A DNA stretch of 64,000 nt from Paenibacillus bovis. Lineage in GTDB: Bacteria; Bacillota; Bacilli; Paenibacillales; Paenibacillaceae. The position numbers and the translations under genes are program-made. Below, in pieces: positions 1 through 64,000 of this stretch; position 1 is the first letter of the stretch; every line of letters begins with the position of its first letter. Below the pieces are notes generated by a model. The model was not told the origin of the DNA, made no database searches, and worked only from the letters and a program-made list of their open reading frames with translations. The stretch covers positions 2,783,501 to 2,847,500 of the forward strand of contig NZ_CP013023.1 in NCBI RefSeq assembly GCF_001421015.2. The letters run 5' to 3'.

Positions 1-2
1 CA

Positions 3-110
3 TTCATCAAGCTGCTAAATCCTAAAACCGATAATTTCAACACAGCAGGCTGTAGCCTGTTGTTTACGGCGTTGGTGATTGCTATCCTTATACTCAATTA
101 TATGTCCTGA
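3..110 (+). CDS. C-terminal end of a membrane protein (partial)
   Basis: An open frame enters from the left edge and stops with TGA at 108-110, directly before a strong terminator. The 35 visible residues contain one hydrophobic stretch (SLLFTALVIAILIL) followed by a short polar tail, so this looks like the last membrane helix of an integral membrane protein. The family cannot be named from so little. Both other forward frames hit stops within the first 30 bases, which supports this frame. Confidence 0.4.
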   Translation, partial: FIKLLNPKTDNFNTAGCSLLFTALVIAILILNYMS

Positions 111-117
111 AGAAGAT

Positions 118-147
118 AAAACACGGATGATCTATCCGTGTTTTTTA
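118..147 (+). terminator. Rho-independent terminator
   Basis: ACACGGAT and ATCCGTGT form a perfect 8-bp stem around a GATCT loop, followed by six T. It closes the gene entering from the left. Confidence 0.85.
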
Positions 148-281
148 TTTGCACATAAGCGCTGAACATAATAACAATAATCGAAATCAAAATAGTATCT
201 TTCTAGCGATAAACCTATTCACCGGGGTGCAAGATTGTAATAGCAGAACGACATTAAAGATATAAATGTTGTAGAAAAGGT

Positions 282-310
282 TTGACTATACGATCTAATT
301 CGATTATTAT
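282..310 (+). promoter_or_regulatory. Sigma-A promoter of the ArsR-type regulator gene
   Basis: TTGACT at 282-287 and TATTAT at 305-310 are separated by 17 bases, a near-consensus vegetative promoter 60-90 bases before the regulator start. Operator-like repeats overlap the -10 region (next entry). Confidence 0.7.
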
Positions 311-336
311 CTAATTTAAATAATATCTAATTAGAT
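293..336 (+). repeat. Three ATCTAATT repeats at exact 16-base spacing (probable autoregulatory operator)
   Basis: ATCTAATT occurs at 293-300, 309-316 and 325-332. The third copy lies in a perfect 12-base palindrome, ATCTAATTAGAT (325-336). The middle copy overlaps the -10 box. A phased array over the promoter of a gene encoding a winged-helix repressor is the usual picture of autoregulation, so the ArsR-type protein just downstream is the likely ligand. Confidence 0.6.
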
Positions 337-369
337 GGATGTTAAATAATGTTGAAAGGAGAACATAAT

Positions 370-969
370 ATGCAGCTGGATAAAGTAGTGGCCTATCACA
401 AGGCATTAGCCGATTCTACACGGATCAAAATGCTCATCCTGCTGGCTGAAGGAGAACTCAATGGCCAGGCACTGGCAGAAAGATTACATGTGACACCGGC
501 TACGATTACTCACCATGCGACCAAATTAAGGGAAGCCAGTTTGATTAACGAGCGGCGGGAAAAAAATACGATTTATTTCTCGTTGAATCATTATTTCATC
601 AAAAATAATGCACTTGCAGCCGTCAGATTAATCTATCGAACAGTGGAAGGAGGACAACCCGTTATGGATGATAGCCAGAAACAGATCGCAGCCTCGGTGA
701 TCAGGAACTTTATCGGTAAGGATGGGCGACTGAAAAGTATTCCGGCACAGCTGAAGAAAAAGTTGATTGTACTGGAACATCTGGTATCGCAGCTGGAACC
801 GGGACGCAAGTATGAGGAAAAAGAGATCAATGAATTTATCAAATCGTTCCATGAAGATTTTGCAACGATTCGCCGGGAATTTATTATGCATCAGTTCATG
901 TCGAGAGAAGATCAGGTGTACGAGCTGAATCCACCGGAAATGTGGGCAAGATGGGAGCAGCTGGCATAG
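370..969 (+). CDS. ArsR-family regulator with C-terminal DUF2087
   Basis: A DNA-binding regulator of 199 residues. Residues 1-75 form an ArsR-type winged helix: the ALADSTRIKMLILL opening, then a recognition region around VTPATITHHATKL. Residues about 110-190 match DUF2087 (GRLKSIPAQLKKKLIVLEHL, then GRKYEEKEINEFI), which is often fused to or located near such regulators and has no settled function. No CxC metal motif is seen, so metal sensing is not supported. The ATG at 370 is chosen over 349 because GAAAGGAG ends 8 bases before it. The gene stands alone with its own promoter and probable operator array, so autorepression is inferred. Confidence 0.8.
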   Translation: MQLDKVVAYHKALADSTRIKMLILLAEGELNGQALAERLHVTPATITHHATKLREASLINERREKNTIYFSLNHYFIKNNALAAVRLIYRTVEGGQPVMDDSQKQIAASVIRNFIGKDGRLKSIPAQLKKKLIVLEHLVSQLEPGRKYEEKEINEFIKSFHEDFATIRREFIMHQFMSREDQVYELNPPEMWARWEQLA

Positions 970-1191
970 ACGGTGGGTACAAAGGAAAAACCACATCTCA
1001 AGCAAATAGCGCATTTTAGAATGGTTTCAAACAAAATATATTTGTATCCGAGTTATCATCCTATGCAGGAATCGTTTCCATAAATATGGAACTCTGTATA
1101 GGATACATACCAGCTTGTACAAGCAGAAATTGCAGATAGATATACAGTACAAATTACAAATCATAAATTGCAAACGTAGAGGAGAATGTGT

Positions 1192-1432
1192 ATGAAAAAA
1201 GTTATCCGTATCGCTTTCCGGCAAATGGATTGCGATCAAGACTCAGTTGGAAGGCGGCAGTCAGCTTCTGCTGGTGAACCTGAGGCAGCAAAAGCATAAA
1301 ACTATTAATGATATTACCAGTCATATGAAATATGTAGAAAGTGTTAATACCTATAGCTGGTCGCCTGCTGGAGACCAGCTGGCATTTGCTTATGGAGATT
1401 CGTCGATGGGCCGGATTGCCATTTATTTATGA
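1192..1432 (+). pseudogene. Remnant of a TolB/WD40-like beta-propeller protein
   Basis: An ATG at 1192 with GAGGAG before it opens a frame that stops after 35 codons. A frame offset by one base, open from 1196, reads LSGKWIAIKTQLEGGSQLL and later YSWSPAGDQLAFAYG, the repeat style of TolB or WD40-like propellers (xSPxGxxLA). The start signal and the homology lie in different frames and only about 75 residues remain, so the gene looks frameshifted and internally deleted. It is followed by a good terminator. The family call rests on repeat style alone. Confidence 0.45.
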
Positions 1433-1444
1433 AGAGGAAACGTC

Positions 1445-1489
1445 AAAAAACCACCACTTATCCACACTCGGATAAATGGTGGTTTTTTT
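1445..1489 (+). terminator. Rho-independent terminator
   Basis: AAAAAACCACCA and TGGTGGTTTTTT form a long stem that continues with TTATCC/GGATAA. A and T tracts on either side make it suitable for both directions, between the propeller remnant and the convergent FMN-barrel gene. Confidence 0.8.
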
Positions 1490-1587
1490 ATACGATTCCG
1501 CATAATTGACTAATCGACTGCTGTCATCGAAGTGACTTGCTGCTATCTATCGAGTAAACAGCCGGCTAGGCATATCTGTTGGACTAA

Positions 1588-2103
1588 TTAAGATTGATTC
1601 GGCGCCTGAGTGAGATCTACGGTCTCGTTCAGACCTGGCTCGGATCTGGGATCGGAGTTTTTGCCGACGGCTTTTTTGAGCAGATGGGTGACCATCTTGG
1701 CAGCGCTGCCGCTTTCCCAGTATTCGGCAGTTTCGGTATGAATCCGGATCAGTACCAGATTCGGATCATCGTAGGATACATCCAGAATCTTCTCGTACAT
1801 TTTGTTCCACATTTCTTTTTTGCGTTCCAGATCGTTGACGAATTCAGCGGTACCGCTGATCGATACATAGGATTTGCCGGCATAGGCTACATTTACACGA
1901 GGGTCTGCGAGCAGCTCCGTATATTTGGAAGTATCCTTTTTGGTCAAAAACCACAGGTCTCCGTCAAATTCGATATCCTGGGTTTGCATCGGACGTGATA
2001 CCAGACGATCCCCGGAAATGGTTGTAAGCATCGCTGTCTCGATATCCTTGATTAGTTCGCGGACCGTTTCGACGGCTTCAGCATGAGTAACAGGTTCGGA
2101 CAT
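1588..2103 (-). CDS. Pyridoxamine 5'-phosphate oxidase-like general stress protein (GSP26/YdaG family)
   Basis: A 171-residue cytoplasmic protein with the split-barrel flavin-binding fold of the B. subtilis YdaG (general stress protein 26) family. Visible elements are an N-terminal helix, the strand segment AMLTTISGDRLVSRPMQ, the DLWFLTKKDTSK turn, and RVNVAYAGKSYVSISGTAE where family members contact FMN or F420. The start is ATG at 2103: the in-frame GTG at 2115 overlaps the AAAGGTGG ribosome site and cannot be used with it. Family members are usually stress-induced and lack proven PNP oxidase activity. The substrate is unknown. Confidence 0.8.
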   Translation of the reverse strand: MSEPVTHAEAVETVRELIKDIETAMLTTISGDRLVSRPMQTQDIEFDGDLWFLTKKDTSKYTELLADPRVNVAYAGKSYVSISGTAEFVNDLERKKEMWNKMYEKILDVSYDDPNLVLIRIHTETAEYWESGSAAKMVTHLLKKAVGKNSDPRSEPGLNETVDLTQAPNQS

Positions 2104-2379
2104 AATAGATTCCACCTTTCATCAAGCGGTTAGTTTTCCAGCAGAACTGGAAATCAATAAAAACGTTAATGCTACCTATTAAACAGAGTGTCTGATCGGT
2201 AAACCGAAAGAGTGTTGCAGGATGTGTCGGCTTTTTTAATAATTTATTCATATTCACCATTTATAATACGGAAACAGATTGTATCTGCGAGAATATATAT
2301 CCCATGCGGTATGTATAGCATCAGTATTTTAAATCCTTTTTCTTATATTCTTATTACAAGGCCGCAAAGGAGTTTTGAC

Positions 2380-3942
2380 ATGCAGAGAGTTATCCAAAAT
2401 GCCATTTATGGTATTCTTGCCGCTTTTATGGCACTGTTTATCGGTTCATCCTTATTTTTGAGGGCGGAATATAATTACGTCGTGTACAGTGATAAGCCTG
2501 TTTTGCACCAGCAGCATCTGCTTATTCTGGCATTGCTGGTCATTTTGTTAGTGATCGCCAGTCTGGTAGTATACAGACTCTGTCTGAAACTGGATCGGTA
2601 TCGTCCGCAGGTAGTCATTCCGTTCATCCTGGGAATTTCTTTGGCGATTCAGCTGGCGATTATTTTCCTGCTGCCGCGTCTGCCGACTGATGATTCACAG
2701 ACGGTCGTATCGCTGGCTTTGCAGATGCTGAACAAGGGAGACTATTCCACCTTCCAGTCAGGTGGATATTTGTACATGTTTCCGTTTAACTTTTCTACGG
2801 TGCTGTATATCAAGTTACTTCTATGGATATTCCCGGATAACTATCTGGTTCTGAAAATATTCAATATCCTGTTTACTCTGGTAACGACGCTGATGATCTA
2901 TTTGATCTACAAGCAGCTGAATAGCCGCTCCATGAGCAGGGATTACGGCGTACTGGTATTCGCAGCGACGTATATCCCTGCGCTGCTGATGAGCAACTTT
3001 ATCTATAACGATGTGATTGCGACGACACTGCTGACAGCTGCATTGTATGCAGTTATCCGATTTGTAAAAACGCGGTCGATCCGTTATATCGTACTGGCAG
3101 CGATTCTGCTGGCACTTGGGAATTATTTTAGAAGTATCGGCATCATTTTCCTGATTGCTGTCATTATCTATATGCTGCTGAACAAGCGGGATATAGGCTG
3201 GAGACGGCTGCTAATCTCGCTTGGAATCATGGTGGCACTGTTCAATGTACCGGGCTGGACACAAAATGCAGCTCTGCAGGCATCCGGCGTAGTCAGTGAA
3301 CCGACCAGTACCCATTCAGCACCAGTCTATATGTGGCTGAATATGGGGATGAATCAGAGTACATTCGGATTCTGGGACAATATGCTGAGCTATACTATTT
3401 ACCAGCGTGAAGCAGGATATAACAAGGCAGAGAGCATTCCGCTATTCCAGCAGGCGATCCGGGACAAGCTGTCCAGTATGACACCGGGTGAACTGGCAGA
3501 GCTGTATTACAAAAAGCTGATCTGGACCTGGGCCGAAGGTACGTATCAGATTGAACGTTACGGAATCGGCAATGAACGATCTGCAGGTGGCGGGATGGGA
3601 TTTGTTATGGGCGGATATAGCTATTCGACCGTAGCTACGCAGCTATTTGCCGGCAATTCGGTATATCGCAGCGGCCTGATGTGGGTGCTGTATGCAATGA
3701 ATTTCCTGATGTATATTTTTGTACTGGTGCGCTTGATCGGAGCTATACGCACAAGACGGTATGATGAAGTAGCGCTGGTATTGGTGATTCTAGGATTTAT
3801 AGGATTCTATCTGTTATGGGAGATCAAGTCCCGTTATATTTATCCGGTCTATCCGCTGCTTATCATCCTGTCCTATATAGGCTTCAAGGATGTCTATCAG
3901 GGTTTATCCCGGTATATCCCATTTCTCGGAAAGGGTGATTGA
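2380..3942 (+). CDS. Polytopic GT-C glycosyltransferase (family 39/ArnT-like)
   Basis: A 520-residue integral membrane protein with about ten to twelve hydrophobic helices. The first extracytoplasmic loop carries acidic residues (LPTDDSQTV) where GT-C enzymes place catalytic acids. The pattern matches lipid-linked-sugar glycosyltransferases of the GT39/PMT/ArnT type, which move sugars from a polyprenyl carrier to an acceptor outside the membrane. The start is ATG 2380 because AAAGGAG lies 8 bases upstream; the frame is open further up but without a ribosome site. A lipoprotein gene begins 3 bases after the stop, so the two are co-translated. The acceptor is not evident. Confidence 0.7.
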   Translation: MQRVIQNAIYGILAAFMALFIGSSLFLRAEYNYVVYSDKPVLHQQHLLILALLVILLVIASLVVYRLCLKLDRYRPQVVIPFILGISLAIQLAIIFLLPRLPTDDSQTVVSLALQMLNKGDYSTFQSGGYLYMFPFNFSTVLYIKLLLWIFPDNYLVLKIFNILFTLVTTLMIYLIYKQLNSRSMSRDYGVLVFAATYIPALLMSNFIYNDVIATTLLTAALYAVIRFVKTRSIRYIVLAAILLALGNYFRSIGIIFLIAVIIYMLLNKRDIGWRRLLISLGIMVALFNVPGWTQNAALQASGVVSEPTSTHSAPVYMWLNMGMNQSTFGFWDNMLSYTIYQREAGYNKAESIPLFQQAIRDKLSSMTPGELAELYYKKLIWTWAEGTYQIERYGIGNERSAGGGMGFVMGGYSYSTVATQLFAGNSVYRSGLMWVLYAMNFLMYIFVLVRLIGAIRTRRYDEVALVLVILGFIGFYLLWEIKSRYIYPVYPLLIILSYIGFKDVYQGLSRYIPFLGKGD

Positions 3943-3945
3943 TTG

Positions 3946-4641
3946 ATGAGGCACAAAACATATGCATTATGCTGGTCTGCTGCACTGCTATCCGGGGCTA
4001 TCCTGCTGAGTGGATGTGATGTAATCACCGCCCAGAATATTCCTGCCAACGGCGGTTCAGGAATGAATGGAGGCGGAATGGGCATGAACGGTGGCCCAGG
4101 CCGAAATGGCAGTTCCATGCGTGGCATGATGAACGCGGATATCATCGGTAAAGTCATATCGGTGAACGGAAATATGCTCAATATCGAGTTAATGGAACAA
4201 AGCCGCAACGGTACAAAATCGGAAGCATCCGCTGGTCAAACCCGTACAGACACAAAGGGTTCATCCACTGCCGATTCGTCTACTTCTGCTCCGAGGCCAG
4301 ACCGTAATAGCTTGCCAGATAAAAATGGCAGTTCTGATGCAGAACGCAGCACAACCGGAACCCCTCAGCAGTCTCCAGGTAGAGATGGCGGAGGCCCAGA
4401 GCTGAACAGTACTGGTGAAAAGAAAACGCTCAAAGTCAGCGAAGAAGTACAGATCTCCGAGGGACCCGGTATGATGCCGCAGATGAGTACCAAGCCATCT
4501 ACATCTGCAACCGATCCTACCAACCCTGCCAATCCGATCGCGGGTTCCGAACTCCAACTATCCGATCTGAAAGCTGGCGAGACAGTAATGATCTGGTATA
4601 AGCAGAACACCGAAACGGTAGAACGAATTACAGTGATGTAG
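3946..4641 (+). CDS. Low-complexity lipoprotein coupled to the glycosyltransferase
   Basis: A 231-residue protein with a type II signal peptide: hydrophobic core, then lipobox LSGC with cysteine about 25 residues in, so membrane-anchored outside the cell. Residues about 30-60 are rich in Gly, Met and Asn. The middle is a disordered Ser/Thr/Pro/Asn-rich linker. The C-terminal 35 residues (ELQLSDLKAGETVMIWY) look like a small beta domain of the DUF5666 style. The start lies 3 bases after the glycosyltransferase stop; an in-frame TTG at 3943 is the alternative. Tight coupling suggests a joint cell-surface function. The S/T-rich linker could be a glycosylation target, which is speculation. Confidence 0.7.
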   Translation: MRHKTYALCWSAALLSGAILLSGCDVITAQNIPANGGSGMNGGGMGMNGGPGRNGSSMRGMMNADIIGKVISVNGNMLNIELMEQSRNGTKSEASAGQTRTDTKGSSTADSSTSAPRPDRNSLPDKNGSSDAERSTTGTPQQSPGRDGGGPELNSTGEKKTLKVSEEVQISEGPGMMPQMSTKPSTSATDPTNPANPIAGSELQLSDLKAGETVMIWYKQNTETVERITVM

Positions 4642-4735
4642 AGCATTGAGTGTCTGCTCTAGTATGTCTATCATCCAGCGATGCAAACACATCTTGCTGG
4701 ATTACCTGATAAACTACAAGCAAATAGGTTGTAAA

Positions 4736-4780
4736 ACAAACAGGAACGTCTGATAGGGATCAGCGTTCCTGTTTGTTATT
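4736..4780 (+). terminator. Rho-independent terminator (probably bidirectional)
   Basis: ACAAACAGGAACG pairs with CGTTCCTGTTTGT around a short loop, with T-rich sequence on both strands. It separates the lipoprotein gene from the convergent DUF4003 gene. Confidence 0.75.
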
Positions 4781-4824
4781 TTCATATATGGATCCTGTGA
4801 TACAGTTTGGCATGGGGTGTTTGT

Positions 4825-5814
4825 TTAACCTGAAGCAGCCGCAGAAGAAGCAGCACCAGCTGTTATAGCTACAATCATTGCAGTTTGCTGCGCAATAATA
4901 ATATTCGTAATATTGGTGGTCAGATTCGAGGTCAGTACATCTTGACGAGCTTCATTAATATAACGGGAAGCCACCAGTGCAGCTGTATAAAGCAGTCGCT
5001 GCTCTTTGTTAAGCGACCAGCGATTAAAGCCTTTTTGGTTATGTAAATAAGCATATATCTCGGCAATATCATTGACCACCACTTGGGTATCTACCGGCAG
5101 TAGAGCGAGTACGCCAAGAGAGGAGAGCGTGTACTGCTTATCCATACGCAAATCCCGATCTTTCAGTGATTCTCGCAGCAGCAACAGGCGATCCAGCGTA
5201 TCACGGCTCTCACCGCCAAGCACCAATACCTGTGTCAGTGACTGCAGGCCATTACTGTTGCGGAATTCAGGTTTGAGCCACTGATGCAGCTGCTCCATAC
5301 GCTCCACTCCAATAGCCGGATCAATATCCGACAAACCCAGCATCGCGGCAAAAATATAATCATCCCGATTGGTCAGGAACCGGTGATGCTGCTTCATTCC
5401 TTCGTAAAAATCTTTCATTCGTTCCATCGTATGTATATGCTGATTGGGCGTGGTATTGGCAGCTATCTCATAGGCAGCGATCACCAGATACTCGGATGCT
5501 TTGAATCCATTCTGCTTGAGCTGTTCGTAAATGGATAAAGTATGCTTCAGCTGCATTTCCTGATCTTCGCATAATGAAAGCATCGACGAAATAGCGATTG
5601 CAGCCAGATTGCGGAACATGGAGAACCGATTGGTATTTTCCTTGAGCATATTGTAGCTCTGTCGAATCGCTTTTGCCGGAGCTTCTTTACCTTCAAGTGC
5701 ATACAATAGAGCAGCGAGTCGGCTAACATTAACATTCTGCCAGGGGAATTCTTTTTTGATATTTTGCATATTTACAGTTAATAATTCAAGCGTGATCTGA
5801 TCCTGTGCATTCAT
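4825..5814 (-). CDS. DUF4003 family protein
   Basis: A helical cytoplasmic protein of 329 residues that matches the DUF4003 family found in Bacillus and Paenibacillus, whose function is unknown. Typical segments are ENTNRFSMFRNLAAIAISSM, LVIAAYEIAANT and FLTNRDDYIFAAMLGLSD. The C-terminus ends in an Ala/Ser-rich helix. The start is ATG 5814, with AAAGGGGTG 8 bases upstream; the GTG at 5823 lies inside that ribosome site. The gene is alone on its strand. Confidence 0.75.
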   Translation of the reverse strand: MNAQDQITLELLTVNMQNIKKEFPWQNVNVSRLAALLYALEGKEAPAKAIRQSYNMLKENTNRFSMFRNLAAIAISSMLSLCEDQEMQLKHTLSIYEQLKQNGFKASEYLVIAAYEIAANTTPNQHIHTMERMKDFYEGMKQHHRFLTNRDDYIFAAMLGLSDIDPAIGVERMEQLHQWLKPEFRNSNGLQSLTQVLVLGGESRDTLDRLLLLRESLKDRDLRMDKQYTLSSLGVLALLPVDTQVVVNDIAEIYAYLHNQKGFNRWSLNKEQRLLYTAALVASRYINEARQDVLTSNLTTNITNIIIAQQTAMIVAITAGAASSAAASG

Positions 5815-5992
5815 AATTGGCACCCCTTTATGGTAAACTAAAGATCAATTGGAGCTTTATTATAATGTTACCATACTATGGAGTCAGAATCTTCCGCACC
5901 TGACAAAGAGTCGTTTTCATAAAGTTACCAGCAGTGCGTTGCATAACAAATCAAAAGTCCATGTCGCTATTCTATTGAAAAGGAGCTCTTTT

Positions 5993-6217
5993 ATGAAAAC
6001 CGAAAAATGCGATCAACAGCAGCTTGAGCAGACGGAAAGCCATGAAGTGACATCATTTAACAGTGTTACGGAGCATTATCATACTGTAGTCGGTGTTCCT
6101 CGTCACTCGGTAGAGATGTCTACTATCCCGGCACCGATTCGCTGGTTTGGCTACTTTGGATTTGGAGGAATTGTCGTAGGAGCGGTTACAATGATCATCG
6201 TTGCCTTTTTCCATTAA
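5993..6217 (+). CDS. Small single-pass membrane protein
   Basis: A 74-residue protein with a charged N-terminal half (His- and Glu-rich, with EHYHTVVGVPRHSVEM) and one C-terminal membrane helix (FGFGGIVVGAVTMIIVAFF), so probably C-tail anchored. AAAAGGAG lies 8 bases before the ATG; the frame is open further upstream but has no other ribosome site. It is followed by a terminator and is monocistronic. No family is recognised. Confidence 0.65.
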   Translation: MKTEKCDQQQLEQTESHEVTSFNSVTEHYHTVVGVPRHSVEMSTIPAPIRWFGYFGFGGIVVGAVTMIIVAFFH

Positions 6218-6279
6218 AACAGGAACGAAACAAACCAGAATAGATTAAAGCGCTTTATCTATAATGTCACAATTTGTTC

Positions 6280-6313
6280 ACAATGTCCGTCTATAATGGA
6301 CATTGTGTTTTTA
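6280..6313 (+). terminator. Rho-independent terminator
   Basis: ACAATGTCC and GGACATTGT form a perfect 9-bp stem, followed by GTTTTT. It ends the small membrane protein gene. Confidence 0.8.
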
Positions 6314-6662
6314 TTTGGTATTCTAATTATTTGGATATAAATAAAAAGCGGTTTATACGAGAACATGCCGGATTGGATTTACATATACATCCAGTAAAAG
6401 AAATCGATAAAGATACATCCTGTATAAAATTAAGTACATAAATAACAACATCGTTAGACAAATAACAGATAGACAAAATATTCGATTTGTCCACGTGACA
6501 TAGACACTGTGTTCTGTAAAAGATCAAAATGCGCTTTCACCTGTGATCTGGCCTATTGAAATTACATCTTATGTTACATTACAATGTGGCAATGCGATTC
6601 TGTATTGCATTAACGCGTTTACAATTAGGGCTATTTTAAGCATGGTAAAGGGGCGTTTTTCG
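6314..6662. other. AT-rich non-coding stretch before the permease
   Basis: About 350 bases with no convincing gene. The frame of the permease is open from 6543 but no ribosome site or family-like residues occur before 6663, so the stretch is read as promoter and leader. No riboswitch class was recognised by eye. Confidence 0.4.
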
Positions 6663-8024
6663 TTGGAAGCCAAACAATTGAACAGAGGACTAAAAGCAAG
6701 ACATATTGAATTGATTGCACTCGGGGGAACAATTGGTGTAGGGCTGTTCATGGGGTCGGCGAGTACGATTCAATGGGCCGGACCTTCCGTTTTGCTGGCT
6801 TATCTGCTGGCAGGCATCATCATGTTATTTGTGATGCGGATGATGGGCGAAATGCTGATTATGGAGCCGGTAACCGGTTCATTTGCAACATTTGCCCATA
6901 AATATATCAGCCCGCTGGCCGGGTTTGTCACTGCGTGGAGCTACTGGTTCCTGTGGGTAACTGTCGGAATGGCAGAAGTCACTGCTATCGGTATCTATGT
7001 GGGATACTGGTTTCCTGATATTCCGCAATGGCTGCCGGCACTGGCAGGCGTAGGGATTATTGCAGCAGCCAATCTGGCCGCGGTCAAATTCTACGGTGAA
7101 TTTGAATTCTGGTTTGCCATGATCAAGATTGTAGCTATTGTATTCATGCTGATTCTGGGCACCGGGATGATATTTTTTGGACTTGGTAATGGCGGCGAAC
7201 CGATCGGATTGTCAAATTTATACAGTCATGGCGGTTTCTTTGCTGGCGGGCTCAAAGGATTTCTGTTTGCGCTCTGTATTGTCACGGCAGCTTATCAGGG
7301 GATAGAGATGATCGGAATTACTGCAGGTGAAGCCGAGAATCCAAAAGAAACCCTGCGTAAATCAATAAAAAATATTATCTGGCGTATCCTTATTTTCTAT
7401 GCAGGTGCCATTTTTATTATCGTAACGATTTATCCATGGAATGAAGTAGGACAAAATGGCAGCCCATTTGTACTTACATTTGCCAAGGTAGGTATCGTGG
7501 CAGCAGCAGGGATTATTAACTTTGTAGTGCTGACGGCTGCGATGTCAGGCTGCAACAGCGGTATTTACAGTGCAGGACGGATGTTGTACACTCTCGCCCA
7601 GAATGGGCAGGCACCGAAGTTCTTTGGTAAAGTATCCAAAAGCGGCGTACCGCGCAACAGTATTCTGACGACTATTGCACTACTGCTGATTGGGGTATTG
7701 TTCAACTACCTGTTCCCGGATTCCAAACTATTCCTCTATATTTATAGCGCGAGTATTTTGCCGGGCATGGTGCCATGGTTTGCTATGGCATTCAGTCAAT
7801 TCCGCTTCCGCAAGCAGTGGAAAGAGCAGATGCAGGAGCATCGTTTCAAATCGCTGTTTTTCCCGGTGAGTAACTATATCGTGATTATTTTCCTGGCATT
7901 GGTGCTGGTTGGCATGTGGTTCAATCCGGATACCAATATGTCGCTGATTGTAGGAGCAGTATTTATCGGCATCGTGATTATAGGATATTACGTATTTGGT
8001 ATTGGCAAAAGGCAGATAGGCTGA
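6663..8024 (+). CDS. Amino acid permease, APC superfamily (AAT type)
   Basis: A 12-helix proton-coupled amino acid transporter of 453 residues in the cytoplasmic membrane. The N-terminus [20 protein letters not shown] followed by GVGLFMGS is the hallmark of the AAT family (B. subtilis YbxG/RocE/AapA relatives), with [19 protein letters not shown] at about residue 215 as a second signature. The start is set at TTG 6663: AAAGGGG lies 9 bases before it, and family members begin a few residues before KQL-RGL. ATG 6642 has no ribosome site. The substrate within the neutral or basic amino acids cannot be decided. Confidence 0.85.
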
Positions 8025-8121
8025 ACAGACAGCTTATGGTACAGTTAGAAGACAGGGGACAAGCAGGATTCTCCCTTTTTCTATAGTAGGCAGTACAGCC
8101 AATTTGCCATAAGGAGCCAAT

Positions 8122-8871
8122 ATGAATAACTACAAATTAACGATCCAATACGACGGTGACCGCTACAAAGGGTGGCAGCGTCTGGGTGATAGCGATAATA
8201 CGATACAAGGCAAGATCGAGAAAGCGATCTCTGTACTGACCGGAGAAGAGATCGAAATTATCGGCTCTAGCCGTACAGATGCAGGTGTACATGCACTGAT
8301 GCAGGTCGCCAACTTCAAGACCCGTCAGGAGCTGACCGAAGAGCGCATTATGAGCTTTTTGAATCATTATCTGCCGCCGGATATCAGCATTATCCGGGTA
8401 GAGCAGGTAGATGAGCAGTTTCATGCCCGTTTTCATGCGACAGACAAGACCTATTTGTACAAAGTATGGAACCGTGCGTACAGTCATCCTTTTATGCGCA
8501 AATACAGCATGCATGTGGTGAAGCCGCTGGATATTACGCGTATGCGTCAAGGAGCGGTCCATTTTATCGGTGAGCATGATTTTACTGCTTATGCGAATGC
8601 CAAGTCCAAGAAAAAGGATTCGGTCCGTACAATCCATGCGCTGGATATACAGGAAAAGGACGGGTTTATCGAATTTCGGGTGAGCGGTAACGGTTTCCTG
8701 TACAATATGGTTCGCAAAATGGTTGGTACGCTGATTGCAGTAGGTCTTGGAGAAAAGAAAGCAGAGGAAATCCCCGGCATCATTCTGTCCAAAGAACGCC
8801 TGCAGACCGGCGGCATGGCAGAAGCTGAAGGTTTGTACCTGGAAGAGATCCGTTTCAAACAGCAAAAATAA
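8122..8871 (+). CDS. truA: tRNA pseudouridine synthase A
   Basis: TruA converts uridines 38-40 of the tRNA anticodon arm to pseudouridine. The 249-residue length is usual. The catalytic aspartate lies in SSRTDAGVHALMQVANF near residue 53. Further family elements are DKTYLYKVWN, FIGEHDFTAYANAKSKKKD and FRVSGNGFLYNMVRKMVGTL. AAGGAG lies 6 bases before the ATG and a terminator follows the stop. It is monocistronic here, not in a ribosomal protein operon. Confidence 0.95.
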   Translation: MNNYKLTIQYDGDRYKGWQRLGDSDNTIQGKIEKAISVLTGEEIEIIGSSRTDAGVHALMQVANFKTRQELTEERIMSFLNHYLPPDISIIRVEQVDEQFHARFHATDKTYLYKVWNRAYSHPFMRKYSMHVVKPLDITRMRQGAVHFIGEHDFTAYANAKSKKKDSVRTIHALDIQEKDGFIEFRVSGNGFLYNMVRKMVGTLIAVGLGEKKAEEIPGIILSKERLQTGGMAEAEGLYLEEIRFKQQK

Positions 8872-8876
8872 TATGC

Positions 8877-8911
8877 AAAAAACCGCAGATCCGTATTCTG
8901 CGGTTTTTTTG
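8877..8911 (+). terminator. Rho-independent terminator
   Basis: AAAAACCGCAG and CTGCGGTTTTT form a perfect stem, followed by more T. It ends truA and may also serve the convergent APH gene. Confidence 0.85.
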
Positions 8912-8933
8912 TGTTATGAATCAGCGTGCAATA

Positions 8934-9665
8934 TTATTCTGTCCAGTCCACCAGTTGGCTGAAATAATGCACACCATCCATATTCACATCATCTTTTCCA
9001 TAAGCCTCCATGAATATATCATGATACTGCTCGGTGTCCAGATTGTACTTGAGTGTCCATAATCCCCAGTAAATATCATAATTGCGATCTCCGATACCAC
9101 CGTAACCACTATCAATAAATCCGCGTAAATGATAATTCTCCATAATCACATTAGGCAGACAATAATCTCCATGAATAATTACATTATCGATAGGTACATA
9201 GTTTGGTTCTTCCAATAAAGAAGCTGGGATACCACTGTCTATTGCTTCCTGACGAATCTCTGCACTTCTGCCGGGATATGGACACCCGGTCAGAGGCAGC
9301 TCATGCAGCCTGCGCAGATGCCGGCCAAATGCAGCAGCCAGCTGCTCGGGATCGTTGATATGATGGCGATCGACACCGTCTGCTCCCTGAACCGCTGCCG
9401 TTAATAAATAATCATGAGTGTCATCACTTATATACTTTATTACGCGTGGAGCCATCTGATGAGCATGCAGAAATTCAGTCATGCGATATTCCCGTTCCAG
9501 TGTTCCTTTGGCACTGATTTTGAGGAATAAGGAAGGAGCGCCGTCAATAAAAAGCGTTCTGGCATTCTCGGAAGAACTGCTATCGTAAATAGGAGCGTCG
9601 TTCATATAGGATTGCAAGGATATAGGGAGCTGGCTGGTATCGTATGTAATCAGTGTTTTTCTCAT
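8934..9665 (-). CDS. APH(3')-like small-molecule phosphotransferase
   Basis: A kinase-like protein of 243 residues in the aminoglycoside phosphotransferase family, slightly shorter than the 260-270 usual for APH(3'). The catalytic loop reads VIIHGDYCLPNVIME near residue 165 (HGDxxxxN) and the metal-binding segment GFIDSGYGGIGDRNYDIYW near 185. The nucleotide-binding lysine is probably in SLFLKISAKG. AAAAGGAG precedes the ATG. Chromosomal members often act on unknown metabolites, so aminoglycoside resistance is possible but not shown. Confidence 0.75.
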   Translation of the reverse strand: MRKTLITYDTSQLPISLQSYMNDAPIYDSSSSENARTLFIDGAPSLFLKISAKGTLEREYRMTEFLHAHQMAPRVIKYISDDTHDYLLTAAVQGADGVDRHHINDPEQLAAAFGRHLRRLHELPLTGCPYPGRSAEIRQEAIDSGIPASLLEEPNYVPIDNVIIHGDYCLPNVIMENYHLRGFIDSGYGGIGDRNYDIYWGLWTLKYNLDTEQYHDIFMEAYGKDDVNMDGVHYFSQLVDWTE

Positions 9666-9910
9666 TTATACATATCTCCTTTTTAATTGTTATAAGGTGT
9701 CGGTCTAAACTTAGGCTGCTGCATATAAATTGCTATTCTCGTTACTTTCAAGGTGATAAATAATCAACAATTTAGGCGAATATATTCAGTAATCAACATA
9801 ATAAACAAAACTGACAATGGTCAACTCTGGTCAGCCTTCTATAATAATAAATATGTGTTGAGTAATACACGATAACAAGTAACTTTAAGAAGCGAGTGAG
9901 GAGTATAAAA

Positions 9911-10065
9911 ATGACCAGCTCCAATCGATTACTACTCTTATTCTTACATTCGATCTTTCGGTGTTGTTAATACGGAGATGGGCGTGATTGGCATGTTGCC
10001 CTGCATTGCCGAACATTTACAGGTCAGTATCTCCAGAGCTGGATGGAGTTACGATAATGATTCAA
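9911..10065 (+). pseudogene. Broken N-terminus of an MFS transporter
   Basis: GAGGAG and ATG at 9911 open a short frame that stops after 19 codons. In another frame the bases from about 9962 read VVNTEMGVIGMLPCIAEHLQ then VSISRAGW, the first helix and loop of a DHA1-type MFS exporter. Similarity ends near 10050, just before the convergent TetR gene. A frameshift plus loss of the remaining 350 or so codons explains this. The TetR gene next door may once have regulated the lost exporter. Confidence 0.6.
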
Positions 10066-10108
10066 AATGCCAAGGTCAATCCTGCTTTGGAAGCATCCAG
10101 ATCAACAG

Positions 10109-10654
10109 TTATACAATGCGTTCCAGCAGCTCGCCTACTTTGTCGGCCATAATACGAGGGGGATAGGGCATACCGTTTTTAAGCCACCACTCGACGATCC
10201 CTACGTAACCATTAGCGACAAACTGCACAACGATTTCTTCGTTCTGACCATCGTTTTTGCCAGAAGTAATATCTACGTCATTTCGGAATTCCTCGATATT
10301 AAATTGGAGAAACCGACTGCGGAAATAGACAGCACCTTCACTGGCGAGCATTGTGGAAAAGAATTTGTAGTTGCTTTCAAAATATTCCATGCAATGAACT
10401 GTGGATTCGATAAAATCCATATCGGCAGCAGAATCGCAAAAGTCTCCCAAATTTTGAATATGCTCTTCCATGATCTTGTCGAGCAAGTCGAATTTATCCA
10501 TATAATGCAAATAAATAGTGCCCCGATTCACATTGGCGCGATCAGCGATATCCTGAATACTGATATTATCGAAGCTTTTTTCACCCATTAGTTCAATTAG
10601 CGCATTTTTGATAGCGGTCTGGCTTTTGGTTATTCTTCGGTCTACTTTGTTCAT
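10109..10654 (-). CDS. TetR-family transcriptional regulator
   Basis: A repressor of 181 residues. The N-terminal helix-turn-helix covers about residues 8-55 (ALIELMGEKSFDNISIQDIA, then RANVNRGTIYLHY). The C-terminal ligand-binding domain ends in VANGYVGIVEWWLKNGMPYP, typical of the DhaS/TetR_C_8 type. It is divergent from the alcohol dehydrogenase gene and separated from it by two dyads suited to a TetR dimer, so it probably represses itself and that gene. The effector, perhaps an aldehyde, is unknown. Confidence 0.85.
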   Translation of the reverse strand: MNKVDRRITKSQTAIKNALIELMGEKSFDNISIQDIADRANVNRGTIYLHYMDKFDLLDKIMEEHIQNLGDFCDSAADMDFIESTVHCMEYFESNYKFFSTMLASEGAVYFRSRFLQFNIEEFRNDVDITSGKNDGQNEEIVVQFVANGYVGIVEWWLKNGMPYPPRIMADKVGELLERIV

Positions 10655-10698
10655 CGTTTATTCACCCGGCCTTTCAAAAGATAATTAACAGTTTTGCG

Positions 10699-10724
10699 CA
10701 ATTTGTTGATTATTCAACAAATTG
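10699..10724. promoter_or_regulatory. Perfect 11-bp inverted repeat, candidate TetR operator
   Basis: CAATTTGTTGA - TTAT - TCAACAAATTG is a perfect dyad 45-70 bases upstream of the tetR start. The core TGTTGA recurs in the dyad at 10777-10790, so both are likely targets of the TetR-family protein. Confidence 0.65.
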
Positions 10725-10778
10725 ATTCCATTTAACTATTGTGGATCAGGGTCTGTTATATATAATTATTAACAGATG

Positions 10779-10817
10779 TTGATTAATCAATCAATGATGA
10801 TTATCAGCAGTATAATA
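10779..10817 (+). promoter_or_regulatory. Alcohol dehydrogenase promoter with second TetR-type dyad
   Basis: TTGATTAATCAA (10779-10790) is a perfect palindrome placed where the -35 region would be. TATAAT follows at 10812-10817, 28 bases before the dehydrogenase ATG. Repression by the divergent TetR protein is inferred from position and from the TGTTGA half-site shared with 10699-10724. Confidence 0.55.
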
Positions 10818-10844
10818 AGCATAGAGGCATAGGAGGTTTTATTC

Positions 10845-11885
10845 ATGGTTACAGCCAAAGTAAGAGCAGTCGATGGAGCGGACCAGCCGTTCCAGGCGAT
10901 GACTATTGAACGTCGCGATCTGGATACCCAGGACGTACTGATTGAGATTAAATTTGCAGGCATTTGCCATTCCGATATTCATACTGCACGTGGAGAATGG
11001 GGACCGGTTAATTATCCGCTCGTTCCTGGACATGAGATTGCCGGTATCGTAACAGCTGTTGGTTCCGAAGTGACCAAGTACAAAATTGGTGACCGTGTTG
11101 GCGTCGGTTGTATGGTCGATTCCTGCCGCGAATGCGCGAACTGCAAAAAAGGCGAAGAACAATACTGTCATAAAGGCAATGTACCTACGTATGCGGGTGT
11201 AGATAAATATGGTCAACCTACCCAGGGCGGCTACGCTTCCCATATTGTCGTTACCGAAGACTTTGTACTGGGTATTCCGGACAATATCAGTCTGGAGCAT
11301 GCAGCTCCTCTGCTATGTGCAGGTATTACTACGTATTCCCCACTGCGCACGTGGAATGCAGGTCCTGGCAAAAAGGTAGCGGTTGTTGGTCTGGGCGGTC
11401 TGGGCCATATGGCCGTCAAGATTGCTCATGCTATGGGTTCGGAAGTTACTGTACTTTCCCAATCCCTGAGCAAAAAAGACGATGGACTGAAATTTGGTGC
11501 AGATCACTATTATGCGACCAGCAATCCGGAGACTTTCCAGAATCTTGCCGGTACCTTTGACCTGATTATCAACACGGTCAGTGCCAAAATCGATATCGAT
11601 GCCTATATCTCGCTGCTCGCGCTCGATGGCACGATTGTCAATGTGGGTGCGCCTGCCGAGCCGTTGTCACTCAACGTATTCTCGCTGATCAGTCAGCGTC
11701 GTTCCTTTGCTGGATCGATGATTGGCGGCATCCGGGAAACACAGGAAATGCTGGACTTCTGTGCCGAGCATAATATTGTTCCCGAGATCGAGATTATTTC
11801 TGCGGATCAGATTGATGAAGCATATGAGCGTGTACTGGCTTCCGATGTACGCTATCGCTTTGTTATTGATACCAGCACCCTGTAA
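10845..11885 (+). CDS. Zinc-dependent alcohol dehydrogenase (YahK/CAD-like)
   Basis: A cytoplasmic medium-chain NAD(P)-dependent alcohol/aldehyde oxidoreductase of 346 residues. The catalytic zinc ligands are in [14 protein letters not shown] (Cys about 40) and [12 protein letters not shown] (His about 62). The structural zinc site is [15 protein letters not shown] near residue 95. The Rossmann fold begins [15 protein letters not shown] near 178. AGGAGG lies before the ATG. Length and motifs fit the YahK/cinnamyl-alcohol dehydrogenase group, usually NADPH-linked aldehyde reductases. It is divergent from tetR and ends in a terminator. Confidence 0.9.
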
Positions 11886-11963
11886 GCTATAGCTGATTAA
11901 GTTACAGTTAATATCTTGTTTACCGGTGCAATTGAAATAAAGCAGCTAGACAGTATCCGATCA

Positions 11964-11999
11964 AGCAGGACTTCTATTTATAGGAGTCCTGCTTTTTTT
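11964..11999 (+). terminator. Rho-independent terminator
   Basis: AGCAGGACT and AGTCCTGCT form a perfect 9-bp stem with a T tract after it. Confidence 0.85.
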
Positions 12000-12121
12000 G
12001 TGGAAATTTTAGATATTCATGATTACAAAGCGATTCACGAGTAACAAATGGGTGTAATAAATCTCAAATTTGATTTACCAACTAAGCTAAGGCCTCAGGC
12101 CCAAAAGGGAGCGAACCAATC

Positions 12122-12286
12122 ATGAATGAAAATCGTAATGTGGATGTGGATAAAAGAGAGGTACGGGTAGAGCGCAGATCCGACTCCGGTATGGTAGCAT
12201 CGACGTTTATCAAATATGCAGCCTATATTATTATTCTCGGTCTGGTACTGTGGTTCCTGATCAAATATATTCTGCCTATGTTCTGA
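12122..12286 (+). CDS. 54-residue single-pass membrane protein
   Basis: An ATG at 12122 follows AAAGGGAG by 9 bases and opens a frame of 54 residues. The N-terminal half is highly charged (VDVDKREVRVERR). The C-terminal half is one membrane helix (YIIILGLVLWFLIKYILP). The frame is bounded by a terminator on each side, so it is its own transcription unit. No named family was recognised. Confidence 0.65.
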   Translation: MNENRNVDVDKREVRVERRSDSGMVASTFIKYAAYIIILGLVLWFLIKYILPMF

Positions 12287-12371
12287 TCTACAGGAATCTG
12301 AAGAAGTATTCTGCTGACTATAAGCGAATAGATAATGATGTCGCTGACACTCTATAACTCTTTTATACTGT

Positions 12372-12408
12372 AAAAGCCTTTCGGACACGATACCGGAAGG
12401 CTTTTTTG
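12372..12408 (+). terminator. Rho-independent terminator
   Basis: AAAAGCCTTTCGG and CCGGAAGGCTTTTTT form a strong stem with a T tract that runs into the next gene's -35 box. Confidence 0.85.
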
Positions 12409-12434
12409 AGTAGGCTGAATACACATGCTACAAT
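12406..12434 (+). promoter_or_regulatory. Sigma-A promoter with extended -10
   Basis: TTGAGT and TACAAT are 17 bases apart, with TGC directly before the -10. The ATG of the next gene lies about 30 bases downstream. Confidence 0.7.
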
Positions 12435-12464
12435 AAAAGGATTGAAAGATAAAGGAGTGTATAT

Positions 12465-13292
12465 ATGTATATTTCCGAAGAATATATTCGTGCTTTTCCA
12501 GAATATGAAGAGGTATTCGCAGAAGATATCGAGCGGCATCGTCGACATTTTTTACCGCTTTGTTCGATTAATCTGAAATGTCTTTTTCCGGAAAAGGATC
12601 AGTGGGTTCATTTTGTATCGTTCAAAGAAATCTACGAAGGTAATGTGGGTCAGATGACTTCTTCATTCCATACGGAATGGCTGCGTGAAGATACGGTTGC
12701 TTTTGAGGTGATCGGCGGCAAATACAAATTTGCCGGGGACTGGAATTATTTTCTGATTGAACAGGAAGAGCAGGTCAATGCCGAGTACGACCAACTCAAA
12801 GCGGCTGGTGACAAGCAATATCTCAAGCTGAAAAAAGTCAAAAATCAGATAGATGCCCTGAAGACGGTCTATACCGAGAATGAGCAGGACTATGAAGCGA
12901 GAAAGCAATTTTATAAACAGCACCAAAAAGTTCATCCGTATTCATCCGATGAGCCGATGCAATCTGTGCAAGAAGTGGTGAACTCCATGCAATCCTATCG
13001 GGACAAGGGATGGGGAATCGATTATCCCGAAATTAACGGACTGCTAGACGATCTGGATCTGCGCTCCGAACATATGCAAAAGATGTTTCTGGAGCATAGT
13101 GATTCAGAGGAAGAATATCGTACTTTTGAGTCTACCAATCTGCTGTATGTGCCGCAACGTCCGGATGGTAGCGTCTTTCTGTATATTGGAGCACTCACCG
13201 GTTATTATTTTCAGGCTTATGGAGCGGATGGGCTGTATTTGTTTTATGAGGAATCTCTGCAAAAAGCAGTAATCTGTCTGGAGTATACCTGA
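12465..13292 (+). CDS. Uncharacterised cytoplasmic protein, 275 residues
   Basis: I do not recognise the family. The protein is acidic, with no signal peptide or membrane helix. Residues about 95-160 are a charged, probably coiled-coil segment (QLKAAGDKQYLKLKKVKNQI and onward) flanked by mixed alpha/beta parts. The C-terminus (VFLYIGALTGYYFQAYGADG) looks like a beta sheet edge. It has its own strong promoter, AAAGGAG before the ATG and a terminator after the stop. SUKH-like or DUF1963-like immunity folds were considered but no signature residues were found. Confidence 0.7.
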   Translation: MYISEEYIRAFPEYEEVFAEDIERHRRHFLPLCSINLKCLFPEKDQWVHFVSFKEIYEGNVGQMTSSFHTEWLREDTVAFEVIGGKYKFAGDWNYFLIEQEEQVNAEYDQLKAAGDKQYLKLKKVKNQIDALKTVYTENEQDYEARKQFYKQHQKVHPYSSDEPMQSVQEVVNSMQSYRDKGWGIDYPEINGLLDDLDLRSEHMQKMFLEHSDSEEEYRTFESTNLLYVPQRPDGSVFLYIGALTGYYFQAYGADGLYLFYEESLQKAVICLEYT

Positions 13293-13323
13293 TTAATCAC
13301 CCGCATAACAAAATGCAATTCAA

Positions 13324-13375
13324 ATACCGGAGCCGAATTACCTGACTATACAGGCAATTCGGCTCCAGTATTTTT
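13324..13375 (+). terminator. Rho-independent terminator
   Basis: GGAGCCGAATT pairs with AATTCGGCTCC, extended by CCTG/CAGG, and GTATTTTT follows. Confidence 0.8.
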
Positions 13376-13461
13376 CATGGTGTGCTGCAATATTAACTCG
13401 TTCTAAATGACCTATGTAAAATACATATACTTGCTATACATATAACTGCTGCATACACATT

Positions 13462-13743
13462 TTAACTCTGCTCAAGTTTCTCGATCTTACGGTAATCGCG
13501 CCATAGCCGTCCGATGACCAGACATAAAGGGACCAGTAAAAAAAGCTGCAAAGGCGATTTCCACCAGAAAGACAGAAAAATCAGACAGGCAGCAATAGGA
13601 AGCCCGACACCCAATACAATATTCGAATGCCGGATACCACGTTTGTCCAGTTTGCCTATCAGATAACGTGCAGCAAAAATAGCAATTAGTGCATAAACAA
13701 TAATAGCAATAGAGAATATAACAAAACCAGTAAGCAGGTACAT
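13462..13743 (-). CDS. Small membrane protein, 93 residues
   Basis: Three hydrophobic segments (residues about 3-25, 40-60 and 65-82) separated by short charged loops, ending in a basic/acidic tail (DYRKIEKLEQS). GGGAG lies 9 bases before the ATG. It is convergent with the 275-residue protein gene. No family is recognised; it resembles many short Bacillota membrane proteins of unknown role. Confidence 0.65.
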   Translation of the reverse strand: MYLLTGFVIFSIAIIVYALIAIFAARYLIGKLDKRGIRHSNIVLGVGLPIAACLIFLSFWWKSPLQLFLLVPLCLVIGRLWRDYRKIEKLEQS

Positions 13744-13948
13744 AGCTGTGTTCTCCCATCATTTTTTTTCTGTTACGAGCAGGATGTTTATAGTATACCT
13801 TTCTAAATATCCAATAAATCCCATATTTCCTATCGTACCATAAACAAAATCACAATACATCCTTGTATTAACTTGATTGTATACGTTCTCATTAGATAGC
13901 CGATATACAGGCAAGTACACGTATTTGTACCAAAATGCACAACGCTCC

Positions 13949-13974
13949 GTTTAACGAAGTGCCATGACGGTTAC
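13949..13974 (+). promoter_or_regulatory. Possible sigma-B-type promoter
   Basis: GTTTAA and GGTTAC are 14 bases apart, close to the sigma-B consensus GTTTaa-N12-15-GGGTAT. The downstream gene belongs to a family that is sigma-B controlled in B. subtilis (YdaD). The -10 half matches only partly. Confidence 0.3.
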
Positions 13975-14052
13975 ATAAAAAGAGTTGAGAGATTTTATAA
14001 ATGATGCTATTTAAAGTAACTTATTCACACCATTCAGAGGAGGAATTATATC

Positions 14053-14949
14053 ATGGCCGATCAATACACAATGCAAGATCCAACTACACAGTATCCGAAA
14101 GCTGGACCGGAGTATCAACAACAGCAGCCGGAACCGGGACTGCAGAAAGACATGACACCTGTTCCTGATTCGGGAGAAACCAGTTACCGTGGTACAGGTC
14201 GTCTGACCGGACGCAAAGCCGTTGTAACCGGTGCAGACAGCGGTATCGGGCGCGCGGCAGCTATTGCGTATGCCCGCGAAGGAGCAGACGTGGTACTATC
14301 CTATCTGCCGGAAGAAGAAGCTGACGCACAGGAAGTAGTCAAGCTGATCGAAGAAGCAGGACGCAAAGCCGTTACTGTACCAGGAGATCTCAAAGACGAG
14401 CAGTACTGCGTACAACTCATCGAGACTGCTGTCAAAGAACTCGGCGGTATTGATATTCTGGCGAATGTAGCTGGTAAGCAGCAGTTCGTACCGGAAATCG
14501 CTGATCTGACAACCGAGCAATTTGATCATACGTTCAAAACCAATGTATATTCTCTGTTCTGGTTGTGCAAAGCAGCAATCAAGCATATGAAGCCAGGCAG
14601 CAGCATTATTAATACATCGTCGATTCAGGCTTATAATCCTTCACCAATCCTGCTGGATTATGCGACAACCAAGTCTGCAATCAACACATTCAGTAAAGCA
14701 CTGGCTCAACAGGTTGCTGAAAAAGGTATCCGTGTCAACGTAGTGGCACCGGGTCCAATCTGGACACCACTGCAGGTAGTTGGCGGACAGCCGGAAGAAG
14801 CACTCAAAGACTTTGGTTCCCAAACGCCGCTGGCACGTCCGGGTCAACCGGTAGAGATGGCTCCAGCCTACGTATTCCTGGCCAGTCAGGAATCCAGCTA
14901 CGTAAGTGGTGAGACACTCAATGCCAATGGCGGTACACCAACTCCATAA
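14053..14949 (+). CDS. Short-chain dehydrogenase, general stress protein 39 (YdaD/YhdF/YghA) type
   Basis: An NAD(P)-dependent oxidoreductase of 298 residues. A Pro/Gln-rich leader of about 45 residues ([16 protein letters not shown]) is typical of this SDR subgroup. The cofactor motif [10 protein letters not shown] is at about residue 59 and NVAGKQ at about 140. The catalytic Ser is in NTSSIQAY near 190, with YATTK near 204. GAGGAG precedes the ATG. Family members are stress-induced in Bacillus; the true substrate is unknown. Confidence 0.9.
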
Positions 14950-14995
14950 GCAGAGTATGGCGAATATCCGAATATATTGTGAAAATATTTTAAAA

Positions 14996-15034
14996 AAAGC
15001 CGGGAAGATCCTTTGGGATTTTCCCGGCTTTTGG
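14996..15034 (+). terminator. Rho-independent terminator (bidirectional)
   Basis: AAAAGCCGGGAA and TTCCCGGCTTTT form a perfect 12-bp stem. A-rich and T-rich flanks suit both directions. Confidence 0.85.
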
Positions 15035-15193
15035 CTGTTCTATACTAATCTGAACGATATCCAGCCTGCAAAATTCAGTTTGATAAAAGTATCAGTACAG
15101 TAGTATTTTCTGGTCGCTACACCAACCTTTCTTTATCATAATATGACAACTCTTTAATTTCGAACTAAGGGTCAGAGAGAGTACAGCATTTTA

Positions 15194-16159
15194 TCAAAAA
15201 TTGTAGTTTGCCTGAATAGAGGCTGCCTGCAGCACAATATGCTGCCGCAATTCTTCCGGCGACAGTACAATAGCCGAACCGCCACAGCCGAGCATCATGC
15301 TGCAAGCATGTTCCAGCGTGGCAAATTGAACATCGAGCTCATACCAGTCTGATTGGTCGGCACAGGGCTGAACAGCGTCAATTCGGATATAGCGTTCCTT
15401 TTCCAGTTGAGGCAGAATAGTTGTACATACCCGAATACGGGCAGGATACCGGGGTAGACTGTTTTTGAACTGGCGGGTAGATTGCTCCCAGTACTCCTGC
15501 AGATTAAAATCGGACGGGGGAGTGAAATGCTGCTCCAGCATGATCGCTTCCGCGATATTGGATACCCGGTAAGTTCGCATTTCCTGTCCGGGATCATCCA
15601 CCCGAGCAATAACGTACCAGACCGAACGCTTGGCGACCAGTCCGAGCGGACACAGTATGCGCTCGGCCATTTCATTATTTCTCTGATAGCGGATCTTCAG
15701 CTTTTGTTCGGTAAATAATGCTTCCTGAATCGTCATCAGCTGTGACAGCGTATCGTTATGTTCATGCCAGCCCGCACCGTCGATATGGATTTTGGAACGG
15801 ATCATTCGGGCAGTCTGTGCAGCATTGGCAGGCAGGGCAGCCAGCAGCTTTTGCAGGGCATCGTCAAAATATTGCTGGATACCCAGATCAGCGAGCAGCT
15901 GCGGATGGGAAGACAGCAGTAGGGAACCCAGTTCTTCCGGCTTGATACCGGTTAACCGGGTACGGTACCCCTCAGTCAGCTTCCAGCCTCCCTGACTGCC
16001 GCGTTCGGCATAGACCGGTATGCCCGAAGTGCTGAGAGCGTCCATATCCCGTACAATAGTACGAGCAGAGACTTCCAACGTTTTTGACAGCTGCCGGGTA
16101 GTCATTTGCCCTTCATTTTGCAAAAGTAACAGTATGCGCAGCAGACGATCGGCTCTCAT
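15194..16159 (-). CDS. YafY-type regulator: HTH_11 plus WYL domain
   Basis: A 321-residue transcription factor. Residues 1-60 are a DeoR-like winged helix (LLRILLLLQNEGQMTTRQLS, then VSARTIVRDMDAL). A WYL domain covers about residues 135-220, with the core RSVWYVIARVDDP, and a WCX-type C-terminal extension follows. AAAGGAG lies before the ATG. It is divergent from an SDR gene with 165 bases between the starts, so that gene is the most likely target. WYL domains are thought to bind nucleic acid or nucleotide-like ligands, but the ligand here is unknown. Confidence 0.9.
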   Translation of the reverse strand: MRADRLLRILLLLQNEGQMTTRQLSKTLEVSARTIVRDMDALSTSGIPVYAERGSQGGWKLTEGYRTRLTGIKPEELGSLLLSSHPQLLADLGIQQYFDDALQKLLAALPANAAQTARMIRSKIHIDGAGWHEHNDTLSQLMTIQEALFTEQKLKIRYQRNNEMAERILCPLGLVAKRSVWYVIARVDDPGQEMRTYRVSNIAEAIMLEQHFTPPSDFNLQEYWEQSTRQFKNSLPRYPARIRVCTTILPQLEKERYIRIDAVQPCADQSDWYELDVQFATLEHACSMMLGCGGSAIVLSPEELRQHIVLQAASIQANYNF

Positions 16160-16324
16160 CTTTTGTTTCTCCTTTCCAGGTACATAAATGGGTTGCCTGA
16201 TCGGTTCGGCAAGTAGAGGGAAATCAGGCTATTCGCTACTATTATATAAGACACAAGATGACATATATAGCCGGTATGCTAAAAGCGTACGATCCCGTAC
16301 CCACCAAACAAAGGAGTGAAAAGC

Positions 16325-17221
16325 ATGAATTCAATAATCAAAGATCTGACTGGCAAAGTGGCACTGGTAGCCGGAGCGACGCGCGGAGCCGGGCGCGGAA
16401 TTGCAGCGATGCTTGGAGAAGCAGGTGCGACCGTGTACTGCACTGGACGAAGTGTACGCGGTCAGCCTTCCGATCTAAACCGCAGCGAGACGATTGAAGA
16501 TACCGCCGAATTGGTGACGGCACATGGTGGACAGGGTATTGCCATACAGGTCGATCATACGGACGAGCAGCAGGTAAAATATCTGATGAAGCGTATCACG
16601 GACGAGCAGAACGGCCAGCTGGATATTCTGGTAAATGATATCTGGGGCGGGGAGAAGCTGACAGAGTGGGAAACGCCGTTCTGGCAGCATTCACTGGCCA
16701 ACGGACTGCTGATACAGGATCGTGTGCTGAAAACACATTTGATTACGAGTCATTATGCAGCGCCTTTGATGGTGGCGCGGAGGAGCGGTATAATCATCGA
16801 AGTGACGGACGGGATCGATTATGCCTATCGGGGCAGCTTGTATTACAGTCTGGCCAAAATTGCACCGATTCATATGGCAGCAGCGATGGCAGCCGATCTT
16901 CGTCCATATAATGTAGCGGCTGTATCGGTGACACCAGGATTTTTGCGCTCCGAGGAGATGCTGGATTACTTTGGGGTGACAGAGGAGCATTGGCAGGATG
17001 CTATGCGTAGTGGCAAGCTGCATGCCGAGCATTTTAGCGAATCGGAGACGCCTTATTTTGTCGGCAGGGCGATCGCTTCATTGGCAGCCGATCCATACGT
17101 GATAGCCAAATCGGGGCAGGCATTATCCAGCTGGGGATTGTCCGACGATTATGGATTCACGGATAGGGATGGACGGAAGCCGCACTGGGGCAATTATGCA
17201 GCAGCACATGGATTGGGGTAA
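16325..17221 (+). CDS. Short-chain dehydrogenase/reductase
   Basis: An NAD(P)-dependent oxidoreductase of 298 residues. The cofactor motif is VAGATRGAGRG at about residue 20 and NADP preference is hinted at by CTGRS. The NNAG position is replaced by VNDIWGG. The active site has Tyr and Lys in YYSLAK near residue 180 with Thr (EVTDG) in place of the usual Ser. Members of this divergent SDR group carry the extra C-terminal part seen here. Start is ATG 16325: the GTG at 16316 overlaps the AAAGGAG site. It is divergent from the WYL regulator. Confidence 0.85.
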   Translation: MNSIIKDLTGKVALVAGATRGAGRGIAAMLGEAGATVYCTGRSVRGQPSDLNRSETIEDTAELVTAHGGQGIAIQVDHTDEQQVKYLMKRITDEQNGQLDILVNDIWGGEKLTEWETPFWQHSLANGLLIQDRVLKTHLITSHYAAPLMVARRSGIIIEVTDGIDYAYRGSLYYSLAKIAPIHMAAAMAADLRPYNVAAVSVTPGFLRSEEMLDYFGVTEEHWQDAMRSGKLHAEHFSESETPYFVGRAIASLAADPYVIAKSGQALSSWGLSDDYGFTDRDGRKPHWGNYAAAHGLG

Positions 17222-17338
17222 CAGGGACATATATCGTTTTCATTTCATCCATAGCCCATAAATACAAATAATATTAAAATCCAGCCTGCTAACAGACAGG
17301 CTGTACCATATCTGATTATATCTATACAAGACATCGGA

Positions 17339-17373
17339 TCAGCCGGCTCTGCAACCATGAACAGGCCGGCTGA
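17339..17373 (+). promoter_or_regulatory. Stem-loop immediately before a ribosome site
   Basis: TCAGCCGGC and GCCGGCTGA form a perfect 9-bp stem with a 17-base loop. It ends one base before AAAGGAGG of the histidine phosphatase gene. There is no T tract, so it is not a terminator. It could affect translation or mRNA stability. Confidence 0.45.
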
Positions 17374-17392
17374 CCAAAGGAGGATCATTGGG

Positions 17393-17932
17393 ATGCCCGA
17401 AATCTATATTATTCGTCATTGTGAAGCAAAAGGACAGGCTCCGGATGCTTCGCTGACCGAGCGGGGATATCAGCAGGCACAGGCGCTAACCAGGCTGCCT
17501 GTGCTGCAGGATCTGGATAGTATTGTGACCAGCCCGTATGAACGTGCATATCGTACAGTTCAGCCTCTGGCCGAGCAGCTCGGATTGGAAATAAAAACGG
17601 ACGAACGACTGATCGAGCGTGTGCTGTGCGGAGAAGATTCGTCGCAGTGGCGCGATAGGCTCCGCCGTACCTACGAAGATCATGAGCTATGCTATCCAGG
17701 CGGTGAATCGAGCCGAGCCGCTACAGAACGTGCAATCCGGGTTATTAACGAGCTGCAGGAGCAGGGATATCATCGTCCTGCGATTGTCTCGCACGGGAAT
17801 CTGATTTCGCTGCTGCTGGGATCGTGGGATAGACAGTTCGGATTTACCGAATGGGAAGCCATGACCAACCCGGATCTGTATCATGTAACTCTGGATCATC
17901 CGGTACCGGTCATTCGACGTCTGCCGGTTTGA
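17393..17932 (+). CDS. Histidine phosphatase (phosphoglycerate mutase-like)
   Basis: A 179-residue phosphatase of branch 1 of the histidine phosphatase superfamily. The phospho-accepting His is in IYIIRHCEAKGQ at about residue 8. The second catalytic Arg is in SPYERAYRTVQPLA. The downstream His is in AIVSHGNLISLLLG near residue 140. AAGGAGG precedes the ATG at 17393; earlier in-frame codons lack a ribosome site. The substrate cannot be predicted. Confidence 0.85.
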   Translation: MPEIYIIRHCEAKGQAPDASLTERGYQQAQALTRLPVLQDLDSIVTSPYERAYRTVQPLAEQLGLEIKTDERLIERVLCGEDSSQWRDRLRRTYEDHELCYPGGESSRAATERAIRVINELQEQGYHRPAIVSHGNLISLLLGSWDRQFGFTEWEAMTNPDLYHVTLDHPVPVIRRLPV

Positions 17933-18012
17933 TTTACATATTTCACTATGCTAAGGTATTGTTGTTACGAAAAATAATCTAGTAATCCATCATATGCAAG
18001 GAGGACGTTAAC

Positions 18013-19116
18013 ATGAACACAGAATCCTTATTCAAACCTTTCCAAAGCGAGAAGCTGGAACTAAGTAATCGGGTCGTTATGGCGCCGATGACACGCGGCT
18101 TCTCACCGGGTGGTGTACCTGGACCCGATGTTGCAGAATACTACCGTCTTCGTGCTGCAGGTGGTGTAGGTCTGATTATTACGGAAGGCACAGCCATCAA
18201 TCATCCTTCAGCGGTAAGTGGAGCGAGTATTCCTCTTTTCCATGGCGAAGAAGCACTCGCTGGCTGGCAAAAGGTCGTTGAAGCCGTGCATGAAGCAGGC
18301 GGTAAAATAGCACCCCAGATCTGGCATGTTGGTATGGCGCGCAAACCGGGAGACGAACCGAATCCCGAAGCCGCTCCGGTAGGACCATCCGGACTGGATC
18401 TGTCAGGCAACAAAGTCAATGAACCGCTGTCCGAAGAAGAGATTCAGCAGCTTATTCAGGCATATGCACAGGCTGCTGCCGATGCGAAGCGTATCGGATT
18501 CGATGCGGTCGAATTGCATGGAGCACACGGTTACCTGCTGGATCAATTCCTTTGGGAGCGTACGAATCAGCGTACCGACCGCTATGGCGGTGATCTGGTA
18601 GGCCGCACAACATTCGCAGTTGAAGTGGTAAAAGCCTGCCGCGAAGCCGTAGGGCCGGATTACCCGATTATTTTCCGCTACTCCCAGTGGAAAATGTCCG
18701 ATTATAAAGCACGCCTCGCCGAGACGCCTGAACAGCTGGAACAGCTGTTGCAGCCGCTCGTCGAAGCAGGTGTAGATATTTTCCATGCATCGACACGGCG
18801 CTTTTGGCTGCCGGAATTTGAGGGTTCCGAGCTGAACCTGGCAGGCTGGACACGCAAGTTGACTGGCAAACCGGCGATTTCTGTCGGATCTGTCGGTCTG
18901 AAATCCGAGTTTGCCAACCGTGCAGAACAGGTAGAGGAAGACGATCCGGCAGCACATATTGATCCGCTGCTGCGCAAGCTGGAAGATCAGGAGTTTGATC
19001 TGATTGCGGTAGGACGTGCACTGATCAGCGATCCGGCCTGGCCGAACAAAGTCCGCGAGAATCGTACGGATGAAATCGAAATGTTCAATCCAGAAGCACT
19101 GCAAAAGCTCGTTTAA
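18013..19116 (+). CDS. NADH:flavin oxidoreductase, old yellow enzyme family
   Basis: An FMN-dependent ene-reductase with a TIM-barrel fold, 367 residues. N-terminal NRVVMAPMTRGFSPGG marks the FMN site. ELHGAHGYLLDQFLW near residue 175 and RTDRYGGDL follow the family pattern, and VGRALISDPAWPNKV near 335 is the C-terminal phosphate-binding region. AAGGAGG lies before the ATG. It sits among several SDR and hydrolase genes but has its own terminator. Confidence 0.92.
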   Translation: MNTESLFKPFQSEKLELSNRVVMAPMTRGFSPGGVPGPDVAEYYRLRAAGGVGLIITEGTAINHPSAVSGASIPLFHGEEALAGWQKVVEAVHEAGGKIAPQIWHVGMARKPGDEPNPEAAPVGPSGLDLSGNKVNEPLSEEEIQQLIQAYAQAAADAKRIGFDAVELHGAHGYLLDQFLWERTNQRTDRYGGDLVGRTTFAVEVVKACREAVGPDYPIIFRYSQWKMSDYKARLAETPEQLEQLLQPLVEAGVDIFHASTRRFWLPEFEGSELNLAGWTRKLTGKPAISVGSVGLKSEFANRAEQVEEDDPAAHIDPLLRKLEDQEFDLIAVGRALISDPAWPNKVRENRTDEIEMFNPEALQKLV

Positions 19117-19146
19117 TAACAGAGAATATAGCCATAAATAATATAT

Positions 19147-19212
19147 AGCCTTTTCCGGCAGTGGCCTGCATCTACAGGATCAGCTGCCGGAAAAGGCTTT
19201 TTGACATGGAAT
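19147..19212 (+). terminator. Rho-independent terminator
   Basis: AGCCTTTTCCGGCAG pairs perfectly over 15 bp with CTGCCGGAAAAGGCT, followed by TTTT. Confidence 0.9.
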
Positions 19213-19315
19213 GTTTCGATTAAGGAGAAGAGAGGTAGTGGTAGATAAAGCATATGCAAGCGAAATCATAACATGGTCCGGTTCAGTACAACTGGGCGAT
19301 CAAGGAGGTTACATA

Positions 19316-20122
19316 ATGAATGAGCAACAGTCTGTTGTTACCCGCTCTGCATGGGTAGATCATATCCCTGTATTGTGGTCGGAACCGGAAATAAGCCCCT
19401 CGCGTCGACAACTGGTTATGCTGCTGCATCCATTTGGCGGTTCCAAGGAAACGATGAAACCGATGCTGGAAGAGCTGGCAGGACTAGGATTTGTTGCGGT
19501 CAGTCTGGATGCCTGGCAGCATGGTGAACGCCGTCCAGATAATGAAGAAGATTTATTCGAGAGAGTATTTGGCAATTTTCGGCGCTATATGTGGCCCATT
19601 CTGGGACAGACAACGGTAGATACCCTGCGTGTTATCGATTGGGCTATTCACGAGCTGAAGGTAGATCCTTATGTGCAAATAGGAGGATTATCGATGGGCG
19701 GCGATATCGCTGTCGCCGCTGCTGGCATTGATAGCCGAATTCATAAAGTGGCGGCAGTTGTCGCGACGCCGGACTGGCTGCGTCCTGACATGGAAGATAT
19801 TCGTCAACCGGGTACGCCCGTTCCTGCTGGTGAGCCGGATGCCTATGCTGCTTACTGGTATAATCAGCTGAACCCGCTGACACATCTGCCTGCTTATAAT
19901 CATCATCCCGCGATTCACTTTATATGCGGAGAAGAGGATACCCATGTACCGCCAGATGGCGCACTGCGCTTCCAGGCAGAAATGGCGGATATGTATCCGG
20001 ATCATCGTAATACTGTAGCTGTGACGCTTATTCCGAATATGGGACACCGAGAATCGTCCCAATACGACCTCTGGTGGCCGGAGTGCCGGGAATGGCTGAT
20101 CCAGAGCCAGATGCCCGAATAA
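19316..20122 (+). CDS. Alpha/beta hydrolase of the dienelactone hydrolase type
   Basis: A 268-residue serine hydrolase. The oxyanion segment is MLLHPFGGSKE near residue 40. The nucleophile elbow is IGGLSMGGDIAVAA (GxSxG) near 125. The acid is probably in ICGEEDTHVPP near 205 and the His in NMGHRES near 243. GGAGG lies 6 bases before ATG 19316; the frame extends to 19211 without a better start. The substrate is unknown. Confidence 0.8.
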   Translation: MNEQQSVVTRSAWVDHIPVLWSEPEISPSRRQLVMLLHPFGGSKETMKPMLEELAGLGFVAVSLDAWQHGERRPDNEEDLFERVFGNFRRYMWPILGQTTVDTLRVIDWAIHELKVDPYVQIGGLSMGGDIAVAAAGIDSRIHKVAAVVATPDWLRPDMEDIRQPGTPVPAGEPDAYAAYWYNQLNPLTHLPAYNHHPAIHFICGEEDTHVPPDGALRFQAEMADMYPDHRNTVAVTLIPNMGHRESSQYDLWWPECREWLIQSQMPE

Positions 20123-20293
20123 AAATATATACCAAAGATTGCTGATGCCGGACTCCCTACAGAGGAGCCCGGCATTGCTATGCTGACAGATAGCCAATAT
20201 ATGCGATAATAGACAGAATACCTGCTGTTATCTCACCGGAACCATTGGGTCCGGAATCAGCAGATATAATGAACAGAACCAGGGAGACTATCT

Positions 20294-22258
20294 ATGAATA
20301 AAACGATTGGCATGCTGGCTCATGTGGATGCAGGCAAAACCACATTCGCCGAGCAGCTTTTATATCATACCCGCAGTATTCGCAGCCGTGGCAGAGTGGA
20401 TCATCAGGATACTTTTATGGATCATCATGAGATTGAGCGGGCACGCGGGATTACGGTATTTGCCGGACAGGCTGTAATGCAATATGGCGAATCGGTATAT
20501 TATTTGCTGGATACGCCGGGTCATGCCGATTTCTCGGCTGAAATGGAGCGTGCACTGCGCATGATGGATTATGCGGTAGTGTTGATCAGCGCAGTCGAAG
20601 GGATCGAAGGGCATACAGAAACCATTTGGCAGCTGCTACGGGAATACCGTATACCTACATTCTTTTTTATTAACAAAATGGATCGGATCGGTGCAGATGC
20701 AGACAGAGTGATGCAGGAGATCAGGGATCTGCTGACACCGGATGCAGCAGATTTTACCCAATACCGACATCCCGATCAATATGAACCGGTAGATGAAGAA
20801 TTGCAGAATTTTCTGGCAGAGCGTGACGAAACACTGCTGAGTGCCTATCTGGACGGTGAAGTGACGACAGAGCAGTGGGAAACGGCGATGATCCGTATGA
20901 TTCGTGAATGCAGATTGTATCCTTGCATGTATGGGTCGGCTTTGCAAGATGAAGGGATTACACGTTTTCTGGAGCAGCTGGATCGACTGACGGTCACGAA
21001 TTATGATGCCGGGCTCCCATTTGCCGGACAAGTCTACAAGATTGCTCATGATACGAACGGAACGAGGATTACATATATCAAAGCCTTGCAGGGGATACTT
21101 CGCGTACGAGATAGTCTCAGCTATACCTCACACCTGTCCAATCTGGTGCTGGAAGAAAAGATTACCGGCATACGTATGTATAATGGCGAGAAGCACCAAC
21201 CGGCTGACCATGTATCGGCCGGGGAATTATTTGCAGTCACCGGACTGACCGAGGCCGGGCCGCTAAGCGGATTGGGCGAGTACGCAGGCAATCGGCCGTT
21301 TCGATTAATTCCTGCGCTGACTTCACGGGTCAGCTATCCATCTGAACTACCTATCCGGGAAGTGCTGCGTATTTTCCGCGAACTGGAAGCAGAAGACCCT
21401 TCGCTGGGCGTAAACTGGGAAGAACAGCTGCAGGAACTGCATATCCAGGTTATGGGAGCGATCCAGCTGGAGATTCTGGAAAAGCTGCTGCTGGATCGGT
21501 TTGGATTACAGGTTACGTTTGAGCCGCCAGAGATTCTTTATAAGGAAACGATCACTTGTTCAGTCATAGGGTATGGTCATTTTGAGCCGCTGCGTCATTA
21601 TGCCGAAGTGCATCTGCAGCTGGAACCGGGGGAGAAAGGAAGCGGGATTGTATTTCGTAATGCCTGTCACCCGGATCAGCTGGCAGTCGGTTATCAGAAT
21701 CTGGTGGGGCAGCATGTACTGGAACGTGAACATCATGGTCTGCTGACAGGAGCGGGATTGACGGATACCGTTATTACACTGCTTACCGGCCGGGCGCACA
21801 ACAAGCATACGAGCGGCGGCGATTTCCGTGAAGCGACTTATCGTGCGATTCGTCAGGGATTGGAGCAGGCGGACAATATTGTGCTGGAGCCGTATTACCA
21901 TTTCAGGATTCGGACCGAGCTGGAACATATGGGACGGATTATGTCGGATGTACAGCAGGCTCATGGAACGATCGAACCGCCCGAGATGACGACAACCCAT
22001 TGTCTGCTGACTGGTAAAGTGCCGGTAGCGACATTTATGAACTATAGCGCAGAACTGGCTTCTTTTACCCATGGCAAAGGAATCATCAGTCTCGCCCTTG
22101 ATGGATACTGGCCATGTCACAATCAGCAGGAAGTGATCGAGCGCAAGCAGTATCGCAAAGAAGCCGATCCGCTCTATTCCTCCTCTTCGATCTTTTGTGC
22201 CAAGGGACAGGGATATTCGGTACCATGGCAGGAAGCCAAAAATCATATGCATGCCTGA
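20294..22258 (+). CDS. Ribosome protection GTPase of the Tet(M)/Tet(O) family
   Basis: A translational GTPase of 654 residues, close to Tet(M) (639). The G motifs are all visible: AHVDAGKTT (G1, residue 8), RGIT (G2), DTPGHADF (G3, about 75) and NKMD (G4, about 128). The later domains follow EF-G order, with MGAIQLEILEKLL and a C-terminal domain IV segment (GRIMSDVQQAHGTIEPPE). Relatives displace tetracycline from the ribosome. This copy lies among ordinary chromosomal genes with matching codon use, so it may be a native resistance or housekeeping paralogue. Start ATG follows GGGAG. Confidence 0.85.
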   Translation: MNKTIGMLAHVDAGKTTFAEQLLYHTRSIRSRGRVDHQDTFMDHHEIERARGITVFAGQAVMQYGESVYYLLDTPGHADFSAEMERALRMMDYAVVLISAVEGIEGHTETIWQLLREYRIPTFFFINKMDRIGADADRVMQEIRDLLTPDAADFTQYRHPDQYEPVDEELQNFLAERDETLLSAYLDGEVTTEQWETAMIRMIRECRLYPCMYGSALQDEGITRFLEQLDRLTVTNYDAGLPFAGQVYKIAHDTNGTRITYIKALQGILRVRDSLSYTSHLSNLVLEEKITGIRMYNGEKHQPADHVSAGELFAVTGLTEAGPLSGLGEYAGNRPFRLIPALTSRVSYPSELPIREVLRIFRELEAEDPSLGVNWEEQLQELHIQVMGAIQLEILEKLLLDRFGLQVTFEPPEILYKETITCSVIGYGHFEPLRHYAEVHLQLEPGEKGSGIVFRNACHPDQLAVGYQNLVGQHVLEREHHGLLTGAGLTDTVITLLTGRAHNKHTSGGDFREATYRAIRQGLEQADNIVLEPYYHFRIRTELEHMGRIMSDVQQAHGTIEPPEMTTTHCLLTGKVPVATFMNYSAELASFTHGKGIISLALDGYWPCHNQQEVIERKQYRKEADPLYSSSSIFCAKGQGYSVPWQEAKNHMHA

Positions 22259-22527
22259 CAGCAGCCTATTGGCAGCTCATTGAATAGAGTATTGATGATC
22301 CGTGTCTATTTTCTACTCAAATAGCAAGCAACGAAAACAGGCTGATGAGCAATGTGGATTAGCAGGGAATGTCCATTATTAAGCTGGTATTTTCAAATTA
22401 AGTTTTGGAAAATAAAATTGTGATACGTGATTAATGTAGTCTGCTGGTGGTAATACAAAGTTAGTAGGTGTTCACAAGTTATCATTTATATCTAACTATC
22501 ATATGATTGCCAAAGGAGTGCTTATAC

Positions 22528-23292
22528 ATGACAGCCAAACTACATGGAACAGTTGCACTAATCACAGGAGCAAGCAGCGGAATTGGTGAAGCTACAGCGA
22601 AGATACTCGCTGCACAGGGAGCAGCAGTAGCCATAGTGGCACGCCGCAAAGATCGTCTGGAGCAGCTGGCCGAAGAGATTACAGCGAGCGGCGGCAAAGC
22701 GCTCGTTATCGAAGCCGATATTACAGATCAAAAGCAGGCCGAGCAGGCCGTTACCCGTACTGTCGAACAATATGGACGCCTGGATACCGTCGTCAACAAT
22801 GCAGGCGTGATGCTGCTGGGTCCGGCATCGGAAGCACCGCTGGAAGAATGGGAACGCATGGTATCCATTAATGTAAATGGTCTGCTCTATGTATCTCATG
22901 CGGCTCTGCCTCATCTGGTACGGAGCGCATCTATCTCTGAGCGCAAAGTAACCGATCTAATCAATATCAGTTCGGTAGCCGGACGCAAAACGATGGCTGG
23001 TGGAGCAGTCTACAATCTGACCAAATTTGGCGTGGCTGCCTTTACAGATGCGCTGCGTCAGGAAGTAGCCGGTCAAAGCGTACGTGTATCTGCTGTAGAA
23101 CCGGGTGCCGTGAAGACGGAATTAAGCTCCCATCTGCGCGATGAAGTTCGCGAGCAGAGCATGAAGAGCTTCAGCGATATCGAATTGCTGGAGGCTCAGG
23201 ATATTGCCGAAGCGATCGAATATATCGTGACCCGTCCACGACATGTGGCAGTCAATGAAGTATTGATTCGTCCAACCGATCAGGTAGTATAA
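22528..23292 (+). CDS. Short-chain dehydrogenase (classical SDR)
   Basis: A 254-residue NAD(P)-dependent oxidoreductase. TGASSGIGEA is the cofactor loop at about residue 14, VNNAGVM at 90 and ISSVAGRKTMAGGAVYNLTK gives the catalytic Ser-Tyr-Lys near 148-165. AAAGGAG lies 9 bases before ATG 22528; the TTG at 22507 has no ribosome site. It is close to YdfG/YqjQ-like reductases. It has its own terminator. Confidence 0.9.
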   Translation: MTAKLHGTVALITGASSGIGEATAKILAAQGAAVAIVARRKDRLEQLAEEITASGGKALVIEADITDQKQAEQAVTRTVEQYGRLDTVVNNAGVMLLGPASEAPLEEWERMVSINVNGLLYVSHAALPHLVRSASISERKVTDLINISSVAGRKTMAGGAVYNLTKFGVAAFTDALRQEVAGQSVRVSAVEPGAVKTELSSHLRDEVREQSMKSFSDIELLEAQDIAEAIEYIVTRPRHVAVNEVLIRPTDQVV

Positions 23293-23350
23293 TCACAGAT
23301 TTTTAGATGAGACACGTGACAGATCAATATAGCATTTGCTTATAAAATAC

Positions 23351-23386
23351 AAAAGGACAGCACATTACACTAGTGCTGTCCTTTTG
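23351..23386 (+). terminator. Rho-independent terminator
   Basis: AAAAGGACAGCAC and GTGCTGTCCTTTT form a perfect 13-bp stem. Confidence 0.85.
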
Positions 23387-23476
23387 CTGTCCAATAAGCT
23401 CGTATAGCTTCCGAAACGGCAAGATATGTTATGATAGGAGCTTATCCAACAGATTCCACAAGAAAGAAGATTGCCC

Positions 23477-24130
23477 ATGAATATTACGATTCAGAACCAG
23501 ACTATATCCTGCAATGTACAGTATTCCAAACGCAAAAAAGTATCGATCCAGCTCGATCCCAATGGCCTGCTAACTGTGAAAGCACCCAACGGTACACCGG
23601 AAGACGCTATTATCCGCCTCGTCGAGCAGCATGGCGAATGGGTGCTGGAGAATCTGCGACGGTTGGGCAGCAAGCAGCCTGCACCGGAAGCGAGAACCTA
23701 TCAAGATTATGGTACCTTTATGTACCTGGGTCGCGAGCACCGGTTGGAGGAACTGATCGATACGACAGATGCCAATGAAGAAGCGCTGCGCACCCAGCTC
23801 AAAAAGTTCTACTTTTCCAGTTGCAAAAAAGTGATCAACCAGCGAATTGCCGCTTACCAGCAGCAACTGAAGGTCAAACCCAAAAGTATCGATATCGTCG
23901 AATCGACGACCAAATGGGGCAGTTGCAGCTTTGACAAAAAGCTCACTTTCAATTATCGGCTCGCTATGGCACCTGTGGAAGTTATCGATTATGTGATTGT
24001 CCATGAACTGTGCCACCTGCTGCATATGAATCATGATCGTTCTTTCTGGCGCAAGGTGGGCGGAATTATGCCCGACTACAAGGAAAAAGAAGAGTATCTG
24101 GCAAGATACGGCAAGTATATGACGCTTTAA
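23477..24130 (+). CDS. YgjP-like zinc metallopeptidase (DUF45)
   Basis: A 217-residue cytoplasmic protein of the YgjP/SprT-related metallopeptidase family. The zinc motif is VHELCHLLHMNHDRSFW (HExxH plus downstream His) near residue 180. The segment TTKWGSCSFDKKLTFNYRLA before it is the family signature. The N-terminal half (VQYSKRKKVSIQLDPNG) is the usual beta domain. ATG 23477 has a poor purine-rich ribosome site; TTG 23471 is the alternative. These proteins are often linked to restriction loci, but none is next to it here. Confidence 0.85.
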   Translation: MNITIQNQTISCNVQYSKRKKVSIQLDPNGLLTVKAPNGTPEDAIIRLVEQHGEWVLENLRRLGSKQPAPEARTYQDYGTFMYLGREHRLEELIDTTDANEEALRTQLKKFYFSSCKKVINQRIAAYQQQLKVKPKSIDIVESTTKWGSCSFDKKLTFNYRLAMAPVEVIDYVIVHELCHLLHMNHDRSFWRKVGGIMPDYKEKEEYLARYGKYMTL

Positions 24131-24310
24131 ATAAATATTTGGCTGCTGCAAGTGGAGCAGCTGTTACATATAATAGTTGTAAAGAAATGAATAGCCGTAA
24201 TAAAATCATTTCCCATCATCAGGGGTAATAATGGTTCGACAAGATAACGCTTACTTCATAAAGAGTCTATTGCAATTATCATAACCGAGGAGCTGGATGA
24301 TATAGAACGG

Positions 24311-25093
24311 ATGAATGGGAAAGTAGCTATCGTAACCGGAGCAGGTTCCGGAATTGGACGCGCTGCAGCTATCCGCCTTGCTGCCGAAGGCGCACGGGTC
24401 GGGCTGATCAACAAAACAGAAAAAGATGTGCAGGAGACCAGACAGATGATAGAAGATGCTGGTGGAGAAGCGCTGGCATTTACAGCTGACATCTCGGTAC
24501 CGGCAGAGTACAAACAGGCATTGGAGCAGATTACCAGGCAATGGGGCCAGATTGATGCATTGTTTGCCAATGCCGGTATCCTCGGCGTAGTCGGGCCGAT
24601 CGAAGCTATTCCGGATGACGAGTGGGACACAACGATGACCAATAACGTCAAAGGTGCTTTTACCAGTGTGAAATATATTATTCCCTATCTGAAGCAACAG
24701 GGTAAAGGCAGTATCGCACTTACCAGTTCGATTAGCGGCACGCGCGTATTTTCCCAGCAGGGCTTTGCCGCTTACAGTACATCCAAGGCTTCGATTGCCG
24801 CTTTTGGGCAAATGGCTGCTTTTGAATTGGCGCCGTATAATATCCGGGTGAATATCGTTGCGCCGGGAACGATCGAGACCAAGATTCAGGGCACCGGCAA
24901 CCAGATGCCGGAGATGAAAGACATGAAAGTTAAAAAGGTCGAATACCCGGACGGAACGGTTCCTTTGCCCGAAGGAAACGGTACCTCCGATCAGGTCGCG
25001 AGTGTCGTATTATTCCTGCTGTCGGATGATTCCGCGCATGTGAGCGGTTCGATCATCTATGTCGATGGTAGTGAGTCATTATTTGTAGGATAA
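24311..25093 (+). CDS. Short-chain dehydrogenase in operon with a WYL regulator
   Basis: A 260-residue classical [19 protein letters not shown] begins at residue 9, NAGILG is near 88, SSISGTRVFSQQGFAAYSTSK gives Ser, Tyr and Lys near 140-160, and the C-terminal HVSGSIIYVDGSESL is typical of the glucose/3-oxoacyl type. The ribosome site is weak: GAGGAG lies 19 bases before the ATG. The stop is 10 bases before the next gene, which encodes a WYL regulator, so the two are one operon. Confidence 0.88.
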   Translation: MNGKVAIVTGAGSGIGRAAAIRLAAEGARVGLINKTEKDVQETRQMIEDAGGEALAFTADISVPAEYKQALEQITRQWGQIDALFANAGILGVVGPIEAIPDDEWDTTMTNNVKGAFTSVKYIIPYLKQQGKGSIALTSSISGTRVFSQQGFAAYSTSKASIAAFGQMAAFELAPYNIRVNIVAPGTIETKIQGTGNQMPEMKDMKVKKVEYPDGTVPLPEGNGTSDQVASVVLFLLSDDSAHVSGSIIYVDGSESLFVG

Positions 25094-25103
25094 GGAGCGT
25101 TAC

Positions 25104-26039
25104 ATGAAACTGGAACGTTTGATCTCGATCATTTACAAACTGCTGAATCACGAGGTGCTGTCTGCTGCCACACTCGCCGAGGAGTTTCAGGTATCGCCCA
25201 GAACCATTTACCGGGATATCGATGTGATCTGTGCTGCCGGATTCCCGGTCGTATCGCATCAAGGTATCCATGGCGGTTATGGCATGATGCAGGGCTACAA
25301 AATGGACAAAAGCCTGCTGGGCTCCTATGATGTGGCTTCCCTGATCACCGTGCTGCGCAGTCTGTCTTCTGTATTTGAAGACAAGCATGTGCAAAAGACT
25401 ATTGAACGGCTGCAGACGATCGAAGCGGAGCATCATCCGCCAAGTCTGTCTGTTGATCTGGAGACAAGACGTACGGCGCCTCATGTGCTTGCTCATTTGC
25501 GTACAGCGATTACAGAGCGAAAGGTAGTTCGTTTTGGTTATATTAATGCGGATAACATACGTACTACCCGCGAGATGGAGCCGGTGCATCTTTATTTCAA
25601 ATACAGCAATTGGTATGTGTACGGATACTGCCGGAATCGACAGGAATATCGGGAATTCCGTCTCTCACGTATGATGGATATGGAATTGACGGCGGAGCCT
25701 TTTCAGAGCAATCATGCCGTACCGGAAGGAAACGGGATAACCGGATGGAGCCGTACCGAATGGAGCGATGCCACTCGCGATACGGAAGAAGTGGTGATCC
25801 GGGTACAGCCGGAAGCGTTGGCGGAAGCACTGGATCAATTCCAGCAGTTGGACAGGGAATTTCATGAAGATGGCAGCATGACGATGCGGATTCAAGTGTA
25901 CAAGCCGCTGGAAGCCCGCTGGCTCTGGTCGGTTCTGCTGAGTTTTGGCAGTGGAGCGGAAGTGCTGGCACCGACTGGACTGCGCAGTATTCTCAGAGAA
26001 CAATTACAAAAAGCGCTACGGTTCTATGAAGAAGTATGA
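25104..26039 (+). CDS. YafY-type regulator: HTH_11 plus WYL domain
   Basis: A 311-residue transcription factor. The winged helix (LISIIYKLLNHEVLSAATLA, then VSPRTIYRDIDVI) covers residues 1-60. The WYL domain at about 140-215 contains VHLYFKYSNWYVYGYCRNRQ. A WCX-like C-terminal part ends the protein. AAGGAG lies before the ATG. It is co-transcribed with the upstream SDR and is the second WYL/SDR pair in this window. Confidence 0.9.
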   Translation: MKLERLISIIYKLLNHEVLSAATLAEEFQVSPRTIYRDIDVICAAGFPVVSHQGIHGGYGMMQGYKMDKSLLGSYDVASLITVLRSLSSVFEDKHVQKTIERLQTIEAEHHPPSLSVDLETRRTAPHVLAHLRTAITERKVVRFGYINADNIRTTREMEPVHLYFKYSNWYVYGYCRNRQEYREFRLSRMMDMELTAEPFQSNHAVPEGNGITGWSRTEWSDATRDTEEVVIRVQPEALAEALDQFQQLDREFHEDGSMTMRIQVYKPLEARWLWSVLLSFGSGAEVLAPTGLRSILREQLQKALRFYEEV

Positions 26040-26065
26040 CAGACTGCTGTCATACTTCTTTTTTT
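26031..26065 (+). terminator. Terminator overlapping the stop codon of the WYL gene
   Basis: GAAGTATGACAG and CTGTCATACTTC form a perfect 12-bp stem with an ACTG loop and seven T. The 5' arm contains the TGA stop (26037-26039), so terminating ribosomes would cover part of the hairpin. Confidence 0.9.
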
Positions 26066-26119
26066 ATAATGATAACAGTTTCCACCCCATTCATGCTTCA
26101 CCAAAGGAGAATGTTATCC

Positions 26120-26641
26120 ATGACCAACCACCCCGTAGAAATGTTCAATTATCACATCTGGGCTACTCGCACTATTCTGGATCGAATCGCCGAACTTCCG
26201 CCTACTGTACTGAATCAGGAGGTAAACAGTTCTTTTCCGACGATTGCGCATGCCCTCTCACATATGTATGCTGTCGACGAGATGTGGTACAGAGTAATGA
26301 CAGGTGCCAATATGGCGCAAGCTTTGCAGGACTGTATGTCTTTTGCTACGCAGGTAATGGCAGACATAGGGACGTATAAAGAAGTGCTCCATCAATTGTC
26401 GGAGCAATATCATGCCTGCTTGCAGGAACAGACCGATCTGGAGCAGCGCATTCTGGTTGATAATCCCTATGCAGGTATTCGCGAAGTCAGCTTATCGGAG
26501 ATTCTGCTGCATGTAGCCAATCACGGAACCTATCATCGCGGCAATATCTCAACCATGCTGCGTCAATTGGGCCATGCTTCCACCATGACAGATTATGTAC
26601 TCTACTGGTATACGAACCAGCCGCATATTCCTTCTGCCTGA
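26120..26641 (+). CDS. DinB-family protein
   Basis: A four-helix-bundle protein of 173 residues in the DinB/YfiT superfamily of putative metal-dependent enzymes. The three metal-ligand histidines are likely in FPTIAHALSHMYAVDEMW (residue about 48) and LLHVANHGTYHRGNIS (about 135-140). AAAGGAG lies before ATG 26120. Family members include thiol-S-transferases such as BstA-like proteins; which thiol is used here cannot be seen. Confidence 0.85.
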   Translation: MTNHPVEMFNYHIWATRTILDRIAELPPTVLNQEVNSSFPTIAHALSHMYAVDEMWYRVMTGANMAQALQDCMSFATQVMADIGTYKEVLHQLSEQYHACLQEQTDLEQRILVDNPYAGIREVSLSEILLHVANHGTYHRGNISTMLRQLGHASTMTDYVLYWYTNQPHIPSA

Positions 26642-26705
26642 TCCTGTATCTCAAGAATAGCCAAAACGTATTGGCGGGATACTATGCAAAAAGGAGACGG
26701 TAAAT

Positions 26706-27275
26706 ATCGAAATTGAAAATCTGATTATGGTCTGTACCCGGGCAGAATGGAGAAACTGGTTGGAAGAGAACAGTCAGACTGCCAGATGTTGCTGGGTGAT
26801 GATCAGCATAACTCCTTCGGCGGATACAGTGCTATATCTGGATGCTGTCGAGGAAGCACTGTGTTTTGGCTGGATCGATGGAATCAAAAAGAAAATCTCC
26901 GATCATCGGCTCGCCCAGCGTTTTTCTCCACGAAGCTCGACAAGTTCATGGACCGAATTAAATAAAGAACGTGTGCGCCGTCTTGAAAAGCTCGGTTTGA
27001 TGAAAGAGGAGGGAAGGAAAGTGCTACCGGATATGAATCCTGCTTCTTTTCACATTCATGAGCTGATCGGGCAGCGGCTGAGAGAGGAAGATCAAGTCTA
27101 TGCGAACTTTATCGCGTTTCCCTCCCTTTACTGTCATATTCGTATCGATACAATCCAGAGGTATGTCCATCAACCGCTGGTTTTTCAAAAGCGCTTGAAC
27201 AAATTTATTACTTGTACCAAAGATAATAAAATGTACGGACAATGGAATGATCAGGGACGGTTGCTTCATTACTGA
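26706..27275 (+). CDS. YdeI/OmpD-associated family protein with unusual start
   Basis: A protein of about 190 residues of the YdeI family (bacteriocin-protection/OmpD-associated), function uncertain. The signatures ALCFGWIDGIKKK and SPRSSTSSWTELNKERVRRL near residues 50-85 are clear. AAAAAGGAGA ends 9 bases before an in-frame ATC at 26706, while the first ATG (26727) is 30 bases away and would cut off the likely N-terminus. Either a rare ATC start is used or the original ATG has mutated. The C-terminal end matches the family poorly. Confidence 0.65.
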   Translation: MEIENLIMVCTRAEWRNWLEENSQTARCCWVMISITPSADTVLYLDAVEEALCFGWIDGIKKKISDHRLAQRFSPRSSTSSWTELNKERVRRLEKLGLMKEEGRKVLPDMNPASFHIHELIGQRLREEDQVYANFIAFPSLYCHIRIDTIQRYVHQPLVFQKRLNKFITCTKDNKMYGQWNDQGRLLHY

Positions 27276-27440
27276 AAGCGTCTAACGTATGGCATCTTGT
27301 ACTTACTTATGCTTGTGATCAGGCTGCTTGCCGAACCTCTGCGGCAAACAACGAATGGAAGGGTAATATATACTGTTTGCATCTGTTGCTGTGCAGCAGC
27401 CTAATTGATAGCGATCTTACAGATCAGAGGAGGTACATTA

Positions 27441-29198
27441 ATGAAAAAAGTAATGAACAAAGCGGAAGACATGGTATTGGAAATGGCCAAAGGCATGGTT
27501 CTGGCCCATCCCGAACTGGAACTGATCCCTAAATATAAAGTCATCAAGAAAAAGAACATTCCGCAAGACAAGGTAGTACTGATCAGCGGCGGCGGCAGCG
27601 GCCATGAACCGGCACATGCAGGATATATCGGTAAAGGGATGCTCGATGCTGCGGTATGCGGTGATATATTCGCTTCCCCATCCCAGATTCAGGTATATCA
27701 GGCGATCAAATCCACCGCTAGCAACAAAGGCGCGCTTCTTATTATCAAAAATTACAGCGGTGATATGATGAACTTCAAAAATGCCGCCTATCTGTGCGAA
27801 GAAGATGGCATCACTGTCGATTATGTCAAAGTGGACGACGATATTGCTGTCGAAGACAGTCTATACACAGTGGGACGCAGAGGTGTCGCCGGTACGGTGC
27901 TTGTACATAAAATTGCGGGTGCTGCGGCAGAAGAAGGGCGTGATCTGCAAGCTGTCAAAGCAGCTGCCGAGAAGGCTGCCGCTAATGTTCGCAGTATCGG
28001 ATTTGCCCTGACTTCGTGTACCGTACCTGCCAAAGGTTCGCCGACCTTCGAGCTGGGCGAGAATGAAATCGAGTATGGCGTTGGTATTCATGGAGAGCCG
28101 GGGATCGAGCGAGACGAGATGGCTTCGGCCGATACATTGGCCCAGCGCATGGTGCATGATCTACTGAAAGATATGCAGCTGAACGAAGGCTATGATGGCG
28201 AAATCGCTGTTCTGGTAAATGGATTTGGTGCCACGCCGCTGCAGGAATTGTATTTGTTCAACCATGCAGTTACCCGTGAACTGGCAGAGAAAAAGATTTC
28301 GATCAACCGCGCTTTTGTCGGAAATTATATGACCAGTATTGATATGGCAGGTATATCGCTGACCTTTATGAAACTGGATGATGAGCTGAAAACATTGTTG
28401 TCCAGGGAAAGCGATACTCCGGCATTCAAAGTATCCGGCCCGGTTGAGCCTGTATCCTATACGGAAGCTGCCCAAGAACCGGTATCCGATCATCCCTCTT
28501 ACAAGGTCGAGACTCCTGCAGAAGATGCAGTAATCCAGGGAGATACGCTGAAGCTGAACAATCTTATTTATCTAATAGATAAGATGAGCGAAGTTATTAT
28601 CGATAATGAAGTGCCGTTCTGTGATCTGGATTCCCATGCAGGAGATGGGGATTTTGGAATGAGTGTCGCCAAAGGATTCCGCCAGCTTAAACGGGAATGG
28701 AAAGAGGTTCTGGAGCAGGATCATCTGACTATAGGCAGCTTTCTGAATGCATCATCGCTGATTATTATGGAAGCCTGCGGCGGAGCATCTGGTCCGATCT
28801 GGGGTTCTGCTTTCCGGGCAGCTGGCAAAGCGGCGGGGGACAAACAGGAAGTGACGGTTGCCGAATTTGCGGAAATGATGCAGGCTGCTGTAGAAGGAAT
28901 CCAGTCGACCGGCGAACGTTCATTTGGCCGGGGAGCGGTCGTGGGTGATAAGACACTGATCGATGCGCTTGTTCCTTGCGCAGATGCCTGGTCCGAGAGC
29001 GCGCAGTCCGGGACCGATCTCAAGACGGCTTTTGCCCGGGGAGCGCAAGCAGCTGTAAAAGGTGCCGAGCAGACCAAAGACATTGTAGCCCGCATGGGCC
29101 GTGCAGGTACGGTTGGCGAACGCAGTATCGGTTATCCGGATGCCGGTGCGCACGCGCTGGGCGTTATTTTCACTGCATTGTCCGATAGCCTGCGTTGA
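27441..29198 (+). CDS. Dihydroxyacetone kinase, DhaK-DhaL fusion
   Basis: A 585-residue ATP-dependent kinase that phosphorylates dihydroxyacetone and related trioses. DhaK (about 1-330) has SGGGSGHEPAHAGYIGKGML and KNYSGDMMNF; the covalent substrate His is in YGVGIHGEPGIERDEM near 217. A Pro/Glu-rich linker at about 335-370 leads to DhaL, with CDLDSHAGDGDFGMSVAKGF (Mg-ATP site) near 395 and GGASGPIWG. The fusion resembles Citrobacter-type enzymes rather than PTS-dependent DhaKLM. AGAGGAGG precedes the ATG. It is followed by a long terminator. Confidence 0.92.
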   Translation: MKKVMNKAEDMVLEMAKGMVLAHPELELIPKYKVIKKKNIPQDKVVLISGGGSGHEPAHAGYIGKGMLDAAVCGDIFASPSQIQVYQAIKSTASNKGALLIIKNYSGDMMNFKNAAYLCEEDGITVDYVKVDDDIAVEDSLYTVGRRGVAGTVLVHKIAGAAAEEGRDLQAVKAAAEKAAANVRSIGFALTSCTVPAKGSPTFELGENEIEYGVGIHGEPGIERDEMASADTLAQRMVHDLLKDMQLNEGYDGEIAVLVNGFGATPLQELYLFNHAVTRELAEKKISINRAFVGNYMTSIDMAGISLTFMKLDDELKTLLSRESDTPAFKVSGPVEPVSYTEAAQEPVSDHPSYKVETPAEDAVIQGDTLKLNNLIYLIDKMSEVIIDNEVPFCDLDSHAGDGDFGMSVAKGFRQLKREWKEVLEQDHLTIGSFLNASSLIIMEACGGASGPIWGSAFRAAGKAAGDKQEVTVAEFAEMMQAAVEGIQSTGERSFGRGAVVGDKTLIDALVPCADAWSESAQSGTDLKTAFARGAQAAVKGAEQTKDIVARMGRAGTVGERSIGYPDAGAHALGVIFTALSDSLR

Positions 29199-29233
29199 TA
29201 TAGATCGGCAGCAAGCAGCATATAATCCTAACA

Positions 29234-29308
29234 AGCAGACATGGGTTGGATACAGATGGCAGTCAATAATGATTGCCGTCTGCTATCCGTCCGGGGGTCT
29301 GCTTTTTT
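29234..29308 (+). terminator. Long Rho-independent terminator
   Basis: AGCAGAC/GTCTGCT at the base, with an inner CAGATGGCAGTC paired with GATTGCCGTCTG (two G-U pairs), followed by TTTTTT. Confidence 0.75.
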
Positions 29309-29513
29309 CCTCGTTCTGGGACATTATCCAGACAGATGCAGCAGAGAATAATAAATTTACATTTTGAGACGATTTTTGTTGTCAAACGCCTTTTAATTCC
29401 TTACGATATTTGTAATAGAAACTTATACTGTTGCGACAAACATTAAAGACCATGTAAATCGGAAAGTAGTATAGGCTTTATTCGGGATATCCACATTGAG
29501 AGGACCATGTTGA

Positions 29514-31091
29514 ATGAACGATCTGTTCATGGATTTTTTGACGATTCAGCTACCCACCTACTTTTTTCTTTATATGGCAATTACACTGATTTATCGCAAC
29601 CGCAAAAGTAGCATCAATCGTGTAGCCGCCCTGATGATGATGGCGCTGGTCATGTACTTTTTATTTGAATATTTAAAAACGTCTTTGCTGCCGCAGCATC
29701 AGATGCAGCTGGTATTGTACGGCAGTGCGCCTGCGCTGCTAATGTTCGTCTGTACGCTGATACATCTCAGTATTTTGCTGGGCGACGCTGTCACGCACAG
29801 ATTTCGGAAATGGTTGCCGCTTGTATACGCGTCTCCTTATGGATTATGGTTCTACTTTCTGGTTGCCTGGGATCATCATGTACTGTATAACGAGCATGTA
29901 ACCGATGGCCGCAGTCCGCTGCATCCAACGTATCTGCTGGTATCGATCACGTTTATTATCGGGTATATTTTGCTGTCTGTGCTGCTGCTGGCCTTCAGCT
30001 GGCTACGTACTGCAGAGCCGCGGCGCAAAATCATCTATCGCTGGCTGCTGCTTAATGATTTTCAGCTGTTCGGTACATTTGCACTTATTACGACACTGCT
30101 GCAAAGCGGAGTAATCGTAACTCGGGTATCGATGATTTTTTATTTTATCGGTTATCTGGTATGGGCGATGCGGCTGCGTCATCTGATTGGCAAATACAAT
30201 ATTATGCCGGATTATCACAAGCGGTTTCAGATTCTGTTCGAGTCTGCGCCCAATCCTATTTTGATGCTGGATCTAAAAGGCGACGTGAAGGAAATCAATC
30301 CCTGTGCACGGCGCTGGTTTGCCGATATGCCGGTGGAGCAGATTCCGCAGCATTTTGAATTTGCCCATGGGCAGTCGCTTCAGCAAATACTGTCTTCCTG
30401 TCTGGAGCAGCAGGGCAGTGTACATCATCTGGAGATGCATGTGTCCAAGCAGGGGCAAAGTGGTCTCGATCTGGTCGCCGGTATTGATCTGCTCACCGGA
30501 GCAAATGAAGATTTGTTCGTGCTGCACCTGACAGATGTGACCCCGCTCAAGGAAACGGAGCGTCGTCTGATCCAGTCCGAGCAAAATTACAAATACAATG
30601 CGCATCATGATACGTTGACCGGACTGTACAATCGGGCAGCAGTAGAAGAGCAACTGCAGCTAAAAATGGCGGGCAGCGAGCGTTTTGCACTGGTAATGAT
30701 CGATCTGAATCATTTCAAACCTATTAACGATACCCATGGACATACAGCCGGTGATCAGTATCTGCAGTATATTGCCCGTCTACTGCGCACGTTGGCGCAA
30801 AAGCCAGGTGATATCATCGGCCGCATCGGTGGTGACGAGTTTGTATTACTGCTCGGCTGTCCGGAGCATAGTGATGCTGCCCAGATGGTACATACCCGAC
30901 TCTCGCTGCTGAATGACAAGGTGTTCCGGCAGGATCATATCGAAATTCCCGTTTCTTTTGCTGCCGGATTGGGGATTTATCCGGACGATGCTGCCGATAT
31001 GATCGGTCTGCTGCGTTACGCTGATCAGCAGATGTACCATCTCAAGCGGCAGCAGCACCGCGGTGTCCATTTTCGTGTTCACGAGTTATAG
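29514..31091 (+). CDS. Membrane diguanylate cyclase with PAS domain
   Basis: A 525-residue signalling protein that should make c-di-GMP at the membrane. Residues 1-225 contain about seven helices in the style of a 7TM histidine-kinase-like sensor. A PAS domain (FQILFESAPNPILMLDLKGD) follows at about 235-350. The GGDEF domain is 360-520, with HHDTLTGLYNR and the intact catalytic GRIGGDEFVLLL. The inhibitory site has KPGD instead of RxxD, so feedback control may be lost. GAGAGGA lies before the ATG. The gene is alone. Confidence 0.9.
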   Translation: MNDLFMDFLTIQLPTYFFLYMAITLIYRNRKSSINRVAALMMMALVMYFLFEYLKTSLLPQHQMQLVLYGSAPALLMFVCTLIHLSILLGDAVTHRFRKWLPLVYASPYGLWFYFLVAWDHHVLYNEHVTDGRSPLHPTYLLVSITFIIGYILLSVLLLAFSWLRTAEPRRKIIYRWLLLNDFQLFGTFALITTLLQSGVIVTRVSMIFYFIGYLVWAMRLRHLIGKYNIMPDYHKRFQILFESAPNPILMLDLKGDVKEINPCARRWFADMPVEQIPQHFEFAHGQSLQQILSSCLEQQGSVHHLEMHVSKQGQSGLDLVAGIDLLTGANEDLFVLHLTDVTPLKETERRLIQSEQNYKYNAHHDTLTGLYNRAAVEEQLQLKMAGSERFALVMIDLNHFKPINDTHGHTAGDQYLQYIARLLRTLAQKPGDIIGRIGGDEFVLLLGCPEHSDAAQMVHTRLSLLNDKVFRQDHIEIPVSFAAGLGIYPDDAADMIGLLRYADQQMYHLKRQQHRGVHFRVHEL

Positions 31092-31428
31092 ATTTGGACA
31101 GCGGTAGCTCAGGTGGGAGTATACAGCAAACAGCTGTTTGATATCATATGCTGACCGGTCATCGTGCGACAACTATGTATTCCTATGTAGCCTGTCGATT
31201 TAAAACTATATATCTTACCCAATATGCCAATTGTTATCAGTCTGCTGCTCGCAGATATGAGAATGATTGGCTTTTTATTGTATCAAGGTTTTGTTTTTAT
31301 CAGCCCACCTAGAGATTATCTTCCTGTCTTCATTCGACAAAAAACGTCAATAATCTATAAAAGTGTATAAAAAAGGATGTATATAACAACAATCTGTCAC
31401 TTTATATGTATTAATTTCAATAACAACA
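31092..31428. other. Non-coding stretch
   Basis: About 340 bases between the cyclase and the tetR promoter. It contains no open frame with a ribosome site and no hairpin strong enough to call. Confidence 0.4.
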
Positions 31429-31457
31429 TTGACACATGACACCGTGTCACATATAAT
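31429..31457 (+). promoter_or_regulatory. Consensus promoter with TetR operator in its spacer
   Basis: TTGACA and TATAAT, both perfect, are 17 bases apart. The spacer carries the palindrome TGACAC-C-GTGTCA (31437-31449). A repressor bound there would occlude RNA polymerase. The tetR gene begins 122 bases downstream, so it should control itself. Confidence 0.8.
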
Positions 31458-31579
31458 TCTTTATGTAACTTTTTACAACAAATTATGCCTGCCTACATCT
31501 GATGGAATATTCTGCGTATAGCAGCAAGCTCTGATCGGCATCATCAACCGGAGGTTGCAGGAGGCAGTGGAGTGAATGT

Positions 31580-32224
31580 ATGCCAACAAAAACCTTTTTT
31601 AATCTGCCGGATGAAAAACGGCAAAATTTGATGAATGCAGCGATGCGCGAATTTTCAAGAGCTTCGCTGGCGGATGCGTCGATTGCCAATATTATCAAGG
31701 ACGCCTGTATTCCGCGCGGCAGTTTTTATCAGTACTTTGAAGACAAGGCAGATTTGTTTTTTTACATTCTGGAGGAACATAGCGCCAGCAACCGCGAGCT
31801 GATGATGTCTATGGCGGTCAAGCACAAAGGCGATTTGTTTGCCTCGTCGGCAGAGTTTTTTGAATCGACATTGCACCGGTTTATGCATCATGAACATCGT
31901 GATTTTGCACGTAATATTTTCCTCAACATGAATTACAAGATAGAATACAAGCTGATTCTGGATGTGAAAAATCCCACGACCACCGAACGGATTCGCGATT
32001 TTTACCGGAGCTATATGAGTCTGATCAACCGTACAGGACTGAATATCAGGGATGAGAAAGAGCTTTTTCATCTAATCAAAATTTTGCGGGCGATTATTAT
32101 CCAGAACTTTATCCAGTTTTTTGCAGGAGAAGCGGATGACAAAGAAGTGCTTCGCAATTTTGCTTTGGAACTGGATCTGTTGAAACGGGGTCTGTATACA
32201 TCATCAGAGGGTACGCCAGAATAA
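31580..32224 (+). CDS. TetR-family repressor of the export operon
   Basis: A 214-residue regulator. The helix-turn-helix is in residues 10-55 (NLMNAAMREFSRASLADASI, then ACIPRGSFYQYFEDK). The C-terminal half is helical and has the Phe/Met/Asn-rich surface common in multidrug-binding repressors. It precedes an EmrA/EmrB-like export operon, and its promoter carries a palindromic operator, so it is the probable drug-responsive repressor of both. Confidence 0.85.
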   Translation: MPTKTFFNLPDEKRQNLMNAAMREFSRASLADASIANIIKDACIPRGSFYQYFEDKADLFFYILEEHSASNRELMMSMAVKHKGDLFASSAEFFESTLHRFMHHEHRDFARNIFLNMNYKIEYKLILDVKNPTTTERIRDFYRSYMSLINRTGLNIRDEKELFHLIKILRAIIIQNFIQFFAGEADDKEVLRNFALELDLLKRGLYTSSEGTPE

Positions 32225-32342
32225 CAGCTTGAAAGTATGGATGCAGGTACATATTCTTGTAGGCAAGCGTAGTAAGCCGGAGATGATAGGATACTGGTGT
32301 TAGCTATCTTAAATTCAAGAATTAGCATTTGGGCATGTTGCG

Positions 32343-32367
32343 TTGACAATTGGATATATCAGCCAAT
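32343..32367 (+). promoter_or_regulatory. Possible promoter/operator of the export operon
   Basis: TTGACA (32343-32348) is followed by an inverted repeat ATTGG-N9-CCAAT (32349-32367). No good -10 box sits at 17 bases; TATACA lies at 21. The TGACAC operator of the tetR promoter is not repeated here. Confidence 0.35.
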
Positions 32368-32424
32368 CCTATACAGCATGTCTGTAGAATGACCAAATTT
32401 ATCTGAACAGCAGAGGTGGAGTAA

Positions 32425-33078
32425 GTGAGTAGAAAGATTGTTTTATCCATTCTAGTCGTGTTACTGGTTATTAGCGGCGGCACGCTGGTGTATTACTACT
32501 GGTATCAAGGCGCACATTATGTAAAAAGCGATGATGCCCGCATTACGGCGGATCAATACAAAGTTATGCCGCAAATCACGGCAGAGATCGATCATATCGA
32601 TGTAGAAGAAGGCGACGTACTGACACGCAACGAACCGATCGCCGAGCAAAATGTATCCGGACTCGATTCCAGCGTAATCAGCAAATCGGTACTGCGCGCA
32701 CCGATCGACGGCACAGTAATCAAAGTCTATTCCAAAGAACATGAGATTGCTTCCCCAAGCTCCGCTGTTGCCATTATGGCGGATATGAAAAATCTGTACG
32801 TAGCAACCAATATTGAAGAAACCGATATCGACCGTATCAAACCGGGCGAACTCGTGGATATTACACTTGATGCTGCGGGCGACCAGGTGATTCAGGGTAA
32901 AGTACGCAAAGTAGGACAAGCATCCAACTCGGTATTCGCCTCGATTGCGGCAACCAATACAAGCGGTAACTTTAACAAAGTCACCCAGCGTATCCCGGTA
33001 GAAATCGCACTCAGCGTACCGAAAGATCTGAAGCTGATTCCGGGCAGTAACGTTGAAGTAAAAATTCACACATCCTAA
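32425..33078 (+). CDS. HlyD/EmrA-like membrane fusion protein (short)
   Basis: A 217-residue adaptor with one N-terminal membrane helix (IVLSILVVLLVISGGTLVYY). The barrel-sandwich lipoyl halves are VKSDDARITADQYKVMPQI and VLRAPIDGTVIKVYSKEHEI, with almost no coiled-coil hairpin between them, unlike Gram-negative EmrA (about 390). This compact form is usual in Gram-positive EmrAB-like systems. GTG start with GGTGGAG upstream. The downstream MFS gene begins 16 bases after the stop, so it is the transport partner. Confidence 0.85.
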   Translation: MSRKIVLSILVVLLVISGGTLVYYYWYQGAHYVKSDDARITADQYKVMPQITAEIDHIDVEEGDVLTRNEPIAEQNVSGLDSSVISKSVLRAPIDGTVIKVYSKEHEIASPSSAVAIMADMKNLYVATNIEETDIDRIKPGELVDITLDAAGDQVIQGKVRKVGQASNSVFASIAATNTSGNFNKVTQRIPVEIALSVPKDLKLIPGSNVEVKIHTS

Positions 33079-33094
33079 GAAGGAGGGGTATCTA

Positions 33095-34623
33095 GTGGCT
33101 ACTAATGAAATCGCCGCTTCTCCTCCCAGTGATTCACCCAGAGAACGCTGGTTAGCCTTTTTTGCCATTGTACTGGGGGGTTCGTCGCCATTCTGAATAA
33201 CAGTCTGATCAACGTGGCGATTCCTCAGCTGACGACAGACCTGGGTTCAACCACGACGAAAATTCAATGGGTTATTACGGGCTATACACTGGCTTCGGGG
33301 ATCATTGTTCCGATTACGGGATTCATGGAGCAGCGGATCGGATATAAAAAGTTTCTGATCGCAGCGCTCAGTCTCTTCACACTGGGAACTGTATTCTGCA
33401 TATTTGCCTGGAGCGATACGTCGCTGATTGCGGCGCGTATTATCGCCGGTCTGGGCGGCGGCGTTATTATGCCGCTGAGTATGACTATCGTCTACAAAAT
33501 TATTCCGCGTGAACAGATTGGTATGGCGCTCGGGATCTGGGGGATTGCCGCAATGGCAGCTCCTGCAATTGGCCCGACGCTGAGTGGTTATCTGATTGAA
33601 TGGTTCGACTGGCGCTTCCTGTTTATCGTGTGTGTGCCTGTCGCATTATTTGCTATTCTGATGGTCATTTTGCTGATTAAGGAACCACCCAAAGGGGCTA
33701 TCGTCAAGTTCGACTTGCTGGGATTTTTGCTGGCAGCAACCTGTGCAGGTACACTGCTATACGCACTGTCCAGCGGTTCCACCGATGGCTGGGATTCCTT
33801 CAAAATTGTCGGCCTGTTCTTTATCGCTTTCTGGGCACTGGTGTTCCTGATCTTCGTTGAGAGCGGTCAGGAGAATCCGGTTATCGACATTTCATTGTTC
33901 AAGAATTATAAATTTGCTATTAGTGTTATTACATCGAGCTTTGTCATGATGGGTCTGTATGGCGGTACTTTCCTGTCCCCGCTGTTCCTGCAAAATATTC
34001 AGTCGGTATCTCCGGTACACACCGGTATTATCCTACTGCCGCAGGCGATAGCGATGGCGGTTATGATGCCATTTGCAGGGAAGTTGTTCGACAAAATCGG
34101 TATCGTACCGATCGGTCTGGTCGGTCTGACATTGACCAGTATCATGACGTACCATCTGCACACCCTGACTCCGCAGACTCCGCATCTGTGGCTGCAGATT
34201 GTGCTGATGTTCCGCGGGATGGGAATCGGAATCTGTATGATGCCATTGTCTACGGTTGGTATGAACGCTGTACCACGGGACAAAGTCGGTAAAGCATCGA
34301 CAGCATCCAATCTGGTGCGTACGATTGCCGGCTCGATGGCGATTGCTATCCTGACCTTCCTGATGCAGAACCGTACAGCGCTGCACAGCCAGCAGATCTC
34401 CGAATCGATTACGCCGGATGCGGCGCAGTCCTTCCAGGCGATGCTGGGTAGCTCCTGGACATCGACCGTATCAGGTCTGATTTCACTGGATGCCTATTCA
34501 AGAGGAATCGCGGATACCTTCCTGGTATCGTCGATCCCGCTGTTCTGTTCTATACCGTTTGTGTTCCTGTTCATCAGCAGACGCAAAGCGGCCAAAGAAA
34601 CACTTCAGGAAAGCAAAGTATAA
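33095..34623 (+). pseudogene. EmrB/QacA-type MFS exporter with a one-base frameshift
   Basis: A 14-helix DHA2 drug:proton antiporter of about 509 residues if repaired. AAGGAGGGG lies before GTG 33095. The first 33 codons end FAIVLGG, then the frame runs into TGA at 33196-33198. The rest continues one frame over as AILNNSLINVAIPQL and onward to 34623. The break lies at a run of six G (33175-33180); seven would restore the frame. Later motifs (ARIIAGLGGGVIMPLSM, GIWGIAAMAAPAIGPTLSG) are intact. It may be a sequencing indel, a true lesion or a slippage switch. Confidence 0.85.
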
Positions 34624-34673
34624 TCGGTGTCTCTGCCGGTTCATATTCTAGATAGAAAGAAAGGGAATAACCA

Positions 34674-36188
34674 ATGAAGATTAGAAAATGGGAAGTAACT
34701 GCAGGGGCACTGTTGCTCAGTACGGTTGTCCTGTCCGGCTGCGGCAATGCCAGCACTCAGGCAGCCCAGGACATGAACGTGAATGTAAAAGTAGCCCAGG
34801 CACAGCAGGGTGTTATCGGACAGGGTGAAATCTATACCGGTACCGTAACACCATCAGCCACCGTCAATATTATGCCTAAAATCTCCGGCAAAGTATCTGC
34901 TGTCGCTGTAGATGTAGGTGCCGAAGTCAAAAAAGGACAGGTACTGCTCAAACTCGAAGACGATGATCTGCGCAATAATCTGGAGATTGCCAAATCCAAT
35001 GTATCAGCAGCTGCAGCAGGCGTAAATACAGCCAAGGATTCTCGCGAGACCGGTATGGTCTCGGCGAGCTCCGGAGTTGTAAGTTCCAAAAACGGTATTA
35101 TTTCATCCAAAAGCTCTATTAATCAGGCTCAGGGCAGCATCAATCAGGCAGAGGGTGCTGTAAACCAGGCACAGACAGCTCTCAAGCAAGCACAGACAGC
35201 TGTCTCCACAGCAGGTAATACAATCAAACAATCCCAGGAAGCTCTGACTAATGCCAAATCTACACTGACACGTACCCAGTCGCTCGCAAGTAACGGACTG
35301 GCTACACAGGCAGAGCTGGAGCAGGCTGAGGCTGCAGCAGTCAGCGCACAGACTGCTTATGATAATGCTGTAAATGGCAAAGCCAATGCAGAAGAGCAGC
35401 TGTCTGCTGCCCAGAAAGCAGTGTCTACTGCTCAAAAAGGATTGTCTACAGCCAAATCGGCTTATGAAAATGCAACCAGCAGTTTTGAAAATGCCAATTC
35501 CGGATATAGCAACGCCCAGCGTCAACTGGAAGTCTCCCAGAGCACGGCTGGTATCGAAGCCAGCCAGCAAAAACTGGATCAGGCACAGCTAAACGTACAG
35601 ATCGCTCAGGATTCCCTGGACGATACCGTAGTCAAATCGCCAATCAATGGTATTGTTACGACCAAAAATGCCGAAGTAGGCGAGATGGCTGCTCCTTCGG
35701 CAGCTTCGCTGGTTATTGCGAATCTGAGTACCGTTAATATGCTGATCTATGTTCCTGCCAATGAGATCAACAATATCAAAGCAGGTGATCAGGTACAGGT
35801 ACGTGTCGCTTCCTCCAATATCGTAACCAACGGTAAAGTGAAAAATATCAACCCGATGGATGCGAGCGGTAACGGTTATCCGGTTAAAATCACAGTATCA
35901 AACACAGACGGCAAACTAAAATCGGGTATGCTGGCAGATGTGAGCTTTGTCGGTAAAAATGCCAAACAGGGTATTATTGTACCAAGCAAAGCCATCCAGA
36001 AAGACGGCAAAAAAGCTTATGTATATGTAATCAACAAAGACCACGCCGTACGTAAGGAAGTAACTATAGGCAGCGAGTCCGGTTCCCAGACACTGATCAC
36101 CAGCGGTCTGAAAGACGGCGAGCAGGTAGTAGAGAATAATCTCGCTCTGTTGGGCGACAATACGGCAGTAACGGTATCACAATACTAA
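34674..36188 (+). CDS. Efflux adaptor lipoprotein with long coiled coil (RND-MFP type)
   Basis: A 504-residue HlyD-family adaptor. The lipobox LSGC (Cys about 23) makes it membrane-anchored. Lipoyl halves lie at about 45-95 (MPKISGKVSAVAVDVGAEV) and 315-345 (VKSPINGIVTTKNAEVGEMA). Between them is an Ala/Gln/Ser-rich coiled coil of over 200 residues with repeated NQA and heptad pattern. A beta barrel and membrane-proximal domain follow (GMLADVSFVGKNAKQGIIVP). It lies 50 bases after the MFS gene and has AGAAAGGGAATAA before the ATG. No RND or ABC pump gene is adjacent. Confidence 0.85.
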   Translation: MKIRKWEVTAGALLLSTVVLSGCGNASTQAAQDMNVNVKVAQAQQGVIGQGEIYTGTVTPSATVNIMPKISGKVSAVAVDVGAEVKKGQVLLKLEDDDLRNNLEIAKSNVSAAAAGVNTAKDSRETGMVSASSGVVSSKNGIISSKSSINQAQGSINQAEGAVNQAQTALKQAQTAVSTAGNTIKQSQEALTNAKSTLTRTQSLASNGLATQAELEQAEAAAVSAQTAYDNAVNGKANAEEQLSAAQKAVSTAQKGLSTAKSAYENATSSFENANSGYSNAQRQLEVSQSTAGIEASQQKLDQAQLNVQIAQDSLDDTVVKSPINGIVTTKNAEVGEMAAPSAASLVIANLSTVNMLIYVPANEINNIKAGDQVQVRVASSNIVTNGKVKNINPMDASGNGYPVKITVSNTDGKLKSGMLADVSFVGKNAKQGIIVPSKAIQKDGKKAYVYVINKDHAVRKEVTIGSESGSQTLITSGLKDGEQVVENNLALLGDNTAVTVSQY

Positions 36189-36223
36189 GCCATATTGCGT
36201 GTACTATTGAATATTCATTTGCA

Positions 36224-36256
36224 AGCAGTTCCCCGATTCAGGGGAGCTGCTTTTTC
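36224..36256 (+). terminator. Rho-independent terminator
   Basis: AGCAGTTCCCC pairs with GGGGAGCTGCT (one T-G pair), followed by TTTTT. It ends the export operon. Confidence 0.8.
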
Positions 36257-36632
36257 TGTGTATGGCTATACAAAACCGGAAAAGACGACCGTATGCCTAT
36301 AATCAGAAAAAAGCCTGTGTTCTGATCTGACAACTGGTATACAAAACAGCACAAAAATTAAACAGGCCAGCAATTTGGTTACTGGCCCACGATAGATACG
36401 CTATGCGATTGGAATAAATTATATAATACTGCATTAAACACAAGACCAGTAAGGGAAAGAAAATAAATGATAAAAGAAATAGAAGAGTAAGAGACAAGGC
36501 ATTGGTTACAAAATGCGTCAAAGAAGAGTGGATGGATTACTATATAGACGAACTATACAATAAATCGGGGGAACAGCTAAAAGGCCGAATTTTAATTCGA
36601 CTCCATCACCTAAGAAGGAGGATTATGTTATA
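36257..36632. other. AT-rich intergenic stretch
   Basis: No convincing gene. A plus-strand frame around 36502-36702 contains MDYYIDELYNKSGEQLKGR, which looks somewhat protein-like, and AAGGAGG precedes an in-frame ATG at 36625. It overlaps the opposite-strand LSm-like gene and has no recognisable family, so I leave it uncalled. Confidence 0.35.
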
Positions 36633-36830
36633 TCAATGCTGGAGCTGGGTATCAGGCTTTACACGTTTGATTGTCCAATACGGAAAAGTCAGTGCTCCAT
36701 GATTAGTATGAATAATAAAAAAATTAGGATTATGATGAGCTTCACATGTACCGATATATGTTTCACCACTGATCAGATGAATGTTCAGAGGTTCCTGGTT
36801 ATGAATGGCTTCCTGGATAAATACGTTCAC
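36633..36830 (-). CDS. Small protein resembling the LSm/Hfq fold
   Basis: A 65-residue protein. The order is a short helix (NVFIQEAIHNQ), then strands LNIHLISGETYIGTCEAH, NPNFFIIHTNHG and ALTFPYWTIKRVKP. This follows the Hfq plan: N-terminal helix, strand-loop-G, bent strands and a final strand with a basic residue (compare KHAISTVxP in Hfq). Sequence identity with Hfq is low and the QxxxQ and KH motifs are absent. GTG 36830 is chosen because AAGGAG lies 9 bases before it. The genome may hold a canonical hfq elsewhere. Fold assignment is inference. Confidence 0.5.
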   Translation of the reverse strand: MNVFIQEAIHNQEPLNIHLISGETYIGTCEAHHNPNFFIIHTNHGALTFPYWTIKRVKPDTQLQH

Positions 36831-36945
36831 TTTCACATTCTCCTTAGTCTTGAAGTATGGTTGCAATCTGTGGGTTATCACATTTTACTACAAAAACATC
36901 CATGAATATCGTTTGTTACCTTGTTTATTACCCCTTAAAAGATAG

Positions 36946-36962
36946 AATAAACAGGGTTTATT
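36946..36962. promoter_or_regulatory. Palindrome upstream of the LSm-like gene
   Basis: AATAAAC-AGG-GTTTATT is a perfect 7-bp dyad, 116-132 bases upstream of the GTG start on the minus strand. It may be an operator. No partner regulator is visible. Confidence 0.35.
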
Positions 36963-37046
36963 AACTTTTTACATACAATTTTAAGAATCAATTAAAATTT
37001 GGATGATGGAGATTATTTGATTCCAATTTTGACTATACAATTTTAG

Positions 37047-37196
37047 ATATTTGATTGTACGATTCTGGCTGTAAATGAAGTGCGAATTGGTAATCTTTGC
37101 TTTCTGGCTCCGGGAACTGTGGTCATCCAAAATGTGCCGGATAATGTGATTGTTGATGGCAATCGGGCATGCATTATCAGAGAGATTGAACTTTGA
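37047..37196 (+). pseudogene. C-terminal remnant of a hexapeptide acetyltransferase
   Basis: An open frame without a start codon reads VRIGNLCFLAPGTVV then VPDNVIVDGNRACIIREI before a stop at 37196. This is the last coil and C-terminal tail of left-handed beta-helix acetyltransferases (GxxVxxDVPxxxIVxGNPAKxI). A stop lies directly upstream at 37044, so only about 50 codons remain. It is decayed debris in the otherwise empty 36.8-37.3 kb stretch. Confidence 0.6.
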
Positions 37197-37310
37197 TTCC
37201 TATCCAAAATAGAAAAGTACGTATTCCTTTTTTATACACCGATTATACTTATTATAGAGCCGTGGCGAACCGATAATAGTCTTAATTGAAGGTATCAAAG
37301 GGGCTTTGCC

Positions 37311-38894
37311 ATGAAGAAAATAACACAACCCGAGGTGCGCGGAATCCGGCTATCAACATTTATGTGCGGTCTGGCTTTTCTGACCTCTTTTTTAATTTTA
37401 TTTTCCTGTCTTTTTATCGGCTATACTCAGGAACGGCAGTCGATTGAACAGCAGGTGCTGGAGTTAAATGAGATTCACGCCAAAGAACTCAGTCATATCA
37501 CGGAATCCTTGGTCTCTGCCATGCAGCACTCCCTGGATGAAAGTGCGAAGTATATTGTTAACCACCCCACGCAGAATAAGCAGTTGGCTCAAAACAATCT
37601 GGATTATTTCCGTAATTCGAGCAGTTTTTTTAATGCTGTTTTTCTGATCCGGCCCAATCGGACGATTGAGCTGAATTCACCGGCAAGCTTGAATCAGGCC
37701 GGAACGAAACTTACTTCAAAAATCAGTATTGATGCTCTGGAAGCCAAGCGTCCTACCATTTCCAGTCCGTACATTGGCAAAATCAACCGGACGATTATAT
37801 TGATGACCCATCCGTTGTTTGACCATTCGGGTCAGTACCAGGGAATGCTCGCGGGTGCGCTGTATTTGCAAAAGAAAAATGAGTTAAAAGAACTACTTGG
37901 AACGAACAGCAGGAAAACGGATGGCTCTTATTTTTATGTAGTCGATCGCAAGGGGAATATTATATATCATCCGGACTCGTCCATGATCAATACCAATGTA
38001 CAGCAAAATAAAGTCGTACAGGCGCTGATGCAGGGCAAAAGCGGCAAACAAGTCGTCGAAAACTCCAAAAATCGTACGTATCTGGCGGGGTATTCCGTTA
38101 TTTCCAATGTAGGCTGGGGAGTGGTTTTCCAGACACCGATTGAGAACACGAATATCTATTCCAGCAATCTGATTCGCTCCACACTGGTCTATCTGGTGCC
38201 GGTTATTATCCTATTTATGCTACTTATATTCTGGCTGTCCCGCTGGCTGGGCAAGCCGCTTTATTTGCTTGCTGCCTATGCACAGAATCTGGCTGCCGGA
38301 CATCATGGCAAAAACCGTCCTCAGCTCGCCCGCTGGAATTATGAAGCCAGACAGCTGCATCATGCCATTATGATGCTGGAAGAAGAAACAAGGGAAAAGG
38401 AAAAACGCCTACAAAGCGAAGCCAATCAAGACCCGCTTACCGGCCTGCTGAACCGCCGTGCATTACAGTCTATTACAGACAACTGGGTGAGTAATCAGTA
38501 TTCTTTTGCGGTGATTATTCTGGATATCGACCATTTCAAATTGGTAAATGATACGTATGGTCATCCGGCCGGTGATGAAGTGCTGAAAATGCTGGCCAGT
38601 GTGCTGCGCAGTCAGGTACGAACCGAAGATCTTTGCTTCCGCTATGGCGGAGAGGAATTTGTGATTCTGCTGTATGAAGTTACAGAGCAGGAAGTTATGG
38701 AGGTTGCAGAGCGGATTCGCCAGACGACGGCGATTTTCCCTACACCGATGGGACATAAAATTACGATTTCGCTCGGTGTTACCCTTTCGCTGGAAGGAAC
38801 TGCCGAAGCGCAGCAGCTGTTCAAGCATGCAGATACTGCTCTTTATCAGGCCAAGGAAAATGGTCGTAATCAGACTGTTTTTTATCAGGTATAA
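37311..38894 (+). CDS. Membrane diguanylate cyclase with extracellular dCache sensor
   Basis: A 527-residue protein with a membrane helix at about 20-42, an extracytoplasmic double-Cache domain at about 45-285 (GSYFYVVDRKGNIIYHPDSS is the distal Cache signature), a second helix at about 292-312, a HAMP-like linker and a GGDEF domain from about 365. The active site is YGGEEF, a functional variant, with an intact RxxD inhibitory site (RTED) five residues before it. It should synthesise c-di-GMP in response to a small extracellular ligand. AAAGGGG lies before the ATG; the gene is alone. Confidence 0.92.
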   Translation: MKKITQPEVRGIRLSTFMCGLAFLTSFLILFSCLFIGYTQERQSIEQQVLELNEIHAKELSHITESLVSAMQHSLDESAKYIVNHPTQNKQLAQNNLDYFRNSSSFFNAVFLIRPNRTIELNSPASLNQAGTKLTSKISIDALEAKRPTISSPYIGKINRTIILMTHPLFDHSGQYQGMLAGALYLQKKNELKELLGTNSRKTDGSYFYVVDRKGNIIYHPDSSMINTNVQQNKVVQALMQGKSGKQVVENSKNRTYLAGYSVISNVGWGVVFQTPIENTNIYSSNLIRSTLVYLVPVIILFMLLIFWLSRWLGKPLYLLAAYAQNLAAGHHGKNRPQLARWNYEARQLHHAIMMLEEETREKEKRLQSEANQDPLTGLLNRRALQSITDNWVSNQYSFAVIILDIDHFKLVNDTYGHPAGDEVLKMLASVLRSQVRTEDLCFRYGGEEFVILLYEVTEQEVMEVAERIRQTTAIFPTPMGHKITISLGVTLSLEGTAEAQQLFKHADTALYQAKENGRNQTVFYQV

Positions 38895-38919
38895 TGCAGA
38901 GAATATGGATTTGTTTTTG

Positions 38920-38954
38920 AAGAAGCCTCCGGAATATAGGGAGGCTTCTTTTGT
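38920..38954 (+). terminator. Rho-independent terminator
   Basis: AGAAGCCTCC pairs with GGGAGGCTTCT around GAATATA, followed by TTTTG. Confidence 0.85.
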
Positions 38955-39068
38955 GTGTTATATAAAAGAAGCGACTAATCGTAATATTTACAAATTAATA
39001 ACTCTCTCTTATAATAAGCAGGCATTGCAAGTATAACAAGTACAGATTGCTGCTGGAGGTTACTGGAA

Positions 39069-40406
39069 ATGAGTCGTTTATCTACTGCTATACATAAAGG
39101 TCCATCACACAAAGAATATTTACTGCTCAGTCTGCCGCTAATTGTATCGACGATTACAACCCCTTTGCTGGGGCTGGTGGATACAGCCGTAGTCGGACAT
39201 TTATTTGATCCCGCTTATCTGGGAGGCACAGCGATCGGTACATTGATTTTTAATACGATGTACTGGCTGTTTGGCTTTTTGCGGGTAAGTACATCCGGTT
39301 TTGCTGCTCAGGCGAGAGGAGGGAATGATCTCCAGGAAGGTGTCGCTGCTTTGCTGCGGCCGCTGATGATCGCACTGGTCATTGGACTGATTTTTGTGGC
39401 GCTGCAAATCCCTATTTTGCAAGCATCGCTGCTGCTTATGCAGCCGGACGCAGATATCGCTCACTGGGCAGGTGTTTATTTTCATATTCGTATCTGGGGA
39501 GCTCCGCTTACGCTGCTGAATTATGTACTAATCGGCTGGCTGATGGGCATGTCACATATTCGGCAAACACTTATCACCCAGATTTCCATGAACGTAGTGA
39601 ATATGCTGCTAGCGATCTGGTTTACCCAGGGGCTGGGCTGGGGCGTAGCCGGAGTAGCAGCAGCGACTCTGTTCGCGGAAGCACTGGCACTGGTAGCAGG
39701 ATTGTATTTTGTCTGGCGGTCTCCTTATATGGATCGTCAGGCGATTCGCCTAAAAGGCATGTTCGCCTGGAATCAGCTGCAGCCAATGTTCCGGGCGAAT
39801 AGCGATCTGCTTGTGCGAACGATTTGTCTGCTTACCATGTTTAATATTTTTACAGCCCGCAGCACATCATTCGGTCCGGAAGTGCTGGCAGCCAATTCCA
39901 TACTGCTGCAAATCCATTATATGATGGCTTATTTCTTTGATGGATTGGCAAATGCGAGTTCGATCTATGCAGGACAGGCCAGAGGAGCCCGCAGCGGTCT
40001 ATTGCTGCGACGCAGTCTGACCCTGTCGTGGATATGGACAACTGTCACGGCTATACTGCTAACACTTATTTATCTGATCGGACGAGAACAGTTGGTAGCC
40101 CTGTTTACCGATAATGGAGCGGTAGTAAATATTGCGCTTCAGTACAATGCCTGGCTGCTGCTGTTCCCGCTGACGACAGGTTTTGGACTTGTATTTTATG
40201 GCATCTTCACAGGGACGACGATGACTGCACCAGTCCGTAACTCGATGCTGCTGTCAGTCATACTGTTTATTATCGGTTGCCTGGTACTGGTGCCGATGTA
40301 TGGCAACCATGGTTTATGGGCCTGCTTTATATTATTCGGGATCGGGCGTTCGGTATTTTTGCTGCTCTATGTACCCGGATTGGAGAAACGGCTGGCTGTC
40401 GACTGA
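39069..40406 (+). CDS. MATE-family efflux transporter (DinF-like)
   Basis: A 12-helix transporter of 445 residues. LSLPLIVSTITTPLLGLVDT followed by AVVGHL near residue 20 is the DinF-type MATE opening, and the second half repeats the pattern. Family members export cationic drugs or organic acids using Na+ or H+. GGAGG lies before the ATG; a promoter is likely in the 170 bases after the cyclase terminator. It is monocistronic. Confidence 0.88.
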   Translation: MSRLSTAIHKGPSHKEYLLLSLPLIVSTITTPLLGLVDTAVVGHLFDPAYLGGTAIGTLIFNTMYWLFGFLRVSTSGFAAQARGGNDLQEGVAALLRPLMIALVIGLIFVALQIPILQASLLLMQPDADIAHWAGVYFHIRIWGAPLTLLNYVLIGWLMGMSHIRQTLITQISMNVVNMLLAIWFTQGLGWGVAGVAAATLFAEALALVAGLYFVWRSPYMDRQAIRLKGMFAWNQLQPMFRANSDLLVRTICLLTMFNIFTARSTSFGPEVLAANSILLQIHYMMAYFFDGLANASSIYAGQARGARSGLLLRRSLTLSWIWTTVTAILLTLIYLIGREQLVALFTDNGAVVNIALQYNAWLLLFPLTTGFGLVFYGIFTGTTMTAPVRNSMLLSVILFIIGCLVLVPMYGNHGLWACFILFGIGRSVFLLLYVPGLEKRLAVD

Positions 40407-40482
40407 CAGAGGAAAGTCGCACGGATAATTATTTTTTCGGAAAATAAGATTTTGGAAAATACAATGTGATATCTGTAATCGA

Positions 40483-40511
40483 ATTTATTTATTTATTTAT
40501 TTATTTATTTT
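40483..40511. repeat. ATTT tandem repeat, seven copies
   Basis: Seven exact ATTT units and one extra T lie between the MATE stop and its terminator. It is a simple-sequence tract prone to slippage; no coding frame crosses it. Confidence 0.9.
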
Positions 40512-40514
40512 GGG

Positions 40515-40552
40515 CAAAAACTCCTTTATCTTCGGATCAAAGGAGTTTTTGT
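40515..40552 (+). terminator. Rho-independent terminator
   Basis: CAAAAACTCCTTT and AAAGGAGTTTTTG form a perfect 13-bp stem directly after the ATTT array. Confidence 0.85.
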
Positions 40553-40624
40553 CTATAATGATAATTGGAAGTCGGACTCTATTCCGCGTAAAATAGATCT
40601 TGAATCATGCGGTAATATTACTGG

Positions 40625-40675
40625 TTCGTAGGTACGAAGCTTTGGCCTGTAACAGTAAGCTGGCTGTATACTGTT
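40625..40675. promoter_or_regulatory. Two perfect dyads upstream of the MoxR operon
   Basis: TTCGTA-GG-TACGAA (40625-40638) and AACAGTA-N11-TACTGTT (40651-40675) are perfect inverted repeats 105-155 bases before the moxR start. A weak promoter (TTCGCA-17-GATAAA) may lie at about 40708-40736. The dyads are good candidates for regulator binding, for example by the WYL proteins at the other end of the operon. A related string, GTTCG-N2-GGTAC, occurs at 53624-53635 before the Y RNA region. Confidence 0.45.
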
Positions 40676-40779
40676 GCCAGTGACGTTCTGACTATTTTGG
40701 ATGAGGGATTCGCATTATAAGGTGCAATTATGATAAAATGGGAACATATGATCTTATATGGAGAGGGGAATACACAACA

Positions 40780-41880
40780 ATGGAAATGATGAAGCCGCCT
40801 GCCGAGGTACTGTATGCCCGGGAATTGCAGGCTTTGCAGCAGGAAGATACCGGCAAGCGTCCACCCAATTGGCTGCTGTCACCTGTATACATACGTGATT
40901 TTATTATCGGACGCGAGCAGCCAGCCCGGCTGGATGGAGAAGAGGTAACTATTACCCGCAAATTTTATGGCAATGATATTTTAATCGAACGGGCTATTGT
41001 GACACTTGCCGGCAACCGCGGACTGATGCTGGTCGGCGAACCGGGTACCGCCAAAACCATGCTAAGCGAGCTGCTATCCGCTGCTATTTCAGGCACAAGC
41101 ACCAATACGATCCAGGGTACGGCAGGCACCACGGAAGATATGATCAAATATTCATGGAATTATGCCATGCTGCTGGATAAAGGTCCTTCTGAGCAAGCAC
41201 TGGTTCCTTCGCCGTTATACCATGGAATGAAAAAGGGCATAGTCACTCGATTCGAGGAGATTACCCGCTGCCCATCCGAGGCGCAGGACAGTCTGATCAG
41301 TATCATGAGCGATAAAGTAATGAATATTCCCGAGCTGGAAAGCGGTGTGTTGTTTGCCAAGCCGGGCTTTAATATTATCGGTACAGCCAATATTCGGGAC
41401 AAAGGGGTCAATGAGATGAGCAGTGCCCTCAAGCGCCGCTTCAACTTCGAGACGATTCGTCCGATCAGCAATGTCAAATTGGAAGCGCGTATTATTGAGA
41501 GTCAGGCACATAATTTGCTGGTTCACAGCGGGATTGATATGCCGATCGATCTGGAGATCGTGGAGCTGCTGGCAACGACCTTTATGGAGCTGCGTACCGG
41601 CATGACAAGGGAAGGCTACAAAATTGATGTACCACAGGCTGTTATGAGTACAGCCGAAGCCGTATCTGTCTATGTGCAGAGTGCTATGACTTCCTATTAT
41701 TATGAAGACAAAAATGTAACGCTGGATCGGTTGGTGCAGAATATGCTCGGTACTGTCGCCAAGGAGAATGAAAAAGATCTGGCTGCGCTCAAAACCTACT
41801 TTTCCCGTGTGATCAAGGAACGTGCCCGGGAAGATCAGCTGTGGGCTGCCTATTATGAGGAAAAGAAATGGATCGGCTGA
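40780..41880 (+). CDS. MoxR-type AAA+ ATPase (YehL-like)
   Basis: A 366-residue ATPase. Walker A is GEPGTAKT at residues 86-93. The Walker B region is GIVTRFEEITRCP, where the usual DE is EE. Sensor 1 is NIIGTANIRDKG and the arginine finger is in ALKRRF near 228. MoxR proteins work as hexamers with a vWA partner to remodel or insert cofactors into clients. The next genes overlap and encode DUF5682 and vWA proteins, matching the E. coli yehL-yehM-yehP order. Start is ATG 40780 after GGAGAGGGG; earlier in-frame codons lack a site. Confidence 0.88.
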   Translation: MEMMKPPAEVLYARELQALQQEDTGKRPPNWLLSPVYIRDFIIGREQPARLDGEEVTITRKFYGNDILIERAIVTLAGNRGLMLVGEPGTAKTMLSELLSAAISGTSTNTIQGTAGTTEDMIKYSWNYAMLLDKGPSEQALVPSPLYHGMKKGIVTRFEEITRCPSEAQDSLISIMSDKVMNIPELESGVLFAKPGFNIIGTANIRDKGVNEMSSALKRRFNFETIRPISNVKLEARIIESQAHNLLVHSGIDMPIDLEIVELLATTFMELRTGMTREGYKIDVPQAVMSTAEAVSVYVQSAMTSYYYEDKNVTLDRLVQNMLGTVAKENEKDLAALKTYFSRVIKERAREDQLWAAYYEEKKWIG

Positions 41881-44279
41881 TTCCGCAGGAGGCAGCAGAG
41901 CAGGCGGAACTACAGCAGCTGTTTGCGCAGCAGGTATATAACAAGCAGAAGCAGGTTGTACATTTTCCGATTCGTCATCACAGTCCGGCATGTTCGTATC
42001 ATCTGCTCCAGGTTATTAATGACTATCAGCCGCAGATCATTCTGATTGAAGGACCAATCAGTGGAAATGCGCTGATCCCGATACTGGCGGATGAGCGTAC
42101 CGAAGCTCCGGTCAGCCTGTACTATACATATGAGACCAACGAAGAAAAGGCTGCTTTTTATTTTCCCCTGCTGGATTATTCGCCCGAATATGCAGCGATC
42201 CGACAGGCAGCCAAACTGGGGATTCCGGCACAGTTTATTGATCTGAATGATCGACCGCTGCCGAGGGAAAAGGTGACTGAACGACCGGCAGAAGAATCTG
42301 CGGAGCAAGTGTCCTATCAGGACGAGAAGCTGCTCACCGGTTCTTCCTTTATCAGCAGACTCTGTCGCAGACTGAACTGCCGCAGCTTTGATGAACTATG
42401 GGAAAAGATGTTTGAACTTGGAGTGGCGCAGCAGCGTACCGAGGATTTTATGCGCAGTGTGTTTGTATACTGCTCTCTGTCCCGCTTTTGCTATTCGCGG
42501 GACGAGCTGGAACAGGAAGGTACACTTGCCCGGGAACAGCATATGAGAGAGCGAATATTAGTAGCAAAAGCACAGTATGAACGCATTCTGGTAATTACAG
42601 GCGGATTCCATACGTATGGACTGCTGGAGATACCGGCGAACAACCTGCCTAGCGATGTGCCGCATATTGTAAAGCCAGCTGAATACCGGGAACAAATCTA
42701 TCCGATGGTGTATACATTTGAAGAAGCTGATCGATTAAATGGCTATGCAAGCGGAATGCCCTATGTAGGCTATTATGCCGAGATCTGGAAAAGGCTGCAG
42801 CAGAACAGCAAAGCATCTGCTTACGAGCAGACTGCAATTCACATGCTCTCTCGTCTGATGCGTGTACTGCGCAAGCAGCAGGAAGAAATCTCTACCAGTG
42901 ATGCGATTGAAGCCTACGGGATGGTTCAGGGATTGGCAATACTGCGCGGTAAACCGGAAGGCGGCGTTTACGAACTAGTAGATAGTGTAGTCTCTACCTT
43001 TATCAAAGGTGAGCATACCCTGGCTTCGGGACAGTCGCTGGAGGAATTATCCCGTATGCTGACAGGCAACCGGATCGGAACAGTAGCTCCTAATACATTT
43101 ACCGTGCCCATTGTTGAAGACTTCAGACGACTTGCCGCCGAATGCAAATTGCAGATTAGCACTACCGGTAGGCACAGGAAAGTGCTTGAACTATACTCCA
43201 AACCGTTACACCGACAGACCAGCCGATTGCTGCACTGCATGGTATTTCTGGAAACGGAATTTGGCGCATTGGAATCCGGACCCGACTGGGTGGCCTATCG
43301 GGACGTGAATCTAATGCGGGAGACATGGAGCTATACGTACTCTTCGTATACCGAAGCACGTCTGATCGAGAATTCTATTCATGGCGGAACGATTCGCGAA
43401 GCGGCAGCTCACCGGGCAGAAGAACGAATCAGGCAGCTGCCAGCCCATCATAGCGAAGAAGCGGCGAGTTGGCTGCTGCGTGTACTGCTTATGGGACTGG
43501 AGGACAGCGCTGATCGATTATTTGAGCAGGTGGGCAGAGCACTCCGGCAGGATGGCAGCTTTTTGTCGCTATCCCGCACCGTAGCTATTCTGGAACGCAT
43601 TTATGAGCATCGGCGACTACTGGGACTTCATCGGGAGAGCGTCCTGCTGGAATTGCTGCAGGAAGCCTATCATAATACTCTTGCCAAAATTACAGGATTG
43701 CAGCATATACACCAGGATGAGCAGTCGCAGGTAATACAGGCACTCAAACAACTATATATGCTCGCCGAATCCGCCGATGGTACATTTGCCTCGGAACCGC
43801 TGGTGGATCGCCTGTCCGAGCTGTTATCCGTGTCTGATCTGCCACCGGGACTAGAAGGGGTATGTATGGCCATCCTGTCACGGATCGACGGGCGGGACCC
43901 TGCCGAGATTACCCGGCGAGCCCGTGCATATATGCAGGGAACACCAGAGCAAATGCTGCATACGGCATCCTATCTGCAGGGCGTATTTGCTGCTGCACGG
44001 GATGTTCTGTTGTATGATAATGCACTGGTTGACGATCTCAATACGCTGCTTTCCCGGCTGCCGCATGAAGATTTTCTGCGCATGATTCCGGAATTGAGAC
44101 TGGCCTTTACCTTTTTCACACCGGCAGAGATCGACCGGATCGCCGATCGTGTCGGCAGTCTGTTTGAAAAAGGATCAGGGTCATTAGCCGGGTCTGCAGT
44201 AGACGAAACCATATTGCAGCAGTCGGCGGCACTGGATCGTGCTATTCGAGAGGAGCTGAGTCGATGGAGACTGATTTGA
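41868..44279 (+). CDS. DUF5682 family protein (YehM-like)
   Basis: An 803-residue protein of unknown activity whose start overlaps the moxR stop by 13 bases. The N-terminal 260 residues hold VHFPIRHHSPACSYHLL, QIILIEGPISGNALIP and LVITGGFHTYGLLE-like segments. This arrangement of His, Glu and GxxH resembles the EreA/ChaN/TIKI hydrolase fold, so a catalytic domain is possible. The remaining part is helical, probably repeat-like. In E. coli the relative YehM lies between the ATPase and vWA genes, as here. It is likely part of the same complex. Confidence 0.8.
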   Translation: MDRLIPQEAAEQAELQQLFAQQVYNKQKQVVHFPIRHHSPACSYHLLQVINDYQPQIILIEGPISGNALIPILADERTEAPVSLYYTYETNEEKAAFYFPLLDYSPEYAAIRQAAKLGIPAQFIDLNDRPLPREKVTERPAEESAEQVSYQDEKLLTGSSFISRLCRRLNCRSFDELWEKMFELGVAQQRTEDFMRSVFVYCSLSRFCYSRDELEQEGTLAREQHMRERILVAKAQYERILVITGGFHTYGLLEIPANNLPSDVPHIVKPAEYREQIYPMVYTFEEADRLNGYASGMPYVGYYAEIWKRLQQNSKASAYEQTAIHMLSRLMRVLRKQQEEISTSDAIEAYGMVQGLAILRGKPEGGVYELVDSVVSTFIKGEHTLASGQSLEELSRMLTGNRIGTVAPNTFTVPIVEDFRRLAAECKLQISTTGRHRKVLELYSKPLHRQTSRLLHCMVFLETEFGALESGPDWVAYRDVNLMRETWSYTYSSYTEARLIENSIHGGTIREAAAHRAEERIRQLPAHHSEEAASWLLRVLLMGLEDSADRLFEQVGRALRQDGSFLSLSRTVAILERIYEHRRLLGLHRESVLLELLQEAYHNTLAKITGLQHIHQDEQSQVIQALKQLYMLAESADGTFASEPLVDRLSELLSVSDLPPGLEGVCMAILSRIDGRDPAEITRRARAYMQGTPEQMLHTASYLQGVFAAARDVLLYDNALVDDLNTLLSRLPHEDFLRMIPELRLAFTFFTPAEIDRIADRVGSLFEKGSGSLAGSAVDETILQQSAALDRAIREELSRWRLI

Positions 44280-45436
44280 ACAGACAGCCGGACAAGCCGC
44301 TCGAAGACCGGCAGGTGCTGAATCGCTGGCGGTTGCTGCTCGGACCTTCTGCCGAACCATCACTGAATGAGAGCGAATGCTACGATTCGGCACAATTTGA
44401 ATATCAGGAAATGGATGAAGTACTGGGTTATCTGTATGATCGCGAATATGGCGCGGATCAGGGATACCGGGAGCGCAACAGCGGAGGCAGAGGCCCTTCA
44501 CAGCTGACTGTGCCCCGCTGGCTAAGCCAGGTACGCAAGCTATTTCCGCATGAAACGGTAGAGATTCTGGAAAAGCAGGCGCTGGATCGTTATGGACTCA
44601 ATGAACTGCTGCGTGACAAAAAAGTACTGGAATCCATGGAACCCAATATGAATCTGCTGCGGAATATTATGCAGTTCAAAGGCAAAATGAAAGGCGAAGT
44701 GCTGCAGAGTGCCAAGGAAATTGTCCGGCAGGTCGTAGAAGATCTGCGTCGTCAGCTGGAAAATGATGCAAAAGCCAGCATTATGGGCAGACGGAGCCGC
44801 TACACCAGCAGTCGTTCACGTTCACTGCGTAATCTGAATTTCAAAAAAACAATTGCAAAAAATCTCAAAAATTACGATAAGCGCAATAACCGCTTTGTTG
44901 TCGACCGGTTGTATTTTGATGGGAATATTCAGCCGCATAATCGCTGGAATATTATTATTGCTGTCGATGAGAGTGGCAGTATGATGAACTCGGTGATTTA
45001 CAGTTCGGTGATGGCCAGTATTTTTTATCGTCTCAATGCACTCAAGACACATCTGTTTATTTTTGATACCGAAGTAGTGGATCTGACAGACCGACTGGAA
45101 GATCCGGTTGATCTGCTGATGAGTGTTCAGCTGGGCGGCGGTACACATATTGCCAAAGCTCTGCGTTACGGCGAGAGCCTGATCGAGAATCCGGCACGGA
45201 CTATTTTTATTCTTGTGAGTGATCTGGAAGAAGGTTATGCAGCAGAACCGATGTACCGGGCCAGCCGCGATATTATCGATGCAGGCTGCCGGATGCTGGT
45301 GCTGACTGCGCTTGATTTTGAAGGAGGAGCTGTCTATGATCAGCGAGCAGCACGGCGGCTTGCGGATATGGGCGCACATGTAGCCGCGATTACACCGAAT
45401 CAGCTGGCGGAGTGGATCGGGAAAATCATTACCTGA
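44264..45436 (+). CDS. vWA-domain protein (YehP-like), MoxR partner
   Basis: A 390-residue protein whose start overlaps the preceding stop by 16 bases, with GAGGAG before it. Residues 1-220 are helical and basic, including an Arg/Ser-rich segment (GRRSRYTSSRSRSLRNL) that could bind nucleic acid. The vWA domain at about 228-388 has the MIDAS motif DESGSMM (D235, S237, S239), a Thr in GGGTHIAKAL and Asp in LVSDLEEGY. Metal-dependent adhesion by this domain is the classic way such proteins hand clients to MoxR ATPases. Confidence 0.88.
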   Translation: METDLNRQPDKPLEDRQVLNRWRLLLGPSAEPSLNESECYDSAQFEYQEMDEVLGYLYDREYGADQGYRERNSGGRGPSQLTVPRWLSQVRKLFPHETVEILEKQALDRYGLNELLRDKKVLESMEPNMNLLRNIMQFKGKMKGEVLQSAKEIVRQVVEDLRRQLENDAKASIMGRRSRYTSSRSRSLRNLNFKKTIAKNLKNYDKRNNRFVVDRLYFDGNIQPHNRWNIIIAVDESGSMMNSVIYSSVMASIFYRLNALKTHLFIFDTEVVDLTDRLEDPVDLLMSVQLGGGTHIAKALRYGESLIENPARTIFILVSDLEEGYAAEPMYRASRDIIDAGCRMLVLTALDFEGGAVYDQRAARRLADMGAHVAAITPNQLAEWIGKIIT

Positions 45437-45495
45437 CCGATCTGATCCGTTCATATCAATAGGCCTATCCCTATATAAACGAAGGAGGAATTACC

Positions 45496-48400
45496 ATGTT
45501 AATCAATCAATCGACAGATCCTTTGCTGGCTCGTTTTGCTGAGGCATGCTCGGCAGAGTATTCTCTTTCCGTAGATCGGAAGCAGTCTATTCTGGATTAT
45601 ATCAGTGGACAGACAGACGAATTCCCGGCGATGATGCATAATTCCAACAGTTATGGTTACCGCACTATGGAACTGCTGCAGAAAATAGGTCAAAAGGAAC
45701 GGGGAGATTCTTTTTACCGAGCAGCAGCGGTAGTTATTCTGACGAGTAGCCAGTGGCAGCAGCGATATTATATGGACCCGTTCAGTCTGTGTATGGAAGA
45801 ATATATCAAGCCGACCAGTCTGAGTGCCAAAGGCAGCAATGCTGTACATAGAAGAGAAAAAGGACTGGAAGCGCTTCGTATGCTGCATAAATATGCAGGC
45901 AGCGAAATTATCGAAGGCGTTATCCAGCGGCAAATGAAACAGGCAGCCCTAAACAGAAAGTCGCCTGCCAAAGGGGAAAATATGATTGGCAGACTCGATA
46001 CGATTGTGGAGCTGCTGGAACTGATGAAGCTGTATGGCGAATTGGAACCCGAGTTCGTAAATACAGTGACAGAGGAGTTGCCGCCGCTGCTGCAGGCAGT
46101 ACTGACCGGCAATGAAGAGCAGTTGAGACTGGAATTGAAACAGATTGTGGAACCGATAGTACTGGGAAAAATGCCGATGAATGATTATTTGTCCGCTCTG
46201 GATCTGGAACCGGCCTTTCTGGAAAGCCAGCAGACAAAAATACGCGAGAACGCTTTTGGCGGTATGGTTATACCCGAGGAAAAAAATATTAGCCGGGAAC
46301 AATTTTATCAGGGAATGATGCAGGTACATGCTGCCTTTTTCTATGTATTGAACAGCCATGGAGACAAGACGCAGCTGCTGGAACAGCCTGGAGCCGAAGG
46401 CACATCGCTGCTAGAAGCCATTCGTCATCTGTATACCGTGCTGCCAATCGAGGTAAGTTATTATCTCACCTCACTGGAGAGACGTTCTACCGATATGCAG
46501 ATGTTTGAAGGCATTGTGCCGCTGGAAGAACCATACGATCTGATTACAATGGTACAGCGTGAATTGAATTATTATATGCCCTCCTGGAATACGATCCGAG
46601 CCGAGCTGCTCGCCCAGCCGGATCGTACACGTCGTGGTATAGAGATTGCCAGACAGCCTATAGTCAAAGCAATCATGTACAAAGTGCTGGCTGAACAGAA
46701 TATTATCGCAGCCGAAGATCACTATCTGGAACAGCTGGTTCTGGATGTACTGACGAATAAAATCTACAGTTATACCGCAGGACGCAAGCTGGGTCGCTAT
46801 CTGACCGGTGAATTCGAACTGGAGACTGTACTCAAGGATCAACAGGTAAGCTCTATCTGGAATGGAACCGGCCATAATCCCAAAGGCCGTGTATTGCTGA
46901 CAGCGGTCACCATGCTGCCGATAGAGTCTGATTTGTTCCGCCGGTTTATTATAATTGCCTGCCAGCCGGAATGGATGCTGGGTTCATTATCCCTGCTGTA
47001 TCGTTCTCCGTTTTTCGATGGACAGCGTGTGCTAGAAGTATATGAGAATGATCCGCAGATAGATACCGAGAATATGCTGAAAAACATGCTGATGCTAAAT
47101 GGACACAGCAATTATTATTATATTTCTATCCCGGATCCGGTCTATGCAGATCTTGTCCGAAGCCATATCACGGAGAGTCTGGCTTATTATAACGAGCTGC
47201 CTACCGATGGCAGAGCCGCTGTACTGGACACTTTATTTGCAGAGCGTGAGCAATTGAGTCCGGATCAGTTGTCCGAAGCTATTCGTCTGGGACTGGGCGA
47301 CTCGTCCAAACGGATCAATGCGCTCTCCCGTGTACAATTTTCCCGTACAGCAGATCATGAACTGTATATGAATATTTACCAAAAAGAGAAAAAAGCCGAT
47401 GTGAAGGAAATGATACTGAATGCGCTACGCAGTAGCGATCACGCGGAGCAAGCGTATACCACACTGCTAAAACAGGAAAAATCCGATACTTTCCGTACGC
47501 TGATTCAGGTATTTATGGATACACTCGGACAAAGCCCCGAGCAGGCGCATGCTGCACTGGCTGCCGCGAGCGATACCAAAAAGCGCAGCCGTCTGGACTG
47601 GTTGCCTATCGAACGTCTACCGCAGCTGCAGCATCAGGACGGGCATCCGCTCAATGATGAAATCAAGCGCTATATGCTGCTTCAGTCGCTTGATTACACA
47701 ACAGCTCCTAATGAACGACTTCAGGAAATCAAGCAGTACGCTACTGCCGCATCATTGGCAGATTTTGCTCTGGAGCTGGTGCAGATATGGATTCAGCATG
47801 GAGCAGCAGCCAAGGAAAAATGGGTATTGTATCTCGCCTCCCTGTATGGTGATCGCCGTCTAATGGATCTGCTGGGTCACCAGATCAAAGAGTGGACCGA
47901 AAGCAGCCGTGGGGCTATTGCAGCCGAGACGGTCAAAGTACTGGCTTATCTGAACGATGTCTCGGCACTGATGCTGATCGACCGTTTGTCCCGTACAATC
48001 AAAAATCGCCAGGTGAAGACTGCTGCTACCGAGGCGCTGCAGCTGGCTGCAGAAAATATGAATCTTACAGCGGAGCAGCTGGCCGACCGCTTGATCACGA
48101 CGCTCGGATTTGATAGAAAGGGTCAGCAGCAGCTTAGCTACGGGGAACGTTCTTTTACCGTCAAAGTAAACAGTGATCTGCAGCTGACAGTAATCAATGA
48201 AGAAAATGGTAAAACAGTCAAAAGTATGCCTGCACCTTCCCAAAAAGATGATCCCGAGCTGGCCAAGCAATCCAAAGCACGATTTACACAAATTAAAAAA
48301 GATCTCAAAACCATGGTTACTCTGCAAGCGCAGCGTCTGGAAGAGTCACTTTCCAAACGTCGTTTGTGGACACAAAATGAATGGTCGGATCTATTTGTAG

Positions 48401-49038
48401 ATAATGTGATTATGCGCCAGTTTGCTGTCGGATTGATCTGGGGCATTTATAAGGATGGACAGCTGACCGAGACATTCCGTTATATGGATGATGGTACATT
48501 CAATACCGTAGAGGAAGAAGAGTACGAACCCCAGCCGGATGCCGCTATTGGTCTGGTTCATCCACTGGAAATGACTACACAGCAGATTGCAGACTGGAAA
48601 AGTCAGCTGGAAGATTATGAGATCAGTCAGCCATTTACCCAGCTGGAGCGTCAAATCTATGTCGTAGAAGAAGAACAGCGGCAACTCAAGGAGTGGACAG
48701 GACTGCCGCAGGATGAATTTTCTCCAACCGCTTTTCCAAAAGCACTGGAAAAGTACGGCTGGTACAAAGGTATGGCCGAAGATGGAGGCGTATACTATGA
48801 TCTGTACAAAGATTACGGTGATCTGGTAGCACAGCTGCATTTTAATGGTACCAGCATTTCTTATTATGAAGGCATGGAAGATATTATGCTGGAGACACTC
48901 AGTTTCTACAAACAAAATAGTTCGAGCCGCTATCATTATTATGATCCGACCCAGGCGAGACCGCTGGGCAATATCCCAAGCAGGGTATTTAGTGAAACGG
49001 TATACGATATTTTGCGCGCTGCTGGACAAGTGGACTGA
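45496..49038 (+). CDS. Giant DUF4132 protein (YehI/MolR-like)
   Basis: A 1180-residue cytoplasmic protein, mostly helical and suggestive of HEAT-like repeats over the first 850 residues. The C-terminal DUF4132 region begins about residue 890 (RKGQQQLSYGERSFTVKVNS) and contains LFVDNVIMRQFAVGLIWGIY and IGLVHPLEMTTQQIADWKSQ. GAAGGAGG precedes the ATG. It matches E. coli YehI, found next to yehL-M-P-Q. The biochemical role is unknown; size and repeats suggest a scaffold. The gene is 59 bases after the vWA gene and intact. Confidence 0.85.
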   Translation: MLINQSTDPLLARFAEACSAEYSLSVDRKQSILDYISGQTDEFPAMMHNSNSYGYRTMELLQKIGQKERGDSFYRAAAVVILTSSQWQQRYYMDPFSLCMEEYIKPTSLSAKGSNAVHRREKGLEALRMLHKYAGSEIIEGVIQRQMKQAALNRKSPAKGENMIGRLDTIVELLELMKLYGELEPEFVNTVTEELPPLLQAVLTGNEEQLRLELKQIVEPIVLGKMPMNDYLSALDLEPAFLESQQTKIRENAFGGMVIPEEKNISREQFYQGMMQVHAAFFYVLNSHGDKTQLLEQPGAEGTSLLEAIRHLYTVLPIEVSYYLTSLERRSTDMQMFEGIVPLEEPYDLITMVQRELNYYMPSWNTIRAELLAQPDRTRRGIEIARQPIVKAIMYKVLAEQNIIAAEDHYLEQLVLDVLTNKIYSYTAGRKLGRYLTGEFELETVLKDQQVSSIWNGTGHNPKGRVLLTAVTMLPIESDLFRRFIIIACQPEWMLGSLSLLYRSPFFDGQRVLEVYENDPQIDTENMLKNMLMLNGHSNYYYISIPDPVYADLVRSHITESLAYYNELPTDGRAAVLDTLFAEREQLSPDQLSEAIRLGLGDSSKRINALSRVQFSRTADHELYMNIYQKEKKADVKEMILNALRSSDHAEQAYTTLLKQEKSDTFRTLIQVFMDTLGQSPEQAHAALAAASDTKKRSRLDWLPIERLPQLQHQDGHPLNDEIKRYMLLQSLDYTTAPNERLQEIKQYATAASLADFALELVQIWIQHGAAAKEKWVLYLASLYGDRRLMDLLGHQIKEWTESSRGAIAAETVKVLAYLNDVSALMLIDRLSRTIKNRQVKTAATEALQLAAENMNLTAEQLADRLITTLGFDRKGQQQLSYGERSFTVKVNSDLQLTVINEENGKTVKSMPAPSQKDDPELAKQSKARFTQIKKDLKTMVTLQAQRLEESLSKRRLWTQNEWSDLFVDNVIMRQFAVGLIWGIYKDGQLTETFRYMDDGTFNTVEEEEYEPQPDAAIGLVHPLEMTTQQIADWKSQLEDYEISQPFTQLERQIYVVEEEQRQLKEWTGLPQDEFSPTAFPKALEKYGWYKGMAEDGGVYYDLYKDYGDLVAQLHFNGTSISYYEGMEDIMLETLSFYKQNSSSRYHYYDPTQARPLGNIPSRVFSETVYDILRAAGQVD

Positions 49039-49112
49039 GCTGGCCCAGCAATCTATGAACAGTCTATATCATTGGCTACCAAGACCGGCAAGCTGGGAAA
49101 AGGAGGAACGGC

Positions 49113-50822
49113 ATGCAGCCATTTCCCATACGATTTCGTCAATTTATCGCTGAATGCACCGAGGATTATCTGATTCGGTATACCAATAAAGGCCTGTATA
49201 ACCGTGCGCTCAAAGATATGGACAAAGGCATTACTGCCGACTACACATGGACAGAGCAGGAACGGGTACAGTGCACACTGAGTGATGGCACAATATGTAC
49301 ACTGGCTGATACGATAGAGCAGTCTGTATGCAGCTGTCCTTCCGATAAGATCTGTCGCCATATTTTGCTGGCGATTCTATATGAACAGCATTATTCAATA
49401 TTGGGAACACAGCAAGAAGATAGCGAACAAACGGCAGAACAGGAACAGAAGCTGTCTCCTGAGCATTCCAACCATTCCGAACAACCGGAGCAGGGATTTG
49501 AATGGATGATGGACATTCCTTTGTCTGTTCTGCTTCATTCTTATACGACGGCACAGATAGCCGAAGTCGATTTCAGGCTCAGCATCAAAGAAAAGATTCA
49601 TGTTACGCAAGATACACTGCTGACCGTGAGAATGGAACTCCAGCAGATCGAGGTATCCTTTACCCGTGATCCCGATCTGACCAAAGCACTCTGCAATGTA
49701 CGCGATAACCGTGTATCGCTATACAAGTTGGAAGCGATCCTGCGTTATCGTGCACTGCATGGTCTCGAAGAACAGCAGCTGCTGGAAGAATCGAGTTATC
49801 CGGCACCGACATCCTCCAGCGCTGTGGCAGAATGCCGCAAGCTGCTGACCGATATTAGTCAGATCGGCTTGGCACGGCTGCCGCAGACAGTAATGGCACG
49901 ACTGGAGGCACTCGCGATTACTGCGCGAAGCGAAGAGTTACCGAATCTGGAGCGGGCGCTGCGCAGTATCCGGGGAGAGCTGGAGCTTTTCTTTGCCCGT
50001 CATGTTCGTTTTAATATGAACAAATTAATGAATAGATTAACCGAGACTTATCTGATGCTGGAAGCCTGGGAACAGGATCTAACCGCCAGTCAGCGAGCAC
50101 AGCTGGTCGGCAGCTTCCGCAGCCGTTATTATGAACGGGCACAGCTTCAATTATATGCGTTGGGTGCCGAGCCGTGGGAGACCCGATCGGGTTACAGAGG
50201 TATCACGTATTACCTGTACTGCCCTGATGATGAAGAGATGTACACGTATACAGATGCCAGACCCATCTATTACGAAAGCAATACTTTTCATTATGATGCC
50301 CAGTATAACGGGCGTTCTCCATGGCGAGCGAGCCTGTCCATGAAGCAGCTGGCTGCAGGACAGTGGAATTTCCGGAATATCAAAATCAATCGGGATCGCC
50401 GAATATCTTCAGCAGAAGGAACCCGGATCGAGAGGCTAGACCGAGTACCGGTCGAACAGATAAATTTTGGCCATTATCAAGTGGAAGATCCGGAATGTAT
50501 TCAGCAGCACACCGGGGTGGCTTTATTTGGCTATAAAAAGCCTCGTATCCTGCTGCTGACACTGGATTCGATTCAACATACTGTATTCGATCCTTCTTTA
50601 CAGCATTTGCTGATTCATGCCACACTGCAAGGCGGCAGCCTGGTCACGCTGGTTATTCCGTACCATCAGGAATGGAAGCAGACGATTCGCAAGCTGGAAA
50701 AGACTGCCCCTGAGCAAATGTCCAGTAAGATGAAAGTGCTCGTACGTGCCGATGGACAGCATCTGTATCCGATCAGCTTCCTCAAAGACACATCTATACA
50801 ACATCTGAAGCTGGATGAATAA
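49113..50822 (+). CDS. SWIM zinc-finger protein (YehQ-like)
   Basis: A 569-residue protein. The SWIM finger is C73-S-C75-x5-C81-R-H83, the CxCxnCxH pattern that binds zinc and often DNA or RNA. An acidic Glu/Gln linker at about 105-130 precedes a large helical/beta C-terminal part without a known domain. AAAAGGAGG lies before the ATG. E. coli YehQ is a SWIM protein in the same gene group. It is the best nucleic-acid-binding candidate in the operon. Confidence 0.85.
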   Translation: MQPFPIRFRQFIAECTEDYLIRYTNKGLYNRALKDMDKGITADYTWTEQERVQCTLSDGTICTLADTIEQSVCSCPSDKICRHILLAILYEQHYSILGTQQEDSEQTAEQEQKLSPEHSNHSEQPEQGFEWMMDIPLSVLLHSYTTAQIAEVDFRLSIKEKIHVTQDTLLTVRMELQQIEVSFTRDPDLTKALCNVRDNRVSLYKLEAILRYRALHGLEEQQLLEESSYPAPTSSSAVAECRKLLTDISQIGLARLPQTVMARLEALAITARSEELPNLERALRSIRGELELFFARHVRFNMNKLMNRLTETYLMLEAWEQDLTASQRAQLVGSFRSRYYERAQLQLYALGAEPWETRSGYRGITYYLYCPDDEEMYTYTDARPIYYESNTFHYDAQYNGRSPWRASLSMKQLAAGQWNFRNIKINRDRRISSAEGTRIERLDRVPVEQINFGHYQVEDPECIQQHTGVALFGYKKPRILLLTLDSIQHTVFDPSLQHLLIHATLQGGSLVTLVIPYHQEWKQTIRKLEKTAPEQMSSKMKVLVRADGQHLYPISFLKDTSIQHLKLDE

Positions 50823-50849
50823 CAGAATGATTGGAAAGGATAGGTATAG

Positions 50850-51128
50850 ATGCAGGAAATTCAACAGATAACCGATACTATTCAGGATTGGCTGAATGGA
50901 ATGCTGCTGCGTGGTCTGACCCAGCTGACTTCTGGAGATCTGGAACAGCTTGGTACCTACACTGAACGTGCAAAGCAGCTGCATATGGATGAACTGTGCC
51001 GTCTGCTGAATCAGCTGAGTAGTACAGGTCAGGCGATACTGCTCGGACAGGAAGATAGAGCGATCACTCCGGACTATTTCCGACTATCTGCTTATATTCA
51101 GATGGCAAATGCTTCACTGAGTGAATAA
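50850..51128 (+). CDS. 92-residue helical protein ending the MoxR operon
   Basis: A short, all-helical protein with an N-terminal Gln/Ile segment (MQEIQQITDTIQDWLNGMLL) and Leu/Gln-rich helices. It begins 28 bases after the SWIM gene with AAAGGA before the ATG, and a strong terminator follows. It has no recognised family and no E. coli yeh counterpart that I can name. It may be a small subunit or adaptor for the SWIM protein. Confidence 0.7.
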   Translation: MQEIQQITDTIQDWLNGMLLRGLTQLTSGDLEQLGTYTERAKQLHMDELCRLLNQLSSTGQAILLGQEDRAITPDYFRLSAYIQMANASLSE

Positions 51129-51161
51129 TCGAATATCGATATAGAAGACAGCGAAGACATG

Positions 51162-51246
51162 AAACGCACTCTTAAAAGGAACATTGGACAATCCCTCGGT
51201 AAACGCGTGGATAAATCAATGTTCCTTTCAAGGAGTGCGTTTTTTG
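51162..51246 (+). terminator. Long two-part terminator of the MoxR operon
   Basis: AACGCACTC/GAGTGCGTT at the base and AAAGGAACATTG/CAATGTTCCTTT above it form an extended stem with a 30-base loop, then TTTTTT. It separates the operon from the convergent WYL genes. Confidence 0.85.
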
Positions 51247-51331
51247 TTTTGGCTATACTGCAGAACAGTAAACATGGATTTTATATCCAGCAGGGAAAAG
51301 GCAGCCGACTGATTCACACACTTTTAACTAT

Positions 51332-52153
51332 TCAATCTATATCATGCCTATCCGCATTCTGACCATACCGTGCCAAGGCTCGCGTCGCAGTGTCATGCAT
51401 CCGTCGTTTTAGATGGTCGCCCTCGATTACACGAACGCGCTTGCCGAGGAAACGGAGGCGATTTAGTACATATTCACTTTCATTGCCGGCAAAGTTCAGA
51501 TAGATATAATACGTTTGCTCTTGCTCCACAAATTCGACCCGTTTGTCAAAGCAGGAAAAAGCATGCAAAATGCGTGTCAATTCCATATTGTACATCGGTA
51601 GCAGTTGGATCACCGCTTCCTGCCGTTCTACACTGCAGATGTCCTGCATACGCTGACAGATTGGCTCATATTGGTCTGGGGGTAGCGGTATTTCGGTGAT
51701 CGATTGAATATGAACTAGTCTCGTCGTCATCGCCGCTCGGGTGCGCATATTGTACCAGAGCAGATACCATTCACGCCGTGCCATAGAAAATTCCAGCTTC
51801 CATGGTACTCCATACTGGGAGAGGATAAGCTGTCCATGTTTGTTCAGCCGCCGGATCTCCATCGATTGACGACGGCGCATAATAAGACGAAGTGGACGCA
51901 GCAGGGGAGAATAGGTCTGACCAGCAGCAGAGCCTGCCTTTTCTGTCAGGGCTTGCTGCAGTTGGGGAATCTCTTCTTCAAGCAGACAATCTCCAATTTT
52001 ATGTAAAGTCTGCAGATCCAGTGCGTGGGCAGCAGCAGGCTGCTCCAGCATCATTTTCAGCCAAGCTCTTTCCTGGGAGGTGAGTGTATAGGTAGCCGTT
52101 TCTTCTAGCCTGGAAGCCAGCTGGTAGCTGAATATTTTCTCAAAAAGATTCAT
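51332..52153 (-). CDS. WYL-domain protein (second of a pair)
   Basis: A 273-residue protein. A helical N-terminal part (residues 1-75, LTSQERAWLKMMLEQP) lacks a clear helix-turn-helix. The WYL domain covers about 90-170, with SMARREWYLLWYNMRTRAAM at the core. A WCX-like extension ends the protein. It overlaps the upstream WYL gene by 14 bases, so they are translated together and probably form a heteromer, as in PafB-PafC pairs. It lies convergent to the MoxR operon. Confidence 0.85.
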   Translation of the reverse strand: MNLFEKIFSYQLASRLEETATYTLTSQERAWLKMMLEQPAAAHALDLQTLHKIGDCLLEEEIPQLQQALTEKAGSAAGQTYSPLLRPLRLIMRRRQSMEIRRLNKHGQLILSQYGVPWKLEFSMARREWYLLWYNMRTRAAMTTRLVHIQSITEIPLPPDQYEPICQRMQDICSVERQEAVIQLLPMYNMELTRILHAFSCFDKRVEFVEQEQTYYIYLNFAGNESEYVLNRLRFLGKRVRVIEGDHLKRRMHDTATRALARYGQNADRHDID

Positions 52154-53447
52154 AGTCGTTCATCAGTTCCTTCCATTCCTCGATCAGGGATTCCCGCAAT
52201 GCAGCAGGCTCCAGCACTTCACAGCTCGAACCAAAGCTTCGCAGCCACGGGCGAATTTCGGTATACCCGTTTACCTTGATTTCATAAATAAAGCTGTGTG
52301 CATCTTCTTCTACAATCTGCCCCCATTGTCCCTGCATACGTACCCGTTCCTGGATAAAGTCATTTTGTGGCGGCGCCGGTTTGAAAAAGCGTGCCCGTAC
52401 CGTAACTGTTCTGCCGGTATCGACCAGCCAGCTGTAGCGGGTATGCTCATCCAGCTTGGCTGCATACTGTTCACATAACCGTGCATCGATCTCTTGTTCA
52501 GCTGTAATATCCACGATGCCATCCATCCGGTATTTAACAATGCGTCCGCCCGGTGTAGTACCCAGCAGATACCAACGACCATACTGATGATCATACACTA
52601 CCCGCAGCGGCAGCATATGCTGACGACGGGGCTCATTGTCCCGGCTGAACAGTGGATTCGTATTCTGTGCCGTATAACTGCGCTTGCGGCTGGGAGAGTA
52701 GTACTGAAAAGAAATAAACCGATGCTCACGAATCAGGCGCAGCAGCGTATACAGATGCGCTTCATCGAGAATACGCGCGTCATAATGATAACGGTAGCTG
52801 AATGGCTCCAGCCACTCTTCCTGCCAGCTGTCATCCGGAGATTCGGAGACCGTTGCCTTGATCGCCTTTTTGAGATTATCGCGCAGCAGATAGCCCTGAA
52901 CAGATGGAATCTGTGTATTTGCCATAATATCCACGAATTCATATAGTTCAATCAATTCTTCCCTGGTCAGACAATCGGTTAGGTCATTATTCAGCCGGTA
53001 GCGATAAGGACGACCGCTCGGTTCCCGGCGAATCACACCGATTTCCTCCAGATAACGCAGATCGGAACGAATCGTTTTCTCATCCGGCGGAGCAGCAGCA
53101 CTGTCTATCAGCTGCTCATCGCATACATCCAGCAAAGCGGCTGCAGTCATCGGCTCCTGCTTGAGTGCAGTGAGGATAATCGGCAGTCGGCGGCTCTCGG
53201 ATTCTTTCATCGATTTGGCCCGATACAGAAACAGCAGCACCGGTTCAGCCGTATCCGCATAGTTATACCGGAACAGGTCGGCAAAGTCGGCATCTCCATT
53301 CACTTCTTTCAGTCGGCGGATCGTTTTATCAAATGTATGTACAGAGATACCGAGTCGGCCAGCAAACTGCTGCCGATCATAATTGCCCCCGGTCAGCGCC
53401 AGCAGGCGCAGGAACTGGATTTCTTTGTCAAAGCTTTCTTTAGCCAT
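52140..53447 (-). CDS. HTH plus WYL-domain regulator (first of a pair)
   Basis: A 435-residue regulator. Residues about 10-55 are a winged helix (FAGRLGISVHTFDKTIRRLK). A second helix-turn-helix-like segment lies at about 115-165 (DEKTIRSDLRYLEEIGVIRR). The WYL domain at about 255-330 has VVYDHQYGRWYLLGTTPGGR. WYL proteins sense nucleic-acid or nucleotide ligands in several defence and DNA-damage systems. ATG 53447 with GGAGG 11 bases upstream is preferred. It lies between the MoxR operon and the Y RNA/rsr unit, so either or both may be its targets. Confidence 0.87.
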   Translation of the reverse strand: MAKESFDKEIQFLRLLALTGGNYDRQQFAGRLGISVHTFDKTIRRLKEVNGDADFADLFRYNYADTAEPVLLFLYRAKSMKESESRRLPIILTALKQEPMTAAALLDVCDEQLIDSAAAPPDEKTIRSDLRYLEEIGVIRREPSGRPYRYRLNNDLTDCLTREELIELYEFVDIMANTQIPSVQGYLLRDNLKKAIKATVSESPDDSWQEEWLEPFSYRYHYDARILDEAHLYTLLRLIREHRFISFQYYSPSRKRSYTAQNTNPLFSRDNEPRRQHMLPLRVVYDHQYGRWYLLGTTPGGRIVKYRMDGIVDITAEQEIDARLCEQYAAKLDEHTRYSWLVDTGRTVTVRARFFKPAPPQNDFIQERVRMQGQWGQIVEEDAHSFIYEIKVNGYTEIRPWLRSFGSSCEVLEPAALRESLIEEWKELMNDYESF

Positions 53448-53528
53448 AATAGGGTCAACCTCCATCAATCTACAGTCAATCTATATCGTCTCTATCTCCA
53501 GACGTAATTATTCGCAAAATGTTTTCTT

Positions 53529-53556
53529 ATTGTATCAAAACGATTCCTTTTTACAA
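53529..53556 (-). promoter_or_regulatory. Probable promoter of the WYL gene pair
   Basis: Read on the minus strand, TTGTAA (53556-53551) and TACAAT (53534-53529) are 16 bases apart, about 80 bases before the WYL start codon. Confidence 0.45.
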
Positions 53557-53766
53557 ACCGGTCGGCAAAAGGAAAAGAGGCTATCGTTTCTTTTTTTCTA
53601 TAAAGTCGCCATACTTTTACCCTGTTCGCTGGTACCCAAAAATGAGAAGATAAGCACATCAAAGGGAACATGACAGCTAACATCAACCGGCCTATCACTG
53701 CAATCCAAAGCCACAAGCTACAGAAAAAACAGTGTGTCGCCAGCCGATGATCAAGCTGCTGTCCCT

Positions 53767-53907
53767 CATACCCGAGGCGCCTGAAAGGGTTACTTCGACT
53801 GTTAATCGACAGGTCGCCGGTTCGAGTCCGGCTTCCGCCGTTCATGGCGGAATAGCTCAGTAGGTAGAGCGGTATAAAACCTTTTCACCTTAATTTCCTC
53901 GGGTATG
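53767..53907 (+). ncRNA. YrlA-type Y RNA 1: circularly permuted tRNA mimic
   Basis: A 141-base RNA closed by a perfect 11-bp stem, CATACCCGAGG (53767-53777) with CCTCGGGTATG (53897-53907). An asymmetric internal loop and a second stem follow, GAAAGGGTT (53783-53791) with AACCTTTTC (53878-53886, one G-U). Inside is a tRNA in permuted order: an anticodon-like arm TCGA-CTGTTAA-TCGA (53795-53809), a T arm GCCGG-TTCGAGT-CCGGC (53816-53832), acceptor strand TTCCGCC (53833-53839), loop GTTCAT, acceptor strand GGCGGAA (53846-53852), TA, and D arm GCTC-AGTAGGTA-GAGC (53855-53870). The acceptor end is loop-capped, so it cannot be aminoacylated. It lies upstream of rsr, the expected Y RNA partner. Expression is inferred. 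Confidence 0.85.
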
Positions 53908-53940
53908 TTTATTTATTATCGATCCGCGTCATAATTTGAG

Positions 53941-54018
53941 AAGTAGAAGTAGAAGTAGAAGTAGAAGTAGAAGTAGAAGTAGAAGTAGAAGTAGAAGTAG
54001 AAGTAGAAGTAGAAGTAG
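53941..54018. repeat. AAGTAG hexamer, 13 tandem copies
   Basis: Thirteen exact AAGTAG units (78 bases) begin 33 bases after Y RNA 1. No protein frame uses them. The purine-rich strand is unlikely to fold. Exact identity implies recent expansion or active homogenisation. Confidence 0.95.
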
Positions 54019-54361
54019 AACTTGCAAAATAAACTTAAACCAAAAGACATTCCAAACTAAAAGCTACACATGTATACAAAAGATCGTTTCCCAAGTAAAC
54101 ACGTACTATTGAAACGCAAAAATCACACAACACAATAGACAATTAGAACAAACAAGCAAATAAAATAGCACAAAACCAAACACTCTTAATCAGCAACTAA
54201 CCCAGTAAAATACCATAATAAACACTGCACTCTAATAGCTTTACTATATTCATAAACAATCAGATAAGCTTTATTAACTCCACCAAGTAACAAAAATGGA
54301 TCCCGTCCCGAACTACTACACAACTACAAGGTTGTGCAGATCAGCAGTAAAGAAGCAACCT
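54019..54361. other. AT-rich spacer between the small RNAs
   Basis: About 340 bases with many CA/AA-rich runs and no protein frame. Near its end are overlapping small hairpins, CACAAC/GTTGTG (54319-54336) and GTGCAG/CTGCAC, that could form alternative structures. No clear promoter was found, so the downstream RNAs may be read through from upstream. Confidence 0.4.
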
Positions 54362-54492
54362 GCACGGAGCGGAGGAAAGAGAATTCTACCAACGACCGAC
54401 ATTTAAGAAGGGAGATCGACCGCTGAAGGCGGTGGTTCAAGATCTCCTTTCTTAACCGGAGGGAGTGGTAGAATCTCTTTTCGAAGCGGTGC
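54362..54492 (+). ncRNA. Large hairpin RNA between the two Y RNAs
   Basis: A 131-base rod: GCAC/GTGC at the base, TTCTACCA (54384-54391) with TGGTAGAA (54466-54473), an asymmetric internal loop, then TTAAGAAGGGAGATC (54403-54417) with GATCTCCTTTCTTAA (54441-54455, one G-U) and an apical ACCGC/GCGGT hairpin. It contains a T-loop-like GGTTCAA (54434-54440) and then AGTGGTAGA (54464-54472), which is identical to the D-arm string of Y RNA 2, in the same permuted order. It may be a diverged third Y RNA or another structured RNA. A function is not shown. Confidence 0.55.
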
Positions 54493-54530
54493 TTCCAAAA
54501 GCACACGTACAACCACCCAACGTCAATTCC

Positions 54531-54653
54531 CGATCCGAGGCGCCCAAAAAGGTTCCTTCGCCTGTCGCCGGTTCGACTCCAGCTTCCGCTATGTGTGTGC
54601 TGCGGAATAGCTCAGTGGTAGAGCAGCCCTTTTTTCTTTTTTTCCTCGGATCG
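54531..54653 (+). ncRNA. YrlA-type Y RNA 2: circularly permuted tRNA mimic
   Basis: A 123-base RNA closed by a perfect 10-bp stem, CGATCCGAGG (54531-54540) with CCTCGGATCG (54644-54653). An internal loop (CGCCC against a T-rich strand) and AAAAAGG/CCTTTTT follow. CTG (54562-54564) can pair with CAG after the D arm, so the Y stem stacks where an anticodon stem would be. The T arm is GCCGG-TTCGACT-CCAGC (54567-54583, one C-A mismatch). The acceptor stem TTCCGC/GCGGAA is capped by a 12-base loop. TA and the D arm GCTC-AGTGGTA-GAGC (54610-54624) complete it. It shares CCGAGGCGCC and the tRNA-like core with Y RNA 1 and ends 76 bases before rsr. Confidence 0.85.
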
Positions 54654-54729
54654 TACATATAAGCAGCATAGGAAACATCTTTCTGATTCTGCCTTTAAAA
54701 TACATACCAAGCACAAGGAGGACCTCATT

Positions 54730-56229
54730 ATGAGTCATGCCAAAAAATTATTCGGTAGCGGAATCGCCGCCACCACCAACAAAGAAGGATTTGTCGCTTA
54801 TAACCGCAGCATTGAAGAGGAGTACCTCCAGCTGCTGCTAACCAATACATTTAGCAACACCTTTTATGCGAACAGTCAGGAACTGCTATCCGAAGCACAA
54901 TCGATTCATCAGGGCATGGTGGAGTTGAACCCTGAATTTATGGCCAAAGCACTGGTATTCGCACGCAACGAAGGTTTTATGCGATTGCAGCCGCTGTATG
55001 GACTGGCTGTGCTATCAGGAGCCTGGCCGGATCTTTTTGCTTCTGTTTTTCAGCAGGTGGTTCGTATTCCTTCCGATCTGGCCGATTTTCTGACTATTCT
55101 GCGAGGAATGCGCCGGGGTCAGGGAGGCCGGGCAGTCAAGCGTCAGGTGGCGCTGTTCCTCGGCCGAACTACCGAGTACTGGGCAATGAAATATAACGGT
55201 CGTGGACGCGGATTCAGTCTGGGCGATGCGATCGCTACGGCACATCCCAAGCCTACTACTCTTCGGCAGCAGGCGCTTTACCGCTATTTGCGTGGTCAGG
55301 AGACTAATCTGGCGCTGCTTCCGCAGATTAAAGCTCTGGAAAATCTCAAAAAAGCTACCGATGATAACGAGCGTATTCGCTTGATTCAAGAAGGCAAGCT
55401 GCCTTATGAAGTCGTGACAAGTACCATCACGCCAACACGAGGCATCTGGCAAACCCTGATGAAGGAAATGCCTGCTTTTGCGCTGCTGCGTCATCTGAAT
55501 ACGCTTAGTCGGCATGATGTATTCAGCCGGAAAAAGAATCTGAAATATGTACAGGAACGTCTGACAGACGCCGAAGCACTGCGCAAAGCCAAAATTCTGC
55601 CGTTTCGTTTTGCAAAAGCTTTTGCAGAAGTAGACCATCCGGATCTGCGGGATACACTTCGCGAAGCGGTAGATTTAAGCTTTGACAATCTGCCGGATGT
55701 GCCGGGTCGTACCGCTATTTTTCTCGATATCTCCGGATCGATGACAGGTGAATATTTGCAGACCGGATCGATTTTTGCGCTGGCTTTATATAAAAAGACA
55801 GATGGTAACTCACTGTTCTGGCTGTTCGATACACTGGTAGAGGACGCCAAACCTTCGCGCCGGGACAGCATTATGAGTCAGGCAGAGCGTATTCATGCAC
55901 GTGGTGGAACTGATACGGGTGCGCCGGTACGTCGCCTAATCGAGCTAGGAGAAAAAGTGGATCAGATCATTATGATTACCGACGAACAGCAGAATACCGG
56001 TAGCCCTTTTTACCGGGAACTTGGAGAATACCGCCGCAAAATCAATCCCCAGGCCAAAGCTTTTATCGTGGATATCGCACCGTATCAGAGCAGTATGGTA
56101 CCGCCTGAGGACAACAATACGTTTTATATTTATGGCTGGAGCGATACGGTGTTGTCTTTTATCGCCCAATCGGTACAGGGGTATCAGGGAATGGTACAGC
56201 ATGTCGAGGCAACAGTACTGGAGGATTAA
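54730..56229 (+). CDS. rsr: Ro60 orthologue Rsr (TROVE plus vWA domains)
   Basis: A 499-residue ring-shaped RNA-binding protein. The TROVE domain covers about 20-320, a HEAT-like ring that binds single-stranded RNA ends in the hole and Y RNA outside. The vWA-like domain at about 325-490 has an intact MIDAS motif D333-I-S335-G-S337, GGTDTGAPV and ITDEQQN. In Deinococcus and Salmonella, Rsr works with Y RNAs and PNPase in RNA degradation and stress survival. CAAGGAGG lies before the ATG. Two tRNA-mimic Y RNAs precede it. No rtcB/rtcA genes are next to it, unlike Salmonella. Confidence 0.95.
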   Translation: MSHAKKLFGSGIAATTNKEGFVAYNRSIEEEYLQLLLTNTFSNTFYANSQELLSEAQSIHQGMVELNPEFMAKALVFARNEGFMRLQPLYGLAVLSGAWPDLFASVFQQVVRIPSDLADFLTILRGMRRGQGGRAVKRQVALFLGRTTEYWAMKYNGRGRGFSLGDAIATAHPKPTTLRQQALYRYLRGQETNLALLPQIKALENLKKATDDNERIRLIQEGKLPYEVVTSTITPTRGIWQTLMKEMPAFALLRHLNTLSRHDVFSRKKNLKYVQERLTDAEALRKAKILPFRFAKAFAEVDHPDLRDTLREAVDLSFDNLPDVPGRTAIFLDISGSMTGEYLQTGSIFALALYKKTDGNSLFWLFDTLVEDAKPSRRDSIMSQAERIHARGGTDTGAPVRRLIELGEKVDQIIMITDEQQNTGSPFYRELGEYRRKINPQAKAFIVDIAPYQSSMVPPEDNNTFYIYGWSDTVLSFIAQSVQGYQGMVQHVEATVLED

Positions 56230-56328
56230 GGGTGCACGAAGACAAAAGTGAGCGCAAAAAGTATGCAGCATCCAATACCCAAAGTAATATAAAGCAACTT
56301 GAGGTCAATTCTGCTGATGTGAAATAAT

Positions 56329-56369
56329 GCAAAAAGACTGCCGGTGAAAAAGCAGTCTTTTTGCATTTT
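56329..56369. terminator. Bidirectional terminator
   Basis: GCAAAAAGACTGC and GCAGTCTTTTTGC form a perfect 13-bp stem between the convergent rsr and cellulase genes. Confidence 0.88.
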
Positions 56370-56392
56370 ATACCTTTGTTATTTACAGATTA

Positions 56393-58120
56393 TTATTGCG
56401 CAGCTGTACCTGTTACTGTACTGCCGCTTTTAGTAATCGTATAATTGATGATCGCGCCGCTCCAGAAATGGAATTTCAGATTGACTTGACCATCCTGGGT
56501 TTCATTAAAGAAAGCAGGCTGCAGCTTGATCGTATTGCTGCTGTATACTGGTGTGAAAGCTGTCTCGAATTCTTTGAAAGATGTCCAGTTCTGCGGACCT
56601 GCGTTACCGCCGGAAGCATAGGTTGCTTCCATGGTCGCCAGCTGATCGCCGTTAAAGGCAGTCGGGATACTGAAAGCGCTGGTTGTTCCCTGGGCATTGC
56701 TCAGTTTTGGCGTATCATATACGATAACGTTGAATTTCCAGTTGGCACCTTTGCTGAATTTGGCTGTAATCGTAGCATTTACTCCGAATTTACCGGAAGT
56801 GGTCAGTTTGGTCAGCTGGCTGGCTTTGATCGTCAGGATATTGCCGCTGAGCGTATAGTCCGTACCGGCTTGCAGCGTAGTGCTGCCAACACTCAGGGAA
56901 GACAATTGATTGCCATTCAGATTGAGGGTGATTTTTTTATCCTGTACAGTCGTTCCTTTTTTGATATAAATGAGATCGCTGTCCGCATTGGAAGAACGTC
57001 CGGTCCAGCTCGCCTTGATCACATTGAACAGATCCGGATCGGACCAGGTGTAGTTGGTACGGCTGAAATGCTGACCGTTATCCCACAGCATGGTAGCGAT
57101 CTTTTTCTGCTTCAGATAATAACCAAGGAATTCGAAAAACTTGAGTTTTTCGCCCTGCTCGATTACGCCTGTATTTTTATCAAATCCGAGCAGACCGTAT
57201 TCACCGAGAATAACCGGAATGCCTTTGGCTGTGAACGTATTGTAAACGTTATCAAAAGTAGTCGTAATATCTTTTTGTACTTCTTCATTGAACTTGGTAT
57301 AACCGGCGATATTTACACTGAACGGCCAGTACCCATAATAGTGAACTGTTGCAATCAGGTTGGCATCGTTCAGCTTGCTCATGGTATTGGACAGTGCAGT
57401 CATACGTTCCTGAGAAGGAGAAGCTTCCAGCGTAGACAGTACCAGTGGACGTGTCGCGTTCTGACTACCGGATGCTCGCAGAATTTTGTGGAAAGAGACA
57501 TTCAGTTCATCCAGCAGCTGCTGCTGTTTGGCTTCGTCTTTGGTACCGCCATCGGTAAAGCGCGGCTCATTGACACTCTCGAACATCAGCTTATTGGAGG
57601 TGTTTTTGAAACGATCGGCGATTTGTTTCCATGCGGCATTGTAGCGTGCCAGTACGGTATCATGCTGGGTTTCCATTTTGCTGATCCAGAGCCAGGAATC
57701 ATGGTGTACATTGACCATTACGTACAGATTCTCGTTCAGCGCCCAGTTGACGACTTCTTCTACACGACTCAGATAAGCTGGATCGATCGTATAATTCGGC
57801 GCTGCACCAATATGTGTATCCCAGGTCACAGGTATCCGGATACTTTTATAGCCCTGCGCAGCAATTTGTTTGATCAGTGCTTGGGTAACGCGGGGATTGC
57901 CCCAGGAAGTCTCGTCCGCACCGGTAGCATCAAAGGTATTGCCCAAATTCCAGCCTGGCTGCATCGCATCAACATAAGATTGCATATTCGTCGCAGCAGC
58001 AGCTTTGGGTTGTACCGCTTCTTCCGCACTTGCTGCTGAAGCAGCCGAAGGAATCAGCGAGAGGAGCAGAGCAGCAGCCATCGTCAAAGACAGCAGCGAT
58101 TTGTACTTTCTTTTGATCAT
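56393..58120 (-). CDS. Secreted GH5 endoglucanase with Ig-like CBM_X2 and CBM46 modules
   Basis: A 575-residue beta-1,4-glucanase. A signal peptide (MIKRKYKSLLSLTMAAALLL, cleavage near ASAAS about residue 31) exports it. The GH5 domain covers about 45-385, with the acid/base E185 in FESVNEPRF and the nucleophile E307 in VILGEYGLLG. An Ig-like CBM_X2 module (DKKITLNLNGNQLSSLSVGS) lies at about 400-475 and a CBM46-like module at about 480-575. The order GH5-Ig-CBM46 is that of Bacillus Cel5B enzymes, active on cellulose, glucan and xyloglucan. A cre site lies 43 bases upstream of the ATG. Confidence 0.93.
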   Translation of the reverse strand: MIKRKYKSLLSLTMAAALLLSLIPSAASAASAEEAVQPKAAAATNMQSYVDAMQPGWNLGNTFDATGADETSWGNPRVTQALIKQIAAQGYKSIRIPVTWDTHIGAAPNYTIDPAYLSRVEEVVNWALNENLYVMVNVHHDSWLWISKMETQHDTVLARYNAAWKQIADRFKNTSNKLMFESVNEPRFTDGGTKDEAKQQQLLDELNVSFHKILRASGSQNATRPLVLSTLEASPSQERMTALSNTMSKLNDANLIATVHYYGYWPFSVNIAGYTKFNEEVQKDITTTFDNVYNTFTAKGIPVILGEYGLLGFDKNTGVIEQGEKLKFFEFLGYYLKQKKIATMLWDNGQHFSRTNYTWSDPDLFNVIKASWTGRSSNADSDLIYIKKGTTVQDKKITLNLNGNQLSSLSVGSTTLQAGTDYTLSGNILTIKASQLTKLTTSGKFGVNATITAKFSKGANWKFNVIVYDTPKLSNAQGTTSAFSIPTAFNGDQLATMEATYASGGNAGPQNWTSFKEFETAFTPVYSSNTIKLQPAFFNETQDGQVNLKFHFWSGAIINYTITKSGSTVTGTAAQ

Positions 58121-58162
58121 TACATTCTTCCTTTCCGTACAGGATTAGGTGGAAATTTTATT

Positions 58163-58177
58163 TTGAAAGCGCTTTCT
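58163..58177 (-). promoter_or_regulatory. cre site (CcpA operator) of the cellulase gene
   Basis: TTGAAAGCGCTTTCT fits the consensus WTGNAANCGNWNNCW at every fixed position. It lies between the probable -10 region and the start codon, so CcpA would block transcription when preferred sugars are present. Confidence 0.85.
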
Positions 58178-58364
58178 GATTTATAAATTATCATAGTGCT
58201 TCTTTAAATAACACCAGCATAATTGCAGATAAATTCATATGAAAATTAGTGATTTTCTAATAAAAAGATAATTATATAATATATGGGAAATGGATGGTGG
58301 TATTTAAAGGAACGAAATGTGTTCATTACAGTAAATCTTCATAGTAGATCTTCGAATGCGAAAA

Positions 58365-58393
58365 ACCCGGAACATCATTCCGGGTCTTTTTTA
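58365..58393 (-). terminator. Terminator of the exporter gene
   Basis: ACCCGGAA and TTCCGGGT form a perfect 8-bp stem with T tracts on both strands, about 85 bases after the exporter stop. Confidence 0.75.
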
Positions 58394-58475
58394 TATCCAA
58401 TACAAAGCGATCCCGCTTGGAAAAATGCTCTTCAGCAGGTCACTTCGCAGAGTCGAAATCTCGGCAAAAAAATAG

Positions 58476-59915
58476 TTATGCTTTTGGAGTACCGGTACGT
58501 CCCATTAACAGCGTGTAAAGCAGCAGGGCAGCTAGAGATACCGCACCCAGGATGACAAGCACTTGCTGAAAGGGAAGAGCTTCGGTCATTGCAGCAGTAT
58601 ACGTGATACCGATCGAAGCCGCTACATTGATCATTAGGTTATAGAATCCGATAGCAGTGCCGACCTTTTCGACAGGAATTGAACTGACACAGGAGTCGAG
58701 CAGTGGCGCATACATAAGTGCAAATGATCCGGCGAATATCATCATCGATAATACGTAGATAAGAGGCGAACTTTGCGGCAGCAGACCAGGCAGAGCAACA
58801 CTGACAGCGATCAGCAGCAGCGCCAGGGATACGGCTTGTCGATTGGATAGTTTTTTGGCGATACCGCCTGACAGGGCGCCGACGATAACGGCTGTGATAT
58901 AACCCGGCACCAGCAGCAGGGAGATCTTGTCGAGCTTCAGTCCGTACACTTTTTCCATCAGGAACGGAAACAAGAAAATATAGCCGAGCTGGACCGAGTA
59001 CATAATAAACACGATAACCAGAATAGAAATAAATCGACGATTACGGAAAAATTCGATACCGATAAATGCCTGTTGGCTGCGGCTGATATAAGTCAGGAAC
59101 AGCGCAGCAGCGGCAGCGAATAGGATTAGATACAGCCAGTTGAAGTCCGAGATATAGAGCATCACTGCTGTTGCGATCGAAGCGATCAGGATCAGTCCGG
59201 CAAAGTCAATACGGCTGCGGCTGGACTGTTCATCCGGCAGAAACTTCAGAATAAAAGGCAGTAGAATAAGCGAAAGCAGAGGTACAAGGAACAGCGCTGA
59301 CCAGCTGAGATATGTCGAGATATAGCCGCCGGCAAGTGCACCGATAACGAGTGAAAGCGAATAACTGCTTGTACTCAGCCCGAGGAACATTTTCTGTTCG
59401 CTACGCGGCAGATATTTGGTGACATAAATAACGTACAGCGTCTCGGCTGAAGCCAGTCCTGCTGTCTGAATAACGCGTGCAAGCAGAATCATCGGAAAGG
59501 AATGCCGAAAAGCAAAGCCAATAACCGAGCCAACGCAGATCAGCACAATACCGGTCACCAGCAGCTTTTTGATACTGACTGTATCGGCCAGCGTTGCATA
59601 CACAACCGCTCCGATTCCGATGATCAGCCCGGCCAGTGTCGCCTGCCAGCTGACGGTAGTCATTGATAGGTTCAAGTCTTGTGCAATCGCAACCGAGACC
59701 AGTTTGAATGAATTATCGATCACCAGTGCAAAAAGAAAGAAGAGTAGAATAACAGGTATAGCCTGCTTGAGACGGCGCGTTTCTGCTGCTGACTGCATAT
59801 CCGTCTCAGGTTGTACAGAAGACCCGGATGCTGAGAGATCCGATCGAACAGAACCATCCTTTTTATTGACCACGCTTTCATTTGTGCCTGCTTGTATAGT
59901 CTGGGTTTTATTCAT
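58476..59915 (-). CDS. MFS exporter related to Tet(L)/Tet(K)
   Basis: A membrane transporter of 479 residues. A long hydrophilic N-terminus of about 50 residues precedes the first helix. MTTVSWQATLAGLIIGIGAV, DTVSIKKLLVTGIVL and LARVIQTAGLAS follow the Tet(L) pattern of 14-helix DHA2 antiporters. AAAGGAG precedes the ATG. It lies 33 bases after deoD on the same strand, so the two form an operon. With a nucleoside enzyme as partner, its substrate may be a nucleoside, base or analogue rather than a drug; this is inference. Confidence 0.82.
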   Translation of the reverse strand: MNKTQTIQAGTNESVVNKKDGSVRSDLSASGSSVQPETDMQSAAETRRLKQAIPVILLFFLFALVIDNSFKLVSVAIAQDLNLSMTTVSWQATLAGLIIGIGAVVYATLADTVSIKKLLVTGIVLICVGSVIGFAFRHSFPMILLARVIQTAGLASAETLYVIYVTKYLPRSEQKMFLGLSTSSYSLSLVIGALAGGYISTYLSWSALFLVPLLSLILLPFILKFLPDEQSSRSRIDFAGLILIASIATAVMLYISDFNWLYLILFAAAAALFLTYISRSQQAFIGIEFFRNRRFISILVIVFIMYSVQLGYIFLFPFLMEKVYGLKLDKISLLLVPGYITAVIVGALSGGIAKKLSNRQAVSLALLLIAVSVALPGLLPQSSPLIYVLSMMIFAGSFALMYAPLLDSCVSSIPVEKVGTAIGFYNLMINVAASIGITYTAAMTEALPFQQVLVILGAVSLAALLLYTLLMGRTGTPKA

Positions 59916-59948
59916 CGACGTGTGCTCCTTTGTGTATAAATAGCCGTG

Positions 59949-60683
59949 TTAAGCCAGCTCCAGCGCAATCTCCATCATCTGTGTAAAAGAGGTCTGGCGT
60001 TCTTCCGGTGTTGTAGCTTCTTCACGGAAAATATGATCGCTAATCGTCAGAATCGAGAGCGCATTCACTCCGGCTCGCGCTGCATTCATGTACAAACCCG
60101 CCGTCTCCATCTCTGCACACAAGATGCCCATTTCACTCCATTTGTTCAGAGCCGTCGAATCTTCGTTATAAAAAATATCACTCGACAGCACATTGCCAAT
60201 ATGTACAGCCTGTCCTTGACGATCTGCGGTCTGCTTGGCTTTTTCGAGCAGATCAAAGGAAGCAGTTATCGAATAATAGCCTGGCAAGTGGTACTGTTTG
60301 GCATAATTGGAATCTGTAGAGGCCCCAATAGCGAACACGATATCATACAAGTTCAGCTTATCCTGGATAGCACCAGCCGAACCGATGCGAATCAGATTCT
60401 TCACGCCAAAGACGTGGATCAACTCCCACGAATACAGGCTCATACTCGGAATACCCATTCCTGTACCCATGACCGAGATACGATTCCCGTTATAAGTACC
60501 GGTATAGCCGAGCATACCGCGGACCCGGTTAAACTCAACAACATCCTCCAGATAGGTTTCCGCGATGAATTGTGCACGTAATGGATCGCCTGGCAGCAAA
60601 ATTGTTTCTGCGATCTCGGCACCCTTTGGTTTGATATGTGGCGTCTCCGTAAAAAAGTTACGTCCGTTATCTGTATAATTCAA
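59949..60683 (-). CDS. deoD: Purine nucleoside phosphorylase, DeoD type
   Basis: A 244-residue enzyme that splits purine (deoxy)nucleosides with phosphate. ETILLPGDPLRAQFIAETYL holds the phosphate loop, with MGTGMGIPS, RIGSAGAIQ, EMETAGLY and TISDHIF (catalytic Asp) following in family order. The N-terminus is about 10 residues longer than usual. The start is TTG 60683 because GCAGGAG ends 8 bases before it; the GTG at 60692 overlaps that site. It is co-transcribed with the MFS exporter. Confidence 0.93.
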   Translation of the reverse strand: MNYTDNGRNFFTETPHIKPKGAEIAETILLPGDPLRAQFIAETYLEDVVEFNRVRGMLGYTGTYNGNRISVMGTGMGIPSMSLYSWELIHVFGVKNLIRIGSAGAIQDKLNLYDIVFAIGASTDSNYAKQYHLPGYYSITASFDLLEKAKQTADRQGQAVHIGNVLSSDIFYNEDSTALNKWSEMGILCAEMETAGLYMNAARAGVNALSILTISDHIFREEATTPEERQTSFTQMMEIALELA

Positions 60684-60708
60684 TGTGCTCACTCCTGCGT
60701 TTTATTTT

Positions 60709-60752
60709 TATACAAATACTATACTTGTATATATATTTGTATAATTTGTATA
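60709..60752. promoter_or_regulatory. TATACAAA/TTTGTATA repeat cluster in the deoD promoter region
   Basis: On the plus strand TATACAAA is followed by CTTGTATA (60724), TTTGTATA (60736) and TTTGTATA (60745). Read toward deoD this gives two adjacent TATACAAAT units and inverted copies. It has the form of an operator for a dimeric regulator. The GntR gene at 62.1-62.9 kb has TTGTATAC by its own promoter, so that protein is a candidate. Confidence 0.5.
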
Positions 60753-60889
60753 GACATAAAATATCATACTTCTCTGAATGCAACAACTTCTTTTTTTGGC
60801 AAAGGCTATGTTACACTTTGTTGTTGATAATTAAGAATAAGTGGTCTATAAGAAGAATATAATTTGAGGAACGAGGAGGCAGACAACTC

Positions 60890-61804
60890 ATGGGAGGAAC
60901 GAATATATGGGATGCGGAGTGGAGGGTTAACGAAGAGCTGGCGCGTACACTGATCGGCAGACAATTTCCTCAGTTGTCATCAAAGCAAGTCAAGCGATTA
61001 GGCTGGGGTTGGGACAATACTGTTTTTCTCATCGGCGACGAGTACGTATTCCGGTTTCCAAGAAGGGCGATTGCAATGGGTTCGATTCGTATGGAAGGCC
61101 AGCTGCTGCCGAAGCTGGAGACATATATAACTATCCCCTATCCGAAGCCGTTGTTTTATGGCGAAGCAAGTGACGAATACCCGGTACCATTTCTTGGCTA
61201 TGACTACGTGCCGGGAGATTTCCCTATCGGTTTGACGGAAGAGCAACGGGCTTTATCGGCGAAGACGTTGGCGAAATTTTTGCGGAGATTGCATGAGTTT
61301 CCGGTGCAGGAAGCGCTGAAGTACGGCATTCAGCAAGATCATCGAAACTTGACGGATATAGCTTCGCGTAAAGTGAAATTGGAGGGCTTTCTAACGAAGG
61401 TGGTTAAACACTTATCGCCGGAGGAGTTTGATGTGATCGAAGCGTATATGAGCAGCCTGCAAAAGGACCGTGTCGAAGCGGTAAATGTACTGTTACATGG
61501 CGATCTTCATTTCAAAAATATGCTTGTGAATGAGAACGGGACCGTTTCCGGTATTATAGATTGGGGCGATCTGAGCGTAGGTCATCCGGCTTGCGATTTG
61601 AGCGTTGCGTATAGCTTTTTACCACCTTACGCTCGCAGTGTGTTTTTCGAAATATACGGAGGAGCGGATGAGGAAACGAAAATGTTGGCGCGGCTAATCG
61701 CAGTATACATCCCTATACTGATCTTGATGCAAGCAATCGATGATGGGAATGAAGCAATTGCAGCAGAGGCGAAATCCAATATTATGCGGGCGTTGTCGGA
61801 TTAG
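60890..61804 (+). CDS. APH-family phosphotransferase with atypical codon use
   Basis: A 304-residue kinase-like protein. The nucleotide-binding N-lobe includes GWGWDNTVFLIGDEYVFRFP. The catalytic loop is VLLHGDLHFKNML near residue 204 and the metal site IIDWGDLSVGHPACDLSVAY near 223. The architecture is close to macrolide 2'-phosphotransferase-like and other antibiotic kinases. GAGGAGG precedes the ATG. Codons such as TTG and GCG are used far more than in its neighbours, which favour CTG and GCA, so recent acquisition is plausible. The substrate is unknown. Confidence 0.85.
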   Translation: MGGTNIWDAEWRVNEELARTLIGRQFPQLSSKQVKRLGWGWDNTVFLIGDEYVFRFPRRAIAMGSIRMEGQLLPKLETYITIPYPKPLFYGEASDEYPVPFLGYDYVPGDFPIGLTEEQRALSAKTLAKFLRRLHEFPVQEALKYGIQQDHRNLTDIASRKVKLEGFLTKVVKHLSPEEFDVIEAYMSSLQKDRVEAVNVLLHGDLHFKNMLVNENGTVSGIIDWGDLSVGHPACDLSVAYSFLPPYARSVFFEIYGGADEETKMLARLIAVYIPILILMQAIDDGNEAIAAEAKSNIMRALSD

Positions 61805-61965
61805 GTTCATTAATTCGCTACATGTATGGGGCTATGCGTATCAGCACTATTTTGTCGTTTAAAGTCCGCCATAGATACAATTGGCCTTTTCTGATGCTGC
61901 TGTATATTGAGGAACACAAAATTCAACAGAGTAAGTTGCTGCGCTAACGGGACACAATAGCAATA

Positions 61966-61996
61966 AACCGCCTTTTCAACGAAGGCAGTTTTCTTG
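61966..61996 (+). terminator. Weak terminator after the APH gene
   Basis: AACCGCCTT pairs with AAGGCAGTT (one mismatch), followed by TTCTT. It lies about 160 bases after the stop in a stretch that otherwise holds no gene. Confidence 0.45.
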
Positions 61997-62053
61997 TGAT
62001 CCAATATCAGCACTGGAATTTAGCATAGCTTTTTGTAAAAGGATATAGAAATA

Positions 62054-62091
62054 ACAAAAAGGCGCTTTCCGTTAATGGAAAACGCTCTTTG
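62054..62091 (-). terminator. Terminator of the GntR gene
   Basis: On the minus strand GCGTTTTCC pairs with GGAAAGCGC, followed by CCTTTTTG. Confidence 0.65.
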
Positions 62092-62119
62092 TCGCTCAAT
62101 CGTTCTCGATGATACTGCT

Positions 62120-62860
62120 TTATTTGCTGGCGCGAATCCGGATAGAACTGTATTGCCGCGGAATATAATACTTGTTATACAAGACAGGATACTGCTCGTT
62201 AATGTGTACGCTTTCCAGCAGCAGATCACAACCTTCGCCAATATCCATTTTGTATTTGTGTACAGACACTGGCGCAGCGCTTGCACGCTTGACTTCTATC
62301 AGTGAGGAACTAGCCAGGTCGTAGACACCATGCTCCAGCGTATCAAGCAGCAGCGGCTCATTTTGTAGATCCATGCCAAGTTCGGAGACGGCCTCGATCG
62401 CCAAAAAGGTAAACGCATAAGCAACGATCTGCTCGTCACTCCAATACCAGCGTTCAGCTGCAACTACAGCAGCTGCACGGCGGCCAAGTACTTCCTGGGT
62501 ATAATCGCTTTCCAGATCCAGCCGGAATTTGAGTTCAACCCGATCGATTGTTTCGGTATGGCATTTATAAAGCGGGTTACCGAGCTTCTCCAACCCCAGA
62601 CTGGCATCCCGATGCGTAGCTCCGGTTACAAAGTTTCCTTTGCCATGATAACTTTTGACAAGTCCATCATCCTGCAACAGTGCGAGTGCCTGACGCAGTG
62701 TCATCCGGCTCACCTCAAAGCGTTTGGCAAGTTCCGGCTCAGAAGGCAGTCGGCTGCCCGCCGGCAGCGTACCGTTCATGATCTGCTTAAACAACTCGTC
62801 GTATACTGAAATATACAGCGGCCGCTTACCTCTTGAGAGATTGTCCGTATTTGAACCCAT
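62120..62860 (-). CDS. GntR-family regulator with UTRA domain (HutC subfamily)
   Basis: A 246-residue regulator. The winged helix at residues about 15-80 contains SRLPSEPELAKRFEVSRMTL followed by RQALALLQDDGLV. The UTRA effector domain covers about 100-240 and ends NEQYPVLYNKYYIPRQYSS. Start is ATG 62860 because GGAGG lies 7 bases upstream; the frame extends further without ribosome sites. It has its own extended -10 promoter with a TTGTATAC dyad, so autoregulation is likely. The repeats at deoD share its half-site. Confidence 0.88.
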   Translation of the reverse strand: MGSNTDNLSRGKRPLYISVYDELFKQIMNGTLPAGSRLPSEPELAKRFEVSRMTLRQALALLQDDGLVKSYHGKGNFVTGATHRDASLGLEKLGNPLYKCHTETIDRVELKFRLDLESDYTQEVLGRRAAAVVAAERWYWSDEQIVAYAFTFLAIEAVSELGMDLQNEPLLLDTLEHGVYDLASSSLIEVKRASAAPVSVHKYKMDIGEGCDLLLESVHINEQYPVLYNKYYIPRQYSSIRIRASK

Positions 62861-62981
62861 TATTTCCTCCATCTGCATCTTCGTACCAAAGTCTGCTGCA
62901 CTGCCAACGTGGAAGCTGCCAAGTATAACAGTCCCGTTCATTACAGCACCCAAACGTTCTGCACGTACTGATCACGTCTTA

Positions 62982-63002
62982 TTGTATACGCTCATTATAG
63001 CA
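62982..63002 (-). promoter_or_regulatory. Extended -10 promoter and operator of the GntR gene
   Basis: On the minus strand TGCTATAAT is an extended -10 element (TATAAT at 62999-62994). GTATACAA (62989-62982) lies right at the expected transcription start. No clear -35 box is needed with the TGn element. Confidence 0.6.
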
Positions 63003-63127
63003 TGAAGATTACGATCCTCACGAGTCATGATCTCTTGCTGTATAGACTTTGAGGGTATGGAAGAAGCGGAGAAAGCTGCCATGAAAATAATCGACTGGCA
63101 AAAAAACAATTATTTTAAATTTGCTTT

Positions 63128-63156
63128 ATGACAGTCTTCACAGCGTGTGCTAAACT
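63128..63156 (+). promoter_or_regulatory. Promoter of the NIPSNAP gene
   Basis: ATGACA and TAAACT are 17 bases apart, with TGC directly before the -10. The ribosome site GGGAGG and ATG follow within 35 bases. Confidence 0.55.
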
Positions 63157-63186
63157 ATCGGAAATACATATTGGGAGGAATAGATC

Positions 63187-63492
63187 ATGATTACCTGTTA
63201 TCTCAAATATATTATCGATCCTTATAAAGTTCCCGAATTTGAACACTATGCCAAGCTGTGGATTCCACTGGTAAATCGACTGGGAGGAATGCATCATGGC
63301 TATTTTCTGCCTCATGAAGGCGCTAATAATATAGCTTATGCACTGTTCAGTTTTCCCAGTCTGGCAGAGTATGAGCTGTACCGCCGCAGAATGGAGATCG
63401 ATGAAGGATGTCAGGCCGCTTATGCCTATGCCAATGAGACACGCTGTATTATCAGCTACGAGCGCAGCTTTATGCGGCCGGTATTGGAATAG
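63187..63492 (+). CDS. NIPSNAP family protein
   Basis: A 101-residue ferredoxin-like (dimeric alpha/beta barrel) protein. The N-terminal strand MITCYLKYIIDPYKVPEFEH and helix KLWIPLVNRLGGMHHGYFLP follow NIPSNAP proteins, whose function in bacteria is unknown. GGGAGG lies before the ATG. A NUDIX gene begins 78 bases after the stop and may be co-transcribed. Confidence 0.85.
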   Translation: MITCYLKYIIDPYKVPEFEHYAKLWIPLVNRLGGMHHGYFLPHEGANNIAYALFSFPSLAEYELYRRRMEIDEGCQAAYAYANETRCIISYERSFMRPVLE

Positions 63493-63570
63493 CAGCGCAG
63501 TAATTTACTACATGTACGGGAGTTGTAGTATCTAGCGTACAACCATATACACGGTAGAGGAGGTATAGGG

Positions 63571-64000
63571 ATGAGTATTATTAATGTGGAAGGAGCGATC
63601 TATCGCGCAGATCAGTGGCTGTTGATTCGCCGTAGTGTGCAGGAAGAGCATGCTGGTGGTACGCTGGCGCTGGTTGGTGGCAAGCTGGATGCACATGAGC
63701 AGGGAACCGATCAGCTGGAAGAAGCTTTGTATCGCGAGGTGGATGAAGAGGTGGGCATCCGGATTGCACCGAATCCGCAGTATTTGTACAATTCGGTATT
63801 CAGAACGGATGCCGGTCAAACAGTGCTTAATATTGTATTTCTGTGCGAATATGCAGAGGGGCAGGCGCACAGCAAAAGCGCCGCAGAAGTGGATGATGTC
63901 TACTGGATGACAAGTGAACAACTGCTTGGGGATCCGTCTGCGCCGCCATGGACAAAGGAAAGTATACGCCGGGCCGAGGCAGCGCGCCAGCAGTTGCTGT
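63571..64000 (+). CDS. NUDIX hydrolase (partial, cut by window end)
   Basis: At least 143 residues of a NUDIX pyrophosphohydrolase. The box reads GGKLDAHEQGTDQLEEALYR followed by EVDEEVGI near residues 45-72. The stretch between the first Glu and REV is about four residues longer than the classical GX5EX7REUXEEXGU, which occurs in several subfamilies. AGAGGAGG precedes the ATG. The last visible codon is in frame and no stop occurs before the edge. The substrate is unknown. Confidence 0.85.
   Translation, partial: MSIINVEGAIYRADQWLLIRRSVQEEHAGGTLALVGGKLDAHEQGTDQLEEALYREVDEEVGIRIAPNPQYLYNSVFRTDAGQTVLNIVFLCEYAEGQAHSKSAAEVDDVYWMTSEQLLGDPSAPPWTKESIRRAEAARQQLL

Follow-up and report, generated by a model that had tools for sequence, protein, structure and literature searches.

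A predicted Y RNA built around a whole circularly permuted tRNA beside the Ro60 gene of Paenibacillus bovis, and its counterparts in bacteria and phages

The rsr locus and the anatomy of its two predicted Y RNAs

The window, i.e., the whole stretch of 64,000 nucleotides of Paenibacillus bovis DNA that was analysed, contains rsr, the gene of a Ro60 orthologue (54730..56229, + strand). Its product matches the Pfam domains TROVE and vWA_Ro60 above their cut-offs and has 95% and 90% identity to the Rsr proteins of P. dauci and P. wulumuqiensis, respectively. Two predicted Y RNAs are located upstream of rsr on the same strand. The first, Y1 (53768..53906), is predicted to contain a complete circularly permuted tRNA; the second, Y2 (54531..54653), is of the three-arm YrlA type, and the anticodon arm is absent from it. 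Y2 ends 76 nt before the start codon of rsr. This spacing had been given in an earlier, sequence-only reading of the locus, and the two domains of the product bear out the naming of the gene as Ro60.

On the other side of the Y RNAs, the gene of a WYL/WCX protein (52140-53468, − strand; assigned by Pfam) reads away from them. It is adjacent to a second gene of the − strand (51332-52153), whose product has no Pfam match. Both genes of this pair (51332..53468) adjoin rsr in 19 of 24 genome-contig loci, and they are likely to be regulators of the rsr/Y RNA locus. Beyond the WYL gene, the stretch 45496-50822 encodes a DUF4132 protein and then a protein of 569 aa. The latter has no Pfam match, shows a SWIM-like CxC..CxxH stretch by eye and, within 5-kb flanks, adjoins rsr in no relatives other than the two closest of the 24 compared.

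Shortly 3' of Y1, the hexamer AGAAGT is repeated in 13.7 perfect copies (53939-54020), and the length of this repeat is likely to be variable. A long, stable hairpin without a Y motif (54356-54502; z −7.7) is found between Y1 and Y2. Among the loci then compared, just two had a sequence 83-85% alike, those of P. dauci (in two pieces) and of P. wulumuqiensis. As a candidate for a third Y RNA, the hairpin is doubtful: it has no GAGGCG motif and was seen in these two nearest relatives alone.

In both Y1 and Y2, the T arm, the capped acceptor stem and the D arm follow one another in permuted order on an inner stem and an outer stem of ten pairs. The sequence-only reading had proposed this order together with the closing and inner stems, and all of these were recovered from the sequence; the sequence claimed as common to both copies was found to be CCGAGGCGCC.

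The outer stem of Y1 is formed by AUACCCGAGG (53768..53777) and CCUCGGGUAU (53897..53906), and six of its ten pairs are changed on both sides in an alignment of 39 RNAs described below. The inner stem pairs 53782..53791 with 53878-53887 and was obtained both by RNA folding and as helix 2 of the alignment. Between the inner stem and the T arm stands ACUUCGA-CUGUUAA-UCGACAGGUC. As aligned, it contains an anticodon arm, UUCGA-CUGUUAA-UCGAC (53794..53810), which corresponds to tRNA positions 27-43 and has the 7-nt loop CUGUUAA with the anticodon GUU at 53801-53803. The outermost position of this arm, U27-C43, is a mismatch that is kept in most aligned rows. Next come the T arm GCCGG-UUCGAGU-CCGGC (53816..53832), paired in 100% of the alignment cells, and the acceptor stem of seven pairs capped by the 6-nt loop GUUCAU (53833..53852), with all seven pairs changed on both sides. 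U8 and A9 (53853-53854) lead to the D arm (53855..53870), in which A14, G15, G18, G19, U20 and A21 are conserved. The tRNA numbering fits Y1 position by position, the ring being interrupted between 26 and 27 at its junction with the Y stems. The tRNA body has a variable loop of 5 nt; G46, C48, U8, A14, G15, G18, G19 and A21 are in place, and the D and T loops contain the target bases of tRNA-type modifications (D, pseudouridine).

In Y2, the sequence gives the outer stem CGAUCCGAGG/CCUCGGAUCG (54531-54540 with 54644-54653), a T arm with one C-A mismatch in its stem (54567..54583), the capped acceptor stem UUCCGC/GCGGAA (54584..54607) and the D arm (54610..54624). Y2 was scored as lacking the anticodon arm because only UUCGCCUGUCGCC stands at the place where Y1 carries it. 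The anatomy of three arms described earlier therefore holds for both elements and is incomplete for Y1, which has the fourth arm. Judged by this anatomy, Y1 is a predicted whole four-arm circularly permuted tRNA on Y stems, and Y2 is the predicted three-arm form.

YrlA (RF02553), known from Salmonella and others, shares with these RNAs the linkage to Ro60, the two-part stem and the permuted order of T arm, capped acceptor stem and D arm. However, the segment from the inner stem to the T arm is just CUAcgccuGUu in RF02553, too short for an anticodon hairpin, whereas in Y1 it holds a complete arm. Y RNAs with three arms, e.g., Y2, have the locus and the outer-stem motif in common with Y1 but not the anticodon arm. 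Similar to Y1, tmRNA is a tRNA mimic with a special task; it differs in having no anticodon arm and in carrying a tag reading frame. Permuted tRNA genes of red algae and archaea have reversed tRNA halves, as in Y1. Unlike them, Y1 is opened at 26/27, has a stem shared with Ro60-linked Y RNAs and has a capped acceptor end. The permuted tRNA genes of C. merolae are described as open at 20/21, 37/38, 50/51 or 59/60, with a bulge-helix-bulge motif (PMC3978253). Neither the gene-finder match nor the free acceptor end of a canonical tRNA gene was found for Y1.

Model searches and comparative evidence

As the sequence-only reading had expected of a conventional tRNA scan, ARAGORN reported no tRNA anywhere in the window. 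Rfam at the gathering cut-offs gave no match in the window; for YrlA at its Rfam cut-off, this was also the case in 12 further loci. The tmRNA model gave no match in the window at the gathering cut-off, nor at E 1 in 53600-54800. When an E-value limit was applied instead, RF02553 matched Y1 at 38.6 bits (E 1.1e-6) and Y2 at 35.7 bits (E 8.1e-6), the E-values being for 1.2 kb searched. A YrlA covariance model, named earlier as a check, thus matches both elements and places both below its cut-off of 69 bits. Y1 and Y2 are variants of the YrlA class and not members of RF02553 as modelled. At the anticodon arm of Y1, the Rfam tRNA model found a partial tRNA of 25.7 bits versus a cut-off of 29. Folding, likewise proposed as a check, showed Y1 to be strongly stable (z −5.3; none of 200 shuffles as stable), and Y2 folded weakly better than its shuffles (z −1.8; 9 of 200 as stable).

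The alignment was made from 39 distinct type-A RNAs (i.e., those with the permuted tRNA) of Paenibacillaceae loci, Y1 included. Identical sequences, duplicate loci of one genome and L007, whose outer stem was unmatched by the script, were left out, as were the three-arm copies (Y2 of the window and of L002) and L005's second RNA. One row, L010, had escaped the script and was entered manually. No full type-A match was obtained for L013, L035 and L040. With the Y1 structure imposed on the 39 RNAs, 96.2% of cells are paired, and 20 of the 39 pairs are changed on both sides. The covariation in relatives that the YrlA-type reading would call for was present, at 0.361 versus 0.152 when shuffled and at most 0.105 when slid. 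The outer and inner stems (helices 1 and 2) are paired in 93.8% and 92.9% of cells, respectively, with changes on both sides, the figure for helix 2 counting the first nine pairs of the inner stem. A second alignment, A3, extends to other families and comprises 64 matches, 61 of them distinct. Of its 39 pairs, 28 are changed on both sides; having been fitted to the model, A3 is biased in the model's favour.

The anticodon helix is paired in 97.4% of cells in the first alignment and in 96.6% in A3, and the four inner pairs of the arm form in 38 of the 39 RNAs. Within the loop, U33 is conserved in 38, U36 in 36, A37 in 37 and A38 in 38 of the 39 RNAs, Y1 included. Positions 34 (U 24, G 11, C 3) and 35 (U 27, C 10, G 1) are variable, with one gap each. 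The loops are CUUUUAA in 16 RNAs, CUGUUAA in nine and CUUCUAA in seven; CUCUUAA, CUGCUAA, CUUCCAA, CUGUAGA, AUCGUAA and CUCCUAC occur once each, and in L020 the arm is deleted. Pair 31-39 is AU in 40, CG in 15, GC in one and UA in one of the 57 scored rows of A3 and unpaired in none; compensatory change in the anticodon arm is limited to one pair in this alignment. The arm is lost or altered in Y2, L002 Y2, L020, L080, L095 and the second RNA of L005. A parent tRNA was also sought for Y1. The host tRNA-Asn(GUU) was the best candidate at 78%, but Lys, Gly and Met reached 76%, so no parent is claimed.

Distribution in bacteria and phages

A covariance model, R1, was built from the 39 type-A RNAs, Y1 included and Y2 not; it scores Y1 at 142.1 bits (by construction) and Y2 at 79.0 bits. 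No third copy was found when the host genome was searched with R1. The next matches reach at most 42.9 bits, and those checked lie in native tRNA gene clusters. In the family, 76 of 394 genomes have R1 matches (E <= 1e-11). Among the 197 genomes searched for both the RNA and rsr, 47 of the 52 rsr-matching genomes have the RNA, and no genome has the RNA without an rsr match. Two of these 47 have a damaged-looking rsr (two pieces in G007, two stops in G036). The five rsr-matching genomes without the RNA are G021, G098 and G130, with rsr pieces only, G178, in which most of the type-A copy is lost (L013), and G148. The rsr match in 47 of 47 RNA-positive genomes, the sub-threshold RF02553 matches and the covariation support the YrlA-type reading made earlier from the sequence.

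A motif search found at least two Y modules in 33 of 48 loci and three in 16 of 48. The earlier claim of two diverged copies thus holds as to their number; the copies of the window differ in kind, and several modules per locus are usual. The two copies might gate Rsr in two ways, as that reading had suggested. By eye, the Y RNAs fall into three kinds: type A contains the permuted tRNA, type B has no tRNA parts, and type C has a T arm alone. Types B and C sit between type A and rsr, e.g., in L009, L011 and L033.

In a second family of the order, L067 has the loop CGAUUAC, in which U33 is lost. In family f23, the RNA was found in 6 of 39 genomes, with the loops CUUUUAA in L065 and CUUCUAA in L068 and a lost arm in L080; L101-L103 also belong here. 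A phylum sample of 398 genomes gave eight positives, four of them outside the class. The latter are L092, with the loop UUGUUAA and one stem mismatch, beside an ORF named rsr-like from its sequence; the clostridial L093, with the loop CUGUUAA, beside an ORF named RtcB-like in the same way; L094, with CUUGAAAA of 8 nt; and L095, which is not anticodon-like. Two closer scans outside the class found the RNA in 1 of 82 and 2 of 37 genomes. In L093:652-3066, the RNA lies, by eye, between the RtcB-like ORF and broken Ro60-like frames, along with two more Y-like elements.

The E limit of the phylum sample was set at 1e-12 because looser matches were judged to be tandem real tRNAs; weaker true copies may be missed at this limit. 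In an R1 scan of the class, 396 of 398 genomes gave matches at E <= 0.01 among those listed; the matches at model positions 31-104 were rejected as tandem real tRNAs by their extent. Full-length matches of 53-60 bits in family f7 (L081-L086) were also judged to be tandem real tRNAs, the alignments of L081 and L082 being inspected.

Viral copies were sampled from IMG/VR with a pattern of ACTTCG, the T loop and TAGCTCA that left the anticodon loop free; it matched at least 120 stretches, with 80 among the matches listed. These 80 loci contain 61 sites with a complementary acceptor stem (at least six of seven pairs). A hairpin with a 7-nt loop, allowing for a shifted position and requiring at least three Watson-Crick pairs, is present at 46 of the 61 sites and absent from 15. 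All 46 have U33 with UA, GG or AA at 36-37 and 42 also have A38, counts that are inflated by relatedness among the viral sites. Strict tRNA geometry is found at 34 of the 61 sites, with U33 in all 34 and UA in 26, GG in seven and AA in one at 36-37. In 300 composition shuffles of the same viral segments, the first six bases being kept, the hairpin occurred 16.9 times on average (maximum 29), U33 4.6 times (11), the loop rule 0.9 times (4) and the rule with A38 0.17 times (2).

In 39 viral RNAs with exact spacing, where pairing was not required, pair 31-39 is CG in 16, AU in 15, GC in four, UA in three and other in one; U33 is present in 37, and positions 36-37 are UA in 25, GG in 12, GA in one and AA in one. 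UA and GG at 36-37 are linked to the t6A37 and m1G37 enzymes. The viral UA and GG loops carry many anticodons, including UGG, CAG, CUG, GUG, CAU, GUU and UGU.

Of the ORFs beside the viral copies, ten were tested, and all ten match TROVE above the cut-off; each also has a vWA-type match, some of these below the vWA cut-off. They were chosen, all loci pooled, from 68 strict-arm viral sites as ORFs of at least 300 codons within about 500 nt. All ten loci come from a first viral pattern, which fixes the loop as CTNNTAA and was excluded from the loop statistics. With the Rsr of the window as query, no relatives were found in the viral contigs, and the viral Ro60 genes were found from the RNA side.

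Twelve regions around Ro60 genes of named phages were also considered, and a clear anticodon-type loop was found in five. These are CcrColossus (AUCUGGA and CUGUUAA; its Y RNAs, about six, form an array), CcrPW (AUUAGGA, CUGUUAA), Olaya (CUGUUAA), Kikimora (CUGCUAA) and RHph_Y65 (AUUCCAA, and AUUGUAA with a stem mismatch). Neville (AUGCUAA) was added as a sixth by eye. The six regions of crAss001, Mvi-JY20, Atuin, phiKT1024, HGTV-1 and Mx1 showed no clear anticodon-type loop. The GenBank tRNA-Gln of CcrColossus (L421:1036-1103) and the GenBank tRNA-Ser of Kikimora (L425:1623-1697) each overlap an anticodon-bearing Y RNA.

The CcrColossus array (L421:855-1821) consists of about six tandem Y RNAs before the Ro60 gene (five R2 matches and one by eye), and some of them have D arms like those of class II tRNAs (GGCGGAATTGGTAGACGCA). 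In crAss001, L422:3403-3546 contains a tRNA whose parts are in the usual order (46.6 bits) and whose D arm is followed by an insert of about 80 nt. By eye, the insert is like a capped Y stem with its strands swapped, and this element is possibly the same composite opened at the other end.

Sequence comparison supports the permuted four-arm anatomy, the conserved, covarying stems, the loop rules (U33; U36/A37 or G36/G37; A38) and the lack of the arm in Y2, together with a linkage to Ro60 genes that extends from bacteria to phages.

Possible role of the anticodon arm

Y1 joins a predicted Rsr-binding stem to a permuted tRNA, and the chances appear about even that, through its anticodon arm, Y1 acts as a full tRNA decoy towards enzymes reading this loop in tRNAs. 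Such a role would mean that Y1 and Y2 are transcribed, that Rsr holds their outer stem and that the tRNA end of Y1 is recognised by tRNA-acting enzymes. The likely readers would be position-37 modification enzymes and stress- or phage-triggered anticodon nucleases. Y1 could then act as a competitor of genuine tRNAs or, within the Rsr particle, signal that anticodon loops are being cut. The arm-less Y2 would offer acceptor, T and D mimicry only, and a real anticodon arm would extend the mimicry of YrlA to loop-reading enzymes.

In the account of PMC8394870, Rsr occupies the Y stem, PNPase contacts the tRNA-like end, and the tRNA-like domain is described with D, T and acceptor arms. Salmonella YrlA is reported to be uncut by an SOS-induced anticodon nuclease and was proposed as a competitive inhibitor of that nuclease (PMC7790460). 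Anticodon nucleases are described as reading the loop sequence and t6A37, and PrrC as favoured by t6A37 together with a modified wobble base (PMC13191261). According to PMC11455837, phage tRNAs escape such nucleases through changes in the anticodon stem-loop. In contrast to these altered stem-loops, the loops of the viral Y RNAs keep to the canonical rules, as would be expected of bait. The variation at positions 34-35 does not point to one fixed nuclease target.

The main rival to an Rsr-held decoy or sensor is structural mimicry alone, which we consider rather unlikely. The arm would then complete the tRNA fold and serve tRNA-like modification and stability or a better docking of PNPase, without any decoy or sensor role. 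This would agree with the fact that the conserved features are those needed for the tRNA fold and for position-37 modification while the anticodon drifts, and also with YrlA being modified by tRNA enzymes and having PNPase bound at its tRNA-like end (PMC8394870). However, the arm-less Y2 in the same locus argues that the arm is not required for a Y RNA, and the variety of loops within one phage array suggests that the anticodon end is important.

A further explanation, held to be improbable, is that the arm is a leftover of tRNA ancestry and that another fold forms, the loop having no role. It is favoured by single-sequence folding. The minimum-energy fold of RNAfold holds the anticodon arm in only 3 of the 39 RNAs and omits it in 36; in Y1, the arm has a pair probability of 0.01 and is outcompeted by a rival GAC/GUC hairpin. 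Pairs 33-51 and 35-49 of this hairpin are possible in 38 of 39 RNAs and pair 34-50 in 34, but the hairpin fails at 36-47 (possible in 20 of 39) and 37-46 (12 of 39). In 21 of the 39 RNAs, RNAfold fails to predict the T arm as well, although that arm is paired throughout the alignment; its verdict therefore carries little weight here, and more trust was placed in the comparative signal. Single-sequence folding was therefore set aside as arbiter of the anticodon arm and counted as evidence against it. The tertiary contacts and modifications of tRNAs lie outside RNAfold. A leftover arm also fits poorly with the adherence of bases 33, 36-37 and 38 to tRNA rules, which is seen in bacteria as well as among diverse viral copies and far exceeds that of shuffles, and with pair 31-39 taking all four Watson-Crick types.

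It is very improbable that Y1 is a permuted tRNA gene. In this case, its acceptor end would be released by RNase P together with a 3' nuclease, and 26 would be ligated to 27, e.g., by RtcB, to yield a tRNA that works in translation. The complete four-arm body with a valid anticodon, the two host RtcB genes (G000:C1:1804664-1805962 and 1731951-1733066, far from rsr) and the RtcB-like ORF adjoining L093 would fit. However, the acceptor caps between the 7-pair strands, 1-7 nt long in the 39 RNAs, are of 1-3 nt in eight and a GCAA tetraloop in three, which leaves a discriminator base and leader little space, if any. In addition, tRNA-Asn genes are already present in the host, and the 26/27 opening lies within a long stem and is not a junction listed for C. 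merolae.

The decoy or sensor reading can be extended, more tentatively, to Ro60 particles of bacteria and phages in general. These particles may carry complete permuted tRNAs as decoys, sometimes in tandem arrays, with different anticodons, which would bait or report anticodon nucleases and other loop readers and would form a layer of defence or counter-defence. Its members would lie below the Rfam YrlA cut-off, some of the phage ones being annotated as tRNA genes. No prior description of a complete anticodon arm with tRNA loop rules was found in a search that stopped short of the primary YrlA papers, so an earlier report is possible. Tandem tRNA-mimic Y RNAs are known already, and the complete anticodon arm is apparently new, with some uncertainty.

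At the Rfam cut-off, the YrlA model misses the four-arm form, and two phage 'tRNA' annotations overlap Y RNAs. As the form with the anticodon arm occurs both in Paenibacillus and in phages that can be cultured, it allows a direct test of why Ro60 carries a tRNA look-alike.
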